Positions 1-64,000 of a DNA stretch of 64,000 nucleotides are shown in pieces. The DNA lies in NCBI GenBank assembly GCA_035571835.1, contig DATNBU010000042.1, positions 1 through 64,000 on the forward strand, read 5' to 3'. Made by a program: the position numbers and the translations under genes. Origin of the DNA: Candidatus Limnocylindrales bacterium (GTDB lineage Bacteria > Desulfobacterota > Binatia > UBA1149 > CAITLU01). Below the pieces are notes generated by a model. That model made no database searches, was not told the DNA's origin, and worked only from the letters and a program-made list of their open reading frames with translations. Numbering within the stretch: position 1 is the first letter of the stretch; each line of letters begins with the position of its first letter.

Positions 1-710
1 GGAGGCGCCGGAAGCACGCGCTGCCCTGCGCCGGCCATCGAGAGAATCGACTCCCACGACTCGTGCTCGCCATAGCCGGGAACCGATCCGCCGAGCGCGG
101 CAAAGTAGATGTCCGACTGCCGCCACAGGACGCCTTTCGGCATTCCGGTCGTGCCGCCTGTGTAGAGCACGTACAGGTCGTCGGGCGACGGAGTGACCGC
201 CGGTTTGTCGGCCGATGCAGACTGCAGAGCTGCTTCGTAATCGACGGCGCCCGGAAGAAGCGCGTTGCCGCTTTCGTCGGCCACCTGGATCAGCGTCGTC
301 AGGCCGGGAAGCTCCGGCAGCACGGCGGCGAGCGTCGGCGCCATCGCGGCGTGGTAGATGATCGCTTCCGCCCTCGCATCGCGCAGCAGGTAGAGCAGCT
401 CTTCGGCGACGTAGCGGTAGTTGACGTTGAGCGGAGCAACGCGTGCCTTGAAGGATCCGAGCATCCCTTCGAGGTACTCGTTGCAGTTGAACAGATAGAG
501 CGCGACATGCGACTGGCCGGACTCCCAACCCGCCAGCGCGGAGCGCTCCTTCCGGATGCCGAGGTCGCGGCCGATCAGATAATTGGCAAGGCGTCGCGTG
601 CGCTCGGTGACTTCGGTGTAGGTCAGTCTTCGATCGCGCCAGACGATGCATTCATGGTCCGGGATGACGCCGGCGACGGCTTCGTGAACCTCGGCAAGAT
701 TGAATTCCAT
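1..710 (-). CDS. Acyl-CoA synthetase (AMP-forming), N-terminal part, cut by window edge
   Basis: These are the first 236 residues of an ANL-superfamily acyl-CoA synthetase, which activates a carboxylic acid to its CoA thioester through an acyl-adenylate. The frame opens at ATG 710 (MEFNLAEVHEAV) and stays open to base 1, so the C-terminal half lies outside. The phosphate-binding loop YTGGTTGMPKG is near residues 183-193, and the segment SFKARVAPLNVNYR is the usual N-domain core of FadD-like enzymes. No upstream partner gene is visible on this strand. It fits the many acyl-CoA genes of the window. The substrate cannot be deduced. Confidence 0.88.
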   Translation of the reverse strand, partial: MEFNLAEVHEAVAGVIPDHECIVWRDRRLTYTEVTERTRRLANYLIGRDLGIRKERSALAGWESGQSHVALYLFNCNEYLEGMLGSFKARVAPLNVNYRYVAEELLYLLRDARAEAIIYHAAMAPTLAAVLPELPGLTTLIQVADESGNALLPGAVDYEAALQSASADKPAVTPSPDDLYVLYTGGTTGMPKGVLWRQSDIYFAALGGSVPGYGEHESWESILSMAGAGQRVLPAP

Positions 711-857
711 CCGCGCGAGTTAGCGGTCGGCCTGGTCCAAGTCCAGTAGATTGACGCAGTCGGGTCATCTCCGAACGGAAATTTCCGTCACGGTGCGGTC
801 AAGCCATTGATCTGGCGGGTGCTGCGCGCGCACCATCGAATCAGCATGGAGGTCACT

Positions 858-1358
858 ATGAGAGCGACAATGTCTTCTTCCAACATCGGAATGCAGCATC
901 ACGATGACCACGCGACGGCCCATCTCGTGGAGCGGACACTGGTGCACACGATGGCGACCGTCGTTGGAATATTCTTCGTGTTCCTCGCGTTCGGCGGCTT
1001 CGTCTATCCCGATTATCTCGGAATGCACCTGAACACGACGCATTCGCTGATTCACCTCGTCTCGGGCGCAGCGGCGATGTACTTCGGGCTTTTCGGTACG
1101 ACGTCGGGAGCCAGCCTGTTCTGCGTGACGATGGGCGCGATTTACGGAGCGCTGGCGCTCGCAGGATTCGCATTCGGCGCGCCGGGCGAGCCCACGCTCG
1201 GCGGGACGCTGCACATCATGGATACGCAGCTGATCAGGATCATTCCGGGCACGCTCGAGCTCGGTGCGAGCGATCACGTGCTTCATCTGCTTCTCGGAGC
1301 AGTCTTCATCGTCAGCGGCTTCCTCGGCTGGCTCGGTACGGACGAAGAGCATCCCTGA
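858..1358 (+). CDS. DUF4383-like four-helix membrane protein
   Basis: A 166-residue integral membrane protein with four hydrophobic segments (about residues 35-55, 66-85, 90-110 and 140-160). The SLIHLVSGAAAMYFGLFG and DHVLHLLLGAVFIVSGFLGW segments resemble the paired His-containing helices of DUF4383 proteins, whose function is unknown. I chose ATG 858 rather than the upstream ATG at 846 because GGAGG sits five bases before it. It is followed by a strong hairpin that separates it from the convergent VOC gene. The family call is by resemblance only. Confidence 0.7.
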   Translation: MRATMSSSNIGMQHHDDHATAHLVERTLVHTMATVVGIFFVFLAFGGFVYPDYLGMHLNTTHSLIHLVSGAAAMYFGLFGTTSGASLFCVTMGAIYGALALAGFAFGAPGEPTLGGTLHIMDTQLIRIIPGTLELGASDHVLHLLLGAVFIVSGFLGWLGTDEEHP

Positions 1359-1380
1359 CCTTGCAGCGGCAAGCCTTCTC

Positions 1381-1415
1381 GATCGGAAGATCCGCAGGTG
1401 ACGGATCTTCCGATC
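1381..1415. terminator. 14-bp perfect inverted repeat between convergent genes
   Basis: GATCGGAAGATCCG (1381-1394) pairs perfectly with 1402-1415 around a 7-base loop. It lies between the ends of the plus-strand membrane protein and the minus-strand VOC gene. No T-tract follows on either strand, so it may stabilise transcript ends rather than terminate efficiently alone. Confidence 0.5.
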
Positions 1416-1444
1416 CTCGTCAGTAGCAGCTCAGATCCACGGAT

Positions 1445-1846
1445 TCAGTAGTAACGCAGCTCCACGCGGTTGCCGTCGGGATCGCGAACGTAGATCGATG
1501 TGCCGTCTCCGCGCGCGCCCGAAAGCGTCATCGGGCCGGCTTCGATTGCCACTCCTGCCGCATCGAGCCGGCCGAGCAGCGGCTCCCAGTCGGCCTCCTC
1601 GAGCGCAAGGCAGAAATGGTTCAGGTTCGGGTACGTGCGGGCGGCAGCGTCACCGTTGTCCCACAGCGCAGGAGGCAGCAGGTCGATCAGCGCGCTTTCG
1701 CTGATGCGGGCGCACGGAAAAAGCGCGGCACCGGAGCGGAACTCGTCCACGCGGTGCGGCGCGAGCCCGATCACGTCGAGATAAAAGCCGAGCATCGCAT
1801 CCATGTCGCGAACGGCGAGAACGATGTGGTCGAGGTCGAGCTTCAT
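1445..1846 (-). CDS. VOC-family (glyoxalase/dioxygenase-fold) protein
   Basis: A 133-residue single-domain vicinal-oxygen-chelate protein. It begins MKLDLDHIVLAVRDMDAM, the first beta strand with the metal-ligand His of the fold, and ends DPDGNRVELRYY, the last strand with the usual metal-ligand Glu. A central NLNHFCLALEE segment supplies another ligand-type His. ATG 1846 is preceded by AAGGAG. Members include glyoxalase I, fosfomycin-resistance proteins and extradiol dioxygenases. The sequence alone does not say which reaction applies. It is monocistronic. Confidence 0.82.
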   Translation of the reverse strand: MKLDLDHIVLAVRDMDAMLGFYLDVIGLAPHRVDEFRSGAALFPCARISESALIDLLPPALWDNGDAAARTYPNLNHFCLALEEADWEPLLGRLDAAGVAIEAGPMTLSGARGDGTSIYVRDPDGNRVELRYY

Positions 1847-1992
1847 CACAGTTCTCCTTCTCGCACCCGCGCCGGTCCGCTGGCGACGCGGACCGCGGGT
1901 TTCGACGGCAGATTCTTCCGGACGGGCCGGTGCTTCAAGCGATGCGCGCCACACGTCTCGCTCGGTGCTCGCGCGCATAGTATGCAGGCCGC

Positions 1993-3660
1993 TTGCGGCA
2001 TCCCGCGACCTCCACACGCTCGGCGGCACTCGCGAAGCTGCGCCGATTGGCCCCCTGGCTGATCGCGGCTCTTTTTGCCGCGTTCCTGTGCGCCGTGACC
2101 GCGCATCACGAGATGTGGCGCGACGAGATCCAGGCGTGGCTGTTCGCGCGCGACTCGGCAACGCCGCTGCAGATGCTCGCGGCCATGCGTCACGAGGGCC
2201 ACCCGCCGCTCTGGCACCTGCTGCTGTGGCCGCTCGCGCATGTGACGAAGAATCCGGTGGCGATGCAGGTGCTCCATGTCGCGCTCGCTGCGGGATCGGG
2301 GCTTCTCGTCTTCCGCTTCTCACCGTTTTCGTGGCCGGTGCGGCTGCTGCTGATGGCCGGATACTTCTTTTCGTACGAATGGGCGGCGATCTCGCGAAAT
2401 TATGCGATCGCGGCGGTTCTCGTGTTCGGCATCTGCGTGCTCTACGAGCAACGTCGCGAGCGTCCCGTCGCCATCGGCCTGCTGCTCACTCTGCTCGCGC
2501 TGACGCACGCGTCGGGCCTGATCATTGCAATCGCGATCGCGGCCACGCTCTCGCTCGAGGTTGCCGTTTCGTTTGTGCGCCGGGCAGGCGCCGAGATCCG
2601 TCTCGGCCGCTTCGCCGCTGCAATGGCCCTGGCGCTTCTCGGAATGCTGGCGGCAGTCCGGCAGGCTTCGCCACCGCCCGATGCGGCATTTGCGCACCCT
2701 GCGCACCTGTACTTCCACGCCGAGGACGCCGTGAAGCTGTCCGGCGCCGTCATCGACGGCTATCTGCCGGTACCGATCGACCGGCTGACGTTCTGGAATA
2801 CGAACCGTTTTCTCGGCCAGCGCGCGCCGACGCTGCTTCCGGCGCGGATCGATGAGCGCTACCGCATTCCGGTTGCAGTGACGCTGATCGCCTTCGGAGC
2901 GCTGCTGCTCGCGACACGGCCATGGATGCTGATCCCGTTCGCGCTTGCGACCGCCGCGCAGCTTGCGCTCACGCATCTCTATTTCTTCGGCAGCGTGCGG
3001 CATCACGGGTTTCTGTTCCTGATCCTCGTCGCGGCGCTGTGGATGTCGTTCGCACACGCGCCGGCAGAAATGAACACGGCGGGCGGTGGCTGGTCCGGAA
3101 AGACGATCTCGTTCGTCGATCGCCATCGAATGAAAGCGTTCGCCGTGCTTCTCGCGATCCATGTCTGGGCGACCACGATCGCGATCCGCATCGACTGGAC
3201 GCGGCCGTTCTCGCAGGGTCGTGCGGCTGCTCAGTGGATCGACCGGAACATTCCCGACAAGGACGCCGTCGTGTTCGTCGGCCTGCGCTCGCCGGTGGCG
3301 TCAACGGTCGTCGGATACCTCGAGCTCGATCGCATGTACTACCCGGACCGGTCCGAGTTCGGTTCGTACATCATCTACGACACGCGGCGCCTTCATCACC
3401 ACGCGGACCAGGTTGGAAACGAGGTCTTCGAGCTCATGGAAACGCTCCACAAGCCGGCCGTGCTGGTGCTGTCTCGTCCGCTCGAGAAGAATGCCGGATT
3501 CGGATCGCGGGCGCTGTTCCTCACAAGCTTCGAGCGCGCTATCCAGCCGGACGAGCATTTCTGGATCTACGCAGTCGATCCGCATCCTGGTCGCAGCGGC
3601 GCGCCAAATCCCGCTCTCGGCAGCGAACGCCGCGAAATCAACGCTCTAGCCGGACGTTAG
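1993..3660 (+). CDS. Polytopic GT-C-like membrane protein (probable glycosyltransferase)
   Basis: A 555-residue protein with about ten hydrophobic helices and a C-terminal soluble part. The first periplasmic loop carries MWRDEIQAWLF and then EGHPPLWHLLLW. An acidic D-E pair after the first helix followed by H-P-P-L is typical of GT-C enzymes (ArnT/PMT-like), which transfer sugars from polyprenyl-phosphate donors. The start is a TTG at 1993 without a clear ribosome binding site, so the N-terminus is uncertain. No polysaccharide genes are adjacent, so the acceptor is unknown. An AAAAAAC-TTC-GTTTTT hairpin follows the stop near 3683-3699. Confidence 0.65.
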   Translation: MRHPATSTRSAALAKLRRLAPWLIAALFAAFLCAVTAHHEMWRDEIQAWLFARDSATPLQMLAAMRHEGHPPLWHLLLWPLAHVTKNPVAMQVLHVALAAGSGLLVFRFSPFSWPVRLLLMAGYFFSYEWAAISRNYAIAAVLVFGICVLYEQRRERPVAIGLLLTLLALTHASGLIIAIAIAATLSLEVAVSFVRRAGAEIRLGRFAAAMALALLGMLAAVRQASPPPDAAFAHPAHLYFHAEDAVKLSGAVIDGYLPVPIDRLTFWNTNRFLGQRAPTLLPARIDERYRIPVAVTLIAFGALLLATRPWMLIPFALATAAQLALTHLYFFGSVRHHGFLFLILVAALWMSFAHAPAEMNTAGGGWSGKTISFVDRHRMKAFAVLLAIHVWATTIAIRIDWTRPFSQGRAAAQWIDRNIPDKDAVVFVGLRSPVASTVVGYLELDRMYYPDRSEFGSYIIYDTRRLHHHADQVGNEVFELMETLHKPAVLVLSRPLEKNAGFGSRALFLTSFERAIQPDEHFWIYAVDPHPGRSGAPNPALGSERREINALAGR

Positions 3661-3747
3661 TGCCGGCGGCAACGACGGCCCCAAAAAAACTTCGTTTTTC
3701 GTACCGCATACTTTGACTTCCGAACCACCGGGGGCGTACAAGCCGGC

Positions 3748-4653
3748 GTGGTCGATTTTCGCTATGCGCAGTTCTGCCCGCTGACTCGCGCAGTCGAAAT
3801 TCTCGGCGAACGCTGGACGATCCTGATCCTGCGCGAGCTGTTCCTCGGTCCCAAGCGCTTCAGCGACCTCAAATCGGCCTTGAACGGCGTCAGCCCGAGC
3901 GTGCTTGCCGACCGCCTCGCCCGCCTCGAAGAGAGGAACATCGTATCCAGGCGCGAGCTGCCGCCGCCGGCCGCATCGATCGTCTACGAGCTCGACGAAG
4001 CGGGCCGCGCGCTGCGCCCCCTGCTCGCCGAGATGACGCGCTGGGGCGTTCGCTTCATGGGCGCACCGGATCCCGCCGATTCGTTCCGTCCCGAGTGGCT
4101 GCTGCTCGGTCTTCAGGTGTTTGCGCGCACGCGTTCGATCGACCCTGCGAACGCGCGGGTTCCGACCGATGCGCTTCGCGCGCAGCCTCCGACCGATGCG
4201 CTTCGCGCGCAGCTTCCGACCGATGCGCTGCGCGCGCATCTTCCGACCGATGCGCTGCGCGCGCATCTTCACATCGAAGGCGGGGTCGACTCGGTCGACA
4301 TCTTTGTTACCGCGGGACCGGGCGGGACGGTGGTGTCGCGTACACCTCTATCGTGCGACGTGCGCATCAGCGCGCCGCCGATGGACATGCTGATGTTTGC
4401 GAGCGGCCTCTTGATGCCCGGCGAGCCCGGTACGCCGCAGACGTTTCGTTTCGAGGGCGACATCGACGTCGTCCGCAGAATTCCCGCCCTGTTCGATTTC
4501 AGCCCGACGCCGGCCGTTCACGAGGACGCAACGAGTCCGACGCCCGACGTCATCGTTTCACCCGCAACCGGCGAAGCCCGCCGCAAGAATGCCGCGAGGA
4601 GCGGCAGAACACCGACTGCCAGACGCAGCCGCCAAGGAGCAACACGACCATGA
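3748..4653 (+). CDS. HxlR-type winged-helix regulator with C-terminal sterol-carrier-like domain
   Basis: A 301-residue regulator. Residues 1-105 are a winged helix with the HxlR signature (FCPLTRAVEILGERWTILIL, then FSDLKSALNGVSPSVLADRL). Residues 170-250 form a second domain like the SCP2-like module often fused to this family. Between them the linker holds four 9-residue repeats PTDALRA(Q/H)(P/L). A basic low-complexity tail ends the protein. The start is GTG 3748. Its TGA overlaps the ATG of the glutathione transferase (ATGA), so the two are probably co-translated and the regulator may control that enzyme. Confidence 0.82.
   Translation: MVDFRYAQFCPLTRAVEILGERWTILILRELFLGPKRFSDLKSALNGVSPSVLADRLARLEERNIVSRRELPPPAASIVYELDEAGRALRPLLAEMTRWGVRFMGAPDPADSFRPEWLLLGLQVFARTRSIDPANARVPTDALRAQPPTDALRAQLPTDALRAHLPTDALRAHLHIEGGVDSVDIFVTAGPGGTVVSRTPLSCDVRISAPPMDMLMFASGLLMPGEPGTPQTFRFEGDIDVVRRIPALFDFSPTPAVHEDATSPTPDVIVSPATGEARRKNAARSGRTPTARRSRQGATRP
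4162..4269 (+). repeat. In-frame 27-bp tandem repeat, four copies
   Basis: Four consecutive 27-bp units (4162-4188, 4189-4215, 4216-4242, 4243-4269) encode PTDALRAQP, PTDALRAQL, PTDALRAHL and PTDALRAHL. They lie in the linker of the HxlR-type regulator and keep its frame. Units differ by a few bases, so the array is not an assembly stutter of identical copies. Confidence 0.93.
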
Positions 4654-5297
4654 GAAAAGTTCACGGAGTAGGAGCATCCCCGTTCGTCCGCAAAGTGCGC
4701 GTCGCACTCGCCGAAAAAGGCCTCGACTACGAGCTCGAGCCGGTCTTCCCGTTCGGCGTGAGCGCCGACTTCAAGAAGATCAGCCCGCTAGGAAAGATCC
4801 CCGTGCTGCAGGAGGACGACTACTACCTGCCGGACTCGTCGGCGATCCTCGACTACCTCGACGTCGCCTACCCCTCGAAATCCCTCTACCCGAAGGATGC
4901 CAAAGAGCGCGGCAAGGCGGTTTTTCTCGAGGAATACGCCGATGGCGGAATCTCGGGCAAGCTGACCGGCGTGATTTTCTTCCAGAGGATCGTCGGACCG
5001 CGGTTCCTCGGCCAGCCGACCGACGAGGCGGCCATACAAAAGGCCATCGACGAAGATGTTCCGGTTGTGTTCGACTACCTCGAAGGTCAGCTCGCCGGCG
5101 GCAAGCAGTACCTCGTCAACGGAGAAATGACCGTTGCCGATATCGCCGTGGCGAGTCAGTTCGTGAACCTCGCGCATGCGAATTTCACGGTAGACAAAGA
5201 TCGCTGGCCGAACCTGGCCGCGTATGTCGACCGCATGATGTCGCGCCCGTCGTTCGCGAATCTGATCACCGAAGAGAAAGCGCTCTTCGGCGGCTGA
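4650..5297 (+). CDS. Glutathione S-transferase family protein
   Basis: A 215-residue two-domain GST. The thioredoxin-fold N-domain starts MRKVHGVGASPFVRKVRVAL and contains the cis-proline segment GKIPVLQEDD and the glutathione-gamma-Glu contact SSAILDYL. The helical C-domain carries NGEMTVADIAVASQFV, the N-capping box of GSTs. ATG 4650 overlaps the stop of the regulator, with AAGGAG upstream. Such GSTs conjugate glutathione to electrophiles or act as isomerases or dehalogenases. The substrate is unknown; control by the coupled HxlR protein is an inference from the overlap. Confidence 0.9.
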   Translation: MRKVHGVGASPFVRKVRVALAEKGLDYELEPVFPFGVSADFKKISPLGKIPVLQEDDYYLPDSSAILDYLDVAYPSKSLYPKDAKERGKAVFLEEYADGGISGKLTGVIFFQRIVGPRFLGQPTDEAAIQKAIDEDVPVVFDYLEGQLAGGKQYLVNGEMTVADIAVASQFVNLAHANFTVDKDRWPNLAAYVDRMMSRPSFANLITEEKALFGG

Positions 5298-5392
5298 GCG
5301 TCTCCCGGAACGTTGCGGCGTGGCCTCCTCCTCGCCGCAGCGTTTCGACCGGCGGGCGCGGCTCTGGGCGGCCGCGCCCGCCACGTCGGATC

Positions 5393-7336
5393 CTACTCCG
5401 GTACGATCCGGTACACCCTGCCGTTGTCCTCCAGGATGTAGAGCTCGCCGCGCGCATCCTGGCCGAATGAGATCACGCTGGAAATGCTTGCACCCGCCGA
5501 TTCGATGTCCGACGTGCGGTTCTGTGCATTAGTCGCAACGCCGCCGGGCAGCTCAATCGTGCGGATGAAATTGCCGCAGTAATCGCCGTAGAAATACGTT
5601 CCGGCAAGATCCGGAAGCGCGCAGCCGCGATAGACGAACCCTCCGGTGATCGAACAGCCCGCGGCGTGCGTGTACTCGAGCACCGGCATCGTGAAGCCCG
5701 TCGGCGGCGACGGACACATCGGGGCCGGATCGGGCTCGTAGCACATCGTGCCTTCGAAGATGTCCCAGCCGTAGTTCTCGCCACCGGTGCTGCTGGCGCT
5801 CTGGAAATCGATCTCTTCGCGCGTGTCCTGTCCGACGTCGCCGATCACGAGATCGCCGGTTGCGCGGTCGAACGAGAAGCGCCACGGATTGCGCGTCCCT
5901 TTTGCCCAGACGAGCTCGATCGGCGCACCGACGGAATAGTGGGGATTGGTCGTCGGCACCGCGTAATAGGGTGCAGTCGACACGTCGACGTCCATGCGCA
6001 GGATCTTTCCGAGCAGCTCGCCGTCGTCCTGCGCGTTTTCCCACGGATCGCCGCCGCCGCCGCCGTCACCCATTCCAATATAAAGATAGCCGTCCGCGCC
6101 GAATGCGATCTGTCCGCCGTTGTGATTGCTCGCCGGCTGCGTGATCACGAGCAGGATCTTCGCCGTCGATTCGTCGGCCACGTTGTGGTCGCCGATGCTC
6201 GCTTCGTAGCGCGCAATCGTCGTGTCGCCGGCGTTGTTCGTGTAGTTCACGTAGAAACGCCGGTTGGTGTCGTAGGCCGGGTCGAACGCCATGCTGAGCA
6301 GCCCGCGCTCGCCGTCGGTCGTGGTCAGGTCCTGGATGTCGAGGAACGGTGTCGAAAGGATCGTATCGTCGGCAAGGTTCACGATGCGGATCCGGCCAGC
6401 GCGCTCGACGACGAAAAGCCGCAGCGGATCGAGCGGCGCCGCGGTGGCATAGATCGGTTCGTTGAAATCCGCGCTGACGAGTACGGCATCGAGCGCGGTG
6501 CCGGATGTGCTCGGCACGCCGTCGCACAGCGCGGACGCGTCTTCGAGCAGGCACGACGCCGAGCATCCGTCGCCGTCCGCGGCTCCGCCGTCGTCGCACT
6601 CCTCGGGATATTCGGCCGTTCCGTTTCCGCAGGCCGGCGGAACCACGCAGATGCACTGCACCGAACATTGCCCCGGGCACGCGCCGTCGTCCTCCGGTTC
6701 GCACTGCTGGGTCGGACCGGTGATTGCGTCGCCGCAGACCGGCGACAGCTCCGCCACGCGCGCGTGCGCACCGCTGGTCGCCAGATCGTCGATCGCGCCG
6801 GCGTCGCCGGTTGCCGTGCAGCCGCCGGCGTCGTCCGCCTTGGTGTACTTTGCGAACAGCTTGTCTTCGGAATGCACGATGCAATCCGGGTCGGGGCCTT
6901 CACTGCCGTTTGCACCTTTCGAGTAGCACGCGAGCAGCGCGGCGTAGTGCTTGCCGGCGGATTTCATCTTGGAGGCGGCACACTGGCGTGCGTCGTCATT
7001 CGGATCGGGGGCGAGCGCGGCAAGCACCGCGTCGACGTCGCCGGATACTGCGCCTTCGATTGCGCCGGCATCCATGCCCGTCACACAGCCTCCGGCGTCG
7101 TCGGCTTTCTGGATTGCGCCGTCCAGCTTGTCGGCCGCTTTCGCCGTGCACAGCGGATCGACAGCCTCGTCGCGCCGTGTCGCAGCGGCATTGCAGAAAA
7201 GCAGGGCCTGCCCGTAGCGGCCCGCAGCTTTCATCTTGGCTGCGCCGCAGCGATCGGCAGCCTCGTCGGCGCGCACAGACGTCGAGGCCAGCAGCGCCGC
7301 GGAAAAAACAGCCGTCGCAATCACAGTGCGCTTCAT
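5393..7336 (-). CDS. Secreted PQQ-type sugar/sorbosone dehydrogenase with Cys-rich N-terminus
   Basis: A 647-residue exported protein. A signal peptide ends near ADEAADRC (residue 22). Two homologous cysteine-containing repeats follow (about 27-105 and 110-190; shared pattern C-x3-KMK, K-ADDAGGC, DAGAI). A DUF4215-type repeat (CGNGTAEYPEECDDGG) comes next. Residues 285-647 are a soluble glucose-dehydrogenase-like beta-propeller with FVVERAGRIRIV, NHNGGQIAFGADGYLYIGMG, GKILRMDVD and RNPWRFSFD. The family oxidises sugars or sugar-like alcohols with PQQ in the periplasm or outside. I chose ATG 7336 over an earlier ATG because it gives the signal peptide. No PQQ synthesis gene is in the window. 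Confidence 0.83.
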   Translation of the reverse strand: MKRTVIATAVFSAALLASTSVRADEAADRCGAAKMKAAGRYGQALLFCNAAATRRDEAVDPLCTAKAADKLDGAIQKADDAGGCVTGMDAGAIEGAVSGDVDAVLAALAPDPNDDARQCAASKMKSAGKHYAALLACYSKGANGSEGPDPDCIVHSEDKLFAKYTKADDAGGCTATGDAGAIDDLATSGAHARVAELSPVCGDAITGPTQQCEPEDDGACPGQCSVQCICVVPPACGNGTAEYPEECDDGGAADGDGCSASCLLEDASALCDGVPSTSGTALDAVLVSADFNEPIYATAAPLDPLRLFVVERAGRIRIVNLADDTILSTPFLDIQDLTTTDGERGLLSMAFDPAYDTNRRFYVNYTNNAGDTTIARYEASIGDHNVADESTAKILLVITQPASNHNGGQIAFGADGYLYIGMGDGGGGGDPWENAQDDGELLGKILRMDVDVSTAPYYAVPTTNPHYSVGAPIELVWAKGTRNPWRFSFDRATGDLVIGDVGQDTREEIDFQSASSTGGENYGWDIFEGTMCYEPDPAPMCPSPPTGFTMPVLEYTHAAGCSITGGFVYRGCALPDLAGTYFYGDYCGNFIRTIELPGGVATNAQNRTSDIESAGASISSVISFGQDARGELYILEDNGRVYRIVPE

Positions 7337-7565
7337 TCGATGTCCCCCCGATCTATTCCCATCATGGTCCTCGCTCGCGATCTGCCGGAAAGTATCGTCG
7401 CCAACGAGGACGGTACCTGAGCCCGATCTCGACATGATAGGCACCACGCACGGCCTCAGCCAGACGATTCCTCGCTTCGACTCGATCGTATGCTAAGGAG
7501 TCGAGGCGGGCTCCGAGGAAAATGCCAGGGAGTCCGACAGGACTGCGGAGGAATTCAGAAATCGC

Positions 7566-8564
7566 ATGCCCGATGACGTCTTTCTGACCGGCGCAACCGG
7601 TCTTCTGGGAAACGCGATCGCGCGAGTGCTCGTCTCGCAGGGACGAAAGGTCCGTGCGCTCGTCCGTAACACGCATAAAGCGAAAGACATCGTCCCTGCG
7701 GCATGCGAGCTGGTCGCCGGCGACATCACCGATGCGGCGTCGGTCGTCGCCGGTGCGCGTGGCACGAGCGTCGTCTATCACGCGGCCGGCCTGCCCGAGC
7801 AGTGGCTTGCCGACGTGCGCGATTTCGATCGCGTCAATGTCGACGGAACCCGCAACGTCGTTTCCGCTGCCGAGACCATCGGAGCAACGCGGTTCGTCTA
7901 CGCAAGCACGATCGACGTGTTCCGTTTCTCGCCGCCCGGAATTCCGTTCGACGAAAGCGAGCTCGATCCCGTTCCGAAGGCGACAGCGTACGAGCGTTCC
8001 AAGCAGGCTGCCGACAGGCTCGTCGCTGCAGCGGTTGCCACGGGTCTGCCGGCCGTCTTCCTTCATCCGTCGGGAATTTACGGTCCCGGCCCGCTGACGT
8101 CGCCGGGAACGAATCATCTGATCGCCGACCTGGTGCGCGGGAAAGTTCCGATGCTGCTTCCAGGCGCGATCCCGGTCGTCTATTCCGACGACGTCGCGCT
8201 CGGCCACGTGCTTGCGGAAACGAAAGCTGCCGTCGGTGCACGCTACATCCTCAGCGAATCGACGCATTCGCTGACGGCGATTGCCGAAGCCGTGCGCGCC
8301 GCGACGAGCGCGAACGGAAAGCCAAGCAAGGTTCCGCCGGTCATGCCGATCGCGATCGCGAAAGTCGTTGCGTCGGTCGGCGAATTCGTCTCCGGATTCA
8401 CCAAAAAGCCGCCGCTGCTCCCCAAAGGGCAGCTCGAGTTTCTTCAATACGGCGCGATGCCGTCGGGTGCGAAAGCGATGCGCGAGCTCGACTGGAAACC
8501 GCGATCGTTCGAACAGGGGGTCGCCCAGACGCTCGCGTTTCTGCGCGAGCACGGCCGCATCTGA
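7566..8564 (+). CDS. NAD(P)-dependent epimerase/dehydratase, dihydroflavonol-reductase/3beta-HSD-like
   Basis: A 332-residue extended short-chain dehydrogenase. It opens MPDDVFLTGATGLLGNAIA with the GxxGxxG nucleotide loop. It has the family's VYHAAGL and FVYASTIDVF strands and the catalytic Y-x3-K in YERSKQAADR. It belongs to the branch that includes dihydroflavonol reductases and 3beta-hydroxysteroid dehydrogenases, which act on a secondary alcohol or ketone. GGAGGA lies 13-15 bases before the start. The SnoaL-like gene follows after 38 bases on the same strand, so they may form a two-gene unit. Confidence 0.87.
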   Translation: MPDDVFLTGATGLLGNAIARVLVSQGRKVRALVRNTHKAKDIVPAACELVAGDITDAASVVAGARGTSVVYHAAGLPEQWLADVRDFDRVNVDGTRNVVSAAETIGATRFVYASTIDVFRFSPPGIPFDESELDPVPKATAYERSKQAADRLVAAAVATGLPAVFLHPSGIYGPGPLTSPGTNHLIADLVRGKVPMLLPGAIPVVYSDDVALGHVLAETKAAVGARYILSESTHSLTAIAEAVRAATSANGKPSKVPPVMPIAIAKVVASVGEFVSGFTKKPPLLPKGQLEFLQYGAMPSGAKAMRELDWKPRSFEQGVAQTLAFLREHGRI

Positions 8565-8602
8565 AACGGCGCGCAGAACGCCGGCAACAGCAGGAAGCGA
8601 AG

Positions 8603-9049
8603 ATGGGAATCGTCGAGAACAAACAGGTCGTACGAAGCTATTTCGACGCGGTGAACGGGGGCGACATGGCGACGATCACGGCGCTGCTCGACGACGATGC
8701 GTCGTTCTGGGTGCCGCCGTCGCTTCCCGACGGCGTCGAGTTCCGCGGCAAGGCGATGGTGCTCAAGCTGTTCACGCAATCGGTCGGTCTTTACGATCCG
8801 GACGCGGGTCTTCGCGTCGAGATCCAGTTACTGACCGCAGAAGAAGACCGCGTTGCGGCCGAGCTCATCATTCGCGGAAAGGCAGCGGCCGACGGACGCG
8901 ACTACGAGAACTGGTATCATTTCCTGTTCCGCATCCGGGACGGGCACATCGTGGAGATCCGCGAGCATCTCGATTCGCTCTACGCATACCGCACACTGTT
9001 CATTCCGGCCGGAATCACCGAACGCAGCCACTGTCGCTGGCTGCCGTAA
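8603..9049 (+). CDS. SnoaL/NTF2-like fold protein
   Basis: A 148-residue single-domain protein of the cone-shaped NTF2-like fold. It shows the opening helix ENKQVVRSYFDAVNGGD, then LLDDDASFWVP, and a terminal sheet with ENWYHFLFRIRDGHIVEIRE, the usual pattern of the SnoaL and ketosteroid-isomerase relatives. ATG 8603 follows GGAAG. It lies directly downstream of an epimerase/3beta-HSD-like gene, which is suggestive of a cyclase or isomerase on the same substrate, but this is inference. Confidence 0.82.
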   Translation: MGIVENKQVVRSYFDAVNGGDMATITALLDDDASFWVPPSLPDGVEFRGKAMVLKLFTQSVGLYDPDAGLRVEIQLLTAEEDRVAAELIIRGKAAADGRDYENWYHFLFRIRDGHIVEIREHLDSLYAYRTLFIPAGITERSHCRWLP

Positions 9050-9058
9050 GACCGCTTT

Positions 9059-10306
9059 CTAGGGCGGCGGCATCAACCTGACCGGCGGTAACGTCGGAGG
9101 CACGTCGACGGGCGGCAGCGGCGGCCCCTCGAACTGCGGCTCGTGCTGCACGGGCGGAGTTGCCGGCGGCGGCTTCAGCGGCTTTGCCGTCGGAGCGGCC
9201 GGTTTGACCGCGGGAGCGACCGGCTTTGCGGCCGGCACAACCGGCTTCACAGCGGGCGCAGAACCGGGAGGCTTGAGAGGCGCAGACGTCGTCGACTTCG
9301 CTTTCGATGGCGGCACGATCGGTGCGAGCTGCCGGTTGGCCGGACCTTGCGGCGCAGGCGGTCTCAGCGGAATGAGCTCGTCGGTTCGCGGCTCGCCCAC
9401 TCCGTCTGAAACCGGCGGCGCGGGCCGTAATTCCACTCGCGGTGCCGGTGCTGGTTCGACTCGCGGTACGAGTCGCGGCTCGGGCCTCGCTTCTGCCTGC
9501 GGTACCGGACGGGGCTTCTCCGGTGCAGGAATTCGTTCGAGCTTCGGAGGCGGTGCTGTCACGGGCTCTTCGACCGGCTTTGCAGCGGCCACAGCAGCGG
9601 TGCGCGGTCGCGGAAGCGAGTTCAGGAACGACCACGCCGACTTCGGAACGCTGGTCACCTTGTGGTCGAACAGCACGCCCGCCGGCGAATACGCCTGGCC
9701 GTAGTACGCGTCGGTGTCCTCGCGATGAACGCCGATGTAGCTGCCGGCCAGCGAGATGCCGGCGAACAGTCCGCGCGAGCGCGCGTACGAATAAATCTCG
9801 GCTGTAAACTGTGCGTCGGTTGCCGCTTCGGTCTCTCGGCCGACCGGTCCGGCGGCGATCCCCGCATCGCCCGAGAGCTTGACCTTGTTCGACAGCAGCG
9901 AGCGCACGCTGCCGGTCGTCATGAAGAACAGCACGACGTCGGTCGAGCTCGCACCGAACTGCAGGCCGAAGCTTCCTCCGGTCATCATCACGATGACCGG
10001 CGGGCTCCATTCTCCTGTCTTCGAGCGGCAGCTGAGGACGCCCTTGCCGTAGCGTCCGCCGAAGAACCACGCGGCTTTGAGCACATTCGGAATGACCGCG
10101 ACGCACCGGCTGCGCGCGAACAGCTCGGCGGGAATTCTCTTGTCGGGCATCTCGCGCAGCTCGCGGAATGCGACACCGGCGCGCCGTACGCGATCGTCGA
10201 GCTCGTCGCGCGGTGTTGCGGCCCGCGACCGTGAAACGCAAAGAAGCGCGACCGCAACGGTCACCAGCAGAAAACAGAGACGATGGCGTCGCAGGATCAG
10301 GGGCAT
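9059..10306 (-). CDS. Secreted SYLF-domain (Ysc84-type) protein with Pro/Ala/Lys-rich tail
   Basis: A 415-residue protein. The signal sequence covers residues 1-29 (to SRSRAA). Residues 35-225 match the SYLF lipid-binding domain: RCVAVIPNVLKAAWFFGGRYGKGVL, then TGGSFGLQFGASSTDVVLFF, and GPVGRETEAATDAQFTAEIYSYARS[-]-type strands. The remaining 190 residues are proline-, alanine- and lysine-rich, with PAVKP/PAAKP runs, as expected for an extended envelope-spanning or adhesive tail. It is exported to the periplasm or surface, and SYLF proteins bind phosphoinositides or lipids. It ends 10 bases past the convergent SnoaL gene. Confidence 0.84.
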   Translation of the reverse strand: MPLILRRHRLCFLLVTVAVALLCVSRSRAATPRDELDDRVRRAGVAFRELREMPDKRIPAELFARSRCVAVIPNVLKAAWFFGGRYGKGVLSCRSKTGEWSPPVIVMMTGGSFGLQFGASSTDVVLFFMTTGSVRSLLSNKVKLSGDAGIAAGPVGRETEAATDAQFTAEIYSYARSRGLFAGISLAGSYIGVHREDTDAYYGQAYSPAGVLFDHKVTSVPKSAWSFLNSLPRPRTAAVAAAKPVEEPVTAPPPKLERIPAPEKPRPVPQAEARPEPRLVPRVEPAPAPRVELRPAPPVSDGVGEPRTDELIPLRPPAPQGPANRQLAPIVPPSKAKSTTSAPLKPPGSAPAVKPVVPAAKPVAPAVKPAAPTAKPLKPPPATPPVQHEPQFEGPPLPPVDVPPTLPPVRLMPPP

Positions 10307-10345
10307 CGCAACCTCTACGGAAAAAATGGGAGGGAACGCCGGTGA

Positions 10346-10987
10346 TTATAACGCCGGCTTCCGGCGGCGAGGAAGACCGTCCGGTGCAGATTCGAAAACA
10401 GCCTGTTCAAGCCCGAACACTTCTCCCACCCGTGCGAGGAAGACGTCCTTGGAAACCACATCCTCGACGTTGAGCTGGCCATCGAGGAACAGCGATGCGA
10501 GCCCGTGCACGAGCGCCCAGGCCCGCATTGCACGCAGCTCGATGTCCTCGCTGCGGAACACTCCCGCATCGGCACAGTACGTCAGCGTGGCACGAAGGCC
10601 GTCATATGCGCCGCGTGCCGTGCGATACAGATCTTCGTGAATCCGCTTGTCCGCGAGCTCGGGGCCGAACATCACGCGATACTGCGCGGGATTGTCGACG
10701 GCGAAGCGAACGTAGGCGAGGCCGTGCGCGACAAAGCGCTGAATCGGATCGTCGCCTGCCCGGTCGACCGCTTCCTCACTGGCCCGCTGCAGCGCCGCGA
10801 AGCCGTCGGCGGCTACGGCGGCAAGCAGCGCACGTTTGTCGGCAAAGTGCCGGTACGGTGCGGCCACCGAAACGCCGGCGCGCCGGGCCGCCCCGCGCAG
10901 CGTCAGATGCGACGGGCCGCCTTCGGCCAGCAGCTCGAGCGCGCCTTCGAGCAGCGCGCGGCGCAGATCTCCATGGTGATATGCCAT
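10346..10987 (-). CDS. TetR-family transcriptional regulator
   Basis: A 213-residue TetR regulator. The DNA-binding region at residues 1-55 reads YHHGDLRRALLEGALELLAE followed by LTLRGAARRAGVSVAAPYRHF, the helix-turn-helix. The rest is a helical ligand-binding domain of the TetR_C_13/WHG kind. It reads in the same direction as the SYLF gene, 39 bases upstream of it, so a shared transcript is possible. The ligand and target cannot be told. The TetR signature is unambiguous. Confidence 0.92.
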   Translation of the reverse strand: MAYHHGDLRRALLEGALELLAEGGPSHLTLRGAARRAGVSVAAPYRHFADKRALLAAVAADGFAALQRASEEAVDRAGDDPIQRFVAHGLAYVRFAVDNPAQYRVMFGPELADKRIHEDLYRTARGAYDGLRATLTYCADAGVFRSEDIELRAMRAWALVHGLASLFLDGQLNVEDVVSKDVFLARVGEVFGLEQAVFESAPDGLPRRRKPAL

Positions 10988-11021
10988 CGTCTCGTCTGCG
11001 GCCGTCTATCCCGGAAAATGA

Positions 11022-11051
11022 AACGGGGGGAGCGTAAACGCTCCCCCCGTT
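11022..11051 (-). terminator. Rho-independent terminator of the outer-membrane protein gene
   Basis: A perfect 14-bp stem (AACGGGGGGAGCGT, 11022-11035, with 11038-11051) and a 2-base loop lie just past the stop at 11110. On the minus strand it is followed by TTTCATTTTCC, so it can act as an intrinsic terminator before the TetR gene. Confidence 0.8.
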
Positions 11052-11109
11052 CTCGATCCATTCGGCTTCCGTCCCGCGGCGAGCCGGACGCGCCGCAGCC
11101 CGACGCGTG

Positions 11110-11781
11110 CTACTTGTGGAAGCCCATCATGAAGCCGAACGTCAGCAGATGCTGGCCGGTCTTGTAGTCATGGGGATCCTCGACGCTCGTATCGTTCGGG
11201 CCGGGGCTGTGGCCGTCGGTGATGTTGAAGTACTTGTAATCGAGCCTCAGCAGCAGATCGACGTTGTGCGTGTTGAGCCAGTCGATCGGAAGGTCGTAGA
11301 GCAGTCCGCCGCCGCCGGCCACGTCGTTGCCTTCATCGGAGAACGCGGCGCCGAACTGGCCGAAGATGTTGAGGCCGGTGTCGGCTATCGGGAACATCGG
11401 CATGATGCCGACGTACAGACCGTCGAAATGCCCGCCGCCGGCCGCCTGGGTCGCGTTGCCGAGGCTCCAGTATTCGAGCTGGATGCCGCCGTACTTGAAC
11501 AGTCGGGCAAGCACGTAAGCGCTCCATCCGAAGTCGCCGCCCCGGTCGGACTGATCGGCGTAGCCGACGCCGGGCCCGACGTTGATCGAAGGCTTGAATA
11601 CCTTTTCTTTCTTCTCTTCGACGACCGTGGTCGAGGCCGTCACCGGCGCTGCCGCCGGTCCCTCGTGCACTTCGACTTCCCCCGGAGCCCCCGCGAACGC
11701 GATACCGGCCGTCGCGAACGTGCTGGCCACGACCAGTCCGGCGGTCACAGCCATCACCCGGAATCCCGCAATCCTTTTCAT
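11110..11781 (-). CDS. Outer-membrane beta-barrel protein (OmpA-like/OMP_b-brl)
   Basis: A 223-residue exported protein. A signal peptide reaches GIAFAGAPG (about residue 31). A short Ala/Pro/Val/Lys linker (VVEEKKEKVFKP) follows, then an alternating-hydrophobicity barrel with strands such as SINVGPGVGY, IQLEYWSLGN, LNIFGQFGAAF and LLLRLDYKYFNI. It closes with GQHLLTFGFMMGF, an aromatic C-terminus typical of Bam substrates. ATG 11781 is preceded by AAGGAGG. The function is unknown; porins and small structural barrels have this shape. Confidence 0.78.
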   Translation of the reverse strand: MKRIAGFRVMAVTAGLVVASTFATAGIAFAGAPGEVEVHEGPAAAPVTASTTVVEEKKEKVFKPSINVGPGVGYADQSDRGGDFGWSAYVLARLFKYGGIQLEYWSLGNATQAAGGGHFDGLYVGIMPMFPIADTGLNIFGQFGAAFSDEGNDVAGGGGLLYDLPIDWLNTHNVDLLLRLDYKYFNITDGHSPGPNDTSVEDPHDYKTGQHLLTFGFMMGFHK

Positions 11782-11993
11782 ATCTGTCAGCCTCCTTCTT
11801 CGGTACGCGCCCTTCGTACCTGGTCCTCGTAGTGGGCCTTCTGGCGCCGTTCGGCGACGGGCGCGGGACTGTAAGAGAAGCCCGCAGGCTTCACAATCCC
11901 TGCGCTGCGCGCACTGCGCGGCGTTGCACACGATCCCGGTTTGCAGCGCTGCGGCCCCTCCGCTCGCAGCGCGCCGTTACTGGTCAGGCCGGG

Positions 11994-12410
11994 TCACTTC
12001 TTCGCGGATGCTTTTTTCGACGAAGACTTCGCGGATGTCCTCGACGGTGCCTTGGACGCCGCCGCCGGGGCTTTCGCCGAGGCTCTGCCGGCCGCCTTGG
12101 CCGAAGCGGCCTTTTTCACCTTCCGCGCGGGCTTGGCCGCGGCGCGACCGGCGGTGGCTTTGCGCGCCTTCGTCTTGCGCTTGCCGCCCTTCGCGCCGGC
12201 TTCCAGATAGCGACGAAGCTCGCCGGCAGCCTTCTCGAGCTGAGCGGCGATATTGGTCAATCCCATGAGCAGCTGGCGCAGGGCCGACTCGATGTCCGAA
12301 GAGACCTTGGTACCGCCTGCCCTCTTGCGGATGTCGTCACCGAGGGTGCGCGCACCTCGTTCGAGATCTGTGATCATGGAGCGGAGTCGGTCTACAGGTT
12401 TGGCTGCCAT
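11994..12410 (-). CDS. Histone H1-like / PhaM-like Lys-Ala-rich protein
   Basis: A 138-residue protein in two parts. Residues 1-65 are amphipathic helices (VDRLRSMITDLERGARTLGD, then ALRQLLMGLTNIAAQLEKAA). Residues 70-138 are almost only Lys, Ala, Arg and Ser with KAxxKK/AKAP motifs, like bacterial histone H1-like tails that bind DNA without sequence preference. ATG 12410 follows AAAGGACG. It may compact the nucleoid or link DNA to another complex. The helical part could mediate oligomerisation. There is no known family for the N-terminal part. Confidence 0.72.
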   Translation of the reverse strand: MAAKPVDRLRSMITDLERGARTLGDDIRKRAGGTKVSSDIESALRQLLMGLTNIAAQLEKAAGELRRYLEAGAKGGKRKTKARKATAGRAAAKPARKVKKAASAKAAGRASAKAPAAASKAPSRTSAKSSSKKASAKK

Positions 12411-12643
12411 TGGCTCGTCCTTTTCGGAAGCGTGTTCCGCAGAGTGTCGGGGATTACGGGCCGCGCCCGTCGCGAAGCATTGTGCCCGTCCGGAGGGGGG
12501 CGAGTAAAGCAGCACGGCATTTCGCAGTGCGGGCGCCTGGACCGTACCCTCACATAGCGCCGCAGCATGGTGCCCATCCGGCCGATCGGGACACGACCCC
12601 GATGCCAATCGGAGCATGAAAGGGCTAGAAGCCAGGGTCGCAA

Positions 12644-15600
12644 GTGGAGACGCTCGGATTCCATCCTCTGGTGCGGCGCTGGTTCGAATCATCGTTCCGA
12701 GCGCCCACAGCCATCCAGCGCGAAGGCTGGCGCAGCATCTCGAGCGGCCGCGATACGCTCATTGCCGCTCCGACCGGCTCCGGAAAGACTCTGGCCGCGT
12801 TCCTGTGGTCGCTCGACGAGCTGGTCCGGGAGGCGGCCTCCGGCACTCTCGAGGACGCGATCCACACCGTCTACGTCTCTCCGCTGAAAGCCCTCGGAAA
12901 CGATATCGAGAAGAACCTGGCGCTGCCGCTGGCCGGAATCCGGACCCTGGCCGACGAGGCCGGCGTCGCGCTCTCCGAGATCCGCGTGGCGGTGCGTACC
13001 GGCGATACGTCGCAGCGCGAGCGCCAGGTCCAGCTGCGCCGCCCGCCGCACGTGCTGATCACCACGCCCGAGTCGCTCTACATCCTGCTGACCGCCGCCG
13101 GCAGCCGCAGGCTGCTGGCCGGAGCGCGCCGCGTGATCGTCGACGAGATTCACGCCATCGCCCAGGACAAGCGCGGCCTGCACCTCGCGCTGTCGCTCGA
13201 GCGCCTCGACGAGAATGCCGGCCGTCCGCTGCCGCGCATCGGCCTTTCGGCTACGCAGAAACCGATCGACGAAGTCGCCCGCCTGCTGGTCGGCAGCGCG
13301 CGTCTCGACGACGCCGGAAACGCGCGCTGTGCGATCGTCGACAGTGGTCACCGCAGGCCGCTCGACCTGCGCATCGAGATTCCCGACTTCGAAATCGGCC
13401 CGATCGCGAGCCACGAGCTGCACGCGGCGATCCACGACCGCATCGCCACGCTCGCCGGCGAGCACCGCTCGACGATCGTCTTCGTCAACACCAGGCGTCT
13501 CGTCGAGCGCGTCGCGCATGCGCTCGGCGAGCGCCTCGGCAAGGACAAGGTCGCCGCACACCACGGCAGCCTTTCGCGCGAAGCGCGTCTCGACGCCGAG
13601 CAGAAGCTCAAGTCCGGCGAGGTTCCGGTCGTGGTCGCGACCGCGTCGCTCGAGCTCGGCATCGACGTCGGTCACGTCGACCTCGTCTGCCAGATCGGCG
13701 TGCCGCGCGCGATTTCGACGTTTCTCCAGCGCGTCGGCCGTTCCGGTCACTGGCTCGGCGCCGTGCCGCGCGGAATCGTTTTTCCGGTCACGCGCGACGA
13801 GCTGCTGCAGGCCGGCGCGATCGTGCGCGCGGTCTACGCCGGAGAGCTCGATGCGCTGAAGATCCCGCCGCCGGCGCGCGACGTGCTCGCGCAGCAGATC
13901 GTTGCAAGCGTGGCTGCGAGCGAGATGGACGTGGACCGCATGTTCGATCTCGTCCGGCGCGCATTTCCGTATCGCGAGATTACGCGGGCCGAGTTCGACG
14001 CGATCGTCGAGATGCTGTCCGAAGGCGTCTCCAGCCGGCGCGGCCGCCGCGGCGCGCATCTGCACTTCGATCGGGTCAACGGCGTGCTGCGGCCGCGCCG
14101 CGGCGCACGGCTTGCCGCGATCACGTCGGGCGGCGCGATTCCCGACACCGCCGACTACGACGTCGTGCTCGAGCCGGAAGGAACGTTCCTCGGCAAGGTC
14201 AACGAAGACTTCGCGGTCGAGAGCCTTGCCGGCGACATCTTCCAGCTCGGCAATCATTCGTGGCGCGTAAAGCGCGTCGAGTTCGGCCGCATCCGCGTCG
14301 ACGACGCCGGCGTGCTGCCGCCGACGATCCCGTTCTGGCTCGGCGAAGGTCCGGGCAGAACCCGTGAGCTGTCGGCCGCCGTCGCCGACCTGCGCGTCGA
14401 GATTGCAGCCCGTCGCAGCGACATCGAGGAAGCGACGCGCTGGCTGGTTGCCGAGACCCGCGTCTCGCGCGAAGCCGCCATGCAGATGATCGCGTACGTC
14501 AGCGAAGGCATCGCGATGCTCGGCGCGGTTCCGACGCTCGACACCGTCATCGCCGAACGGTTCTTCGACGAAGCCGGCGGCATGCAGCTCGTGATCCACG
14601 CGCCGTTCGGCGCGCGCGTCAACCGCGCGCTCGGGCTCGCGCTGCGCAAGCGGTTCTGCGTCTCGTTCGATTTCGAGCTGCAGGCGGCTGCAACCGACGA
14701 CGGCGTGCTGCTTTCGCTCGGCGAGCAGCACAGCTTCCCGCTCGATTCGGTGTTCTCGTTCGTGCGCTCCAGCACGTTCCGCGACGATCTCGTGCAGGCC
14801 GCGCTGCAGTCGCCGATGTTCATGAACCGCTGGCGGTGGAACGCGAGCCGCGCGCTCGTGCTGATGCGCTTCCGCGCCGGCAAGAAGGTGCCGCTCGCGA
14901 TCCAGCGCATGCAGTCGGAAGACCTGCTGGCCGCCGTGTTCCCCGAATCGACCGGCTGCCAGGACAACCGCATGAACGGGCACATCGACGTGCCCGATCA
15001 TCCGCTCGTCGCGGAAACCATCGACGATTGCCTGAACGAGGCGATGGATGCCGACGGACTGGCACTGGTGCTCGAGGCGATCGAGAGCGGCCGCATCCGT
15101 ACGATCGCCGTCGAGACACCGGCGCCGTCGCCGTTCGCGCACGAGATTCTCGGCGCGGGCCCGTACGCGTACCTCGACGATGCTCCGCTCGAGGAACGCC
15201 GCGCTCGGGCCGTTTCGCTGCGCCGCACCGACGGCGTCTCGGGCGGCGAGATCGGTGCGCTCGACAAGGCCGCCATCGACGAGGTCCGCCGCCAGGCCTG
15301 GCCCGAAGCCGCGACCACCGAGGAAGTGCACGATACGCTGCTCACGCTCGGCGTGCTGCCGCTGCGCGACGCATCGGCGTGGCAGGCGAGACTCGAAGAG
15401 CTCTTGTCGTCGAGCCGGGCGACGCGGATTGTGCTCGGCGGACGCGCCGCGGCGTTCGTCGCGACCGAGCGCGTGCGCCTCGTGCGCCTGCTGTTCCCGG
15501 ATGCGGTCTTCGAGCCGGCCGTTCCCGATATTTCGATCCCGTCCCTTCCCGGCGGCGAGCCGGACGACGAGAGCGCGGCGCTCGAAATCGTTCGCGGGTG

Positions 15601-17020
15601 GATGCACAGCGTCGGACCGGTCACGGCGCGCGCGCTGGCTGCGCGCATCGGCATCAATGAAACGCGCATCATGGCCGCTCTCGCCCGCCTCGAATCCCAG
15701 GGATGCGTGCTGCAGGGAAGCTTCACCGACGAAGCGCCGGGCGAGACAGAATGGTGCGAGCGCGGGCTGCTCGCCCGGATCCACCGTCTCACCGTCGGAC
15801 GGCTGCGGCGCGAGATCGAACCGGTCAGCGCGGCCGATTTCATGCGCTTCCTGCTTCGCTGGCAGCACGTGCAGGAAGGCACACGGCTGCACGGCCGCGA
15901 GGGCGTGCGCAGCATCGTCGCGCAGCTTGGCGGCCTCGAGCTGCCGGCAACGTCGTGGGAGCGCGACGTGCTGCCGGCGCGCATCGAAAAGTACGACGGC
16001 AACGACCTCGAGCAGCTTTGCCTCGCCGGCGAAGTCGCGTGGGGACGCCTCGTGCCAACGCTGACCGAGGACGACGATACGCTGCACGCGCCGGTGCGCA
16101 GGCGACGGTCGCGCGGACCCACGCGCTCGGCGCCGATCGCGTTCTGCCTGCGCGCGGACCTTCCGGAGTTGCTCGCGCCGATTCCTGCGATGATGCGCCC
16201 GCAGGATTCGCTGTCATCACCGGCCGCGGCCGTGCTCGAGGTTCTGGAGACACGCGGCGCATCATTTCTGTCCGACATCGCGCGCTCGACCGGCAAGCTC
16301 GCCGGCGAGGTCGAGGACGCGCTGTGGGAGCTGGTCGCGTGCGGCCTCGTCACCGGCGACGGCCTGGCGGGGCTTCGTGCGCTGCTGCTTCCGGACGACA
16401 AAAAGCGCGGCCGGCGCGAGCCGCGTGCGGAGCATGGTCGCGACGGCGCCGCCGCAGCGCTCGGCCTTCGCGGCGCCCGGCTGCGTGCAGTCGGCGGGCA
16501 GTCGACGAGGCGCTCGCTTCCGGTCGGACGGTGGTCGCTGCTGCGCGCCGATTTCGCCGAGCCGGTCGCCGACGACGAGGCCGACGCGCGCACCGCGACG
16601 AGGCTGCTGCACCGCTACGGCGTCGTGTTCCGCGACGTCGTCACGCGCGAGCGCGGGCTTCCGCCGTGGCGCCGCATCCTGTGGGCTCTGCGGCGAATGG
16701 AAGCACGCGGCGTCGTTCGCGGCGGGCGCTTCGTATCGGGCTTCGTCGGAGAGCAGTTCGCGCTGCCGCACGCGGTCGATGCGCTGCGCGCCGTGCGCCG
16801 CGACAGTGCTTCCGACCAGATCGCGATCGTCGCGGCCGCCGACCCGCTGAACCTCGTCGGCGTGCTGCTGCCCGGCCCGCGCATCTCGCCGTTCAGCACC
16901 AGCGTCATCGCGTACCGCGACGGCAACGTGATCGAGGTCGGCGAGCTCGGCGAAGTGCGAAGCCGGCTTCAGGGTTTCGGCGGCCGCTTCGCCGAGCCGA
17001 CTCCGCGACGACGGCGCTGA
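12644..17020 (+). CDS. lhr: Lhr-family large DEAD/DEAH helicase
   Basis: A 1458-residue ATP-dependent helicase of the Lhr type, full length for the long (Lhr-HTH) bacterial form. Motif I APTGSGKT is at about residue 43-50, motif II VDEIH near 165, motif III GLSATQKP near 200, and motif VI QRVGRSGHW near 362. These are followed by the Lhr winged-helix/beta-barrel core and a long C-terminal winged-helix region. Lhr unwinds RNA-DNA or DNA duplexes 3'-5' and acts in DNA repair. The GTG at 12644 gives the conserved opening ETLGFHPLVRRWFES. It is monocistronic. Confidence 0.95.
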   Translation: METLGFHPLVRRWFESSFRAPTAIQREGWRSISSGRDTLIAAPTGSGKTLAAFLWSLDELVREAASGTLEDAIHTVYVSPLKALGNDIEKNLALPLAGIRTLADEAGVALSEIRVAVRTGDTSQRERQVQLRRPPHVLITTPESLYILLTAAGSRRLLAGARRVIVDEIHAIAQDKRGLHLALSLERLDENAGRPLPRIGLSATQKPIDEVARLLVGSARLDDAGNARCAIVDSGHRRPLDLRIEIPDFEIGPIASHELHAAIHDRIATLAGEHRSTIVFVNTRRLVERVAHALGERLGKDKVAAHHGSLSREARLDAEQKLKSGEVPVVVATASLELGIDVGHVDLVCQIGVPRAISTFLQRVGRSGHWLGAVPRGIVFPVTRDELLQAGAIVRAVYAGELDALKIPPPARDVLAQQIVASVAASEMDVDRMFDLVRRAFPYREITRAEFDAIVEMLSEGVSSRRGRRGAHLHFDRVNGVLRPRRGARLAAITSGGAIPDTADYDVVLEPEGTFLGKVNEDFAVESLAGDIFQLGNHSWRVKRVEFGRIRVDDAGVLPPTIPFWLGEGPGRTRELSAAVADLRVEIAARRSDIEEATRWLVAETRVSREAAMQMIAYVSEGIAMLGAVPTLDTVIAERFFDEAGGMQLVIHAPFGARVNRALGLALRKRFCVSFDFELQAAATDDGVLLSLGEQHSFPLDSVFSFVRSSTFRDDLVQAALQSPMFMNRWRWNASRALVLMRFRAGKKVPLAIQRMQSEDLLAAVFPESTGCQDNRMNGHIDVPDHPLVAETIDDCLNEAMDADGLALVLEAIESGRIRTIAVETPAPSPFAHEILGAGPYAYLDDAPLEERRARAVSLRRTDGVSGGEIGALDKAAIDEVRRQAWPEAATTEEVHDTLLTLGVLPLRDASAWQARLEELLSSSRATRIVLGGRAAAFVATERVRLVRLLFPDAVFEPAVPDISIPSLPGGEPDDESAALEIVRGWMHSVGPVTARALAARIGINETRIMAALARLESQGCVLQGSFTDEAPGETEWCERGLLARIHRLTVGRLRREIEPVSAADFMRFLLRWQHVQEGTRLHGREGVRSIVAQLGGLELPATSWERDVLPARIEKYDGNDLEQLCLAGEVAWGRLVPTLTEDDDTLHAPVRRRRSRGPTRSAPIAFCLRADLPELLAPIPAMMRPQDSLSSPAAAVLEVLETRGASFLSDIARSTGKLAGEVEDALWELVACGLVTGDGLAGLRALLLPDDKKRGRREPRAEHGRDGAAAALGLRGARLRAVGGQSTRRSLPVGRWSLLRADFAEPVADDEADARTATRLLHRYGVVFRDVVTRERGLPPWRRILWALRRMEARGVVRGGRFVSGFVGEQFALPHAVDALRAVRRDSASDQIAIVAAADPLNLVGVLLPGPRISPFSTSVIAYRDGNVIEVGELGEVRSRLQGFGGRFAEPTPRRRR

Positions 17021-17074
17021 GCCAGATCGCGCCTGTTGTCTCGCTGCGGATTGCGTGAGAATGTTCACGCTCGT

Positions 17075-17908
17075 TTGAACACCTCTCGCCTTCTTTGGCC
17101 CCTGGCGGTCCTGCTTTGTCTCGCGCCGCTGCTCGCGGGCTGCGACGGCATGAGGCCGCGGCATCATCACGACAAGCAGAAGCAGGAGCCGGCGCCGCCC
17201 GCCTTCGAGCTTACGGCCGAAAAAACCAGCCGCCTGTTGTTTCCGGCGATCTGGCAGCCGCGCGATGGCGGCGAGAAGCGGTGCGTTCCCACACGTGATG
17301 CCGGAGCGGTCCCCGCGTGGCTCGACGCCGCGCTGGCCTCGTTGTCGTGCACGCCGGAGGCCCGCAGCGTGCTCGCTTCGGACGAGCCGGCGTCGCCGCC
17401 CGTTGACCGGCTGACGGCTGCGGCGCTGTGCAACGATGCCGACGCCGTGCGGCGCCTCGTCGCAGACGGAGCCAATCCGAACAGCCGCGATTCGTGCGGG
17501 TGGACCGCGCTGGTCGCAGCAGCCGCGGCAGGTCACCAGGACGCCATGCGTGCCCTGCTCGAACGCGGTGCGAGGCCGGACCTCGCGAGCCGTGCGGGCC
17601 GCTGGTCACGCTCGCCGCTTCTCGCCGCGCTGATGCGCGGCGACACGGCGGCCGCGAATACGCTGCTCGACGCTCGCGCGCACGCCGGGCTCGCCACGAT
17701 CGAAGGACACGATGCGCTGATGTTTGCCGCGATCGGCACGGACCAGGAGCTGATTCGCCGGCTGCTGCGAAGTCACGCAGACCCGTGTCGCGCGGACGGC
17801 AGCGGGCTCACGGCGGCGGAGCTTGCTCATGCCTATGGCAACACCAGTGTAGCCGCGATGCTGAACAGGGCGGCGCGCCGATGCTCGGCGAAGGCAGCGC
17901 AGGAGTGA
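17075..17908 (+). CDS. Ankyrin-repeat lipoprotein
   Basis: A 277-residue protein. Starting at TTG 17075 gives a classic lipoprotein signal (LLCLAPLLAGC, lipid-anchored Cys at residue 23); an earlier TTG at 17036 is possible. Residues 120-265 contain four ankyrin repeats, for example DAVRRLVADGANPNSRDSCG, then ALVAAAAAGHQDAMRALLERG, then ELIRRLLRSHADPCRADGSG. It is probably periplasmic and anchored to a membrane, with the repeats binding a protein partner. Its stop overlaps the next start (GTGA), linking it to the membrane protein downstream. Confidence 0.8.
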   Translation: MNTSRLLWPLAVLLCLAPLLAGCDGMRPRHHHDKQKQEPAPPAFELTAEKTSRLLFPAIWQPRDGGEKRCVPTRDAGAVPAWLDAALASLSCTPEARSVLASDEPASPPVDRLTAAALCNDADAVRRLVADGANPNSRDSCGWTALVAAAAAGHQDAMRALLERGARPDLASRAGRWSRSPLLAALMRGDTAAANTLLDARAHAGLATIEGHDALMFAAIGTDQELIRRLLRSHADPCRADGSGLTAAELAHAYGNTSVAAMLNRAARRCSAKAAQE

Positions 17909-19461
17909 GCACGCGAGACGCGCACAGCCGCACGACGTTGTTCGCCGCCGCCGCCCTGGCCGCCATCGCCGCATGGATCTGCCTGTCGGCTGGCCTGTGG
18001 AGCAAGCCCCTCAGCATGGATAACCGGCTGTACTTCTACATTGCCGAACGCGCGGCATCGGGCGTTTCGCCGCACGTGTCGACTCCCGACGTGAAGAACC
18101 AGCTTTCGACGCTTGCCGACTCGCTATCGATCCGCGCCGGCAGGATCGCCGGCGCGGACGACGTGCGCGCAGGTCGCCTCGGCATGCTCGTGATCCTGAT
18201 CCTCGGGGTCTGGGGCGTCGGATGTTCCGTGTACGCGGTCGGCGCAACACGGTCCGCGGCAACACTGGGCGCACTGTCCGTGTTCGCGTTCAGCAATCTG
18301 AGCGGACATACGGCCGTCGGCTTCAATCCGAAGATCCTGCTGTTCACGCTTCTCGCGTGGGGCCCGTGGTTCGTTGCGCGCGGACGATTCGGATGGGGCG
18401 GCGCATTCGCTGCAGCAGCGATGATGAGCTGGCAGCCGGCCGCGGCGGCGTGTCTCGGAGCGGCGCTCGGCGCGCTCACGGACCGGCGTGCGCTGCGCGC
18501 GCTGATCCGCGTGATCGCCGGCGGCGTCGCGGTCTTTGCGCTCTACGAGGCGTACTTCGCGTGGCACGGCGTGATGCTGGCGCAGCTTTTCCAGAGCTAC
18601 GGGCTACCGCTCGGCAGCGTGCACGAAGAAGTCGACTGGCTGTCGGGGCTTCGCTTCGTGCTGACCGGGTCGCGCCACGGCATCGATCGGTTCGCGCTGC
18701 CGGGACTGAGCTTCTTCGCGTTGACGCTCGGCGCAGCTGCTGCGCTGCTCGGGCTGCGCATTCCGCCGTCGGGTCGTACGCCGGCGCCGGCGCCGGCAAT
18801 CGCACTTCTCGCAGTCGGCGGATCATTGATGGTCGCGTTCACGATGTACGAGCATCAGGCCGAGCCGGACCGCTTCCTGCTTTGCGCTTACTATGCGATC
18901 GCCATCGGAGTCGTCGCGGACCGCGCCCTGCGGCTGCTGCGTGAACGCGTCAACGAGCGCTCGGCGTTTCAGCTCCAGGGGGCGCTCGCGGCCGTGCTGC
19001 TGCTGTCGATTCCGCGCAGCGACTCCGCCCGGAGAAGGCCCGAGACCGACCTGGCCGGCCAGGCCGACGCGGGAAAAATCATCGCGATGATGTCGGAAGC
19101 GTATGGAACCGTCTGGGCGTACGGATGCATACAGCTGATGGGCCTCGCACACATCTCGAATTTTCATCCGGTGGATCATTTCTGGGACGACCTTCGCCGC
19201 TACGTCGACGAAGACACGTTCGAACCGGTCGTGCAGGGAGCGCTTCCCGACATGATCGTGCGCTGCCGCAGGATCCCGGGTTCCGAAAAACTGCTCGAAG
19301 CTTACGTCGAGGTCCCCGCCCCGCACGTCGCCGAAAGCATGCACATCTACGTGCGCCGCGAGCTTCATGCCGACGCGGCCGACGTTGACGAAGCGCCGTC
19401 GCAGCCGGGCGCCAGGCACAAGGGGCTCGGGAAGAGGCGCGCCCGTCGTCTGCGCGCGTGA
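17905..19461 (+). CDS. Polytopic membrane protein of unknown function, coupled to ankyrin lipoprotein
   Basis: A 518-residue protein with 9-11 hydrophobic helices between residues 8 and 370 and a soluble C-terminal 150 residues ending in a basic tail. The arrangement recalls GT-C-type or O-antigen-polymerase-like proteins, but I see no D-E motif in the first loop (it reads SMDNRLYFYIAERAASG), so no function is assigned. The start could be ATG 17881 or GTG 17905; the GTG overlaps the TGA of the ankyrin gene and is preferred. The coupling suggests a membrane-associated pair. Confidence 0.62.
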   Translation: MSTRDAHSRTTLFAAAALAAIAAWICLSAGLWSKPLSMDNRLYFYIAERAASGVSPHVSTPDVKNQLSTLADSLSIRAGRIAGADDVRAGRLGMLVILILGVWGVGCSVYAVGATRSAATLGALSVFAFSNLSGHTAVGFNPKILLFTLLAWGPWFVARGRFGWGGAFAAAAMMSWQPAAAACLGAALGALTDRRALRALIRVIAGGVAVFALYEAYFAWHGVMLAQLFQSYGLPLGSVHEEVDWLSGLRFVLTGSRHGIDRFALPGLSFFALTLGAAAALLGLRIPPSGRTPAPAPAIALLAVGGSLMVAFTMYEHQAEPDRFLLCAYYAIAIGVVADRALRLLRERVNERSAFQLQGALAAVLLLSIPRSDSARRRPETDLAGQADAGKIIAMMSEAYGTVWAYGCIQLMGLAHISNFHPVDHFWDDLRRYVDEDTFEPVVQGALPDMIVRCRRIPGSEKLLEAYVEVPAPHVAESMHIYVRRELHADAADVDEAPSQPGARHKGLGKRRARRLRA

Positions 19462-19480
19462 CTGTTACCGCCTGTCCGGA

Positions 19481-19861
19481 CTATCGCAGCACGTAGATCG
19501 CGGCCAGCGTCAGCAGGAAGTACGGCACCAGTACCGCGGCGCCTGCGTAGTCCTTCGCAAGACGCTGGCCGGCAAACAGCATCACGATCGTGATCGAGCC
19601 GAGCACTGCTCCGGCATACGCGAACGACGTCCCGCCCCAGAACAGAAACGCGAGCACGCCAAGACCCGCAAGTGCTCCCGTCAGCAGCTCGAACACCGTG
19701 ACGATCGTCAGCAGCAGCTCGACCTGGCCTGCCAGAGGCGACGTCTGGAAATGATCCCGCAGAAAAGCCGTGTTGCCGTCGCGATCGACGAGCTTGTCGA
19801 GCCCCGACTGCAGGAACAGCACGGCGAGAAAGGCGGTGATCAGCAGTTGAATCCAGGCCAT
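19481..19861 (-). CDS. DoxX-like membrane protein
   Basis: A 126-residue protein with four transmembrane helices. The opening LLITAFLAVLFLQSGLDKLV matches DoxX/DoxD family proteins, in which a first helix is followed by a short K-(L/F) segment. The last helices include GSITIVMLFAGQRLAKDYAG. The role in this family is poorly defined; some members serve quinone-linked oxidases or thiosulfate oxidation. AGGAG precedes ATG 19861. It may share a transcript with the pterin dehydratase 73 bases upstream. Confidence 0.7.
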   Translation of the reverse strand: MAWIQLLITAFLAVLFLQSGLDKLVDRDGNTAFLRDHFQTSPLAGQVELLLTIVTVFELLTGALAGLGVLAFLFWGGTSFAYAGAVLGSITIVMLFAGQRLAKDYAGAAVLVPYFLLTLAAIYVLR

Positions 19862-19934
19862 GTCGATCGTCTCCTTGTGAAAAGTTCCGGCGCAGCTGCA
19901 AGCAGCATCGCTGCAGGCGGCGAAGCGTTCGTGC

Positions 19935-20261
19935 TCAACGGCGAGCGGCGTCGATCCTGGCGGCCACGATGAAATCGTTCTCGGTCAGGCCGCCGGCCGT
20001 GTGCGTCCAGAGCCGTACGGCAACGCGTCCCCATCCCAGCTCGATGTCGGGATGATGATCTTCGGCCTCCGCGATCTCACCGATGCGGTTGACCAGCGCG
20101 AGCGCCGTGCGGAAGTCGGCCAGCTTCCACTCGCGCACGAGGCGCTGGCCGCCTTCGATGGTCCAGCCGTCGAGCTCGGCAAGCATTTTCTTCGCCTCGT
20201 CTGCGGCGAGCGCAGGCGCGCCTTCACGACAGGGAACGCAGTGCTTTTCGGCAAGGCTCAT
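19935..20261 (-). CDS. phhB: Pterin-4a-carbinolamine dehydratase
   Basis: A 108-residue enzyme that dehydrates 4a-hydroxytetrahydropterin, regenerating the cofactor of phenylalanine hydroxylase; some homologues serve other pterin enzymes. The signature is intact: EAEDHHPDIELGWGRVAVRL, then THTAGGLTENDFIVAARID, with the catalytic His pair and the distal His of THTAGG. The start ATG 20261 follows AAAGG. No phenylalanine hydroxylase gene lies in the window. Length is normal for the family. Confidence 0.92.
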   Translation of the reverse strand: MSLAEKHCVPCREGAPALAADEAKKMLAELDGWTIEGGQRLVREWKLADFRTALALVNRIGEIAEAEDHHPDIELGWGRVAVRLWTHTAGGLTENDFIVAARIDAARR

Positions 20262-20349
20262 GGCTGCCTTTCCTGCGCGAAGCAGTCAGTGGTCGCAAAC
20301 GCCGAGGGCTGTTCGTGGGGCTTGCTCGCTCCAGGCCAGCCCCGGCGTT

Positions 20350-21162
20350 TTATTTTTGTCCGCCGTCTACCCGGATGATTGCGCCGGTCGTGAAGCTCGA
20401 AGCATCGGATGCAAGGTAAAGCGCGGTGCCGACGATTTCGTCGGGGCGTCCGGCGCGACCGAGCGACGCTCGTGCGGCCAGGTACTGCTCGATTCCCTCG
20501 GGCCACGCCTTCGAGATGTCCGTCAGGAAAGGACCGGCCTGGATGGCGTTGACGCGCACGCTCGGTCCGTAGGCCTGCGAGAACGCCATGGTGATCGCGT
20601 TGAGCCCTGCTTTCGCGGCAGCATACGGCGTTTCGCTCGGTCCGGGCCTTTCCGCCGCGATGCTGCTCACGTTGATGATCGAGCCTCCGCGCCCGGCCTG
20701 CATGCGGCTGCCGACCAGCGCGCTCAGCCGGAACGGCCCCTTGAGATTGACCGCGAAAACCTTGTCCCACAGCGCTTCGCTGACCGCGTCGAGCGAAGGA
20801 TACAGCGGAGACATGCCGGCGTTGTTGACGAGGATGTCGATGCGGCCGAAGTGCGCATACGCGGCGTCGACGAGCGCATCGACGTCGCTCCAGCTTCCGA
20901 CGTGGCACGCATGCGCGAGAGCGCGGCGCCCGAGCGCTTCGACCTCGGCCGCGGTCTGCACGCAGGTATCGAGCTTGCGGCTCGCGACGACGACATCGGC
21001 GCCGGCGCGAGCGAAGGCGAGGACCATCTCGCGGCCGAGCCCGCGGCTGCCGCCGGTGACGAGCGCGATTTTTCCGGAGAGATCGAACAGCTCCATCGGA
21101 TTCAGCAACTGCGGACGAGGAGATTGCGGACCGGGCATCTGCGGATTCGACATCGGCGTCAT
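20350..21162 (-). CDS. Short-chain dehydrogenase/reductase (FabG-like)
   Basis: A 270-residue classical SDR. After a 25-residue Pro-rich lead it has the cofactor loop VTGGSRGLG, the structural NNAG, catalytic Ser in NVSSIAAERPG and the Y-x3-K motif YAAAK, and ends in ASSFTTGAIIRVDGGQ as in FabG-type reductases. ATG 21162 overlaps the stop of the HEAT-repeat gene (ATGA). An ATG at 21153 lies at better distance from AAAGGA and may be the true start. It reduces a ketone or oxidises an alcohol with NAD(P)(H). The substrate is unknown. Confidence 0.88.
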   Translation of the reverse strand: MTPMSNPQMPGPQSPRPQLLNPMELFDLSGKIALVTGGSRGLGREMVLAFARAGADVVVASRKLDTCVQTAAEVEALGRRALAHACHVGSWSDVDALVDAAYAHFGRIDILVNNAGMSPLYPSLDAVSEALWDKVFAVNLKGPFRLSALVGSRMQAGRGGSIINVSSIAAERPGPSETPYAAAKAGLNAITMAFSQAYGPSVRVNAIQAGPFLTDISKAWPEGIEQYLAARASLGRAGRPDEIVGTALYLASDASSFTTGAIIRVDGGQK

Positions 21163-21857
21163 TCCTTTGCTGCAATCGTTGCAAGTCGCGCGGCGATCAC
21201 GGCGGCTGCGCGGCGGATGCGCTCGTCCGAATCGCTCGCGGCCGCTTGCGCGAGGGCTTCGACGACCGACGGCGAGCCGTTGCCGATCCGGCCGAGCGCC
21301 CTGAGCGCCGCGAGCCGCACGTAGCCGTCGTCGTCACGCAGCCCGCGGATATACAGATCGAGGTCGCGCTCGCCGGCATCGGCCAGCACGAGAAGCGCCA
21401 TCTTGCGTGTGGTCGTCGCGCCGCTGGCCGCGAGATCGCGAAGCCGCAGGCGCAGGTCTTCGATCACGCGCGCAACGGGCGTCAGGATTGCAGCTGCCGC
21501 CCAGCGCACGTCGCCGTCGGGCGCGTCGAACTGCTCGAGGGCAACTTCGATCACGCGCGGTGTCGTGCGGCCCGCGCGCGCAAGCGCAAAGGCTGCAGCC
21601 CAGCGTACCGCCGGATCGTAGCTGTCGAGCTGGCGCTCGCAATCGGCGGAAGAAATGCGGCCGTGATCGATCTGCGCAGCAATCACGGTCGCGGCGCGCC
21701 GGCGTATACCTTTGCGCGGATGGCTGAACCAGCCAACAAGTTGCCGGGCTTCGTCCTCTGTGCACTCACCGGCGGCTTCGACACGGTCGAGCGTTGCCAG
21801 GACTGCCTCGGCGTCATCGCACTTCGGCTGCGGCGGATCCGCATGGAGGTCGGTCAT
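21159..21857 (-). CDS. HEAT-repeat protein
   Basis: A 232-residue protein made of HEAT-like helical pairs. Recognisable repeats are PRKGIRRRAATVIAAQIDHG, DPAVRWAAAFALARAGR, DGDVRWAAAAILTPVAR, DDGYVRLAALRALGRIG and DERIRRAAAVIAARLA. Such proteins are scaffolds for other proteins or, in PBS-lyase relatives, for tetrapyrroles. The start at ATG 21857 is the second Met of the frame. Its stop overlaps the start of the SDR, suggesting translational coupling. No catalytic motif is visible. Confidence 0.82.
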   Translation of the reverse strand: MTDLHADPPQPKCDDAEAVLATLDRVEAAGECTEDEARQLVGWFSHPRKGIRRRAATVIAAQIDHGRISSADCERQLDSYDPAVRWAAAFALARAGRTTPRVIEVALEQFDAPDGDVRWAAAAILTPVARVIEDLRLRLRDLAASGATTTRKMALLVLADAGERDLDLYIRGLRDDDGYVRLAALRALGRIGNGSPSVVEALAQAAASDSDERIRRAAAVIAARLATIAAKE

Positions 21858-22030
21858 CGCGAGGGTCTTAACGCGGCACGACGCCTTGGCCAAGCCGCAA
21901 CGGTCGAACGCCGAGCACGGGGAGCTTGATACAGCCCTTTCGCGACGACTCCACTGTCCGCATTCGCTCTCGCCCGAAAAATCGTGAGACTCTTGCGCAG
22001 ACCGATGAATGTCATCGCGCGGAGGTTGGC

Positions 22031-23089
22031 ATGATGTTTCAGCAGGCGATCATAGTAATCGGTGCTTCGGCCGGCGGCGTGGAAAGTCTGCGCGAAGTCG
22101 TGAAAGGTCTCCCGGTGGATCTGCCCGGCGCCGTCTTCGTCGTGCTGCACATCCCGCCATACCAGGCCAGCTCTCTGCCCGAGATCCTTTCGCGTTCCGG
22201 ACCACTTACGGCCCGCCATCCCGAAGACGGCGAACCCATCGCCGCAGGTCGCATCTATGTTGCACCGCCGGATCATCATCTGCTCCTCGACGCCGGCACC
22301 GTTGCCATCAAGAAGGGTCCCAAGGAGAACCGCTTCCGTCCTTCGATCGACGCGCTGTTCCGTTCCGCGGCCTATGGCTATCGGTCGCAGGTAACAGGCG
22401 TCGTCCTGTCGGGCGCACTCGATGATGGAACGTCCGGCTTGTGGAGCATCAAGCAGATGGGCGGCTGCACGGTCGTCCAGAAACCCAATGATGCTCGTTT
22501 CGAGTCGATGCCTCTCAGCGCGCTCGCCCAGGTAAAGATCGACCACTCGCTGCCGGCGAGCGAGATCGGTCCTCTGCTCGCCCGTCTTGCCGTCGCGACG
22601 AAGACCGCAACGACAGCAACCGGGTCCAAACTGCGCGAACGCATCGGTACCGAGCTCGCGATCGCAGTCGAAGGTGGCGCCTTTCAGAAGGGGATCATGT
22701 CGTACGGCGAGCTGACGCCTTTCACCTGTCCCGACTGTCATGGCGCTCTGGTGAAACTCAGAGAGGACAAAATGGTCCGGTATCGGTGCCATACCGGGCA
22801 CGCTTACAGCGACAGCGCCCTGCTCGAAGGCGTGGTGGGCTCCACTGGTGAAATGCTCTGGCAGGTCATGCGCAGCCTCGAGGAAGGAGCGATGTTGCTG
22901 CAGCAAATGGGCAGCGACATGCGCGACGCTGGAGACACCGTGCGTGCAGAAGTGGTTTTTGCAAAGGCACGCGAGCTCGAAACACGCTCCAGGCTCTTCC
23001 ATGATTTCGTGCTCGAGCACGAGACGTTGAGCGGAGACAACCTCGGCGTTGCTGCGCAGAGCACGCGCCGCTATGGTGCGCCGCCATGA
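22031..23089 (+). CDS. Stand-alone CheB-type methylesterase domain protein
   Basis: A 352-residue protein. Residues 1-190 are a CheB methylesterase domain with the catalytic Ser in IGASAGGVESL, His in VVLHIPPYQ and Asp in SGALDDGTSG. There is no receiver domain before it. Residues 230-330 hold a Cys-x2-Cys ... Cys-x2-His stretch (FTCPDCHGALV, then YRCHTGHAYS) that looks like a zinc ribbon, then helices. No CheR, MCP or CheA is nearby. It is probably a non-chemotaxis glutamate methylesterase/deamidase of a sensory system. GGAGG precedes ATG 22031. The stop overlaps the next start. Confidence 0.86.
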   Translation: MMFQQAIIVIGASAGGVESLREVVKGLPVDLPGAVFVVLHIPPYQASSLPEILSRSGPLTARHPEDGEPIAAGRIYVAPPDHHLLLDAGTVAIKKGPKENRFRPSIDALFRSAAYGYRSQVTGVVLSGALDDGTSGLWSIKQMGGCTVVQKPNDARFESMPLSALAQVKIDHSLPASEIGPLLARLAVATKTATTATGSKLRERIGTELAIAVEGGAFQKGIMSYGELTPFTCPDCHGALVKLREDKMVRYRCHTGHAYSDSALLEGVVGSTGEMLWQVMRSLEEGAMLLQQMGSDMRDAGDTVRAEVVFAKARELETRSRLFHDFVLEHETLSGDNLGVAAQSTRRYGAPP

Positions 23090-23349
23090 GCCGCGCAGGA
23101 ATCGTCGGTCTGCTTCTCGTGCTTGCCGTTGTCGGTTACGTCGTCTCGACCAGCCTTTCGACCGGCGCGCACACGTGCGAGGTCTGCATGGAGTATCACG
23201 GCCGCTCGCAGTGCCGTACCGTCGCTGCCGCCACCGTCGACCTCGCGCGCGACGGTGCGATTCAGAACGCGTGCGCGTACATCGCCGGCGGCGTGACCGA
23301 CGGGATGGCCTGTCATCGCGAAAAACCGGTGCGCGAGAGCTGCCAGTGA
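23086..23349 (+). CDS. Small exported Cys-containing protein, unknown function
   Basis: An 87-residue protein with an N-terminal hydrophobic segment (IVGLLLVLAVVGYVVS) acting as signal anchor, then a short domain with five cysteines (HTCEVCMEYHGRSQCRTV, then ACAYIAGGVTDG, ACHREKPVRESC). Its ATG overlaps the TGA of the CheB-like gene, and its TGA overlaps the GTG of the nitroreductase, so all three are likely co-translated. I do not recognise the family. The paired cysteines suggest disulfides outside the cytoplasm. Confidence 0.72.
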   Translation: MSRAGIVGLLLVLAVVGYVVSTSLSTGAHTCEVCMEYHGRSQCRTVAAATVDLARDGAIQNACAYIAGGVTDGMACHREKPVRESCQ

Positions 23350-24014
23350 CGGCGGCCGAGCCCGTCGACATCGATACGATCGGCGAAGACCTCCCTCTTC
23401 TCGAAGGCATCCGCACCACGCGCGCGATCCGTCGGCTGCGGCCCGATCCGGTCGCGCCTGCGCTCATCCGCAAAGTCTGCGAAGCCGGCACGTTCGCGCC
23501 GAGCGGCGGCAACCGGCAGCCGTGGATTTTCATCGCCGTGACCGAAGCCGGCCGTCGTGCATGGATTGCCGAGCGCTACCGCAACGCGTTCGCGGCCTAC
23601 ATCGCGCCGGCGATCCAAGCCGCGCGCGCACCGGACTATCCGCCGGCCAAACGGCGCAACATGGAGTCGGCGATCTGGCTGGCCGAGCATTTTGCCGAAG
23701 TGCCGGTGCATCTCGTGGTCGCGGGGTGGACGAGGCGCGGAGCGCCGCAGACGCAGGCGCTGTTTCCGGCCATCCAGAACATTCTGCTCGCGTGCCGCGC
23801 CGTCGGTCTCGGCGCGTGTCTTACGACCATGCAGCTCGCGTTTCATCGCGAGCTTGACGAATGGCTCGGTTTGTCTGCGTCGCAGCCGTCAGCGGCATTG
23901 ATCCCGATCGGCTGGCCGATGCAGCCGTACAAACGGCCGGTCCGCCGCAGCATCGACGAATGTCTGCACTGGGAACGGGTCGAGACGAAATCGGCGTCAG
24001 ACACCGATTTGTAA
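23346..24014 (+). CDS. Nitroreductase-family flavoprotein
   Basis: A 222-residue FMN-dependent oxidoreductase of the nitroreductase fold. It has the FMN-binding opening IRTTRAIRRLRPDPV, the APSGGNRQPWIFIAV motif, and the C-terminal GLGACLTTMQLAF and ALIPIGWPMQPYK segments. The start is GTG 23346, overlapping the preceding TGA. The last ten residues (ETKSASDTDL) are encoded by a palindromic repeat that begins at 23987, so the native C-terminus was probably shorter. Substrates in this family include nitro compounds, quinones and enoates. Confidence 0.87.
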   Translation: MTAAEPVDIDTIGEDLPLLEGIRTTRAIRRLRPDPVAPALIRKVCEAGTFAPSGGNRQPWIFIAVTEAGRRAWIAERYRNAFAAYIAPAIQAARAPDYPPAKRRNMESAIWLAEHFAEVPVHLVVAGWTRRGAPQTQALFPAIQNILLACRAVGLGACLTTMQLAFHRELDEWLGLSASQPSAALIPIGWPMQPYKRPVRRSIDECLHWERVETKSASDTDL

Positions 24015-24039
24015 AAAATCAGTGTCTGTCCCCGATTTC
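23987..24039. repeat. REP-like palindrome, GGGGACAGACACCGATTT type
   Basis: GAAATCGGCGTCAGACACCG and the sequence after it (23987-24010) pair with 24016-24039, the inverted copy of GGGGACAGACACTGATTT, around a short A-rich loop. It overlaps the last codons of the nitroreductase gene. The same core recurs at 61294-61371. Confidence 0.82.
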
Positions 24040-24075
24040 CGGCTGATCGATCTCGCGCTCGCGGCGACCTGACCG

Positions 24076-24837
24076 CTACTTGCCTTTCCAGACCGGAGGA
24101 CGCTTTTCGATGAACGCCTTCGGTCCTTCCCAGAAGTCCTCGGTCTGCGCGAGGTTCATCATCGCTTCGTTCGAGCGGCGGAATGCGGTCTGGTCATCGG
24201 CGAGCGCCATCTCGCGCATCACGCGCATGCTCTCGCGCACGGCGAGCGGCGCGTTCTGGCAGATGAGTCCGGCAAGCTCGACCGCCGTGTCGACCGCCTT
24301 TCCGGGATCGCAAAGCACGTTGACCATGCCGTGACGCTCGGCGTCCACGGCCGAGATGGGCTCGCCGGTCGCGACCATCCAGTTCGCGACGTTGCGCGGC
24401 AGCACTTTCGGCAACCGGAACAGCGCGCCGGCGGCGGCCGCGAGCGAGCGTTTCACTTCCGGCACACCGAAGCGCGCTTCACGGCTCGCGACGATCATGT
24501 CGCACGCCAGGCACAGCTCGCAGCCGCCGGCCAGCGCAGGACCGTCGACCGCGGCGATGATCGGCTTGTCGCGGTGGCGCCCGACGAATCCGGCGAAGCC
24601 GCCTTTGGCCGTTGCGAGATTGGCCGCATCTCCGGAATTGATCGCCTTCAGGTCCGCGCCCGCGCAGAAGACCGGGCCCTTGCCGGCGAGCACTCCGACC
24701 CACAGGCTCTCGTCAGCTTCGAGCCGATCGATGGCGGCCTCGATGCCGCTCGCGACGGCGCCGTTGACGGCATTGCGCGCCTCGGGACGGTTGATGGAGA
24801 TGACGGCAACGTTGCCGCGAACTTCGAATTCGATCAC
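24076..24837 (-). CDS. Enoyl-CoA hydratase/isomerase (crotonase family)
   Basis: A 253-residue crotonase-fold enzyme acting on acyl-CoA thioesters. It opens IEFEVRGNVAVISINRPEAR, carries the oxyanion-hole FCAGADLKAIN and the GPALAGGCELCLACDMIVAS segment, followed by the region FGVPEVKRSLAA with the usual catalytic Glu. I start it at GTG 24837, eight bases after GGAGG, rather than at an upstream Met. It is monocistronic and divergent from the ThDP-enzyme operon. Whether it hydrates enoyl-CoA or isomerises it cannot be told. Confidence 0.88.
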   Translation of the reverse strand: MIEFEVRGNVAVISINRPEARNAVNGAVASGIEAAIDRLEADESLWVGVLAGKGPVFCAGADLKAINSGDAANLATAKGGFAGFVGRHRDKPIIAAVDGPALAGGCELCLACDMIVASREARFGVPEVKRSLAAAAGALFRLPKVLPRNVANWMVATGEPISAVDAERHGMVNVLCDPGKAVDTAVELAGLICQNAPLAVRESMRVMREMALADDQTAFRRSNEAMMNLAQTEDFWEGPKAFIEKRPPVWKGK

Positions 24838-25228
24838 TGGCGATCCTCCGGAACGGATTGCCGCACTCCGCGCGCGGTCGCGCAACTGGTCGCGGAATTG
24901 GTGCGGAGAGTCAACAGGCCGGCCCCTTGCATAGCGATGCGTTTCCGCTGAATGGAAAACCGCACGCCCATGTTCCCGTGCGTGCGAATGACCGGCTCAC
25001 TTCGCCTCGACGACGTTAACGCACAACAGGCCGAATCCGCGGATTCGTCTGTCCGAACGGGCAGGAACCGGTATCCGGCGCGGCGACTGCAGTCCGCGGC
25101 CGGACGAAGCGCCGGGTGGCACGGCGAATGCTTCTCCTACGGCGACCATCTGCGCGTACGCAGGCCGCGGACGCATAGGTCGCCGCGTCCGGCCGGGCCA
25201 CCCGACGGGCGGCGAGGAGGATCCGGCA
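24838..25228. other. Intergenic region between divergent genes
   Basis: These 391 bases separate the crotonase (reading left) from the ThDP-enzyme operon (reading right), so both promoters should be here. No protein-like frame or clear hairpin stands out. Small frames in it are GC-rich shadows of low complexity. GAGGAGG at about 25213 is the ribosome binding site of the downstream gene. Confidence 0.6.
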
Positions 25229-26986
25229 ATGCCAGAGACCACCGGCGGCGCGATCATCGCCAGGATGCTCAAGCAGGAGGGCGTCGAGAAGTTCTTCGGC
25301 ATCATCGACGGCACGTACATGCAGCTGTTCGCGCACTGCGTGGAGCTCGGGATCGAGATGGTCTCTCCGCGCCACGAAGCGGTGGCCGCGCACATGGCCG
25401 GAGCTTATGCCCGGCTCACCGGAAAACTCGGCGTCTGCATTGCGAGCAACGGGCCGGGGGTGGCCAACATGCTCTCCGGCGTCGCAGTGGAAAACGGCGA
25501 AGGCAATCGCGTTCTTCTGCTCACCAGCTCCCGGCGTACCGGCATCACGTACCCGGACCGCGGCGGTGCGTACCAGTGCTTCGATCACGTGGCGGTCATC
25601 CGCGGAATGTCGAAATGGTCGCAGACGGTCACTTCGTTTTCGCGCATCGCCGAGCTGACGCGCCAGGCCCTGCGCGCAAGTTACAGCGGACGGCCTGGCG
25701 TCGTGCACCTGGATATTCCGGAAAACCTTCTCAACGGGACGGGGCCCGATACGCCGCTGCTCGCGACAGCCGGATACCGGCGCACCGAGCCCATCTGTGC
25801 GTCAGAGCCGCAAGTCGAGCGCGCCGTGCAGATGCTCGCCACCGCCAGCCTGCCGATGATCCACGCCGGCGGCGGAGTAATCCACGCGCAGGCCTTCCGC
25901 GAGCTGGCCGAGGTCGCAGAGCTGCTGCATTCGCCCGTGACGACATCCTGGAGCGCACGCGGCGTGATGGCGGAAACTTCGCCGCTCGTCTGGCCGATGC
26001 CGCACATCGAGGCGGCGAGCAAGCTGCGCAACGCCGCCGACGTCGCGCTCGTGCTGGGCTCCGAGCTGGGCGAAACCGACTGGTGGGGAAAAGCGCCGTA
26101 CTGGGCTCCGCCATCGCGACAGAAGCTCATCCAGGTGGACATCGACGATGCCAGCCTCGGCCGCAATCGGCCAGCCGACCTGCTGATCCTTGCCGATGTT
26201 CGTCGTTTCCTCGAGCAGCTTGCCGCCGGGCTTCGCGCGTTGCCGTCGGCCGGAGACATCGAGAAGCGTCGCGTTGCAGTCGAGCAGCTCGCCATGGGCA
26301 AGCGCGCCGATCGCGCAGCGCTCGATACCGTGCTCGAGAATCGAACCGCCCCGATGATTACCGGGCACGTTGCAGCGGTTTGCCGCAAAGTGTTCGACGA
26401 CGACGCGGTCGTAGTTTTCGATGGCGGCAATACCGCCGTGTGGGGACATTTTTTCACCGAGCTGCGCAGTCCGAACACGATGCTGCAGACCGCCCATTTC
26501 AGTCATCTCGGCGCGGGTGTCGGTCAGGCGCTCGGTGCAGCCGTCGCCCGGCCGGATAGGCAGGTGTACTGCATCATCGGCGACGGTGCGATGGCGTTCC
26601 ACATGCAGGAGATCGAAACGGCCATACGCTGCGGCCTGAAGCCGGTCTTTCTCGTCTGCTGCGATCGCCAATGGGGAATGGTCAAGATCAACCAGATGAT
26701 GGCGCTGCAGTCGGTACGCGGAATGTTCACGACCGCGCTCGGCCCCGACGGCAGCCGCACGATCAATACCGACCTCGGCGAAATCGAATGGGATCACCTG
26801 GCGATGGCGATGGGTGCCTACGGCGAGCGCATATCCGATCCGGCCGATCTCGAGCCCGCGCTGCGTCGCTGCCTCGCGGAGGATCGCTGCTCTGTGATTC
26901 ACGTGGACGTCGAGCCCACCGCGCACCTGTTCGCACCGGGACTCCAGTACTTCAAGGACATGCATCAGGAGCCGGCGGGAGAATAG
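25229..26986 (+). CDS. Thiamine-diphosphate-dependent enzyme (acetolactate synthase/oxalyl-CoA decarboxylase-like)
   Basis: A 585-residue ThDP enzyme with the usual three domains. Residues 1-170 form the pyrimidine-binding domain with the activating Glu in VSPRHEAVAAHMAGAYARL. The central domain runs to about 340. Residues 370-550 bind the diphosphate, with GDGAMAFHMQEIETA near 450. The asparagines usual after the GDG helix are replaced by CDRQWGM. The family includes acetolactate synthases, benzoylformate decarboxylases and 2-hydroxyacyl-CoA lyases; the substrate is unresolved. It heads an operon with an epimerase five bases downstream. Confidence 0.86.
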   Translation: MPETTGGAIIARMLKQEGVEKFFGIIDGTYMQLFAHCVELGIEMVSPRHEAVAAHMAGAYARLTGKLGVCIASNGPGVANMLSGVAVENGEGNRVLLLTSSRRTGITYPDRGGAYQCFDHVAVIRGMSKWSQTVTSFSRIAELTRQALRASYSGRPGVVHLDIPENLLNGTGPDTPLLATAGYRRTEPICASEPQVERAVQMLATASLPMIHAGGGVIHAQAFRELAEVAELLHSPVTTSWSARGVMAETSPLVWPMPHIEAASKLRNAADVALVLGSELGETDWWGKAPYWAPPSRQKLIQVDIDDASLGRNRPADLLILADVRRFLEQLAAGLRALPSAGDIEKRRVAVEQLAMGKRADRAALDTVLENRTAPMITGHVAAVCRKVFDDDAVVVFDGGNTAVWGHFFTELRSPNTMLQTAHFSHLGAGVGQALGAAVARPDRQVYCIIGDGAMAFHMQEIETAIRCGLKPVFLVCCDRQWGMVKINQMMALQSVRGMFTTALGPDGSRTINTDLGEIEWDHLAMAMGAYGERISDPADLEPALRRCLAEDRCSVIHVDVEPTAHLFAPGLQYFKDMHQEPAGE

Positions 26987-26991
26987 CCGCG

Positions 26992-27990
26992 ATGGAAAAA
27001 CTGCCCTACTCCCGCATCGCGGTGACTGGAGCCTCCGGATACGTCGGCCGGCAGGTCGTTGCCGCGCTCGCGGAAGGTCATTCGGTCGCAAGGGTCCTCG
27101 CGCTCGACATTCGCCTGCCGGAAGAGAGCGAACGCCGAGCCGGAGTGGCTTACGAGGAGGCCGACGTACGTTCCGCGGACTTCACCGAAATATTTCGCCG
27201 CCACGGCATCGAGCTCGTCGTCCATCTCGCGGCGATCGTCACGCCGCCGGCCGGCATGACCCGCGAGCTCGAGTTCGCCGTCGACGTGACCGGAACCGGC
27301 AACGTCCTGGCCGGCTGCACCGGTGCCGGCGTGCGCAAGATCATCTACACGAGCAGCGGCGCCGCGTACGGCTACCACGCCGACAACCCCGGACTGCTGC
27401 GCGAGGACGACCCGCTGCGTGGAAACCCCGAATTCGCGTACTCCGACCACAAACGCCTCGTCGAGGAGATGCTCGAACGGTGGCGCGAGAGTCATCCCGA
27501 GCTGGTTCAGCTCATCCTTCGGTCCGGCACGATCCTGGGCGCCGATGCGCACAACCAGATCACCGACATGTTCGATCGCGCCGTCGTGTTCGGAGTGCGC
27601 GGCGCGACCGCACCGTTCGTGCTCGTGTGGGATCAGGACGTCGTCGGTGCGATCCTTCACGCCATCCATGCGGGCGGAAGCGGGATCTACAACCTGGCCG
27701 GTGACGGCACGCTCGCGCTGCCCGAGATCGCACGTCTGCTCAACAAACCGTATGTCGCGCTGCCGGCAGCCCTCCTCGGTTACGCGCTCGCGATGCTGCA
27801 TCGGCTCGGCCTTTCCCAGTATGGACCCGAGCAGGTCGGCTTCCTGCGCTACCGGCCTGTCCTCGACAATTCCCGTCTCAAGAAAGAGTTCGGCTACGTT
27901 CCGCGCCGCACCACGCGTGAGACATTCGAGTTTTTCGTCAACGCGCGATCGAACCATTCCTCCGGTGACTACGATGCGCGCGCAGCGTGA
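26992..27990 (+). CDS. NAD-dependent epimerase/dehydratase family protein
   Basis: A 332-residue extended SDR. It has the nucleotide loop VTGASGYVGRQV, LVVHLAAIVTPP, the Ser strand IIYTSSGAAYGYH and the catalytic Y-x3-K in YSDHKRLVEEM. It is most like UDP-sugar epimerase/NAD-dehydratase enzymes, but non-sugar substrates are common. It lies five bases after the ThDP enzyme and overlaps the next SDR by 17 bases, so it is a middle gene of the operon. The substrate is unknown. Confidence 0.88.
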   Translation: MEKLPYSRIAVTGASGYVGRQVVAALAEGHSVARVLALDIRLPEESERRAGVAYEEADVRSADFTEIFRRHGIELVVHLAAIVTPPAGMTRELEFAVDVTGTGNVLAGCTGAGVRKIIYTSSGAAYGYHADNPGLLREDDPLRGNPEFAYSDHKRLVEEMLERWRESHPELVQLILRSGTILGADAHNQITDMFDRAVVFGVRGATAPFVLVWDQDVVGAILHAIHAGGSGIYNLAGDGTLALPEIARLLNKPYVALPAALLGYALAMLHRLGLSQYGPEQVGFLRYRPVLDNSRLKKEFGYVPRRTTRETFEFFVNARSNHSSGDYDARAA

Positions 27991-28816
27991 CTTCCGCGGC
28001 AAGGTCGTAGTGGTGACCGGTGCGGCCGGCGGCATCGGTGCCGCGCTCGCAGAGCGCTTCGCCCGCTCCGGCGCGCAGCTTGCGCTTCTCGACAGGGATG
28101 CCGAAGCGCTCGCGGCACTCGCGAGCCGGCTGGCCGGCAGCGGTACGGACTGCCTGGCCCTTGCGTGCGACATCACCGACGAGTTCGACGTTGCGCGCAC
28201 CATCGCCGCGGTCATCGCGCATTACGGCGGCGTGGACGTCCTGATCAACAATGCCGGCATCACACAGCGGAGCCTTTTCGCGGACACCAGCGTGAGCGTT
28301 TTCCGCAAAGTCATGGACGTGAATTTCTTTGGCTCCCTCCACTGCACGAAGGCAGCACTTGCAAGCCTTTCGGAGCGACGCGGAATGATCATCGTGACGA
28401 GCTCGATTGCCGGCGTGGCGCCGCTGTATGAGCGCAGCGGCTACGCGGCAAGCAAGCACGCGCTGCACGGGCTCTTCGCCTCGCTTCGGGCGGAGCTTTC
28501 CGGCAGCGGTGTCGACGTGATGATTGTCTGCCCGGGCTTCACGAAAACGGGCATCAGCCGGGCAGCACTCGACGGAACCGGTGGGACTGCGTCGCATGCA
28601 CAATCGACGGTCGGAAAGATGGCGACTCCCGAAAGCGTGGCCGATGCGGTGTTCGGCGGCGCCACACGCAACCAGCGACTGCTCGTTCTGACAACGGTCG
28701 GGAAAACGTCGGCTCTTCTTAACAGGCTTTTCCCGGACCTGTACGAACGCCTGATGACGCGCTCGATCCGCCGCGAGCTCGAACGTCAGGCTTGCCATGA
28801 CCTGGTGCAGACATGA
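27974..28816 (+). CDS. Classical SDR oxidoreductase (SDR family, DltE/DHRS7-like)
   Basis: A 280-residue short-chain dehydrogenase. It has GKVVVVTGAAGGIGAALAER, NNAGITQRSLF, the Ser strand VTSSIAGVAPLYERSG and YAASKHALHG. The C-terminal 50 residues form a longer substrate lid with a basic amphipathic end, like DHRS7-type enzymes that act on lipid or steroid alcohols. ATG 27974 lies inside the end of the epimerase gene, and its TGA overlaps the methyltransferase start (ATGA). Co-translation with both is likely. Confidence 0.88.
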   Translation: MRAQRDFRGKVVVVTGAAGGIGAALAERFARSGAQLALLDRDAEALAALASRLAGSGTDCLALACDITDEFDVARTIAAVIAHYGGVDVLINNAGITQRSLFADTSVSVFRKVMDVNFFGSLHCTKAALASLSERRGMIIVTSSIAGVAPLYERSGYAASKHALHGLFASLRAELSGSGVDVMIVCPGFTKTGISRAALDGTGGTASHAQSTVGKMATPESVADAVFGGATRNQRLLVLTTVGKTSALLNRLFPDLYERLMTRSIRRELERQACHDLVQT

Positions 28817-29457
28817 GCGGGACGGACGGGCCCAGGGACTGGTTCTTCGATACATGGTCGCGCTTCTATGACGAAGCCGTGATCCAGCGGTTCGTTTACC
28901 GTCCGGTCCACGACGCCGTGCTGAGCGAGTTGCGCAGCGAGCGCCCGGCTCGTGTGCTCGACCTCGGCTGCGGCACCGGCCTGCTCACGGAGCGCCTGCG
29001 GCGCGAGCTCGAAATCGCACACGTGACGGGTGCCGACTTCTCCGCGGGCATGCTGCAGCAGGCTGCGCGCCGCCGTCACGACATAGACTGGGTTCGGGCC
29101 AGTGCTCTTGCGCTTCCTTTCGCCGACTCCAGCTTCGATGCGATCACCAGCACGGAAGCATTTCACTGGTTCCCCGACCAGGCCGCGGCACTGCGCGAGT
29201 GCCGTCGCGTACTGGCGCCGGGTGGACGACTGCTGGTCGCGCTCGTAAACCCGGACTTCGAGCTGATAGGGACTGTGACGCAACTGCTGTCGCGTGTGGC
29301 CGGGCAGCCCTTCTACTGGCCGACCGCGATGGAGATGCGCACGATGCTCGAAGCCGCCGGCCTCGCGGTGGACTCACAGCGACGCCTGTTCCGGCTGTTC
29401 GCCGGACTGCTGCTTCCTCCGGTGCTTAGCGTAGCGCGAAAAGCAGTGATACGCTGA
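28813..29457 (+). CDS. Class I SAM-dependent methyltransferase
   Basis: A 214-residue methyltransferase of the UbiE/Coq5-like class. Motif I is RVLDLGCGTGLLTERL at about residue 47, the adenosine-binding acidic end is VTGADFSAGML, and the post-motif strand is LPFADSSFDAITSTEAFHWF followed by ECRRVLAPGGRLLVAL. It is the last gene of the ThDP operon; its ATG overlaps the TGA of the SDR. The substrate is unknown; the lipid- or ketone-acting neighbours suggest a small hydrophobic molecule. Confidence 0.9.
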   Translation: MSGTDGPRDWFFDTWSRFYDEAVIQRFVYRPVHDAVLSELRSERPARVLDLGCGTGLLTERLRRELEIAHVTGADFSAGMLQQAARRRHDIDWVRASALALPFADSSFDAITSTEAFHWFPDQAAALRECRRVLAPGGRLLVALVNPDFELIGTVTQLLSRVAGQPFYWPTAMEMRTMLEAAGLAVDSQRRLFRLFAGLLLPPVLSVARKAVIR

Positions 29458-29473
29458 CCGAACGACGTCCCGG

Positions 29474-29570
29474 CTCTACTGAACGAACGACTCTCGTCGT
29501 TCTACTGATCGAACGACTCTCGTCGTTCTACTGGTCGAACGACTCTCGTCGCTCTACTGCACGAACGACG
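29474..29570. repeat. Tandem array of ~26-bp units, each a hairpin
   Basis: Three units centred on GAACGACTCTCGTCGTTC (29485-29502, 29511-29528, 29537-29554, the last with one change) and a truncated fourth recur with a 26-bp period. Each 18-mer is a perfect or near-perfect 7-bp palindrome with a 4-base loop. The array lies between the convergent methyltransferase and SirB1 genes and encodes the last residues (SFVQ) of the latter. Confidence 0.88.
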
Positions 29571-30258
29571 CCGAGCTCGTCTCGCGTGCGGCTTCGAGGC
29601 CGTGCGACATCGCGATCACGGCGCTGAGCGCCGTTTCGTTTCCGGTCTGCGTGTAATGGCGGCGAAGGTTGTTGAGCATGCGCGCGAGCATCTGCGCGCG
29701 GCTGACCGGATCGAGAAACTCGTCGCGCCACGCGTCCGAGCCGAGGCCCTGCCGGCGAAGCAGCTCGAGCAGGCCGCTGCGATCGAGAACCAGTCCTTTA
29801 CGAAAGACGTCGAAATACCGCTTGGTCGGAGGATGAGAGACGATGAAGTGGCCCGGGAAGCCGACCCCCACCATCGGAACACCCGCACCCTGCGCGGCTT
29901 CGAGCACCACGAGCGAGAGCGTGATCGGAATTCCCCGCCGCCGCTCGAGGACATCGTTGAGGAAGCTGTTGCGCGGGTCGTAATAGTTCTCGCGATCGCC
30001 GTCGAAGCCGTGGTCTTCGAAAATCACGTCGAGCACCGATTCGACCGGATCGGTGCCCGGGAAACGCTCGACCGCAAGCCTGGCATCCTGGCGCAGCTCG
30101 GCGATCTCCTCGAGCCAGTAATTCATGTCGAGACCTGGATACGCGATGCGGGCGATCGCGAGCGCGGCGGCCGGAAGACTGATGTCCTCGTCGGCGCGGC
30201 TCACGAGGTCGACGAACAGACTTACAGGATCCTCACGGGTCGCCACCGGCACCTCCAT
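29554..30258 (-). CDS. SirB1-type transglutaminase-like protein
   Basis: A 234-residue protein of the SirB1/transglutaminase-like superfamily 2. The family core reads RNSFLNDVLERRRGIPITLS, then GVPMVGVGFPGHFIVSHPP, where in true cysteine enzymes the nucleophile sits. Here that position is near VGVGFPGHF, which keeps the His but shows no Cys, so catalysis is doubtful. The start used is ATG 30258; a GTG a few codons later is closer to GGAGG. It often occurs as a single gene. The C-terminus is set by the adjacent tandem repeat. Confidence 0.8.
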   Translation of the reverse strand: MEVPVATREDPVSLFVDLVSRADEDISLPAAALAIARIAYPGLDMNYWLEEIAELRQDARLAVERFPGTDPVESVLDVIFEDHGFDGDRENYYDPRNSFLNDVLERRRGIPITLSLVVLEAAQGAGVPMVGVGFPGHFIVSHPPTKRYFDVFRKGLVLDRSGLLELLRRQGLGSDAWRDEFLDPVSRAQMLARMLNNLRRHYTQTGNETALSAVIAMSHGLEAARETSSASFVQ

Positions 30259-30392
30259 TAGAGCGTCAAAAACACGAAAGGCCGCGCCCGTGGCACGACC
30301 CCCCACGTCATTAAGGGTCGCTCCGGACAGGGGAACAAGGGGTCTTTGCGTTTTGAGTGCAGCGATCCCTGGCTGGAGGGCAGGGAGAACGT

Positions 30393-31565
30393 CTAAAGGC
30401 CGACAACCGAGACAAAGCTGACACAGCGTCCGGGTGCGCCGCCGAGGTTGTGCGTCAGTCCGAGTTTCGGGCTCGGGATCTGGCGCGGGCCCGCTTCACC
30501 GCGAAGCTGCAGCCACATTTCGTACATCATCCGGAGTCCGGAGGCGCCGATCGGGTGGCCGAAGGACTTGAGACCTCCGTCCGGGTTGACCGGCAGGCGG
30601 CCGCCGAGATCGAACGCACCGGCAAGCACGTCGCGCCACGCGCCGCCGCGCTCGGCGAAACCGAGATCCTCGTAGAGCACGAGCTCGGTCGGCGTGAAGC
30701 AGTCGTGCACCTCGGCCATCGAGATCTCCTCGGCCGGCCTCGTCACGCCGGCCTGCGCATACGCGTCGCGCGCCGACGCGACGACCTCGGGGAACGTCGT
30801 GAAATCGTAGTCCTGCGACAGCGGCCCGGCCGCCGGCCCGGCGATGAACGACAGCGCCTTGATGAAAATCGGCTTGTCCGTGTACTTGTGCGCGTCTTCG
30901 GCGCGCACGACGATCGCTGCCGCCGAGCCGTCGCTTACGCCCGAGCAGTCCATGATCCCGAGCGGATCGGCCACGCGCGGCGACGAGCGGATCTGCTCGA
31001 GCGGAACCTCCTTGCGGAACTGCGCCTTCGGGTTTTTCGCGCCGTTCGCGTGGTTCTTGAACGCGATGCGCGAGAGAACTTCCTTGCCGGTCTCCTCGTC
31101 GAGCCCGTACTTCTTGAAATAGGCGGGCGCGAGCAGCGAGAACGACGCAGGCGCCGTCATCGCCGGAGAGGTGCCGTCGCTCGGCGGCGGAGTCACGACG
31201 AGGCCGGAAAAGCCCGAGTCTTTCAGCTTCTCGACACCGATCGCCATCACGCAGTCGTACGCGCCCGATGCCACCGCATAGCACGCGTTGCGCAGTGCCT
31301 CGCTTCCGGTCGCACAGTAATTCTCGACGTGCGTGACCGGCTTGTACTGGATCTTGAGAGGCTCGGAGAGCGTAAGGCCCGACAGGTTGCCCATGGTCCC
31401 GAGCCAGTACGCATCGACCTTGTCCGCATCGATCCCGGCGGACGCATACGCGGATTCGGCCGCTTCGATCAGGAGATCATCGAGGCTGCGCGTCCAGTGC
31501 TCGCCGAACGACGTGCATCCCATCCCGACGATCGCCACCCGGTCGCGAATTCCATTGCTCGCCAT
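30393..31565 (-). CDS. Thiolase-family acyltransferase (SCP2-thiolase/lipid-transfer type)
   Basis: A 390-residue thiolase-fold enzyme of the SCP2-thiolase branch. The nucleophile is in HVENYCATGSEALRNACYAV (Cys near residue 84), the first His-containing motif is AEVHDCFTPTELVLYEDL, and the second is SFGHPIGASGLRMMYEMW. The family cleaves or forms C-C bonds in 3-ketoacyl-CoA or 3-hydroxyacyl-CoA; members paired with DUF35 proteins act as retro-aldolases in steroid side-chain loss. It is last in the minus-strand operon; GGAGAG precedes ATG 31565, with a palindromic repeat just upstream. Confidence 0.9.
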   Translation of the reverse strand: MASNGIRDRVAIVGMGCTSFGEHWTRSLDDLLIEAAESAYASAGIDADKVDAYWLGTMGNLSGLTLSEPLKIQYKPVTHVENYCATGSEALRNACYAVASGAYDCVMAIGVEKLKDSGFSGLVVTPPPSDGTSPAMTAPASFSLLAPAYFKKYGLDEETGKEVLSRIAFKNHANGAKNPKAQFRKEVPLEQIRSSPRVADPLGIMDCSGVSDGSAAAIVVRAEDAHKYTDKPIFIKALSFIAGPAAGPLSQDYDFTTFPEVVASARDAYAQAGVTRPAEEISMAEVHDCFTPTELVLYEDLGFAERGGAWRDVLAGAFDLGGRLPVNPDGGLKSFGHPIGASGLRMMYEMWLQLRGEAGPRQIPSPKLGLTHNLGGAPGRCVSFVSVVGL

Positions 31566-31579
31566 TTCGCTCTCCTTTC

Positions 31580-31635
31580 AAAAAGGGGACAGGTACATTT
31601 AAATTTTCGCTGGAAAATTCGACCTGTCGCTTTTC
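31580..31635. repeat. REP-like palindrome, GGGGACAGGTACATTTA type
   Basis: AAAAAGGGGACAGGTACATT and the following TTTC bases pair with GAAAATTCGACCTGTCGCTT around a GCTG loop, giving an imperfect hairpin of 20 or more pairs. It fills the gap between the DUF35-fusion gene and the thiolase ribosome binding site. Relatives are at 33077, 36865 and 41182. Confidence 0.85.
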
Positions 31636-31640
31636 TCGTA

Positions 31641-33059
31641 TCACCGCGCGGGGCGCGCTTTCCAGAAATAGTTATGAATGCCGTCGGCTGTAAACAACCG
31701 GCGGAACGTCATCTCGAGCGGATCGCCGATCGCGACCTTTTCCGGCTCGACGTCGGTCAGCTCGCTCTGCACGCGCCCTCCGCCTTCGAAGTCGATCACC
31801 GCGACCACCATCGGCGGTTGCGGCGTGAATGCGAGTCGATCGACCGCAAACGTCTTGATGACCGCCGTTCCGTCCGAGAACCCGACCTCGCGCATCTGAT
31901 GCGACGCGCGGCACTGGACGCACACCTCCTGGGGTGGGAGATGCCGCGTCCCACATGCCGTGCACTCACTGCCGACCAGCGCGTATTTCCAGCGGTGCGA
32001 CCGCAGCGACGGCGGGCCGGCCGGGCGCTGCGGATCGGGGCGCCGCGGCGGCTCGGTCTCGAGCGTGCCGCGCCATTTGAGAAAACGCGTGTACGGAAGG
32101 TCGGCGCGCTTCGACGCGACCCACTGATCCACTGTGCGCGCGGCGTTGCGGCTGGCGATCGCGTCGGTCACGCGCAGCATCATCGCATCGACGCCGTCGG
32201 ACGCCGAGAACACGGCAATCCATTCGCCGGCCTTCGCGTTCTCGAGCGCGGTCGCGAGCATGAGCCCGACCTGCGCCGCGCCGGCGTGGCCGATCGTATC
32301 GAGTCGCGCGTCGACGACCTGCTCGGGCTTCAGTCCGGCCTGCGCGATGAACGCGGCCGACGCCCGCGCGTTGGGCGCGTCGACGATGACGTGCGCGATG
32401 TCGGCCGGAGCAACGCCCGCCGTCTTCAGCAGATTCTTCGCCGCACTCGCGAGCAGCGGCCCCCATCCCTGCGTCAGCGAGAAGCGTTCTTCCCACGACT
32501 TGGAGAACCGCTCGCCCGGAAGCCGCCAGCTGCTGAGGAACTCCATCGTCTCCGAGTACGTCGCGACGACCTCGGCAATCACACCGCTCGAGCCGAACAG
32601 GAAGGCTGCTCCCGCGTCCCCACCGCCCTGCTCGGCCGAACCCTCGGGAGCTCCGATGCGAATATCGCCCATCGTCGCGAGCGCCGTTCCTGCCGGCGCC
32701 GAAGCCATGGCCGATTCGTACGCGCCGATCATCGAGCCGAGGCCGGCGCGCAGCGAGCACGCGATGTCGAGCGCTCGCACCGAAGGCGGCAGGTCGAGCG
32801 CCGCATGGACGGTCGCGGCGTTGAGCTTCTCGATGTACGGCGGATCGGTCGTCGCCAGCGTCAGGCTGCGGATGCTCGCCCCGTCGTGGCCGCGAATGCA
32901 GTCGCGTGCCGCTTCGACCGCGAGCGTGACCGCGTCCTCGTCATACGCCGCCACCGCGCGCTCGCCCTTGCCGCCCGCGGTGCCGAGTGCCGCGCCGATG
33001 GTCTTGCGCACAATACGGTGAAACGGGACATAGGTTCCGAACGAGACAATGCCGGCCAT
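31641..33059 (-). CDS. HMG-CoA-synthase-like / DUF35 fusion protein
   Basis: A 472-residue fusion. Residues 1-320 are a thiolase-superfamily condensing domain like archaeal HMG-CoA synthase/KAS III, with the nucleophile region ALDIACSLRAGLGSM (Cys near residue 102). Residues 345-472 are a DUF35 domain: a Cys4 rubredoxin-like zinc ribbon (ECTACGTRHLPPQEVCVQC) and an OB fold. In archaea DUF35 bridges thiolase and HMG-CoA synthase. Here it is fused to the synthase next to a thiolase gene. The Glu and His of classical HMG-CoA synthases seem replaced (ATTDPPYIEK; HVIVDAPNARA). GGAGTG precedes ATG 33059. Confidence 0.86.
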   Translation of the reverse strand: MAGIVSFGTYVPFHRIVRKTIGAALGTAGGKGERAVAAYDEDAVTLAVEAARDCIRGHDGASIRSLTLATTDPPYIEKLNAATVHAALDLPPSVRALDIACSLRAGLGSMIGAYESAMASAPAGTALATMGDIRIGAPEGSAEQGGGDAGAAFLFGSSGVIAEVVATYSETMEFLSSWRLPGERFSKSWEERFSLTQGWGPLLASAAKNLLKTAGVAPADIAHVIVDAPNARASAAFIAQAGLKPEQVVDARLDTIGHAGAAQVGLMLATALENAKAGEWIAVFSASDGVDAMMLRVTDAIASRNAARTVDQWVASKRADLPYTRFLKWRGTLETEPPRRPDPQRPAGPPSLRSHRWKYALVGSECTACGTRHLPPQEVCVQCRASHQMREVGFSDGTAVIKTFAVDRLAFTPQPPMVVAVIDFEGGGRVQSELTDVEPEKVAIGDPLEMTFRRLFTADGIHNYFWKARPAR

Positions 33060-33076
33060 CGATCACTCCAGAAACG

Positions 33077-33126
33077 AAAAAGGGGACAGGTACATTTAAT
33101 TTTCCGCTGAAAATTTGAGCCTGCCC
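33077..33126. repeat. REP-like palindrome, GGGGACAGGTACATTTA type
   Basis: AAAAAGGGGACAGGTACATT plus TAATTTTC pairs with GAAAATTTGAGCCTGCCC around CGCT. It is in the 76-base gap between the E2-like gene and the DUF35-fusion gene. Confidence 0.84.
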
Positions 33127-33135
33127 GATCCGAGG

Positions 33136-33966
33136 CTACAGCTGTTCGGGGTGCTCGAGGCGGTGCCGGATCAATGCCAGACCGCGCGAGACATAGAATC
33201 CGTCCTCGGTGCGCTCGTCGTACGTGTACTTCAGGTCGAACACGTCTGCCGCCACGATCTCGCCGGCGTCGTTGACGACCGGCACTTTCTTGAGAAGGCC
33301 GATCGTCAGGAACACGGGAATCGTCCCGTAGTCGTAGTTGTGATGATAGCACGCGTCGAGGCCGACGCTGCCCAGATTGGCGACGAACGCGGTCGCGAAC
33401 AGCGGATCGTTGTCGATCATCGCCTTCGGAAAAAGATTGCGTTCGTTGAGCCAGCGGCCGATCCGGACGACGCGGGCGAGAACGAACGGCGGCATCTTCA
33501 GCAGAAGGCTGATCTCACGATCGGTGTCGGATTCCTTGCCGGAGCGGCCCATGAGCTGCGTATCCCACAGCGAGTCGACCATCTCCTCGAACGTCTCGTC
33601 CTTCGGAAAATTTCGCTTCGCGGTGTAGATGGGCGCGTCGTCGCTCATGCCGCGCTTGCCGGAGAACGACAGCCACACGCCGCGGCGCTGCCAGTAGCGG
33701 CCGCCCGCAACGAAACGGTTGACGCGCGGCCGGTCGTGAATGCACATCGCAAGCGACCGCAGCACCATGTGAAACACGGATGCCGGCCGCTCCGGCGGCC
33801 GCTTGGCGTTCAGACGCGCGAGGAACTCGATCGCCGGCGCGGCAAACACCTGGTCGCCGAAGAACACCGAGGATTCATTTCGCGACGGCATCACGAACGG
33901 CATGATGCGACGCACCGGATGCACGTCGGGAACAAGATCGGCGTCAGACCTGGAAAGTGGAGCCAC
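33136..33966 (-). CDS. Stand-alone E2-type acyltransferase-like protein (no lipoyl domain)
   Basis: A 276-residue protein resembling the catalytic domain of 2-oxo-acid dehydrogenase acyltransferases (E2). Recognisable parts are PAIEFLARLNAKRPPERPAS, TAFVANLGSVGLDACYHHNY, GTIPVFLTIGLLKKVPVV and the end of the active-site motif, here KYTYDERTEDGFYVSRGL. In E2 enzymes that motif is D-H-R-x2-D-G; here the His is Glu. There is no lipoyl or E1/E3-binding domain. It may be a CoA-binding enzyme without transacylase activity. The GTG start follows GGAGG, 18 bases after the GMC oxidoreductase. Confidence 0.75.
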   Translation of the reverse strand: MAPLSRSDADLVPDVHPVRRIMPFVMPSRNESSVFFGDQVFAAPAIEFLARLNAKRPPERPASVFHMVLRSLAMCIHDRPRVNRFVAGGRYWQRRGVWLSFSGKRGMSDDAPIYTAKRNFPKDETFEEMVDSLWDTQLMGRSGKESDTDREISLLLKMPPFVLARVVRIGRWLNERNLFPKAMIDNDPLFATAFVANLGSVGLDACYHHNYDYGTIPVFLTIGLLKKVPVVNDAGEIVAADVFDLKYTYDERTEDGFYVSRGLALIRHRLEHPEQL

Positions 33967-33984
33967 GGAACCTCCGGGGGTCGT

Positions 33985-35616
33985 TCAGGCGCCGGCGGCG
34001 GCCGCGGCAAGCGAACCGCGCGCACGCGCGAGATCGTCGGCCCAGCGCTCCGAGCAGCGCAGCGACAGCGCGACGATCGTTTCCATCGGATTCACGCCGA
34101 TCGAAGACGGGATGATGCTCGCGTCGGCGATGACGAGCCCGCCGAGGCCATGCACGCGGCCCCACGCATCGACGACGCCGCCCTTGCGGTCGCGCGACAT
34201 GCGGGCGCTGCTCATGATGTGCACCGTCATCAGCTCGATGTTGTGGCGCTTGCGCGGCCGCGAGTCGATGCGGCGCAGCTCGTCGGCGCTCTTCAGCTCG
34301 GCAAGGTCGCCGAACGGCAGCAGCACCGCTTTGGCACCGGCCGCAAACATCTGCTCGGCCGACATGCGCACGCCGCGGTGGATGGTCTCGACGTCGCGCG
34401 GCGAGAGCCGGAAGCTCATCCACGGCTCGAGGTCGGGACCGAGGCCGACGCGGCCGACGCCGGTGTCTTCGATCAGGCAGCCGGCCGTCATCATGTAGTT
34501 GTACAGCGCCATGCGCTCGGCGTGCTCGCGCCCGAAGCCCGGAATGCCGGTCGCCAGGATTCCCGGCGGCACGCCCGCATAGGCAAGCAGGATTCCGTCG
34601 TCGAGAAACTGATGGATCTGGTGCGCCTGATGCGCTCCGACCCACGGATTGACGCGATCCTCGAACACGCCGACGACTTTTGCGTTCGGATGCGTGTGCA
34701 GCCCGCGTCCGACCTGGCCGCCGAAGACTCCGCTGCGCATCAGGATCGCCGGCGTCTGGCGCGCACCGGCGGCGAGCACGACGAGATCGGCGAAGATTTC
34801 GAACTCGCCGAGCTTGACGCCGGCTTCGTTCTTGCGACGGCCGCGCTCGTCGACGAAATGGCCGCGCACGCCGACCGCCTGGCTGCCGCGAAACAGCACG
34901 CGCTTGACCTTTGCGTACGTGAGCAGGTGCGTGCCTTTGGCGAGCGTGCGCGGAATTTCGGTGACGAGCATCGAGCGCTTCGCGCCGGTCGGACAGCCGA
35001 AGCCGCAATTGTTGAGGCCGACGCAGCGATGCATGTCGCGCGGGTTGTCCTCGACGCGCCAGCCGAGCTTCTTTGCACCGGCGACGAACAGCTCGTCGTT
35101 TCGTCCGAGCGTGTCCTTGTTCTGATACTCGACGTGCAGGATCTGCTGCGCGCGCTCGAAGTACGGCGCCATGGACCGCGCGTCGGTTGCTTCGATGCGG
35201 AAGTCTTCGCTCCACTGCGCGAGCACATGCTCGGGAGTGGGCCACGACATGCCGCCGTTGATCGTCGTCGATCCGCCGACGCAGCGTCCTTCGGCGAAAA
35301 GGATCGGTGGGCGGCCCATGATCGAGCTGGTGCCGGCGTCGCGGTAGAGGCGCTGCAGCGACGAGATCGGATCGGTGCGGAACGACTCGGTACGGTGGAG
35401 CCCGCCTTCCTCAAGCAGCACCACATCGTAACCGGCATCGCGAAGCTGCGCAGCAGCCGGTGCACCGCCGGCGCCGGTTCCGACCACGACGACGTCGGTC
35501 ACATAACGGCGCCGCTTCGGGTCGCTGCCGAGGAAGCGGCCGTCTTCGACGTTCGGGTATTCGAGGTGGAACTCCGGCGGAGTTTCGTCGTGGACGTGAT
35601 CGGCGGGAAGCGGCAT
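33985..35616 (-). CDS. GMC-family FAD-dependent oxidoreductase
   Basis: A 543-residue glucose-methanol-choline oxidoreductase of the cholesterol-oxidase-like branch. It has the FAD dinucleotide loop VVVGTGAGGAPAAAQLRDAG at about residue 30-50, the substrate-domain RCVGGSTTINGGMSW, a Cys-rich NNCGFGCPTGAKRS, and the C-terminal NPMETIVALSLRCSER. It oxidises an alcohol or sterol to the carbonyl. ATG 35616 is used; a GTG nine bases earlier overlaps the preceding stop (GTGA). It is coupled to the small upstream gene, which probably encodes a partner subunit. Confidence 0.88.
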   Translation of the reverse strand: MPLPADHVHDETPPEFHLEYPNVEDGRFLGSDPKRRRYVTDVVVVGTGAGGAPAAAQLRDAGYDVVLLEEGGLHRTESFRTDPISSLQRLYRDAGTSSIMGRPPILFAEGRCVGGSTTINGGMSWPTPEHVLAQWSEDFRIEATDARSMAPYFERAQQILHVEYQNKDTLGRNDELFVAGAKKLGWRVEDNPRDMHRCVGLNNCGFGCPTGAKRSMLVTEIPRTLAKGTHLLTYAKVKRVLFRGSQAVGVRGHFVDERGRRKNEAGVKLGEFEIFADLVVLAAGARQTPAILMRSGVFGGQVGRGLHTHPNAKVVGVFEDRVNPWVGAHQAHQIHQFLDDGILLAYAGVPPGILATGIPGFGREHAERMALYNYMMTAGCLIEDTGVGRVGLGPDLEPWMSFRLSPRDVETIHRGVRMSAEQMFAAGAKAVLLPFGDLAELKSADELRRIDSRPRKRHNIELMTVHIMSSARMSRDRKGGVVDAWGRVHGLGGLVIADASIIPSSIGVNPMETIVALSLRCSERWADDLARARGSLAAAAAGA

Positions 35617-35621
35617 CGCGT

Positions 35622-36143
35622 TCACGACACGCCGCCTGCCGAAACCGGCGTGCTTTGTTCGTTCTGTTCGGCGCGCTGGCTGGTGCGCGCGGCTTCGGCC
35701 GCTGCCGCTTCGCGCAGGATCTTCTCGCGCATCACGCGCGCACGGAACTTCACGCGCTCGTCCGCCCTGCCCTGCCAGTCGACTTCCATCGCTTCGAGGA
35801 TTTTCGGGTGCTGGTAGAAGCACACGAACACCAGCGCGCGGACGCCCTGATAAAGAAGCGAGAGCGCGCTGCCCGCGCGCTCCCAGTGATGGATGTAGCG
35901 AGCCGCCGTCTCCTCGTCCATCGACGAGAACGTGCGGAAGCCCTCACGGAAAAGGAACGGACCGTACTCGAGAAGGCGAAGTCCGAGTGGAAAACCCAGG
36001 CGAGTGGTGGTCGGAAGATATTCGAGGAAGCCGGCCATCGAGCGCAGCACGTCGTCGTCGACGTCGATGTCGAATACACCGCCGCGCGGCCGCATGACCG
36101 CTACAGCGTGTTTGAGAATTCGCATCGAGGTGTTGCCGAGCAC
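35622..36143 (-). CDS. Small conserved protein upstream of GMC oxidoreductase
   Basis: A 173-residue protein with no recognised domain. The N-terminal half has a hydrophobic segment (LGFPLGLRLLEYGPFLFREG) and the middle is FVCFYQHPKILEAMEVDWQ. The tail is Ala/Glu/Arg-rich. The GTG start at 36143 follows GAGGA. Its stop overlaps the GMC gene by four bases (GTGA), a layout typical of gluconate-dehydrogenase small subunits next to their flavoprotein. It is probably a partner or chaperone of the GMC enzyme; this is inference. Confidence 0.65.
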   Translation of the reverse strand: MLGNTSMRILKHAVAVMRPRGGVFDIDVDDDVLRSMAGFLEYLPTTTRLGFPLGLRLLEYGPFLFREGFRTFSSMDEETAARYIHHWERAGSALSLLYQGVRALVFVCFYQHPKILEAMEVDWQGRADERVKFRARVMREKILREAAAAEAARTSQRAEQNEQSTPVSAGGVS

Positions 36144-36253
36144 GTCCGGTCCTCTTCATTTTGCGCGCCGCGGCGTCGTTGCCCCCGGCACGTCCGCTGC
36201 TATGATCCCGGCCGCGCTCCGCACGAGCCGCGATCGCACGCAGGAGGCCGTTG

Positions 36254-36865
36254 ATGTCACAGCCCGAGGCCACTCTCAAGGAACTCGTTACGCGAGCGCT
36301 GCCCGATCCGGGCGAAATTGCTTCTTTTCTGGACGGCCTGAGCCTCGAAGACAGAATCCGCGCAGTCCGCGGCATGCACGGCGGGAGCTTGCAGGGTGAG
36401 CTGTGGCGAGCCGTCGTCGGCGCGCCGCGAGTCCGCACCGACGAGATGGTCCCTCACGACTATCCGGCCCGCCGGCCGGTCATCTTCCACGGAAAGAACT
36501 CGCTGCCGGCGTTCACCGAATTCCAGAAGATCTGCTTCCGTCCCGAGGACTCGGGCGACGTCGCCTGGGGCTACAACGAAACCAAGATCCGCCCGTGGAT
36601 CGGTCCCGGCTACTACGTGCTTCACGATACGCCGGACGCGCATCTCGGCGGCGCCGCCTTCGACTACACGCAGGTGCCGTCCGCGACGCTTCCCGCCTGG
36701 CCGCCGGTGCGAGGAAACGAAGGCGGCATCTCGCGGTTCATCTACGGCAACATGCTCGATTACATGCGCCGGGTCGCGTCCGAGGTCTTCATCGGATCAG
36801 CCGTGAAAGGCGGCAAAGAGATGAACAGCTACTTCATCGTCGTGCGTGAGCTGCTGAGCGTCTGA
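36254..36865 (+). CDS. Conserved protein of unknown function
   Basis: A 203-residue soluble protein. The N-terminal 60 residues are helical (TLKELVTRALPDPGEIASFL). The rest is rich in Tyr, Pro and Trp with PWIGPGYYVLHD, ISRFIYGNMLDYMRRVASEV and NSYFIVVRELL. There is no signal peptide, membrane segment or known motif. ATG 36254 is preferred over TTG 36251 because it lies six bases after GGAGG. It is divergent from the GMC operon and convergent with the membrane protein, with a palindromic repeat at its end. Confidence 0.62.
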   Translation: MSQPEATLKELVTRALPDPGEIASFLDGLSLEDRIRAVRGMHGGSLQGELWRAVVGAPRVRTDEMVPHDYPARRPVIFHGKNSLPAFTEFQKICFRPEDSGDVAWGYNETKIRPWIGPGYYVLHDTPDAHLGGAAFDYTQVPSATLPAWPPVRGNEGGISRFIYGNMLDYMRRVASEVFIGSAVKGGKEMNSYFIVVRELLSV

Positions 36866-36966
36866 AAATAGGGACAGGTACATTTAAAAATCGTCAATGA
36901 ATTCGCGCGGCGCAGAAAGGCTGGCGTGAATTTGCTGCGAAATCTTAATTGTACCTGTCCCTATTT
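36865..36966. repeat. Long REP-like inverted repeat between convergent genes
   Basis: AAATAGGGACAGGTACATTT near 36866 is inverted at 36947-36966 (AATTGTACCTGTCCCTATTT) with a 59-base spacer, unlike the short-loop copies. The right arm supplies the TAG stop of the membrane protein gene (36961-36963), so it can act as a bidirectional transcript end. The core is the same as at 31580 and 33077. Confidence 0.86.
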
Positions 36967-37350
36967 CAGCTCGTTCGCGCTCCTCAGCAGCAGCACCATC
37001 GCGCCCACGCTCACCGCCGTCGCAATGATCATGTACGTGACGCCGAACAGCGAGTTCCTGCCGAGCTCTTCCGGCGACCGGATCGTGAACAGGTACATAT
37101 TCAGCGGCACCCAGCCCGCGTAGAGAATCCCCATCGGCAGCGCGAAGCGCCGCGCGTTCCACAAGCCGTACGCGTAGGTCGCGAGGTATGTGCCGAACAG
37201 CGGTGCGACCAGAAGATCGGGCGTGCCGCGAAGACGGCGGCCGAGAAACACGAAGCCGTGCTCGGGCTTGAGCTCGAGGACTTTCGTGAAGTTCGAGAGG
37301 GCGAGGAGCGCGAACAGGACGGCGAAGGCGCGCAGGAGATTGCGGTTCAT
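36961..37350 (-). CDS. Small four-helix membrane protein, unknown function
   Basis: A 129-residue protein with four hydrophobic helices (about 8-27, 45-65, 72-90, 100-122), for example LLRAFAVLFALLALSNFTKV and SLFGVTYMIIATAVSVGAMV. There are no conserved catalytic residues. The ATG at 37350 is 25 bases past the stop of the GrdB-like gene, on the same strand, so it is probably co-transcribed. Its stop is formed by the adjacent repeat. I do not recognise the family. Confidence 0.68.
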   Translation of the reverse strand: MNRNLLRAFAVLFALLALSNFTKVLELKPEHGFVFLGRRLRGTPDLLVAPLFGTYLATYAYGLWNARRFALPMGILYAGWVPLNMYLFTIRSPEELGRNSLFGVTYMIIATAVSVGAMVLLLRSANELK

Positions 37351-37375
37351 CGAAGCGCCTTCGCGCTTCGAGGTG

Positions 37376-38212
37376 CTACGCCGGCCGTTCCCCGTCGCGC
37401 GTCTTCATATGATAGCGCCGGAATTCTTTCGTGTAGACCCAGTCCCGCCATGGCTTTCCTTCCGGCGACTCCGCGTCGAGTCGGAACCCTAGATCGACGA
37501 TCGTGCCCGGCTCCGTCATCTGCGCGAGCGCGGCAAACGCGCTTCGTACGATCTGCCCCTGCTCATCCGGACGGTTCGGGCGCCCGATCTCATTGCCCAT
37601 AGGATAGTCGAGGAACGCGGTTCGCGGAGGTCGCACCTGTGCAGTGATGTCCATTCCGACGCTCATCGTAAGTGTCGGAACACCTGCCTCTTCGATTGCG
37701 CGCGCGACCAGACCGACGGTCTGGTGACAGACGGGTCAAGCAGGCACCAGGTAACACAGGTCGACGTTCTGCTGCTTGATCTTGTCGACGACGGGCGGAA
37801 TCAGCTCCTCTTCGACGCGACGCTGCGAGTAGATGCCGCCCATGCACGTGACGGCGTCGGGCGCGAGCTCCTTGATCGTACCGTCCTTCACCATCTCCCG
37901 AAGCACGTCGAGAGGAAACACGCAGTTCGGGTCTTTCTCGGCATCGGACGTCGGATAGCCGAAGTGCGCGATCCGCACGCGCGACGTTTCGGCGCTCGTC
38001 GGGATGATGCGGATGGACGTGTCGTCCTTGAAGTGGAACGGCGGCTGGGTGTCGAGGTGGATGCCGCCGCTCGCGACGAGCGCGACGCGGCAGTCACTCA
38101 GCGGCTTCGTCAGCGGGGTCCACGGCACCGGCGCATCGCGGTTGTCGGTCCAGCGGTAGGGCGGGAGCGGGCTGTAGAGCTCACGCGTGCGGGAGATGTA
38201 GTCGATGGGCAT
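37376..38212 (-). CDS. GrdB-family selenoprotein (glycine/sarcosine/betaine reductase selenoprotein B-like), UGA = Sec
   Basis: A 278-residue protein of the glycine/sarcosine/betaine reductase selenoprotein B family (PF07355-like). The frame from ATG 38212 meets TGA at 37736-37738 and then continues in the same frame to a TGA at 37376. Around the internal codon the product reads CYLVPA-U-PVCHQTVGLVAR, with the U-x-x-C redox motif of the family (Sec at residue 159, Cys at 162). The N-terminal part has VALVASGGIHLDTQPPFHF and CMGGIYSQRR. Other features of GrdB complexes (GrdA, GrdC) are absent from the window. It probably reduces or binds a substrate with selenol chemistry; reaction unknown. 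Confidence 0.85.
37707..37738 (-). promoter_or_regulatory. UGA selenocysteine codon with downstream SECIS-like hairpin
   Basis: On the minus strand the UGA (37738-37736) is followed by 10 bases and then an 8-bp perfect stem (ACCAGACC, 37725-37718, with 37714-37707) closed by the loop GUC. The loop starts 18 bases after the UGA. Bacterial SECIS elements lie inside the coding region, about 16-37 bases from UGA to the apical loop, with G and U in a small loop. All of these are met. The stem is in-frame coding sequence (HQTVGLV). Confidence 0.78.
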
Positions 38213-38380
38213 GGGCTTTGTCCTCGCGCACTGTAAACCAGAACCGGTGACATGCGTAGTAGTGCGGTCTATCGCAGGACGGTTGCACCGGAGTAGGCTC
38301 GTGCCACCGAGCGGTCAATTCGTGTCTGCTCCGGACAGTGGTCGGCCAAATGGAGCCGAACCCAAAGAGGGAGACAGACC

Positions 38381-38851
38381 ATGACCAGTGCCAATTCCGA
38401 GATTCTCGAGGCAGTCGACGTCGAGGTGCCCGTGCGCACCGCCTACAACCAGTGGACCCAGTTCGAGAAGTTCCCCGTCTTCATGCTTGGGGTGAAGTCG
38501 GTTGAGCAGATCGACGATTCCAATCTCCGATGGAAGATCGACATCGGAGAGGAGACCAGAGAGTGGACCGCCAGGATCACCGAGCAGACACCCGACAAGC
38601 GCATCGCATGGACGAGCACGAGCGGTTCGGCCAACGCCGGTGTCGTCACGTTTCACCGCCTCGCCGACGAACGCTGCCGGGTGACTCTTCAGCTCTCCTA
38701 CGTCCCGGAAGGCATGATCGAGAATATCGGCGATATGCTCGGGATCGTGCGCCAGAGAGTCGTCGGTGATCTGGAGCGCTTCAAGATTTTCATCGAAGAC
38801 AGCGGTGCTGCGACGGGCGGCTTTCGCGGAACGATCGAGGCGCCGAGCTGA
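38381..38851 (+). CDS. SRPBCC-family (cyclase/dehydrase-like) protein
   Basis: A 156-residue START/SRPBCC-fold protein. Its helix-grip pattern includes SEILEAVDVEVPVRTAYNQW, TQFEKFPVFMLGVKSV, IAWTSTSGSANAGVVTFHRL and VTLQLSYVPEG, with a terminal helix. Such proteins bind hydrophobic ligands or serve as aromatase/cyclase or ubiquinone-binding factors. It reads opposite to the nitrile hydratase and GrdB-like genes and sits between them. GGGAG precedes ATG 38381. The ligand is unknown. Confidence 0.85.
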   Translation: MTSANSEILEAVDVEVPVRTAYNQWTQFEKFPVFMLGVKSVEQIDDSNLRWKIDIGEETREWTARITEQTPDKRIAWTSTSGSANAGVVTFHRLADERCRVTLQLSYVPEGMIENIGDMLGIVRQRVVGDLERFKIFIEDSGAATGGFRGTIEAPS

Positions 38852-38907
38852 GACGCGCATCGGCGGGGCGTCAGATCGGTGCTGATTGAGCCGCGTTCGT
38901 CGGTTCG

Positions 38908-39504
38908 CTATCCGCGCTCTACGAGGGCGACGCCAATCATTGCTTCACGCGTAACGAGCTCGGCCAGTCTCTCCTCGCTCCACCCGTCGGTGCCCGGCGG
39001 CCGAAGCGGAAGCACCATATAGCGGGTCTCCGCGGTGGTGTCCCAGACACGGATCGCGACGCTCTCGGGAAGATCGAGGCCCATCTCGCGGAGCAGCGGC
39101 CGCGGCTCGCGCACGACGCGCGCACGATACTCGGGGCTTTTGTACCAGTCGGGAGGAAGCCCGAGCACCGGCCACGCGGTGCACGAGCATTGCGTGCAGA
39201 CGATGACGTTGTGGAGTTTCGGCGTGTCCTCGAGGACGACGATGTACTCGCCTTCGGGACCTGAATAGCCGAGCTCGGCGCACGCCGCGGTGCCGTCGGT
39301 GAGCAGGCGCTTTCGGTACTCGGCGTCGACCCACGCCTTCGCAACGACGCGCGCGCCGTTTCGCGGGCTCCACATCTCCGTAGCGGTCATTGTAACCGCA
39401 TCGAGGAAGCCATTGGGGATGAGTTTCTTTTCGGTAAGCGCTTCGACGACCGCTTGGGCTCTTGCGGCCGGGGGCGCCGGTTCCTGGCGGTTGCGATTGC
39501 TCAT
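38908..39504 (-). CDS. nthA: Nitrile hydratase alpha subunit
   Basis: A 198-residue alpha subunit of nitrile hydratase, which converts nitriles to amides in the cytoplasm as an alpha-beta complex. The metal-binding loop VCTQCSC (residues 102-108) provides three cysteines, two of them oxidised in the mature enzyme, and the Ser. The Thr after the first Cys is the cobalt-type residue (iron enzymes have Ser), but Gln replaces the usual Leu, and TAWPVLGLPPDWYKS follows as usual. ATG 39504 overlaps the stop of the beta gene. Thiocyanate hydrolase is related but less likely. No activator gene is adjacent. Confidence 0.93.
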   Translation of the reverse strand: MSNRNRQEPAPPAARAQAVVEALTEKKLIPNGFLDAVTMTATEMWSPRNGARVVAKAWVDAEYRKRLLTDGTAACAELGYSGPEGEYIVVLEDTPKLHNVIVCTQCSCTAWPVLGLPPDWYKSPEYRARVVREPRPLLREMGLDLPESVAIRVWDTTAETRYMVLPLRPPGTDGWSEERLAELVTREAMIGVALVERG

Positions 39505-40130
39505 GCACGCTCCAGATACGCGTCCCACAGGTCGACGACGACGGTTTGATTGCTGCCGCCCGCGTCGGTCCAGAGCTCGTGCGCCGCGAATTCGACGTGG
39601 TACGTGTGCTCTTTTCGGCGCGGCTGCCCATGAGCGGAGGCATCCGGAAACGAGAATGCCGGTGCGACGTGGACGACGGTGCCGCGCTTTCCGCGAACGT
39701 AGCGCGGTGCGCGGGTGTGACCGGCCGGATGCACGTTACGGACGACGACGTCGTCGCCGACGTGAAAGCGGGCCTGCGACTGCGCATCGAGCTCTGCAGT
39801 CGGCTTGTCGGCTACGGGGCGTGACAGAGGAAATGGCTTTCCTGCGCGCGCTTCGAGGTCGGCGTGCGTGAGCACGCCTTTCTCGACGAGGATCGTCGCG
39901 ACCGCCGTCAGCACGCGCTCATAGTAGGTTGCCTGGAGGTAGTGCGCGGGATCCATGCGCTCGACCGCGTGGCGGTACTCGTCAGGGTTGTACGCGCGCA
40001 GCTCGGCGATGCTGAAGATGTTCAGCGCGAAGGCCAGAGCTTCCCAGGGTTCGTGGAAGACGGGCTCGTCGCGTTCGATTTCTACCGGGCCGAAGCCGTT
40101 CATTCCGCCGAGGTCGTGGATTCCGTCCAT
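39501..40130 (-). CDS. nthB: Nitrile hydratase beta subunit
   Basis: A 209-residue beta subunit. It opens MDGIHDLGGMNGFGPVEIER, the family start, and ends with the barrel that packs on the alpha subunit: FHVGDDVVVRNVHPAGHTRA, GKRGTVVHV, KEHTYHVEFAAHELW. The start at ATG 40130 is chosen over an upstream Met because the homologous N-terminus begins MDGIHD. Order beta then alpha is typical of cobalt enzymes. Its stop overlaps the alpha start (ATGA), so the subunits are made in equal amounts. Confidence 0.94.
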   Translation of the reverse strand: MDGIHDLGGMNGFGPVEIERDEPVFHEPWEALAFALNIFSIAELRAYNPDEYRHAVERMDPAHYLQATYYERVLTAVATILVEKGVLTHADLEARAGKPFPLSRPVADKPTAELDAQSQARFHVGDDVVVRNVHPAGHTRAPRYVRGKRGTVVHVAPAFSFPDASAHGQPRRKEHTYHVEFAAHELWTDAGGSNQTVVVDLWDAYLERA

Positions 40131-40261
40131 GTGAGGTCTCTTCGGTTGGGTCCCGTCGTCTTTCGCTGATGCTTCTTCTGCATACACGTTCTGTTTTCAG
40201 CCGTCGATTCATTCCCGACGTCTCCCTTGGCTGACCCCTGCCCCCTCGCTACAACCCGCCC

Positions 40262-41173
40262 ATGCCCGAAATCATCTTCCACCAGTACGCGATGTCCCCG
40301 TTCTCCGAGAAGATCCGCAAGATCTTCGCGCTGAAAAACCTCGAATACCGCGAGGTCGACCAGCCGGCGTGGATGCCGAAGCCGCATCTTACGCCGATGA
40401 CCGGCGGCTACCGCCGCATCCCCGTGCTGCAGATCGGCGCGGACATTTACTGTGACAGCGCGCTGATCGCGCGAAAGATCGACCAGCTGAGTCCCGAGCC
40501 GTCGATCTACCCGGACGGCAAGGCCGCCGCCGCCGAAGGCATGGCGATGTGGGCCGACAAGACGCTGTTCTTCTCGACTGTGCCGCTGGTGTTCACGGCG
40601 ATGGCCGAGGTGATCCCCAAGGAGCTGTTCGACGACCGGCGCAAGATGTCGCCGCAGCTCAGCATGGAAGTGCTGAAGTCGGCGGTACCGGGATCGCGCG
40701 GTGCGCTCGCCTCGGCGTGTGCGATGCTCGACGCATCGCTGTCGAAGAACGCGTTCGTTCTCGGCGATGCGTTCAGCGTTGCGGACGCGGCGGTGTTTCA
40801 CACGCTGTGGTTCGTGCGCAGCGACCAGGCGTCGGCGGGCATCATCTACTCGAAGCCGAGCCTCGCCGACTGGTTCGGCCGTGTCGAAGCGATGGGCAGC
40901 GGGACGCCGGTTTCGATGTCCGGCGACGAAGCGATGGAAATCGCACGCAGCGGAGAACCGGAGGACATCGACAGCTCGCTCGACGATGACCCGTCGGGAC
41001 TCCGGAAGGGAATGCGCGTCGGCATCTGCTCGGACGATCTTCCGACCGACGTGTTCGTCGGCAAGCTCATCTGCCTGCGCGCGCACGAGATGGTGATCGA
41101 GCGCGAGGACCCGGCCGTGGGCCGCGTCGCAGTGCACTTCCCGCGCGCCGGCTACCAGGTGCGGGCGGTCTGA
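40262..41173 (+). CDS. Glutathione S-transferase-like protein with extra C-terminal domain
   Basis: A 303-residue protein. Residues 1-85 are a GST N-domain (IIFHQYAMSPFSEKIRKIFA, then YRRIPVLQIGADIYCDSALI) with the cis-Pro. Residues 90-215 are a helical C-domain with FVLGDAFSVADAAVFHTLWF. The last 80 residues (from GMRVGICSDDLPTDVFVGKL) form an extra beta-rich domain unlike ordinary GSTs. It is divergent from nitrile hydratase beta, with a T-rich terminator after it. The substrate is unknown. Confidence 0.85.
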   Translation: MPEIIFHQYAMSPFSEKIRKIFALKNLEYREVDQPAWMPKPHLTPMTGGYRRIPVLQIGADIYCDSALIARKIDQLSPEPSIYPDGKAAAAEGMAMWADKTLFFSTVPLVFTAMAEVIPKELFDDRRKMSPQLSMEVLKSAVPGSRGALASACAMLDASLSKNAFVLGDAFSVADAAVFHTLWFVRSDQASAGIIYSKPSLADWFGRVEAMGSGTPVSMSGDEAMEIARSGEPEDIDSSLDDDPSGLRKGMRVGICSDDLPTDVFVGKLICLRAHEMVIEREDPAVGRVAVHFPRAGYQVRAV

Positions 41174-41181
41174 ACGACGAA

Positions 41182-41292
41182 GGGGACAGGTACAGAAAAA
41201 TGTACCTGCCCCGTTCATCCAACCCCGGGAAAGTCGCCGCCAGACAGTCCGCGACTTTCCTGGGTTTTTTTAAATGTACCTGTCCCCTTTTT
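41182..41292. repeat. REP-like inverted repeats flanking a terminator
   Basis: GGGGACAGGTACA (41182-41194) pairs with TGTACCTGCCCC (41201-41212) as one hairpin. A second inverted arm TAAATGTACCTGTCCCCTTT starts at 41271 and reaches 41292. Between them lies an intrinsic terminator at 41224-41271. The block separates the convergent GST and thiolase genes. Confidence 0.85.
41224..41271 (+). terminator. Intrinsic terminator after the GST gene
   Basis: CCCGGGAAAGTCGC (41224-41237) pairs with GCGACTTTCCTGGG (41251-41264), one mismatch in 14, and is followed by seven T (41265-41271). It ends plus-strand transcription. Confidence 0.88.
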
Positions 41293-42522
41293 TCAGCAGC
41301 GCTCGATGATGGTGGCGATGCCCATGCCGCCGCCGATGCACATCGTGATCAGGGCGGTTTGCTTGTCGGTGCGCTCGAGCTCGTCGAGGGCGGTGCCGAT
41401 CAGCATGCCGCCGGTGGCTCCGAGGGGATGACCGAGGGCGATCGCGCCGCCGTTGACATTGATCTTGTCGGGATCGACTCCGCTCTCCTTGATGAACTTG
41501 AGGACGACGGCGGCGAACGCTTCGTTGACCTCGAACAGGTCGATGTCCTTCCACGTCATGCCGGCCTTCTTCAGCGCTCGCTCGGATGCGGGCGCGGGGG
41601 CAGTCAGCATAATGACCGGCTCGTCGCCGATCGTGGCCATCGAGATGACTCTGGCGCGCGGCGTGAGAGCGTGGTCCTTCACGTACTTCTCCGACGCGAC
41701 GAGGATCGCCGACGCGCCGTCGACGATGCCGCTCGAGTTGCCGGCGGTGTGGACGTGCGGGATCGACTTCACGTTCGGGTAGACGTGCCTGGCCTTGTCG
41801 TCGAACGACAGCGTGTCGCCCTTCTGCACATAGCCGCCCATGTCGGCGAACGACGGCGGCAGCTTTCCGAGGCCTTCGAGCGTGGTCTCCGGGCGCGGGA
41901 ACTCGTCGCGGTCGCACACGAGGTTGCCTTCGTAGTCGCGAACCGGGAGCAGGCTTTTCGAGAAGCGGTTCTCGTCCTGCGCGCGCTTCGCGTTCTGCTG
42001 GCTGCGCACCCCGAACCGGTCGCAGTCTTCGCGCGTGAAGCCTTCGCGCGCGGCGATCAGATCGGCCGAGATGCCCTGCGGAACAAGCGGATGCTGTTCG
42101 CGCAGATGACGGTTGTGCGCGTCGAGACCCGACTTGTCGGCACCCATCGGAAGCCGCGACATCTGCTCTACTCCGCCGCCGACGACCAGATCCTGCATAC
42201 CGGAAGCGGCGCCCATCAGCGCGAAGTTGACGGCCTGCTGTCCGGATCCGCAATAGCGGTTGAGCTGCACGCCCGTCACTTCGTTCGGCCAGCCGGCGTC
42301 GAGGACGGCAAACCGCGAAACGACGCCGCCCTGCTCGCCGACCGGCGTGACGCATCCGGCAACGACGTCTTCGACGTCTTTCGGATCGAATCCGTTGCGA
42401 TCGACGAGCGCCTTCAGGCACGTGCCGAGAAGCTGGTGCGGATGAAGCCCGGCGAGCGAGCCGGTCGCCTTGCCTTTGCCGCGCGGGGTACGAACGGCGT
42501 CGATGATGTATGCAGTGCCCAT
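41293..42522 (-). CDS. Acetyl-CoA acyltransferase (thiolase)
   Basis: A 409-residue thiolase that cleaves 3-ketoacyl-CoA with CoA. All catalytic motifs are present: the nucleophile in [16 protein letters not shown] (Cys near residue 92), [16 protein letters not shown], and [13 protein letters not shown]. It opens [18 protein letters not shown], as in degradative thiolases. GGAG precedes ATG 42522. It reads in the same direction as the F420-type reductase and the paired acyl-CoA dehydrogenases upstream, and could supply the last step of their pathway. Confidence 0.95.
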
Positions 42523-42567
42523 CGATGATCTCCTGTTGGAAAAAAAACGTAAGTTGAACGTGCCGGG

Positions 42568-43023
42568 TCAAACTGTCGGCGTCAGCACGACCACCGGAAT
42601 CTCGCGCGACGTGATGCTTTCGTAAACCGCGTACTGCGGATTCATCCGGACCGCCGCGCTCCACAGTCGCGCGCGCTCTTCGCCGGCGGCAGTCGATGCC
42701 GTGGCCTCGAGCTTGCGCGGCCCGACCTCGATCGTTGCGCGCGGATCCGCCTTCAGATTCAGATACCAGACCGGATGCTTCTCATTGCCTCCGTTGGAAG
42801 CAATCAGCACGAAGCGTCCGCGATCTTCGAAGTACGTAAGCGGGCACGTGCGCATCTCACCGGTCTTGCGACCCTTCGAAGTCAGCAGAAGATTCTTGAC
42901 GGGGCCGGTCTTGTGTCCGATGCGCCCACCGGAAAGCCGGTAAAGCCGCGTATGGACCTTGCCCATGTTCTTGTAGAAGTTGCTCTCGCCAACGTACTTC
43001 CAGAATTTCTGAGCCCCAGTCAT
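42568..43023 (-). CDS. Deazaflavin (F420)-dependent nitroreductase family protein
   Basis: A 151-residue split-barrel protein of the DDN family, which uses the deazaflavin cofactor F420. Family marks are LYRLSGGRIGHKTGPVKNLL, LTSKGRKTGEMRTCPLTYFE, NGGNEKHPVWYLNLKADPRA and EVGPRKLEA. I chose ATG 43023, five bases after GGAGG, rather than the earlier Met. With two luciferase-like oxidoreductases in the window it suggests F420 use. The substrate is unknown. It lies between the thiolase and an acyl-CoA dehydrogenase. Confidence 0.87.
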   Translation of the reverse strand: MTGAQKFWKYVGESNFYKNMGKVHTRLYRLSGGRIGHKTGPVKNLLLTSKGRKTGEMRTCPLTYFEDRGRFVLIASNGGNEKHPVWYLNLKADPRATIEVGPRKLEATASTAAGEERARLWSAAVRMNPQYAVYESITSREIPVVVLTPTV

Positions 43024-43060
43024 GAAAGCCTCCGCCAAATCCAACTGACGCCGTTTTGGA

Positions 43061-43143
43061 GCGCGCCGGGGCGGGGGCGTGCGCGGACGCGCCTATGAGC
43101 GAAGCGAATCGAAGCGTACGCGCACGCCCCCGCCCCGGCGCGC
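43061..43143. repeat. 83-bp GC-rich palindrome, copy 1
   Basis: A perfect 25-bp inverted repeat (43061-43085, starting GCGCGCCGGGGCGGGGGCGT, with 43119-43143) encloses a 33-base centre containing GAGCGAAGCGAATCGAAGCG. It lies between the F420-type gene and the acyl-CoA dehydrogenase genes. Its sister is at 46534-46618. Confidence 0.92.
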
Positions 43144-43173
43144 GATACGGACATCCGCGACGACCTCGCGAGC

Positions 43174-44367
43174 TCAGACATCGTGCGGCAATCCAAGAAG
43201 CCTCTCGGCGATCACGTTCTTCTGGATATTCGGCGTCCCGCCGCCGATCACGTAGGCAGGCCACGACAGCATCTGGTGCTGCCAGCGCCCCTTGTCGACG
43301 ACGCGGGGTGAATTCTTTGCGAGCCCGCCGAAGCGGCCTTCGATCTCGAGCGCAAGCCGCCCGATCTCGACCTCGAGCTCCGCGCGAAGCAGCTTGTTGA
43401 CGGACGTCTCCGCACCGACTTCCTCGCCGCGAAGCTGCCGCGTGAGAAACCGAAGGCCAGTAAGACGCATCGCCTCGATCATCGTCTCCATGCGCGCGAG
43501 CCGCTGGCGCACGAACGGATCCTCGATCGCCGCGCGGCCGCTGCGCCGGCAGCGCTTCGCGAGATCTTTCAGGTCCTCGAGCGCATGCACCATCGCCGTG
43601 ACTTCGGCGATCGAGCTGCGCTCGTTGGCGAGCGCGTGCTTGGTGACGTCCCAGCCCTGGCCTTCGGCGCCGAGCCGGTTCGCGACCGGCACGCGCACGT
43701 CGTTGAAGAACACCTCGGCAAACGGTGTCTCTCCGTTCATCGTCTTGATCGGCTTTACTTCGATGCCGGGAGAATTCATCGGCACCAGCACGCACGTGAT
43801 GCCCTGGTGCTTGGATCCGCTCGAATCGGTGCGAACCAGCAGGATCATCCACTGCGCCCACATCGCGAGCGACGTCCAGATCTTCTGGCCGGTGATCACG
43901 TAGTGGTCGCCGTCGCGTACGGCCTTGCACTGAAGCGACGCAAGATCGCTTCCGGAGCCGGGCTCCGAGTAGCCCGTGCACCAGTGTTCCTCGGCCCTCA
44001 GAATCGGAGGGATGTAGCGCTGCTTCTGTTCTTCGGTGCCATACTTGATGATGCCGGGCCCTACCCACGCAAGACCCATGTACGAAAGCCCGAGCATCGG
44101 TGCGCGAGCGTTCCCGCACTCCTGCTTGAGGATCATCTGCTCGACGAGGCCGCCGCCTCCGCCACCGACTTCCTTCGGCCACGAAAATCCGACCCAGCCC
44201 TTCTCGTGAAGCGCCTGGTTCCAGGCGAGCAGCTTCGGCAGGCGATCCATCGCCGACTCGATGTCGTCACCACCCGCGCCTTTGTCGCCGCTCGGATTCT
44301 GCTTGGCGAGGAACTCGCGCACTTCGCGGCGGAACGCTTCTTCCTGTTCGGAGAACGTGAAGTCCAT
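43174..44367 (-). CDS. Acyl-CoA dehydrogenase (FadE26-like member of a pair)
   Basis: A 397-residue acyl-CoA dehydrogenase that oxidises acyl-CoA to enoyl-CoA with FAD. It opens MDFTFSEQEEAFRREVREFL and has the FAD-binding CTGYSEPGSGSDLASLQCKA and the C-terminal GGGTPNIQKNVIAERLLGLP seen in actinobacterial FadE26-type subunits. Its ATG is one base after the stop of the next acyl-CoA dehydrogenase gene, so the two are co-translated. Such pairs form alpha2beta2 enzymes on steroid or other bulky side chains. Confidence 0.93.
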   Translation of the reverse strand: MDFTFSEQEEAFRREVREFLAKQNPSGDKGAGGDDIESAMDRLPKLLAWNQALHEKGWVGFSWPKEVGGGGGGLVEQMILKQECGNARAPMLGLSYMGLAWVGPGIIKYGTEEQKQRYIPPILRAEEHWCTGYSEPGSGSDLASLQCKAVRDGDHYVITGQKIWTSLAMWAQWMILLVRTDSSGSKHQGITCVLVPMNSPGIEVKPIKTMNGETPFAEVFFNDVRVPVANRLGAEGQGWDVTKHALANERSSIAEVTAMVHALEDLKDLAKRCRRSGRAAIEDPFVRQRLARMETMIEAMRLTGLRFLTRQLRGEEVGAETSVNKLLRAELEVEIGRLALEIEGRFGGLAKNSPRVVDKGRWQHQMLSWPAYVIGGGTPNIQKNVIAERLLGLPHDV

Positions 44368-44368
44368 G

Positions 44369-45472
44369 TCAGAGCCCCTGCACCGTAAGCAGCCGTTCGT
44401 GATGGTATTCGACGCTGCCGTCGACGCTGCGGCAGTACCTGCCGCGCTTGTAGTAGAGGTGCGCGTCGCATTCCCACGTAAAACCAACCGCGCCGTGGAT
44501 CTGGATTCCGTCTTCGCCCGCGCGATCGAGCGCGATCGAAGCGTACGCCTTGGCCATCGAGACGTGCGCGCGCGCATCGGGAACGTTGTCGACGGCCCAG
44601 GATGCAAAATAGACGAGCGATCTTGCCGATTCGACGTCGACGAAGATCTCGGCGAGCCGGTGCTTGACGCCCTGAAATTTCCCGATGTACTGGCCGAACT
44701 GCTTGCGCACCTTGGCGTACTCGGTCGCAAGCCGCAGCGCCGCATCCGCGGCGCCGACCATTTCGGCCGCGAGCGCAACGGTTGCGGCGTCGAGCACCTT
44801 CTCGAGCTCGCGCCAGACCGTGCCCGCGCCGCCGAGCCGCTGAGAATCGCTTACGCGAACGCCGTCGAGCACGACCTCGGCCGCCCGCGATGTCGCATCG
44901 ATCATGCGAAGCGGCGTAACCGTGATGCCCTCGGCATCGCTCGGTACCGCGTAAAGGCTGATGCCTTCTTCCTCACGCACGGCGATCAGCAGCAGATCGA
45001 CCGCCTGTCCCCACGGAACGAACATCTTCCTCCCTGTGAGGACCGAATCGATCGCCGTCGCCTCGACACCTGCCTGCGTCAGGTCGTCGCTCTCTTCGAG
45101 CACGGCGAGCGATGCGATGAGCTCGCCCGAAGCGATCTGCGGCAGCCACTTCTCCTGCTGCTCGACGGAGCCAAGCGCGGCGATGGCGCGCGCCGCGGCC
45201 GCATTCGCGAGGATCGGCGACGGACAGAGCGAGCGTCCCGCTTCTTCGGCCAGGATCACGAGGTCTTCCCATGAGCGACCGAGGCCGCCGAATTCTTCCG
45301 GAATCGTCAGCGCGGGCCAGCCGAGCTCGGCCATCTTCTTCCACAGACCGGTGTCGTGCGGCTCTTTCGACGCCATGATCGTGCGCACGCGCTCGAGCGG
45401 ACACTCCGAGTCGAGGAAGCGCCGCACCTGGGCCTTGAGCTGTTCCTGATCCGAGCTGAATCCGAATTCCAT
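44369..45472 (-). CDS. Acyl-CoA dehydrogenase (FadE27-like partner subunit)
   Basis: A 367-residue acyl-CoA dehydrogenase. It begins MEFGFSSDQEQLKAQVRRFL and has PALTIPEEFGGLGRSWEDLV, but its FAD-loop region (LAVLEESDDLTQAGVEAT) and its C-terminus (GFTWECDAHLYYKRGRYCRS) are of the degenerate partner type, lacking the usual C-terminal GT-x-E motif. It probably complements the adjacent dehydrogenase in a heterotetramer with one shared active site. ATG 45472 is chosen for the family start. It is divergent from the SDR gene; the promoter must lie in 45473-45601. Confidence 0.9.
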   Translation of the reverse strand: MEFGFSSDQEQLKAQVRRFLDSECPLERVRTIMASKEPHDTGLWKKMAELGWPALTIPEEFGGLGRSWEDLVILAEEAGRSLCPSPILANAAAARAIAALGSVEQQEKWLPQIASGELIASLAVLEESDDLTQAGVEATAIDSVLTGRKMFVPWGQAVDLLLIAVREEEGISLYAVPSDAEGITVTPLRMIDATSRAAEVVLDGVRVSDSQRLGGAGTVWRELEKVLDAATVALAAEMVGAADAALRLATEYAKVRKQFGQYIGKFQGVKHRLAEIFVDVESARSLVYFASWAVDNVPDARAHVSMAKAYASIALDRAGEDGIQIHGAVGFTWECDAHLYYKRGRYCRSVDGSVEYHHERLLTVQGL

Positions 45473-45601
45473 GGCCGCGTTCCTTCCACCGATCTTTACT
45501 ATTTGCAAGACCCTGCATATAAGCCCCGCGCATCTGGCGCGCGCAGCGCGCGCTTGCCGGCGCGCTCTGGGCGCGCCCTATTTTCACCGGAGGTTTTTGA
45601 G

Positions 45602-46507
45602 ATGGCAGATTTCGGACTGAAGGGCCGCACCGCGGTCATTACTGGCGCCGGCGGCGGACTCGGACGTACCCATGCGCTCCTTTTTGCAAAGTACGGAGCC
45701 AATGTGGTCGTCAACGATCTGGGCGGTTCCTTCAAGGGCGAAGGCAAGGGATCGGAGATGGCCGACAAGGTCGTCGACGAGATCAAAGCTGCCGGCGGCA
45801 ATGCGGTCGCCAACTACGATTCGGTTTCCACCGAAGCGGGCGCCAACGGCATCATCAAGACGGCCGTCGACACGTTCGGCAAGATCGACATCCTCGTCAA
45901 CAACGCCGGCATCCTTCGCGACACGTCGTTCGTCAAGATGACCGATGCCGACTGGGATCTCGTGTTCGCGGTGCACATGAAGGGCGCCTACTACTGCACC
46001 AAAGCGGCGTGGGGCCACATGCGCGACCAGAAGTACGGACGCGTCATCCTGACGTCGTCGGCTTCGGGCATCTACGGCAACTTCGGCCAGACCAACTACG
46101 CCGCCGCCAAGATGGGCCTCGTCGGTCTCGGCCAGACGCTCGCGCTCGAAGGCGAGAAGTACAACATCCGCGTCAACATGATCGCTCCGGTCGCCGCGAG
46201 CCGCATGACCGAGTCGCTGATGCCTCCGTTCGTGCTCGAAAAGCTCAAGCCCGAGTGCGTCTCGCCGCTCGTCGTCTACCTCTGCTCGGAGAACGTCGAC
46301 GTCAACGGCGAGCTCTACGAAGTCGGCGCCGGTGCCGTAGCGCGCATCGAAACCCTTCGCAGCAAAGGCCTCGCGATGAACCCCGACGAAATCACCGTCG
46401 AAGCCGTCGCCGAAGCCTGGACGAAGATCAACGACATGACCGACGCGCAGATCCTCCGATCGATCGGAGAATCGACCCAGACCACGCTCGCCCACTGCAT
46501 GAGCTGA
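45602..46507 (+). CDS. 3-Hydroxyacyl-CoA dehydrogenase, SDR family (MFE-2/17beta-HSD4-like)
   Basis: A 301-residue SDR like the dehydrogenase domain of peroxisomal multifunctional enzyme 2. It has VITGAGGGLGRTHALLFAKY, VVVNDLGGSFKGEGKG, NNAGILRDTSFVKMTDADWD, the catalytic SSASGIYGNFGQTNYAAAK and the family C-terminus SPLVVYLCSENVDVNGELYE. It oxidises 3-hydroxyacyl-CoA to 3-ketoacyl-CoA with NAD. GGAGG precedes ATG 45602. The MaoC hydratase gene follows after a palindrome; in eukaryotes both are one protein. Confidence 0.93.
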   Translation: MADFGLKGRTAVITGAGGGLGRTHALLFAKYGANVVVNDLGGSFKGEGKGSEMADKVVDEIKAAGGNAVANYDSVSTEAGANGIIKTAVDTFGKIDILVNNAGILRDTSFVKMTDADWDLVFAVHMKGAYYCTKAAWGHMRDQKYGRVILTSSASGIYGNFGQTNYAAAKMGLVGLGQTLALEGEKYNIRVNMIAPVAASRMTESLMPPFVLEKLKPECVSPLVVYLCSENVDVNGELYEVGAGAVARIETLRSKGLAMNPDEITVEAVAEAWTKINDMTDAQILRSIGESTQTTLAHCMS

Positions 46508-46533
46508 TCGGAGAGAACAGACCACGCTGCGCG

Positions 46534-46618
46534 GCGTTGCCGGGGCGGGGGCGTGCGCGGACGCGCCTATGAGCGCAGCGAATCGAAGCGTACGCGCATG
46601 CCCCCGCCCCGGCGACGC
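46534..46618. repeat. 85-bp GC-rich palindrome, copy 2
   Basis: An inverted repeat of 26 bases on each side (46534-46559 with 46593-46618) around the same centre as the copy at 43061 (GAGCGCAGCGAATCGAAGCG). Two arm differences (T opposite G, G opposite T) keep pairing as G-U wobbles. It sits between the SDR and MaoC genes. Confidence 0.92.
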
Positions 46619-46653
46619 CAACGCCACGCACCGGAATTACAGGAGAGAAGCCC

Positions 46654-47517
46654 ATGTCGATCGACGTTCAGAAAGTCCTCGGGCAGGAGCTCGCGGAGAT
46701 GCCTTTCGAGTGGAAGGAGCGCGACATCATTCTGTATGCGCTCGGTCTCGGAGTCGGCGTCGGTGAAGTCCCGACCAGCGAGAACGTGCTGCGCTACACG
46801 TACGAGAACCAGCTCAAGGCCATTCCCACGTATGGCGTCGTGCCGGCGTTCCCCGCGCTGACCGGCGTGCTGTCGGTTCCGGGTTTCGAGATCAATCCGA
46901 TGATGATCCTGCACGGCGAGCAGACGACCGAAGTGCTGTGCAAGGAAGTTCCGACCCGCGCCGACACGCTGACCAGCGCGAAAGTCACCGGCATCTTCGA
47001 CAAGGGCAAGGGCGCGCTCGTTACGCTCGAAGCAATCACGAAGGTGAAGGGCGGCGAAGACCTGTTCCGCAACGAGTTCGGAATCTTCGTGCGCGGCGAA
47101 GGCGGATTCGGCGGGCCCTCGGGTCCGGCGCCCGGCAACGAAGCGCCCGCCCGTGAACCGGACGCCGTCCGCGAGTATCCGACGATGCCGCACCAGGCCG
47201 TGCTCTACCGCCTGTCCGGCGACTACAATCCGCTGCACATCGATCCGCAGTTCGCCGCGTTCGGCGGATTCGACCGGCCGATCCTTCACGGCCTGTGCAC
47301 GTACGGCAACGTCGCGCGCGCCGTGATCGACGAATACACCGACGGCGACCCCACGAAATTCCGCTCGATCAAGGTGCGTTTCTCGGCCCCTGTGATGCCC
47401 GGCGAGACCATCGTCGTGAAGATGTGGAAGGAATCCGCGACCGACATCCTGTGCGAGGCGTCGGTCAAGGAGCGGCAGCTCGCGGTCGTCAAGAACGCGC
47501 GGGTCACGCTTCGCTGA
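46654..47517 (+). CDS. MaoC-like 2-enoyl-CoA hydratase (hydratase 2)
   Basis: A 287-residue double-hotdog hydratase like the hydratase-2 domain of MFE-2. The catalytic motif is YRLSGDYNPLHIDPQFAAFG, with the Asp and His, followed by GFDRPILHGLCTYG. The first half carries the substrate-side hotdog. It hydrates trans-2-enoyl-CoA to the R-3-hydroxyacyl-CoA, the substrate of the SDR upstream. Its ATG follows an AGGAGAG site. Together with the SDR, the paired dehydrogenases and the thiolase it completes one beta-oxidation round. Confidence 0.94.
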   Translation: MSIDVQKVLGQELAEMPFEWKERDIILYALGLGVGVGEVPTSENVLRYTYENQLKAIPTYGVVPAFPALTGVLSVPGFEINPMMILHGEQTTEVLCKEVPTRADTLTSAKVTGIFDKGKGALVTLEAITKVKGGEDLFRNEFGIFVRGEGGFGGPSGPAPGNEAPAREPDAVREYPTMPHQAVLYRLSGDYNPLHIDPQFAAFGGFDRPILHGLCTYGNVARAVIDEYTDGDPTKFRSIKVRFSAPVMPGETIVVKMWKESATDILCEASVKERQLAVVKNARVTLR

Positions 47518-47532
47518 CGGAGCCGCAGGCGC

Positions 47533-48321
47533 GTGCCGAAGGTCGCATCACGCAAGCCGCCCGGTCCGGCTCGCAAGCGTTCGGCCGCCGGACTTTCGAC
47601 GAGCTCGAAGGCCCCGGCGGCGAAGCCGCGCCCGGCGCCGGCCGCCAAGACTTCGCCGCGGCCGGTCCGAAAACGAATCGCCGACGTGGCGGCCGACGAC
47701 GCGCGTCCGGCGCGTCGCCGCAACAGAGAGCAGACCATCAACGACATCCTCGATGCGGCCGAGCGGCTTCTCGATCAGAAGGGTCCCGACGGTTTCGGCC
47801 TGGCCGAGCTCGGCCGCGCCGCCGGAGTTTCGTTCGGCCTGATCCATCATTACTTCGGCGGCAAGGAAGGACTGCTGCGCGAAGTCCTGCGGCGCACGCT
47901 GCGGCAGATGGGACGAGAGATCCGTCGTATCCAGGAGACCGGAGCGTTCTGGGACACCAAGGCGCCTGCCGTGGTCGTCGTGTTCGACACCTACCTTCGC
48001 AAACCCGGCTTTGCCCGGCTGATGGCGTGGGGCCTGCTCAAGGATCTGCTCGTCGCCGAGGAAGTCTCGCTCGAGGTCCAGCGCGACCGTGAGGCCCTCG
48101 ACATGATGGTCGATCGACTTCGCGAAGGGATGCCCGGGGCAAGCCGCATCGACGCGGCTGCACTGACGACGCTGCTGACCAGCGCGGTGCTCGGATTCAA
48201 CCTGCTGCGGCCGCTGCTCGTGCAGACGCGAGGCTGGAACGCGAGGTCGGATGAAATCCTTCGCGAGCAGCTTGTCCGGGCCATGATCTCGATCGCACGG
48301 CCGAAGTCCAACCGGGCCTGA
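47533..48321 (+). CDS. TetR-family regulator with Lys/Ala/Pro-rich N-terminal tail
   Basis: A 262-residue regulator. The first 65 residues are a basic low-complexity tail (KVASRKPPGPARKRSAAGLS and AKTSPRPVRKRI). Residues 68-120 hold the TetR helix-turn-helix (TINDILDAAERLLDQKGPDG then LGRAAGVSFGLIHHYFGGKE), and the rest a ligand-binding domain. The GTG 47533 start lies 15 bases after the MaoC stop; a later start inside would remove the tail. It probably controls the beta-oxidation genes around it, which is inference from position. Confidence 0.87.
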   Translation: MPKVASRKPPGPARKRSAAGLSTSSKAPAAKPRPAPAAKTSPRPVRKRIADVAADDARPARRRNREQTINDILDAAERLLDQKGPDGFGLAELGRAAGVSFGLIHHYFGGKEGLLREVLRRTLRQMGREIRRIQETGAFWDTKAPAVVVVFDTYLRKPGFARLMAWGLLKDLLVAEEVSLEVQRDREALDMMVDRLREGMPGASRIDAAALTTLLTSAVLGFNLLRPLLVQTRGWNARSDEILREQLVRAMISIARPKSNRA

Positions 48322-48488
48322 TCCGCACGATCGGGATGTGAGGGATGTGCGGGCGTTCAAGCCCGCCGAATTGCCGACAGGTGGACTGAATGCTAAGACC
48401 GACGGAGGAGTGGGAGCGGATGGCCGCACCGCGCGCAGCTGCCAAGTCCGGCCCTGATGTCTGACCAGCACGTTCCATGGAGGGATCG

Positions 48489-49367
48489 ATGAAGATGAAG
48501 AGGATGTTCCTTGTGGGCTCGTTGTGCGCCGCCGCGCTGACGGCCGCCGCCATTGCCGAGGCCGCCGATGACGTGGTCGTCGAAGCTCCGGCCAGCAACT
48601 CGGCAGCCATCGCGGCGTCAGACGCCGCAGCTGCCGCGCCGAAGGACGAGACCGTCAAGCTGCGCGGCTTCTATGGAGGCGGCTCGATCGGAGGAAGCTT
48701 CTTCGAGGGCGGCGGGAGGCACTCGCGGATCTACAACCGCAGCAGCGACGACGACAACGGGGACGGCGTGCCCGATGCGTTCGACGCCGACCACATCAGC
48801 AACGAGAACAACTTCATGTGGACCGCGTTCTTCGGCTACCGGATGGCCGACTGGCTCGGCGTCGAGGTCGGCTGGACCGATATCGGCGGATTCAAGGCGT
48901 CGCACGACGCGAACCCGGCCTACACGAACGACCGCGACACCAAGATCAGCCCGTCGGTCAACGGACTGGAAGCACGCCTGCGGGCCTGGGTCCCGCTCGG
49001 AACCGACCGCGTCGCCGGCATCGGCGGAATCGGCGTCTTCGTATTCCAGTCGCACGGTAACAAGCAGTGCAGCGGCCGTGTCGCCGGAGTTTCCGACCCG
49101 TGCAACAAGGGTGTGGGCCACTTCGACCAGGCGCCGAAGGCGCTCGATCCGAAGGAGGACAGCGGCCAGGCACTCACGATCAGCGCCGGGCTTCAGTTCC
49201 GCGTGACCGACAACATTCTGCTCCGCACGGAGTATCAGCACTTCTTCTCGGTGCTCGACCAGGGCGTCGACATGGTCACGGCAAGCGTGGTCTTCGGGTT
49301 CTGGGATGTGTTCGGCCAGGGCAGAGCGGGCGGCAGCGACGACCTGGGTGGCGTGGTCGTCGAGTAG
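48489..49367 (+). CDS. Outer-membrane beta-barrel protein
   Basis: A 292-residue exported protein. A signal peptide ends near IAEAADDV (residue 26), an Ala-rich linker follows, then beta-strand pairs such as RGFYGGGSIGGSFFEGG, WTAFFGYRMADWLGVEVGW and VNGLEARLRAWVPLG. A short insert (SSDDDNGDGVPDAFDADH) is an Asp-rich calcium-binding-like loop. The ATG at 48489 lies five bases after GGAGGG. The C-terminal part LRTEYQHFFSVLDQGVDMVT is OmpA-barrel-like. A strong terminator follows. Function unknown. Confidence 0.78.
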   Translation: MKMKRMFLVGSLCAAALTAAAIAEAADDVVVEAPASNSAAIAASDAAAAAPKDETVKLRGFYGGGSIGGSFFEGGGRHSRIYNRSSDDDNGDGVPDAFDADHISNENNFMWTAFFGYRMADWLGVEVGWTDIGGFKASHDANPAYTNDRDTKISPSVNGLEARLRAWVPLGTDRVAGIGGIGVFVFQSHGNKQCSGRVAGVSDPCNKGVGHFDQAPKALDPKEDSGQALTISAGLQFRVTDNILLRTEYQHFFSVLDQGVDMVTASVVFGFWDVFGQGRAGGSDDLGGVVVE

Positions 49368-49429
49368 CTGGACATCAGCGATCTGCGGGGACGGCTGCAC
49401 ATCGTCGGCAGCGGTTCGCCGCACAAGGC

Positions 49430-49466
49430 AAAGGCCGCGGAGCGACGTTTCCGCGGCCTTTTCTTT
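49430..49466 (+). terminator. Intrinsic terminator of the outer-membrane protein gene
   Basis: AAAGGCCGCGGA (49430-49441) pairs with TCCGCGGCCTTT (49450-49461) and TTTTCTTTT follows. Confidence 0.88.
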
Positions 49467-49617
49467 TGTCGGCAGCACCCTCTGTTGGCGCACATCACGT
49501 GCGCGCAGCGAGAGTTGACGTCACCGCCCGCGTCGGACCTAATCTGCGCCTGGCCGAAACAATTCGCCGGCGCGCACGCGCGGACCGGCCCTTGAATCCA
49601 TGGGGAGCTCTACTGGT

Positions 49618-50019
49618 ATGAAGTCACGTTACATCGTTGCAACATCGCTTGGCGTCATGCTGCTGGCTGCATGCTCGGCCAACAAACAGTCGGCGTCGCA
49701 CGCCGAAGGCTCGCACGAGACCGCGAAAGCCGAGGCGCCCGCCAAGGAGAAGGGCAATCCCGGCCGGCCCGCTCCGGCAGGCTCACCGCTGGCCAAGATC
49801 CAGGACGGAATGGCCGATACCGACGTGCGGCGAATCCTCGGCGAACCGGACAGCTCGAAGAGCTACATGACCGGCAAGCAGTTCATTCCGTACTACTACG
49901 GTCCGGATACCGGGCGCACCGAATACATCTACAAGGGTCTCGGCCGCATCACGCTGACGCGTAACCGCTACAGCGGCGGCCTCAAGGTGATCCGCGTGGA
50001 CTACGATCCGAACATCTGA
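49618..50019 (+). CDS. BamE/SmpA-like lipoprotein
   Basis: A 133-residue lipoprotein. The signal MKSRYIVATSLGVMLLAAC gives a lipidated Cys at residue 19. A charged linker of 40 residues leads to a small domain with KIQDGMADTDVRRILGEPDS and FIPYYYGPDTGRTEYIYKGL, the pattern of the BamE/SmpA fold (K-I-x-x-G-M-x2-x-V and the following beta strands). GGGGAG precedes ATG 49618. It is probably an outer-membrane assembly or stress-related lipoprotein; the fold call is by resemblance. Confidence 0.72.
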   Translation: MKSRYIVATSLGVMLLAACSANKQSASHAEGSHETAKAEAPAKEKGNPGRPAPAGSPLAKIQDGMADTDVRRILGEPDSSKSYMTGKQFIPYYYGPDTGRTEYIYKGLGRITLTRNRYSGGLKVIRVDYDPNI

Positions 50020-50072
50020 CGCGTTCGTCCGCAGCAGCAGAACGGTTCCGGGCCGTTCCGCGGTTCAAAAAG

Positions 50073-50109
50073 AAAGAGGGCTGGATCATGACGATCCAGC
50101 CCTCTTTTT
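50073..50109. terminator. Bidirectional intrinsic terminator
   Basis: AAAGAGGGCTGGATC (50073-50087) pairs perfectly with 50093-50107 around a 5-base loop, with T-runs on both strands. It lies between the convergent lipoprotein and outer-membrane protein genes. Confidence 0.92.
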
Positions 50110-50135
50110 CGTTCCTCGACGGAACGGTTCGCTCG

Positions 50136-51059
50136 TCAGATCCCGTTCGCGCTGAACGCGATGCCGAGTCCTGCCTGCCAGTTCGGCGCGTTGTCGCACA
50201 GGCCGACACCGACCGTCGGGCGGATGACGAGCTCGTTGTCGCCGCCAACCCCGATGTAGATGTCCGCGCCGGGAATGATGCTGACCGGATCGTTGTCGCC
50301 GCTGCCTACCGCTTCGCTGGTGAAGTGCTCATGCTGGATTTCAGCCCGTGCGACCACCATGTCGCCGATTGGGACGAGCACGCCCAGGTTGTTGTCGAAG
50401 CGGTCGAACACGTCATCGGCGTCGCTGTTCGGCAGATTGTCGAACCGATGCGTGTCGGGATCCGTCGTCACGTAGTAGCCGGCGTGGTAACGGATGCTGG
50501 CCGGACCGGCCATCACGCCGACGGTCAGGAAAGGCTCGAAGCCATACGCATTGGTACCGAAGTGCGTTCCGTTGTCATGCCCGGCAGTCGGGAACGTCGC
50601 GACCAGTCCCGCACCGAACGTAAAGATGTCGGTACGGACCGGCATGACCTTGCCCCACAGCCGAAGGTCGCCGAATGCACTGGCACCATCGCCCGAGACG
50701 TGGTCCTGCTGAACGTAGAGGTACGGCATCAGCGCGCCGACCTCGAACAGGTCCTTTCCGTACGAGATATGGAGATCGGTATTGACCGCCTCGAAGTCTC
50801 CGGAATGGTCGTAGTAATGAATCCCGTACATCGAATCGAGCTCGACCCACAGGCCATGCGTCGTCTCGGCGTCTGTCAGGAAGCCCGCGAACTTGTGCAT
50901 CGCGCGCGGAGTGGGTGGCTCCGGTGTCGGTACGGCTGCCGGCAACGGGGCCGGGATTTCTTCGGCCTGCTCGGCTTCACCGTATGCGCCTGCGAATGCG
51001 AACGTCGTTGCGCCCAGCATTGCGGACGCGAACACCACAGAAAAAAGTCCTTTCTTCAT
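50136..51059 (-). CDS. Outer-membrane beta-barrel protein (phenol-degradation/MetA-like)
   Basis: A 307-residue exported protein. A signal peptide ends at TTFAFAGAYG (residue 24), a Pro/Glu linker runs to about 50, then a barrel follows with strands THGLWVELDSMYGIHYYDHS, LFEVGALMPYLYVQQDHV, FTFGAGLVATFPTAG and FDNNLGVLVPIGDMVVARAE. It resembles outer-membrane channels of the phenol-degradation (MetA-pathway) family that import hydrophobic compounds, which would suit the catabolic genes nearby. The start is ATG 51059. Assignment is by shape. Confidence 0.74.
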   Translation of the reverse strand: MKKGLFSVVFASAMLGATTFAFAGAYGEAEQAEEIPAPLPAAVPTPEPPTPRAMHKFAGFLTDAETTHGLWVELDSMYGIHYYDHSGDFEAVNTDLHISYGKDLFEVGALMPYLYVQQDHVSGDGASAFGDLRLWGKVMPVRTDIFTFGAGLVATFPTAGHDNGTHFGTNAYGFEPFLTVGVMAGPASIRYHAGYYVTTDPDTHRFDNLPNSDADDVFDRFDNNLGVLVPIGDMVVARAEIQHEHFTSEAVGSGDNDPVSIIPGADIYIGVGGDNELVIRPTVGVGLCDNAPNWQAGLGIAFSANGI

Positions 51060-51305
51060 CGAAATGCCTCCTGAGAGCTTCCCGTTTTTGATTGTGCCGA
51101 ATTTCGCATTCCGGCCGCGACAGTCAACTGACCCCTCGAGCTCCCCTTCGTTCGTCAGACGATGGTAGCAGTTTTATGCGAACACCACCGCATCCCGGGC
51201 AGAGAATTGCATGAAACCATGTTCACGGTGGTGAGACCTCGGTCACCGCGCCCGTACGACGCAATGGGGGGCGAGGTCTTCTGAACAAAAATGTGCAGCC
51301 CTCGA

Positions 51306-51878
51306 TTAGTAGAACCGGTAGAGCACACCGAACGTGATCGGGACGATGCCGTAGTCCGAGCTTTTCCCGGTCGGCAGAAAGTAGCCGACGTCGGCCGAAA
51401 ACGCCCAGTTGCGGGTCGCGTAGACCTCGAGTCCGCCGGCAAAACGGAATGCGACGTTCGAATCGCCCTTGTCGCCGCCGTTGTCCCTGGCGGCGTTCGA
51501 CGGATCGACCTTGGCGTAATCCGCGCCAAACAGGGCGTACGGCTGGACGATCCCGTGAAACGGATAGAATTTGCCGTTCAGGCCGATCATCCAGATGTTG
51601 GTGTCGCCGGACCCGGCGTTATCGTCGAAGGCGAGATAGTGTTCCCAGTCCAGCTCGAGCGCGAACCATTCGTTGAAGCGGTAACCGCCCTTGACGTAGT
51701 AGCCCCAGCTGTCGTCGAATTTGACGCCGCTTACGTCGAAATTCTCGAAAGCATAGGCGCCGCCGGCCCCGACGAACGGTCCGGAGCGTCCATACTCCTG
51801 ATCCGCCGCGCGGGCCGTAGTGGCTGAAGCCACAAGTGCGACGGCCGATAAGAGTGCTGCAATACGGGTCCACGACAT
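51306..51878 (-). CDS. OMP_b-brl-type small outer-membrane barrel
   Basis: A 190-residue exported protein. A signal peptide ends at TARAADQEYG (residue 25). An eight-stranded-type barrel follows: GPFVGAGGAYAFENFDVSG, WGYYVKGGYRFNEWFALEL, GVKF-type turns, LNGKFYPFHGIVQPYALFGA, and FRFAGGLEVYATRNWAFSAD. It ends PITFGVLYRFY with a terminal aromatic residue, the Bam signal. GGAGGA precedes ATG 51878. The function is unknown; such barrels are often structural or adhesive. Confidence 0.78.
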   Translation of the reverse strand: MSWTRIAALLSAVALVASATTARAADQEYGRSGPFVGAGGAYAFENFDVSGVKFDDSWGYYVKGGYRFNEWFALELDWEHYLAFDDNAGSGDTNIWMIGLNGKFYPFHGIVQPYALFGADYAKVDPSNAARDNGGDKGDSNVAFRFAGGLEVYATRNWAFSADVGYFLPTGKSSDYGIVPITFGVLYRFY

Positions 51879-52062
51879 GTGCGATTCCTCCAGTGGTCGT
51901 TTTCGGTCCGGATCGGAGACTGGTTCGCGAAACACGCCCTGCATCCGCCGCAGTCGCAAGCCGCCTGGCCCGCTCGACGCACTATATTCACCGCTGAAAA
52001 AGCGCGCAATGAAATGGCGGTCGGAACACCCCCGAAAGGCGATGCGAATTCCGCGAGGGTCC

Positions 52063-53001
52063 TCAGAGGCGACGCGCCGCAGGTGCCACTTCTTCCGAGA
52101 AGGCCTGCAGCTCATCGAGAAGAACCGGACCGAAGCTGAGGAAAATGAAATGCGTAACTCCGACCGCAAGGTAGCTGCGTACCTGTTCGAGACACTCGTC
52201 CTTGCTTCCGATCATGATGCGCTCGCGTGCCTGTTCGGGTGAAAGCCCGTAGGCGCGTGCGAGCGTGCTGCACGCCGAGGTCTGACGGTCGGAGTTGGTG
52301 CTGTAGCAGAGCGGCAGCGCAACGCTCTTCTCGATGGCGTCCGTATCGCGCCCCAGCCTGTCGCCGTGATCTCGGATCACGTCGATGAGCTCCTTCATCT
52401 GCGCCGGCGTTCCGAAGGAATTCCACATGTCCGCATGCTCGGCGACGATGCGGAGCAGCACTTTGCGGCCGGCGCCGCCGATCATCAGCGGCGGACCGCC
52501 GGCCTGTACCGGACCCGGCTCCGCGTGCGCGTCGCGAACCCGATAATGATTGCCGTCGAGCGAAATCCTCTCGCCGCGCAGCATGCCTTTGAGAATCCTG
52601 CACGATTCGTCGAGCGCGCCGAGCCGCCGCGGGATCGGCGGATATTCGATACCGAAACTGTCGTGCTCGAGCTCGTACCAGCCCGCTCCCAGGCCGAGGT
52701 TCAAACGGCCTGCGGAGATGTGATCGACCGAAACCGCCATCTTCGCGAGCACGCACGGGTTACGGTACGTGTTGCCGGTGACGAGATGCCCGATGCGCGC
52801 GAGCCGCGTCGCGTGTGCGAGCGCAGCGAGCAACGTCCAGCCTTCATGACAGGGCCCGTCCGGATCGGAGAAAATCGGATAAAAGTGATCGAAGAGCCAC
52901 AGCGAATCGTAGCCCCACGAATCCGCAGCGACCCAGGTGTCGTGGAGCTCTCTCCACGTCATGTTCTGTTGAGCAGTCTGGATGCCGAAGCGGACTACCA
53001 C
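52063..53001 (-). CDS. Luciferase-like monooxygenase, F420-dependent type
   Basis: A 312-residue TIM-barrel oxidoreductase of the luciferase-like family. It opens VVRFGIQTAQQNMTWRELHD, has WGYDSLWLFDHFYPIFSDPD, GNTYRNPCVLAKMAVSVDHI, LGLGAGWYELEHDSFGIEYP, and GGPPLMIGGAGRKVLLRIVA, the usual core of LLM F420-dependent enzymes; FMN use is the alternative. The GTG start at 53001 overlaps the DUF5715 gene by seven bases. The substrate is unknown. Confidence 0.88.
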   Translation of the reverse strand: MVVRFGIQTAQQNMTWRELHDTWVAADSWGYDSLWLFDHFYPIFSDPDGPCHEGWTLLAALAHATRLARIGHLVTGNTYRNPCVLAKMAVSVDHISAGRLNLGLGAGWYELEHDSFGIEYPPIPRRLGALDESCRILKGMLRGERISLDGNHYRVRDAHAEPGPVQAGGPPLMIGGAGRKVLLRIVAEHADMWNSFGTPAQMKELIDVIRDHGDRLGRDTDAIEKSVALPLCYSTNSDRQTSACSTLARAYGLSPEQARERIMIGSKDECLEQVRSYLAVGVTHFIFLSFGPVLLDELQAFSEEVAPAARRL

Positions 53002-53867
53002 CAGACTTCGTCGCGAACGAAATCGGGATTCGTGCTGCCGATGCACGTCAGCATCGTGCCGTCGGCGCTCGTCTGCGAGGTCTTGCTCGCACGCGCGGTG
53101 AGCTCGTAGAAATCCGCTTCGAGCTCGTCCTGCGCGGCCGGCATGGCGATCACGTGATACGTGGCCTGGGCCTTGCCTTCCTTGAAGTAGACGATCGTGC
53201 CGTCGTCGGCGAGCGTGTCGAGATAGCGCTGGAGCCGGCGTTCGCGTTCGTTCGGCATGTCGGCGCGCGGGATGTCGAAGGCGAGTCCGAATACGTGCGT
53301 AGGCGGAACGCCCGCACGAATCGTGTTCGCGTTGGCGTTGCTCGCCATCAGCTTCTTCTGGTACGTCCACGGACGCACCAGGCTGGTCACCTGCAGCGGC
53401 GTGAACGCGTTGCCTTCGGTGTCGCGCAGGTGTGCCGCGATCCTGTAGAGGAGCCCGGCTGCCGGCTTGGCAAGCCGGTAGAGCTTCGCGCGACGGGTAA
53501 GGTCGTGCTCCTTCTCGCCGACCGGCGAGTTTCCTTCCTTGCGGATCGAGATGCCGAGACCGATCGGATCGTCGGGCACGTCGACCAGCCAGCCGCGCGC
53601 GCAGGCCGCATCGAGCGCATCGTAGTCTTCCATCCACAGGCGCTCGACGACGTCGTGCGTGAAGATGCGGGCGAGCTGTTCCTTCTTGGTTTCTGCTTCG
53701 CGCGGTCGGGCGGATTCGAGTGCCAGCGGGCCGGCGCTCGACTGCCTGCTTGCGAGTTGCTCGCCCTGGCCTGCAGGGAGCGGCCGCTTGGCGTCGGCCA
53801 GTGCAGGTGCGGCCGGGCTCATCGCCAGTACCAGAGCCGCCGCGATCATGCTCGATTTTGCGTTCAT
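52995..53867 (-). CDS. Exported DUF5715-like protein (peptidase M15-like fold)
   Basis: A 290-residue protein. A signal peptide (AALVLAMSPAAPALADAK) ends near residue 25. The C-terminal half carries TPLQVTSLVRPWTYQKKLMA, then NAN and PPTHVFGLAFDIPRADMP, resembling the His-x-Asp region of peptidase-M15 and DUF5715 proteins. THVFGLAFDI contains the H and D but the metal-binding set is incomplete by eye, so peptidase activity is uncertain. ATG 53867 is chosen because it gives the signal. It overlaps the luciferase-like gene downstream. Confidence 0.75.
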   Translation of the reverse strand: MNAKSSMIAAALVLAMSPAAPALADAKRPLPAGQGEQLASRQSSAGPLALESARPREAETKKEQLARIFTHDVVERLWMEDYDALDAACARGWLVDVPDDPIGLGISIRKEGNSPVGEKEHDLTRRAKLYRLAKPAAGLLYRIAAHLRDTEGNAFTPLQVTSLVRPWTYQKKLMASNANANTIRAGVPPTHVFGLAFDIPRADMPNERERRLQRYLDTLADDGTIVYFKEGKAQATYHVIAMPAAQDELEADFYELTARASKTSQTSADGTMLTCIGSTNPDFVRDEVWW

Positions 53868-53968
53868 CCCTCTACTACCCCCGAGACCACCCCGGCTGGC
53901 CCCGCCTTCACAGCGACCGAGTGTACCCGCCGTGTGACGTTTCGCAACGGAATCCGACATCATGGGCC

Positions 53969-54886
53969 ATGGCTTCCCGCGTACTGAAGGCAATCGGCGA
54001 AATTGCCCGGCACTGGCCGGTCGTCAGGCGCGATCCTCTGGGCGCGCTCGACGTGCTGACTCCATCCGATGGCGTCCGCTGCATCGCCGACATCGAATAC
54101 GGACAGCACGGTGGACAGCGACTGGACCTGTACTTTCCCAGGAACGGTCCCTCGCCCGCTTCCGCAGTGGTCTTCTTTCATGGGGGGCGCTGGAGTTACG
54201 GCCGCAAGGACGAATACCGCTTCGTCGCCCATGCGCTCGTCGCCCGCGGCCACGCCGTGGCGGTCTGCGACTACCGAAAGTATCCCGCGGTACGGTTTCC
54301 GTCCTTTGTCGAGGATGGCGCGGCGGCAATTGCGTGGGCGATGCGTCATCTTCCGAATGGTCCCGCGGATGGTCCCGGCCGCTCCGGTCACGGCGTCGAC
54401 CCGAGGCTGATCTTCCTGATGGGGCATTCGGCGGGCGCCCATATCGCAGCCCTGGCGACGATGGACCGGCGCTACAGCGCGGTGCACGGAATCGAGCCCG
54501 ATGACGTGGCCGGCCTCGTGCTGATGTCGGGGCCGTTCGATTTCTTTCCGATCAAGGGCGAAGAGCTTCGCGACATCTTCGGCCCCGCTGAAAACCATGC
54601 CGAGACGCAACCGCTGCGCTTCGTACGGCGCGGGCTGCCGCCGATGCTGCTCCTGCACGGACGCCGCGATCGCACCGTTCGCCCGCGCAGCAGCGCGATG
54701 CTCGCCAGCGCAATTCGCGAGAACGGCGGCGAGGCTCGCGTGATCTTCTACGACTTCGTCACGCACACGAACATCCTTGCGGCGCTCTCGGACCGGATCG
54801 GTTTTCTGGTGGCGCCCGCACTCGAAGACATCGGTGCGTTTCTCCAGCGAAGGATAGCCGAGATCACCTCGCCGCCGGCCGGCTGA
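53969..54886 (+). CDS. Alpha/beta hydrolase (BD-FAE/esterase-like)
   Basis: A 305-residue alpha/beta hydrolase. The oxyanion motif is VVFFHGGRWSYGRKDEYRFV (HGG), the nucleophile elbow FLMGHSAGAHIAAL (Ser in G-H-S-A-G), the acid LLLHGRRDRTV (Asp), and the His in DFVTHTNILAAL. The HGG oxyanion and G-x-S-x-G place it with carboxylesterases of the BD-FAE/HSL-like group. It acts on an ester, possibly a small acyl ester. The start is ATG 53969; no clear operon partner. Confident in fold and triad. Confidence 0.88.
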   Translation: MASRVLKAIGEIARHWPVVRRDPLGALDVLTPSDGVRCIADIEYGQHGGQRLDLYFPRNGPSPASAVVFFHGGRWSYGRKDEYRFVAHALVARGHAVAVCDYRKYPAVRFPSFVEDGAAAIAWAMRHLPNGPADGPGRSGHGVDPRLIFLMGHSAGAHIAALATMDRRYSAVHGIEPDDVAGLVLMSGPFDFFPIKGEELRDIFGPAENHAETQPLRFVRRGLPPMLLLHGRRDRTVRPRSSAMLASAIRENGGEARVIFYDFVTHTNILAALSDRIGFLVAPALEDIGAFLQRRIAEITSPPAG

Positions 54887-54889
54887 CCG

Positions 54890-55504
54890 TCAGTGCTTCA
54901 TCCAGTCCGGCGAAGGCGCTTCGGCCAGCACGACCCAGGTGCGGCTGAACATTCCGCCGACGCGGGCAAACCCGCGAATGCCGAGCCCGGCGCGCCGGAA
55001 TTCGCCTTCGATTTCCCGGCTCGACAGGTGATTGCGCGGAAACCGCGCCGGAAGACCGAGCCGCTGCCGGAGCCTTTGCCACAGGAAGCTCATGCCCTCG
55101 GTGTGGCAGTACTCGACGATGACCCAGCGGGTAGTTACCCGGCGCATCTCGCGCAGGGCCCGCAGCCTGCCCGTCCGCCGGACGTGCGGCATGACTCCGA
55201 GACACAGCACCAGGTCGAAAGACTGCGGCCGCAGCGGCAGCGCGCCGGCATCTGCACAAAGGACCGAAAACCCGGGCGCATCCGGCCCTCCGCCGGAAGC
55301 CCTCGCGGTGACGAGTTCGGCTTGCGAGCAGTCGAGAGCGACGAGGAAGGCGGGCTTTTTGGCCGCCAGCGTCGTCATCCAGCGTCCGTTGCCGCAGCCC
55401 ACGTCGAGAATCGAGCGCACGTCGCCTGTCGCACGCAGAGCCCGTTCGACGGCCCTGCGCTCGTCCCGGTCAATATCCCGCCTTTCGCCTTCTCCCGGCC
55501 GCAA
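54890..55504 (-). CDS. Class I SAM-dependent methyltransferase
   Basis: A 204-residue methyltransferase. Motif I is SILDVGCGNGRWMTTLAAKK at about residue 30-50, followed by FLVALDCSQAELVTARA, and PLRPQSFDLVLCLGVMPHV, then LREMRRVTTRWVIVEYCHTE. The C-terminal half holds a helical cap (RQRLGLPARFPRNHLSSREI). The TTG start at 55504 has no clear ribosome binding site, so the N-terminus may differ. The substrate is unknown. It ends three bases after the convergent hydrolase gene. Confidence 0.8.
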   Translation of the reverse strand: MRPGEGERRDIDRDERRAVERALRATGDVRSILDVGCGNGRWMTTLAAKKPAFLVALDCSQAELVTARASGGGPDAPGFSVLCADAGALPLRPQSFDLVLCLGVMPHVRRTGRLRALREMRRVTTRWVIVEYCHTEGMSFLWQRLRQRLGLPARFPRNHLSSREIEGEFRRAGLGIRGFARVGGMFSRTWVVLAEAPSPDWMKH

Positions 55505-55611
55505 AACGCACCCCGTCCCCAGGGATCGCGACCCGAAACCGGCCGAGGAGAGCCAGTCCGGGCAACAAGTGGTGGATGGACCGGGAAGCTAACAAGCAGC
55601 CTCAAGCTGAG

Positions 55612-56781
55612 TCAATCGGGCATCCGCGAGTCGAGGCCCATCATGCGCGCGAGGATCAGCTTCATGACCTCGTTGGAACCGGCGTAGATCGGCATCGCGC
55701 GCACATCGACGAAATCGCGCGCGACCGGATACTCGGCCATGTAGCCGTAGCCGCCGTGGAGCTGGACCGCTTCGTAAGCGACACGGTTGGCAAGGTCGCT
55801 CATCCACCATTTGGCCATCGATACGCGCCGGGTGATGTCGGTGCCCTCCTCGAACTCGTCGATGACGGCATCGAGGAACGTGCGTCCGATCTCGACCTCA
55901 GTCGCCAGCTCGACGAGCTTGAATGCATTGTGCTGGAAGGAGCCGATCGGCGTTCCGAAGGCTTTGCGCTCTTTCACATACGGAAGCGTCTTCGCCAGGA
56001 TCTGCTCGGCAGCCACCTGCGCGGCGATCGAGATCATCAGGCGCTCCCTCTGGAGGTTTTCCATCAGATAGCGAAAACCGTGACCTTCGGCCCCGAGCAG
56101 GTTCGCAACCGGCACGCGGCAGTCCTCGAAGAACAGCTCGGCGGTGTCCTGGATGTGCTGGCCCATCTTTTCGAGCGGCCGGGCCTTGAGGAATCCGGGC
56201 GTCCCGGTCTCGACGACGATCAGGCTGACGCCCTGCGAAGCCGGCGCCGCCGGATCGGTGCGGCATGCAAGGATGATCAGGTCGCAGTCGACGCCGTTCG
56301 AGATGAACGTCTTCTGGCCGTTGATGACCCAGCTGTCGCCGTCGCGCACCGCCGTCATCTTGAGATTGGCGAGGTCCGAGCCGACCGACGGCTCGGTCAT
56401 TCCGATCGCCGTCAGGATCTCGCCGCTTGCGCACCCCGGCAGCCAACGCCGCTTCTGTTCCTCTCCCGCAAGCTGTTCGAGATACGGCACGACGATGTCG
56501 GCATGTACGGAGACGCCGGTCTGCAGCCCCATGAAGCCGGTGCGGCCGAGCTCCTCGCAGATGACCGCCGAGATGCCGAATCCTGCCGCGCTGCCGCCGA
56601 ACGCTTCGGGCAGCCACGGGCACAGAAACCCGGAGCGGCCCATCGCCTGCCAGAACGAACGCGGCGTGCGGCGCTGCCGTTCCCATTCGCCGAGGTGCGG
56701 TGCGACCTCGCGCGAAAGAAACGACCGGAAATGCGAACGCAGCTCTTCGACTTCGGCAGTGCGCCAGGCAGCCCTGGCCAT
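55612..56781 (-). CDS. Acyl-CoA dehydrogenase
   Basis: A 389-residue acyl-CoA dehydrogenase. It has the flavin loop ILTAIGMTEPSVGSDLANLK, the WVINGQKTFISNG strand, the YVKERKAFGTPIGSFQHNAF segment and QLHGGYGYMAEYPVARDFVD. The C-terminal IYAGSNEVMKLILARMMGL lacks Glu at the usual E-G-T position, as in related families whose catalytic Glu is on another helix. Its ATG (56781-56779) overlaps the last base of the luciferase-like gene's TGA, so they are co-translated. Confidence 0.93.
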   Translation of the reverse strand: MARAAWRTAEVEELRSHFRSFLSREVAPHLGEWERQRRTPRSFWQAMGRSGFLCPWLPEAFGGSAAGFGISAVICEELGRTGFMGLQTGVSVHADIVVPYLEQLAGEEQKRRWLPGCASGEILTAIGMTEPSVGSDLANLKMTAVRDGDSWVINGQKTFISNGVDCDLIILACRTDPAAPASQGVSLIVVETGTPGFLKARPLEKMGQHIQDTAELFFEDCRVPVANLLGAEGHGFRYLMENLQRERLMISIAAQVAAEQILAKTLPYVKERKAFGTPIGSFQHNAFKLVELATEVEIGRTFLDAVIDEFEEGTDITRRVSMAKWWMSDLANRVAYEAVQLHGGYGYMAEYPVARDFVDVRAMPIYAGSNEVMKLILARMMGLDSRMPD

Positions 56782-57623
56782 CAGCCGACCTCTTTCATCA
56801 GGGCTTCGTAGCGGTCGAGCATCGGCAGCAGCTTCTCGCGCGGCGCCGACGGCAGGCTGAACACCGCGCGCGCGACGCCGCTGTCGCGATAGCTCACGAG
56901 CTGGTCCTTGTCCGGCGCAACGCCGAAGACCGAAACTTCGATCGACTTCGGATCGCGGCCGGCAGCCGTCGCGGCCTCGGCAAGCGTGCCCATCTCGCGC
57001 TCGACGTTGGTGAACACGCCGATCGGAATCCATCCGTCGCAGTAGCGCACGACGCGCTCGATGCCCTTCGCCCCGTGCGCACCGAGAACGATCGGCGGAT
57101 GCGGCTTCTGCACCGGTTTCGGGTTCGAGAAGATCGGATCGAAATCAACGAACTCGCCGTGGTACTCGGCCTTCTCGTTCGTCCAGATCGCTTTCATCGC
57201 TTCGATGCGCTCGCGCAGCACCTTCCATCGCTTCTTCGAATCGGTGCCGTGGTTGGCCATCTCTTCCACGTTCCAGCCGCCGCCGATGCCGAGGATTGCG
57301 CGCCCGTTCGAAATGCGATCGAGCGTGGCCACTTCCTTCGCCAGCACGATCGGATCGCGCTGAATGACGAGCGCGATGCCGGTGGCGAGTCGCAGCTTCT
57401 TCGTTACGGCCGCGCACGCGCCGAGCGTCACGAACGGGTCGAACGTATCGTAGTAGTGCTGCGGCAGATCGCCGCCGCCGGGAAACGGCGTGGCCCGCGA
57501 TGCGGGAATGTGGGTGTGCTCGGGAAACCACAGCGATTCGAAGCCCCGCGCCTCGGCTTCGACCGCAAGCTCCGGAGCCGGCATGGCGTATTCGGTGACG
57601 AAGATGTTCAGGCCGTATTTCAT
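56781..57623 (-). CDS. Luciferase-like monooxygenase, F420-dependent type
   Basis: A 280-residue TIM-barrel LLM protein. It opens MKYGLNIFVTEYAMPAPELA and has GFESLWFPEHTHIPASRATP, ATGIALVIQRDPIVLAKEVA, LDRISNGRAILGIGGGWNVE and a long KPHPPIVLGAHGAKG strand. The GGGW-N-x-EE pattern is that of F420-dependent LLM oxidoreductases. It is the first gene of a two-gene unit with the acyl-CoA dehydrogenase (one-base overlap). The reaction is unknown. Confidence 0.89.
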   Translation of the reverse strand: MKYGLNIFVTEYAMPAPELAVEAEARGFESLWFPEHTHIPASRATPFPGGGDLPQHYYDTFDPFVTLGACAAVTKKLRLATGIALVIQRDPIVLAKEVATLDRISNGRAILGIGGGWNVEEMANHGTDSKKRWKVLRERIEAMKAIWTNEKAEYHGEFVDFDPIFSNPKPVQKPHPPIVLGAHGAKGIERVVRYCDGWIPIGVFTNVEREMGTLAEAATAAGRDPKSIEVSVFGVAPDKDQLVSYRDSGVARAVFSLPSAPREKLLPMLDRYEALMKEVG

Positions 57624-57820
57624 CGCAGGCTTTTCTCCAGTACAGGGATGCCGAAAGGGCGAAACTGCATGAGCTCGACGGGCGAGGATCCAGTACCTGG
57701 CCCCCGGACAGGCAGCGGCGAACGTAAGCGAGCCCTTGCCGCAAGACAATCGCCGCAGGATCGGGCGCGGCTCTCACGCGTTAAGCCGCAACGCATGGGG
57801 CACAGAAGAAGGAGCATGCG

Positions 57821-58666
57821 ATGAACATCAACGGGGAACCCGTCTACGTCGGCCGTGATTTCGGCGGGCGCGAAGTCGCAATCGATGCTGCGCTCGTCGA
57901 GCGTTATGTCCGCGCGCTCGGCCACCGGCTCGAGATCTATTCGGAGCTCGCCCCTGCCCTCACGCTCCATTCGGAATGTTACGAGAATCTCCAGTGGTAC
58001 CTCGCCAACATCTGGGGAAACCTGCACGCCCGCCAGGAGTGGGAGCTGTTCGGCGAGGTTCCGCTCGGCTCGCACGTGCGGACGCGCGGATTCATCCGCG
58101 ATCGCTATCGCAAGCGCGGGCGCGACTACGTGGTCAAAGAGACGTGGGTGCAGGACGCGGACGGAAACCTTCTCAGCCGCGGGCTGACGCACCAGAGCTT
58201 CCTCATCCCGCAGGAAGGAGAGCGTCCCGTCGCAGTCGACAAGGATCGCGAGAAACGAAGCGATCGCACGTTTGAAATCGGCGGCAAAGGCCGGGCACTC
58301 GCGCCGCTCGGACTCGCGGTGAGCGAGGACGTCTGCATGGCGTTTTCAGGGCCGACCGAGAATTACCATACCAATCGCGACGCGGCCCGCGCGCTCGGAT
58401 TTCCCGACATTGTCGTTCAAGGAATGCTTCCGATCTGCCTCGTCTCCGAGCTGCTCACGCGCGAATACGGTCGTGGCTGGCTCGCCGGCGGCAAGATGGA
58501 CGTCCGCCTCGTCAATGTCCTGTGGGCCGACGAGCATATCGAGGCCCGGGCCGAGGAAACCTCCGAAGTTCCAGAGGCCGGACGAACCCGCGTCCACCTC
58601 GACGTATGGGTCGAAAAGACCGACGGGACCCGGGTGATCGTCGGAACTGCGAGCGCATTGCGCTGA
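57821..58666 (+). CDS. MaoC-like dehydratase with N-terminal FAS1-like domain
   Basis: A 281-residue double-hotdog protein. The N-terminal half has GREVAIDAALVERYVRALGH and YENLQWYLANIWGNLHARQE, an FAS1-type hotdog. The C-terminal half has the catalytic-type segment MAFSGPTENYHTNRDAARAL, followed by GFPDIVVQGMLPICLVSELL. In MaoC enzymes this region carries D-x4-H; here it is E-N-Y-H-x-N, with the acid shifted. It probably acts on an enoyl-CoA or on a related acyl ester. It is monocistronic; GAAGGAG precedes ATG 57821. Confidence 0.85.
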   Translation: MNINGEPVYVGRDFGGREVAIDAALVERYVRALGHRLEIYSELAPALTLHSECYENLQWYLANIWGNLHARQEWELFGEVPLGSHVRTRGFIRDRYRKRGRDYVVKETWVQDADGNLLSRGLTHQSFLIPQEGERPVAVDKDREKRSDRTFEIGGKGRALAPLGLAVSEDVCMAFSGPTENYHTNRDAARALGFPDIVVQGMLPICLVSELLTREYGRGWLAGGKMDVRLVNVLWADEHIEARAEETSEVPEAGRTRVHLDVWVEKTDGTRVIVGTASALR

Positions 58667-58757
58667 GCCTCCGCGGGCGGCTGCAATAAGGCGAAGCGCA
58701 CGGCCCCGGATGCACTTCGGAGCCCATCGCGACCCCCGTTTCTGCTCAGATTTTGCA

Positions 58758-58785
58758 TTGACTGTGCAACCTCTGGCGAATACTT
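58758..58785 (+). promoter_or_regulatory. Candidate sigma70-type promoter
   Basis: TTGACT (58758-58763) and AATACT (58779-58784) are separated by 15 bases; with ATACTT the spacer is 16. It lies about 45 bases before the start of the large secreted protein and is the best promoter-like pair in this gap. The call is weak. Confidence 0.3.
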
Positions 58786-58826
58786 TGCCGCCACACGGGC
58801 CCTGCTAGCGGGCCAGGGGAGGCCTC

Positions 58827-61223
58827 ATGATTTCCATCCGACCGTTCGACCGCCTCGGACTGACCGTTTTGTCCCTGGCCGCAACGACCCTGCTCGCTGC
58901 GCCTGCGTTCGCGCACATCGACGCGCACTATCCCATTGCCGGCGGCTCTCTGAAGATGAGCTCGTCGAGCGATCCGAAAGACAACTATTTCAAGTTCAAG
59001 ACCACCGGCCAGCTCGGGATCAACCCCGTCAGTCTCTCGGAAGACCCGACCGCCGAGGCATCGTCGCTGATCGTGCGCGGCACCGGCGCGTTCGCCGGCT
59101 CGACCGAGATCATCCACCTGAACTCGGGGAACTGGTCGCGGATCGGATCCGAAGAAAAGCCGAAGGGCTGGAAGTACGAGAGCGACGTCTACGACACCCA
59201 CAGCGGCGGCATCACCAAGATCCAGATTAAGTCCGGCAAGACCACGGGCTCGCTGCAGATCCAGGCGAAGGGTTATTACTGGCCGTTCGACATCGTCGGC
59301 GAGCAGGATTCGATCGAGATCGTGCTGACGATCGGCACGTACGTGTTCTGCGCAGAGTTCTCCCCGACCCTCGAGGCCGACTTCAAGACCAATCTCGAAG
59401 GTGAAGTCGAGGCGAGGGACTCCAATCCCCCGTCGACATGTCCGAGGGTCTGCGGAAATGGCGTGCTGGACACCGACGAAGAGTGCGACGACGGCAACGC
59501 GGACACGAACGACACCTGCACGAACGAATGCGTCGGATGCAATCCCGCCGATGCCGTTTACGACACCACGTTCGAAGGCATCCAGCAGCTCATCTTCGAT
59601 GCGTACGACTGCTCGAACGATGCGTGCCACGGCTCCTCGCAGCAGGGCGGCCTCGACCTGCGGGCCGGCAATTCTTACGCGTCACTTGTGGGCGTCACCT
59701 CGTCGATCGATGAGGAAAAGGTGCGCGTGTTCCCCGGCGACCAGGACGAGTCGATCCTGTACCTGAAGCTCGCCATGGCGACGCTCGACGGTTACGAGCC
59801 GCACACCGGCGGCACTCCGATGCCGTTCACCGGTACGCCCATCACCGAGGACCAGCTCGAGGCGGTCAAGCTGTGGATTCGCGGCGGAGCGTCGGAAACC
59901 GGCGTCGTTGCGGGTACCGCCGAGCTTCTCGGAAGCTGCCTGCCGCCGCCGACCCCGCTCAACATCCCGCAGCCGGAAGTTCCCGATCCGTCCGTCGGAA
60001 CGCAGATGGCGATGCCTGGCTATCTTCTTCCTCCGGGCGAAGTCGAAGGATGCGTAGCGACGTATTACGACATCTCGGCGTCAGTGCCGGAAGCCGATCT
60101 CAAAGACTGTCCGGGCGCGTTCCCGGGCACGAATGAAACGGGTTACCGCGCGGGCAAGTGTTTCACGTACAGCGAGAACGACCTGTACCAGGACGCGCAG
60201 TCCCACCATTCGATCGTTCACATCTATCCGGGAACCCACACCTACACCGATTCGCGCTGGGGCGGATGGAAGTGTTACGGCGGACCGACGCCGGACGCGG
60301 TCTGCGATCCGTCGGTCGCCGATGCTTGCGGAACCGACGGCGTATGCGGGAGCAAGTTCCACAAGGGCGTCGCATGCCTGCCGACTCTGCAGGAGCCGAA
60401 CTGGGCTCCGGTGGATTTCGACTCTTCCTCTGCGCCGCAGTTCTCGGGGTCGCAGGAGTCGACGGCCCAGTTCGCATTCCCGGCCGGTGTCTACAGCATG
60501 CTTCCGCTCAAGGGCCTGGTCGTGTGGAACTCGCACGCGTTCAACCTGACCACCGAAGATACGATCATGAATTCGTGGATCAATTTCACGTATACGAGCG
60601 ACCAGACGTATGCGGCGCAGGGAATGTTCGACAACAACTGGATCTTCACGCAGAACGTGCCGCCGTTCCAGCAGCGCGAATATTGCGGGACCCATACGTT
60701 CGCCGAAGGAACCCACCTGTTCTCGCTGTCGTCGCATAACCACAAGCGCGGCGTTCTGTTCCGCTACTACAATCCGCCGCAGTCGCCGCCGAATGTTGCC
60801 GGCCCCTGTTACGCGCCGGGCGGTTCGACCAACGCATCGTGTACGCCGGGGCCCGGCTCGCCGTTCTTCACGAGCTACGACTACAGCGATGCGACCAACC
60901 TGCATTTCGACCCGCCGAGAATCTTTACGGGCACTGCGGCCGAGCGCACGGTCAAGTTCTGTTCGCTGTACGACAACGGATTCAACGATCCGACAACGGT
61001 CAAGAGGCGCTCGCAGTCTCCGGTACCCACCGGAAACCTGATCATCGGCGGACCGTGCGACGATGCGGACGTTGCGTGCCTGAGCGGCGCGAACAAAGGT
61101 CAGCTCTGTCACGGCAACGATTCGGAATGCCCGGGATCGGTCTGTGACGCGTGCCCGCTCAAGGGCGGCGTGACGACCGAAGACGAAATGTTCATCGCGC
61201 TGGGGACGTTCTACATCCCCTGA
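58827..61223 (+). CDS. Large secreted cytochrome-c-like / copper type II monooxygenase-like protein
   Basis: A 798-residue exported protein. A signal peptide ends at TLLAAPAFAHIDAHY (about residue 27). Residues 27-200 are a beta domain of unknown kind. A DUF4215-type repeat (CGNGVLDTDEECDDGN) lies near 207. A planctomycete-cytochrome-type domain starts near 260 (CSNDACHGSSQQGGLDLRAG, then LWIRGGAS), with a C-x4-CH heme-like motif. The C-terminal 380 residues resemble ascorbate-dependent copper type II monooxygenases, with HHSIVHIYPGTH (~460), WNSHAFNLT (~566) and SSHNHKRG (~636). It may oxidise an extracellular compound. Overall function unproven. Confidence 0.72.
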   Translation: MISIRPFDRLGLTVLSLAATTLLAAPAFAHIDAHYPIAGGSLKMSSSSDPKDNYFKFKTTGQLGINPVSLSEDPTAEASSLIVRGTGAFAGSTEIIHLNSGNWSRIGSEEKPKGWKYESDVYDTHSGGITKIQIKSGKTTGSLQIQAKGYYWPFDIVGEQDSIEIVLTIGTYVFCAEFSPTLEADFKTNLEGEVEARDSNPPSTCPRVCGNGVLDTDEECDDGNADTNDTCTNECVGCNPADAVYDTTFEGIQQLIFDAYDCSNDACHGSSQQGGLDLRAGNSYASLVGVTSSIDEEKVRVFPGDQDESILYLKLAMATLDGYEPHTGGTPMPFTGTPITEDQLEAVKLWIRGGASETGVVAGTAELLGSCLPPPTPLNIPQPEVPDPSVGTQMAMPGYLLPPGEVEGCVATYYDISASVPEADLKDCPGAFPGTNETGYRAGKCFTYSENDLYQDAQSHHSIVHIYPGTHTYTDSRWGGWKCYGGPTPDAVCDPSVADACGTDGVCGSKFHKGVACLPTLQEPNWAPVDFDSSSAPQFSGSQESTAQFAFPAGVYSMLPLKGLVVWNSHAFNLTTEDTIMNSWINFTYTSDQTYAAQGMFDNNWIFTQNVPPFQQREYCGTHTFAEGTHLFSLSSHNHKRGVLFRYYNPPQSPPNVAGPCYAPGGSTNASCTPGPGSPFFTSYDYSDATNLHFDPPRIFTGTAAERTVKFCSLYDNGFNDPTTVKRRSQSPVPTGNLIIGGPCDDADVACLSGANKGQLCHGNDSECPGSVCDACPLKGGVTTEDEMFIALGTFYIP

Positions 61224-61244
61224 CCGGTCGAAACGGCGGCTTGT

Positions 61245-61285
61245 AAAAAAGGCCGGGCTCCTCACGGAGCCCGGCCTTTTCTTTT
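61245..61285. terminator. Bidirectional intrinsic terminator
   Basis: GGCCGGGCTCC (61251-61261) pairs perfectly with 61266-61276 around TCAC; the T-run TTTTCTTTT follows and six A precede, so it can work on both strands. It ends the secreted protein gene. Confidence 0.92.
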
Positions 61286-61293
61286 GCGAATAC

Positions 61294-61371
61294 GAAATCG
61301 GGGACAGACACCGATTTCGGATAATCGGTGTCTGTCCCGGATTTCAAGAAATCGGTGTCTGTCCCCGATTT
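61294..61371. repeat. REP-like palindromes, GGGGACAGACACCGATTT type, three half-units
   Basis: GAAATCGGGGACAGACACCG heads the first half-unit, inverted at about 61323-61345 (ATCGGTGTCTGTCCC) and again at 61350-61371 (AATCGGTGTCTGTCCCCGAT). The core matches the repeat at 23987. It fills the gap between the terminator and tesB. Confidence 0.88.
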
Positions 61372-61377
61372 ACTCGT

Positions 61378-62232
61378 TCAGTCGAGTGGTGCGCGCAGCA
61401 GGATCTCCTGCACGACCGAGCAGCACAGCCGGCCGCTGCGGTCGAAGATGATGCCGCGCGCAAGCCCGCGCGCGCTCTCGGCCGCCGGCGAATCCTCGAC
61501 GTACAGCCACCAGTCGTCGACCTTGAGCGGGCGGTGAAACCACATCGCGTGATCGAGGCTCGCACACATCACGCCGGGATCGCTCCAGTGCACGCCATGC
61601 GGACGCATGACGGTCTCGGTCAGCGTGTAGTCGGACGCGTAGACGAGCACGCACGTGTGCAGCAGCGGATCTTCGGGCACGACGCCATCGGCGCGCATCC
61701 AGATCATCGAGCGCGAATCGGCGCCCTTGTGCGGCTTCCATCCGGGCGGATCACACCAGCGGATGTCGATGGCCCGCGGCTCGACCGCCTGCCGCGGCAG
61801 CGCCCGTCCGTAGCTCGCGAGCCGCTCGGCGTTGGTCGGCAGCGTCTCCGGATCCGGCGCATCGGGCATCTCGAGGCCATGCATGAGGCCCGGCTCCGGC
61901 ACCTGGAACGACGCCTGCAGATTGAAGATCGCCTCGCCGTGCTGGATCGCGACGACGCGCCGGGTGGTGAACGATCGCCCGTCGCGAATGCGGTCGACGA
62001 TGTAAAGGATCGGCACCTTCATGTCGCCGGGCCGCAGGAAGTACGAGTGCAGCGAATGCACCGTGCGCCCGGCCGGTACCGTGCGCGCGGCCGACATCAG
62101 GGCCTGCGCCGCAACCTGCCCTCCGAACACGCGCTGGCGCTGTTCGTCGGGGTTGTGGCCGCGAAAAATGTTGACCTCGAGCTCCTCGACATCGAGGAGT
62201 CGGAGCACGTCGTCGAGCAGGGGATGGGCCAA
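61378..62232 (-). CDS. tesB: Acyl-CoA thioesterase II (TesB)
   Basis: A 284-residue double-hotdog acyl-CoA thioesterase, full length for TesB. The N-domain has NIFRGHNPDEQRQRVFGGQ and RTVHSLHSYFLRPGDMKVPI. The C-domain has DYTLTETVMRPHGVHWSD and ASLDHAMWFHRPLKVDDWWL, with the catalytic-Asp region. It hydrolyses acyl-CoA to free acid and CoA. I start it at TTG 62232, 17 bases after the acyl-CoA dehydrogenase stop, which gives the family length (AHPLLDDVLRLLDVEELEVN). It is probably co-transcribed with that gene. Confidence 0.92.
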   Translation of the reverse strand: MAHPLLDDVLRLLDVEELEVNIFRGHNPDEQRQRVFGGQVAAQALMSAARTVPAGRTVHSLHSYFLRPGDMKVPILYIVDRIRDGRSFTTRRVVAIQHGEAIFNLQASFQVPEPGLMHGLEMPDAPDPETLPTNAERLASYGRALPRQAVEPRAIDIRWCDPPGWKPHKGADSRSMIWMRADGVVPEDPLLHTCVLVYASDYTLTETVMRPHGVHWSDPGVMCASLDHAMWFHRPLKVDDWWLYVEDSPAAESARGLARGIIFDRSGRLCCSVVQEILLRAPLD

Positions 62233-62249
62233 GACTGATTCCCTGCCCT

Positions 62250-64000
62250 CTACCAGCTCGTCGAGAAGCCGGCGTCGGGAATGTCGAGCGCGCTTCTGTC
62301 GTTCGACGCGATCGCCCGGCATTTGGCCAGCACGTTCGGAAGCACGAAGTTCGCGTAGAATTTTCCCGACATGACCTTGCCCGCGTAGAAGTCGAACTCT
62401 TCCTGGCTCTGGCGTTCGTCCTGCGTGCGCTCCTCCTCGGCAATCACCGCGGCTTCGAGCAGCAGGTGCCCGACCGTCACTTCGGCCATCGCTTCGAGGA
62501 ACGGCGAGCAGCAAAGCGTGAGCTGATCGAGCTTGCTGCTCATCATGTACTTCATCAGGTCGGCGCCGGCCTCCTGAAGCGCCTGCGCGGCTTCGCCGAG
62601 CAGCCGTACTTCGTGTCCGACCGCCGGATCGTTCGAGTAGCGCTCGACGAATCCCGTCAGATCGCCGACGAAGTCCGCAAGGTCCTGGCCGTGCCGCCCG
62701 CGCAGCTTGCGCACGACGAGATCGAGCGCCTGGATGTGGTTGGTGCCTTCGTAGATCGAAAAGATCTTCGCATCGCGCAGGTACTGTTCGACCGGATTGT
62801 CGGTCACGTAGCCGGCGCCGCCGTAGATCTGCACCGCGAGCTCGCAGATGCGGAAGCTCTGATCCGAGCAGTACGCTTTTACGATCGGGGTCAGCAGGTC
62901 GACGCGTCCCTGGTAGAACGCCGCTTCGTCGTGCTTGCCTTCGGCCGCAAGCGCACGGGCAAGGTCTTCGTTGAACGCGAGCTTGACGCAGAGCGCGCGC
63001 ATACCTTCGATCTTCGACTTCATCTCCAGCAGCATGCGGCGAACGTCCGAATGCTCGATGATCGAAACCCGCGGCGCATTGGGATCCTTGAAGCGTTTGA
63101 CGGACGAGCCCTGCTTGCGCTCGCGCGCATACGCGAGCGCGTTCAGATAGGCCGTCGACGCGACCGCGAGGCCCTGCACACCGACCGCGATGCGCGCGCC
63201 GTTCATCATCTGGAACATCTGCTTCATGCCGGTGTTCTCGGTGCTGCCGCAGAGATAGCCGATGGTCTCGCCGCCGTCGCCGAAGTTCAGCACGGCCGTC
63301 GTCGACGACTTGATCCCGAGCTTGTGCTCGATCGACGTCGTCACGACGTTGTTGAACTCGCCGATGCTGCCGTCGTCGTTGACGCGGAACTTCGGCACGA
63401 TGAACAGCGAGATGCCGCCGGTTCCTTCCGGAGCACCCTCGACGCGGGCAAGGACCATGTGGACGATGTTCTCCGACAGGTCCTGGTCGCCTCCGGAAAT
63501 CCAGCACTTCGTGCCGGTGATCCGGTAGCGGTTGCCGTCGATGCGAACGGCCTTGGTTCGGGCCGAGCCGACGTCCGAGCCGGCATGCGGCTCCGAAAGG
63601 CACATCGTTCCGGAGAAGCGGCCATTCTGCATGCTCGGAAGGAAGCGTGCGCGGTCCTCGTCGAGCGCGAAGTTCGCGATCAGCTCGGCCGAGCCGTGCG
63701 TAAGGCCCGGATACATCGTGAACGCAGTGTTGGCGCCGGACTGCAGCTCGGCCAGCACCACCTCGATCGACGACGGTCCCTGGAAGCCGCCGTGCTCGAG
63801 CGTATGCCGCCAGTTCGGAAGCCCCATTTCCCAGAGCGTCTTCCAGGCCTCGCGGTAGCCGTCGGGCGTCGTGACCTTGCCGTCCACCAGTTTGCAGCCG
63901 AAGCGGTCGCCGGTCTGGCTGAGCGGCCCGATGACCTCGTTGCAGAACCGGTAGGTCTGGTCGATCACCTGGTCGCACTCCTGCTGCGACAGGTGACCGA
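62250..64000 (-). CDS. Acyl-CoA dehydrogenase, DmdC/FadE-like, 5' end outside window
   Basis: An acyl-CoA dehydrogenase of the larger (about 600-residue) class related to DmdC. The frame is open through the right edge (GHLSQQECDQVIDQTY upstream of a GTG at 63968), so the true start is beyond 64000 and about 583 residues are seen. Features are TMCLSEPHAGSDVGSARTKA (FAD loop), YRITGTKCWISGGDQD, LAVQIYGGAGYVTDNPVEQY and the catalytic IYEGTNHIQALDL, then an extra C-terminal helical domain. It heads an operon with tesB. Confidence 0.93.
   Translation of the reverse strand, partial: GHLSQQECDQVIDQTYRFCNEVIGPLSQTGDRFGCKLVDGKVTTPDGYREAWKTLWEMGLPNWRHTLEHGGFQGPSSIEVVLAELQSGANTAFTMYPGLTHGSAELIANFALDEDRARFLPSMQNGRFSGTMCLSEPHAGSDVGSARTKAVRIDGNRYRITGTKCWISGGDQDLSENIVHMVLARVEGAPEGTGGISLFIVPKFRVNDDGSIGEFNNVVTTSIEHKLGIKSSTTAVLNFGDGGETIGYLCGSTENTGMKQMFQMMNGARIAVGVQGLAVASTAYLNALAYARERKQGSSVKRFKDPNAPRVSIIEHSDVRRMLLEMKSKIEGMRALCVKLAFNEDLARALAAEGKHDEAAFYQGRVDLLTPIVKAYCSDQSFRICELAVQIYGGAGYVTDNPVEQYLRDAKIFSIYEGTNHIQALDLVVRKLRGRHGQDLADFVGDLTGFVERYSNDPAVGHEVRLLGEAAQALQEAGADLMKYMMSSKLDQLTLCCSPFLEAMAEVTVGHLLLEAAVIAEEERTQDERQSQEEFDFYAGKVMSGKFYANFVLPNVLAKCRAIASNDRSALDIPDAGFSTSW

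Follow-up and report, generated by a model that had tools for sequence, protein, structure and literature searches.

The closest described systems are selenoproteins of the PrdB and GrdB kind. In glycine reductase, the selenocysteine (Sec, U) of protein B is borne by GrdB (PMC13188914), and titles cited in two papers state that a pyruvoyl group is made by PrdA and GrdE (PMC1088965; PMC10838667). D-proline reductase appears in two reviews as TIGR04483, with a U-x-x-C motif (PMC9312934; PMC13188914). Genes labelled PrdB have also been counted at sea: 42 selenoprotein genes with U-x-x-C were reported from the Sargasso Sea in 2005, where they formed the third most abundant known family (PMC1088965), and 235 PrdB selenoprotein genes together with 110 Cys homologues were reported from GOS in 2008 (PMC2398784). 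By both counts, such proteins rank with the most abundant marine selenoprotein families. A GrdB/GrdE-like pair, farB/farE, has been proposed to act in fluoroacetate dehalogenation, through attack of the selenol on the C-F bond (PMC10838667). As to what a stand-alone PrdB-like protein does, no treatment was found in the open-licence literature, as covered by titles and the beginnings of abstracts. What is known is a family of PrdB-labelled selenoproteins with U-x-x-C, of which the gene described here is likely a further member, with a function that is little described.

This gene lies on the minus strand of the window, i.e., the whole 64,000-nucleotide stretch of DNA that was analysed, at positions 37376..38212, with its ATG at 38212 and a TAG stop at 37378-37376. 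It comprises 278 codons, a single one of which, codon 159 (37736..37738, minus strand), is an in-frame UGA read here as Sec. Translation with TGA read through gives 158 residues, Sec, and 119 further residues, the UGA falling at the U of U-P-V-C in the context LVPA-U-PVCHQTVG. The first-pass annotation had given these coordinates and counts and had placed the UGA at the U of a U-x-x-C motif (VPA-U-PVCHQTVG); all of this is borne out, to which the strand, absent from that annotation, can be added. It had also described a gene split in two by ordinary calling with a loss of 24 residues, and standard ORF calling reproduces this: it yields a 158-aa ORF (37736-38212) and a 96-aa ORF (37376-37666), between which 24 positions fall, Sec included. 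The locus is thereby a clean case of a Sec codon breaking standard ORF calling. UGA is an ordinary stop too in this region of the genome: among the other window ORFs, 13 were checked and 10 of them terminate in TGA. The selenoprotein gene itself ends with TAG. A scan for promoters and terminators gave a result near chance.

UGA-159 almost certainly encodes Sec, its decoding being aided by a downstream hairpin and by the organism's own SelA, SelB, SelC and SelD. Four lines of evidence agree on this reading: the machinery, the conservation of the column, the constraint after the UGA, and the hairpin. As regards the machinery, the genome search proposed earlier finds all of selA, selB, selC (tRNA-Sec) and selD, the best match of each lying over its family cut-off; tRNA-Sec and SelB, whose absence had been named as an argument against Sec, are thus both there. 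The tRNA-Sec scores 68.5 bits and has the anticodon UCA. On contig C19, selA (549.7 bits), selB (349 bits) and the beginning of selD (its first 70 positions) follow one another, and contig C6 opens with what remains of a selD (280.8 bits), so that selD is split over two contig ends. The start of selD has Cys here at a position that is presumably Sec in some SelD proteins. A second UGA gene emerged when the same genome was searched for the CMD family (PF02627): five places matched, one of them with an internal TGA. This gene (L088:1372-2505, on contig C26) encodes an AhpD/CMD-like protein with a C-V-Y-U motif, and the bases after its UGA fold into a hairpin of -21.5 kcal/mol, a value obtained without shuffle control. 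AhpD-like selenoproteins with CXXU are listed for the Sargasso Sea (PMC1088965). A search for the UGSC selenoprotein family, run without a positive control, found none in the genome.

Of the 395 phylum genomes, 99 have a match to the protein and 355 have selA (the genome studied here is included in all phylum tallies); selA being near universal, the co-occurrence of the two has little power as a test at this scale. By our own reading of the tables, selA accompanies the protein in 93 of the 99 genomes, and six show none at E <= 1e-60, namely G005, G043, G200, G272, G303, and G355 (79, 94, 81, 99, 97, and 82% complete, respectively). In the three of these that are at least 94% complete, G043, G272, and G303, the copies (L046, L111, and L097, respectively) still carry TGA. 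Within the organism's own class, selA is present in 12 of 16 genomes, its own included; the protein occurs in 11 of these 12 and was found in none of the four genomes without selA (G092, G198, G221, G264); calculated by hand and ignoring kinship, the chance of such an association is about 0.003.

The residue-level comparison was made on the best 90 places of the phylum table, i.e., the window gene and 89 related places, with weaker rows left out and with several copies contributed by some genomes. At the Sec column, the best 89 related places have TGA in 88 cases and GGA in one, in addition to the TGA of the window gene. Two named alphaproteobacterial homologues, from Haematobacter (L062, TGC) and Roseomonas (L153), have Cys at this position, and the annotated prdB gene taken as a control (L061) has TGA. 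Residue 159, at which the first-pass annotation had advised comparing homologues, is thus a Sec codon nearly throughout and Cys in these two; the refuting outcome that it had named here, homologues lacking both at this column, did not arise, GGA being confined to one copy. In a tree of the 90 places with L061 and L062, the Haematobacter Cys form groups with eight Sec forms (support 100/100). The GGA copy (L051, G359:C12:67363-68031) has Gly in an open frame, through loss of Sec or a sequence error; Sec may be lost in this genome, as GGA stands at the column although selA is present. The copy L024 has a TAG near its end. A scan of genome contigs yielded a single relative (L063, NIOZ-UU50), which is the same place as L026 (G323 contig C98).

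Conservation extends over both sides of the UGA. Amino acid identities before and after it are 66 and 70%, 62 and 62%, and 62 and 63% for the three nearest relatives, and 55 and 45% for the fourth (L027), and dN is well under dS in both halves against all four. For instance, dN against L024 is 0.28 before the UGA and 0.24 after it, with dS at about 1.6 in both halves; L025 and L026 give similar values. Against L027, conservation is somewhat weaker after the UGA, yet dN is 0.50 there for a dS of 2.0.

In bacterial selenoprotein genes, a hairpin with a G in its apical loop typically follows right after the UGA. Here, a SECIS-type hairpin (37707..37725, minus strand) with an 8-pair stem and the apical loop GUC is predicted 10 nt after the UGA. 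In an alignment of 28 sequences, window gene included, the paired fraction of cells is 96.4%, as against 6.7-48.2% in slid controls in which partners were shifted by 1-3 columns, and three of the pairs show 14 two-sided changes in all. Four of five hairpin measures exceed nearly all shuffles of these 28 sequences; the fifth, further pair types, is not above them (5 versus a shuffle mean of 5.3). With all 89 TGA sequences, window gene included, pairing amounts to 94.8%, the best of 500 shuffles reaching 85.4%, and the apical loop starts with G in 89 of 89. The single-sequence fold is only mildly stable (z -2.0 versus shuffles), and an Rfam search for SECIS elements over 36000-40000 (E <= 1) returned nothing relevant. 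Because the stem overlaps coding letters, part of its constraint could be protein-derived; in favour of pairing at the RNA level are columns 24/40 and 28/36, where both sides change.

These data bear on two other accounts of the UGA. It could be a real stop, in a pseudogene or through a sequencing error, as the splitting of the gene by ordinary calling and the usual role of UGA as a stop in this region might suggest; TGA at 88 of 89 related places, the similar constraint after the UGA and the covarying hairpin refute this account as far as sequence can, and its likelihood is negligible. Scarcely less remote is the idea that the UGA specifies an amino acid other than Sec, by stop reassignment or leaky read-through: the open frame would fit, and nothing further does, given that TGA ends most of the other window ORFs checked, that Cys and not Trp stands at the column in the two alphaproteobacterial homologues, and that tRNA-Sec and SelB are encoded in the genome.

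With the UGA read as Sec, the gene very probably makes a selenoprotein of the PrdB/GrdB superfamily. The Pfam family PF07355 (GRDB) is matched with 43.9 bits for a gathering score of 22, residues 29-153 aligning with positions 214-342 of the 347-position profile. Among NCBIfam models, the best match is PrdB (TIGR04483), with 173 bits over residues 30-243, and its cut-off of 300 is not reached; GrdB-type models give 41.7-53.9 bits, all under their own cut-offs, with TIGR01917 and TIGR01918 at 41.7 of 602.2 and 48.7 of 65.45 bits, respectively. The earlier label of a GrdB-family gene stands insofar as PF07355 is passed; on the other hand, the protein is nearer to PrdB than to GrdB-type models and passes no named cut-off. 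Judged by these scores, it is a member of the GRDB superfamily and neither PrdB nor GrdB as defined.

The partner family gives a further indication. The PF09338 (PrdA/GrdE) model recognises three proteins other than PrdB in the annotated prd cluster, namely PrdA, PrdD and a 'component B subunit'. It matched nothing in the organism's own genome, which is 98.4% complete, nor anything in 14 control genomes, and because of the latter result the phylum run served as its positive control: matches were obtained in 17 of the 395 genomes, all 17 being among the 99 with the protein. In the other 82 of these 99, the genome studied here included, the protein occurs without any PF09338 partner found, and no proline racemase or other prd gene was seen among the window neighbours scanned, ten in one scan and seven in another. 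The failure to find PF09338 in this genome and in the 82 indicates that the protein is not a classical subunit of D-proline or glycine reductase. It could still be a true PrdB or GrdB subunit with its partner encoded elsewhere in the genome, since PrdB is its best NCBIfam match, at 173 bits, and U-x-x-C is common to it and the annotated PrdB. This is very improbable: the PrdB cut-off is missed, the same PF09338 search that recognises PrdA and is positive in 17 genomes leaves a nearly complete genome without a match, and none of the window neighbours scanned is a prd gene. Where no member of the partner family is found, as for the 82 genomes, the label 'proline reductase' is hardly tenable. One half of the earlier statement that such proteins are little described outside reductase operons is to be given up: their occurrence there is widespread, as in the 82 of 99 genomes, and it is for their function that the statement holds. 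PrdB-labelled U-x-x-C selenoproteins have been counted at sea since 2005. Among mobile elements, relatives in viral contigs were looked for with none confirmed, and no DNA-level relatives were found on plasmids. A distant relative (H21, 26% identity) is encoded at 714-1397 of MT838886.1, a 4.8-kb unannotated faecal 'Bacteriophage sp.' sequence that is perhaps host DNA.

The surroundings of the gene can be read as catabolic, without a fixed partner. A gene for a 129-aa hydrophobic protein assigned to no family (36961..37350, minus strand) lies 25 nt downstream; homologues occupy the same place in L065 and L066, and the protein is a possible operon partner. Beyond it come a 204-aa protein on the opposite strand and, further on, a GMC oxidoreductase. 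The other side of the window gene has a polyketide-cyclase-like protein, the alpha and beta subunits of nitrile hydratase, a glutathione S-transferase (GST), a thiolase, and an F420H2-dependent quinone reductase. The overlapping nitrile hydratase beta and alpha genes (38908-40187, minus strand) are not among the ORFs shared with at least two of the 20 neighbourhoods compared. The F420H2-dependent quinone reductase and weak matches to a luciferase-like query are located at window positions 42568-43044, 52237-52842, and 56901-57440, and this query matches 21 places in the whole genome. The window also contains GGGACAGGTACATTT in six copies on both strands (31586, 33083, 36871, 36947, 41198, and 41272), found with at most one mismatch in a search that allowed two, for 0.01 copies expected by chance; it looks like a dispersed repeat family.

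The catabolic genes around the selenoprotein gene comprise thiolase, acyl-CoA dehydrogenase, GMC oxidoreductase and GST; thiolase, GMC oxidoreductase and several others recur around the copies in L064-L066. A luciferase-like (PF00296) gene ends at most 60 bases upstream, on the same strand, in L064, L065, and L069; at the corresponding site, L066 carries a gene closely related to that of L065. Those of L064 and L065 pass the threshold for TIGR03564, an F420-dependent family; the L069 gene differs in kind and reaches none of the cut-offs listed. There is no such gene beside the window copy, and the best match in the organism's own genome is weak (39% identity over about half the length). A MAPEG gene is found downstream of the copy in L067 and L070. 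Other clades have other neighbours, as seen for selected neighbours scanned with Pfam, and no partner conserved over the 20 neighbourhoods was seen among the matches listed. Because neighbours differ between clades, no pathway is assigned.

The predicted model, built with 28 rows, is an alpha/beta fold (pLDDT 90.1, pTM 0.90) in which residue 159 sits between a strand (152-156) and a helix (160-175). A Foldseek search gave a phage neck-tail protein as its sole row under E 0.001, which was discarded in view of TM-scores of 0.31 and 0.26. In a second fold comparison, microcystinase C came first among the rows listed (Z 9.4, 3.6 A, 153 residues); the next rows, none above Z 8.2, are of widespread Rossmann-like and periplasmic-binding types. 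The rows listed are common alpha/beta matches on which no family claim is based, and no thioredoxin-like protein is among them. At the sequence level, the single-protein query found no solved structure. A 30-row profile gave seven rows, the best of which, a designed repeat protein (E 6.4e-6), covered 30 residues only and was rejected, the other six having E values of 0.08-1.2.

Over the 90 places, U-x-x-C is found in 82 (window gene included), U-x-x-D in seven, and G-x-x-C in one. The U-x-x-D copies (L037, L038, L039, L043, L045, L089, and L090), which read U-P-L-D-H-Q-S, are split off together by a branch with 100/99 support and have a U-x-x-C row beside them, so that most simply the second Cys would have been lost once while Sec stayed. 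The retention of Sec where the resolving Cys is gone argues against an Se-S pair within the motif as the general mechanism and speaks for Sec as the reacting group, short of proof. A thiol/selenol oxidoreductase of the U-x-x-C type, which would reduce disulfides, peroxides or oxidised small molecules via such an Se-S pair and would have no carbon substrate, would agree with the U-x-x-C of the window gene and of 81 of the 89 related places. The GST genes near the copies in the window, L064, and L067, along with the MAPEG genes by L067 and L070, would be in keeping with a glutathione setting as well. The seven U-x-x-D places count against this function, the Se-S pair being dispensable in one clade, and we regard it as possible at rather unfavourable odds. 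The reading we favour, with a probability of roughly 0.45, is a reductase with a selenol nucleophile that works without a PrdA/GrdE-type partner. The selenol would attack a small substrate at an activated carbon or heteroatom, leading to its reductive cleavage or reduction, and a thiol, either that of the neighbouring Cys or an external one, would resolve the resulting Se-S or Se-substrate adduct; amid catabolic genes, the protein would act in a degradative pathway.

More broadly, and quite tentatively, stand-alone PrdB-like selenoproteins may be a separate and widespread kind of Se-dependent reductase that has no pyruvoyl partner and takes catabolic roles outside Stickland fermentation. If so, Sec alone would carry the chemistry in the U-x-x-D clade. 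Knowledge of the substrate of such a protein would show why these bacteria pay for selenium.

Among named systems, PrdB (TIGR04483) shares U-x-x-C with the window protein at the same column. The annotated PrdB is 33% identical to it, and compared with the PrdB model the window protein has about 11 extra residues before the covered part and 29 after it. PrdB further differs in its partner, none of the PF09338 type having been found in the genome of the window gene. Of GrdB, the window protein matches the second half only of the 431-position models (TIGR01917/TIGR01918). The Haematobacter and Roseomonas homologues, annotated 'glycine/sarcosine/betaine reductase selenoprotein B family protein', are of similar length and about 34% identical, with Cys for Sec, and have no reductase genes among the neighbours listed in their incomplete gene tables. 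In farB/farE, a GrdB-like selenoprotein is given a proposed role other than amino acid reduction, as is presumed for the window protein; farB differs in having a GrdE-like partner and in acting in anaerobic dehalorespiration (PMC10838667). Finally, the 'Proline reductase PrdB' of the Sargasso Sea and GOS has U-x-x-C (and PF07355 in GOS) and occurs in Cys forms, as does the family of the window gene (PMC1088965; PMC2398784), which likely belongs to the same subgroup as these marine selenoproteins.
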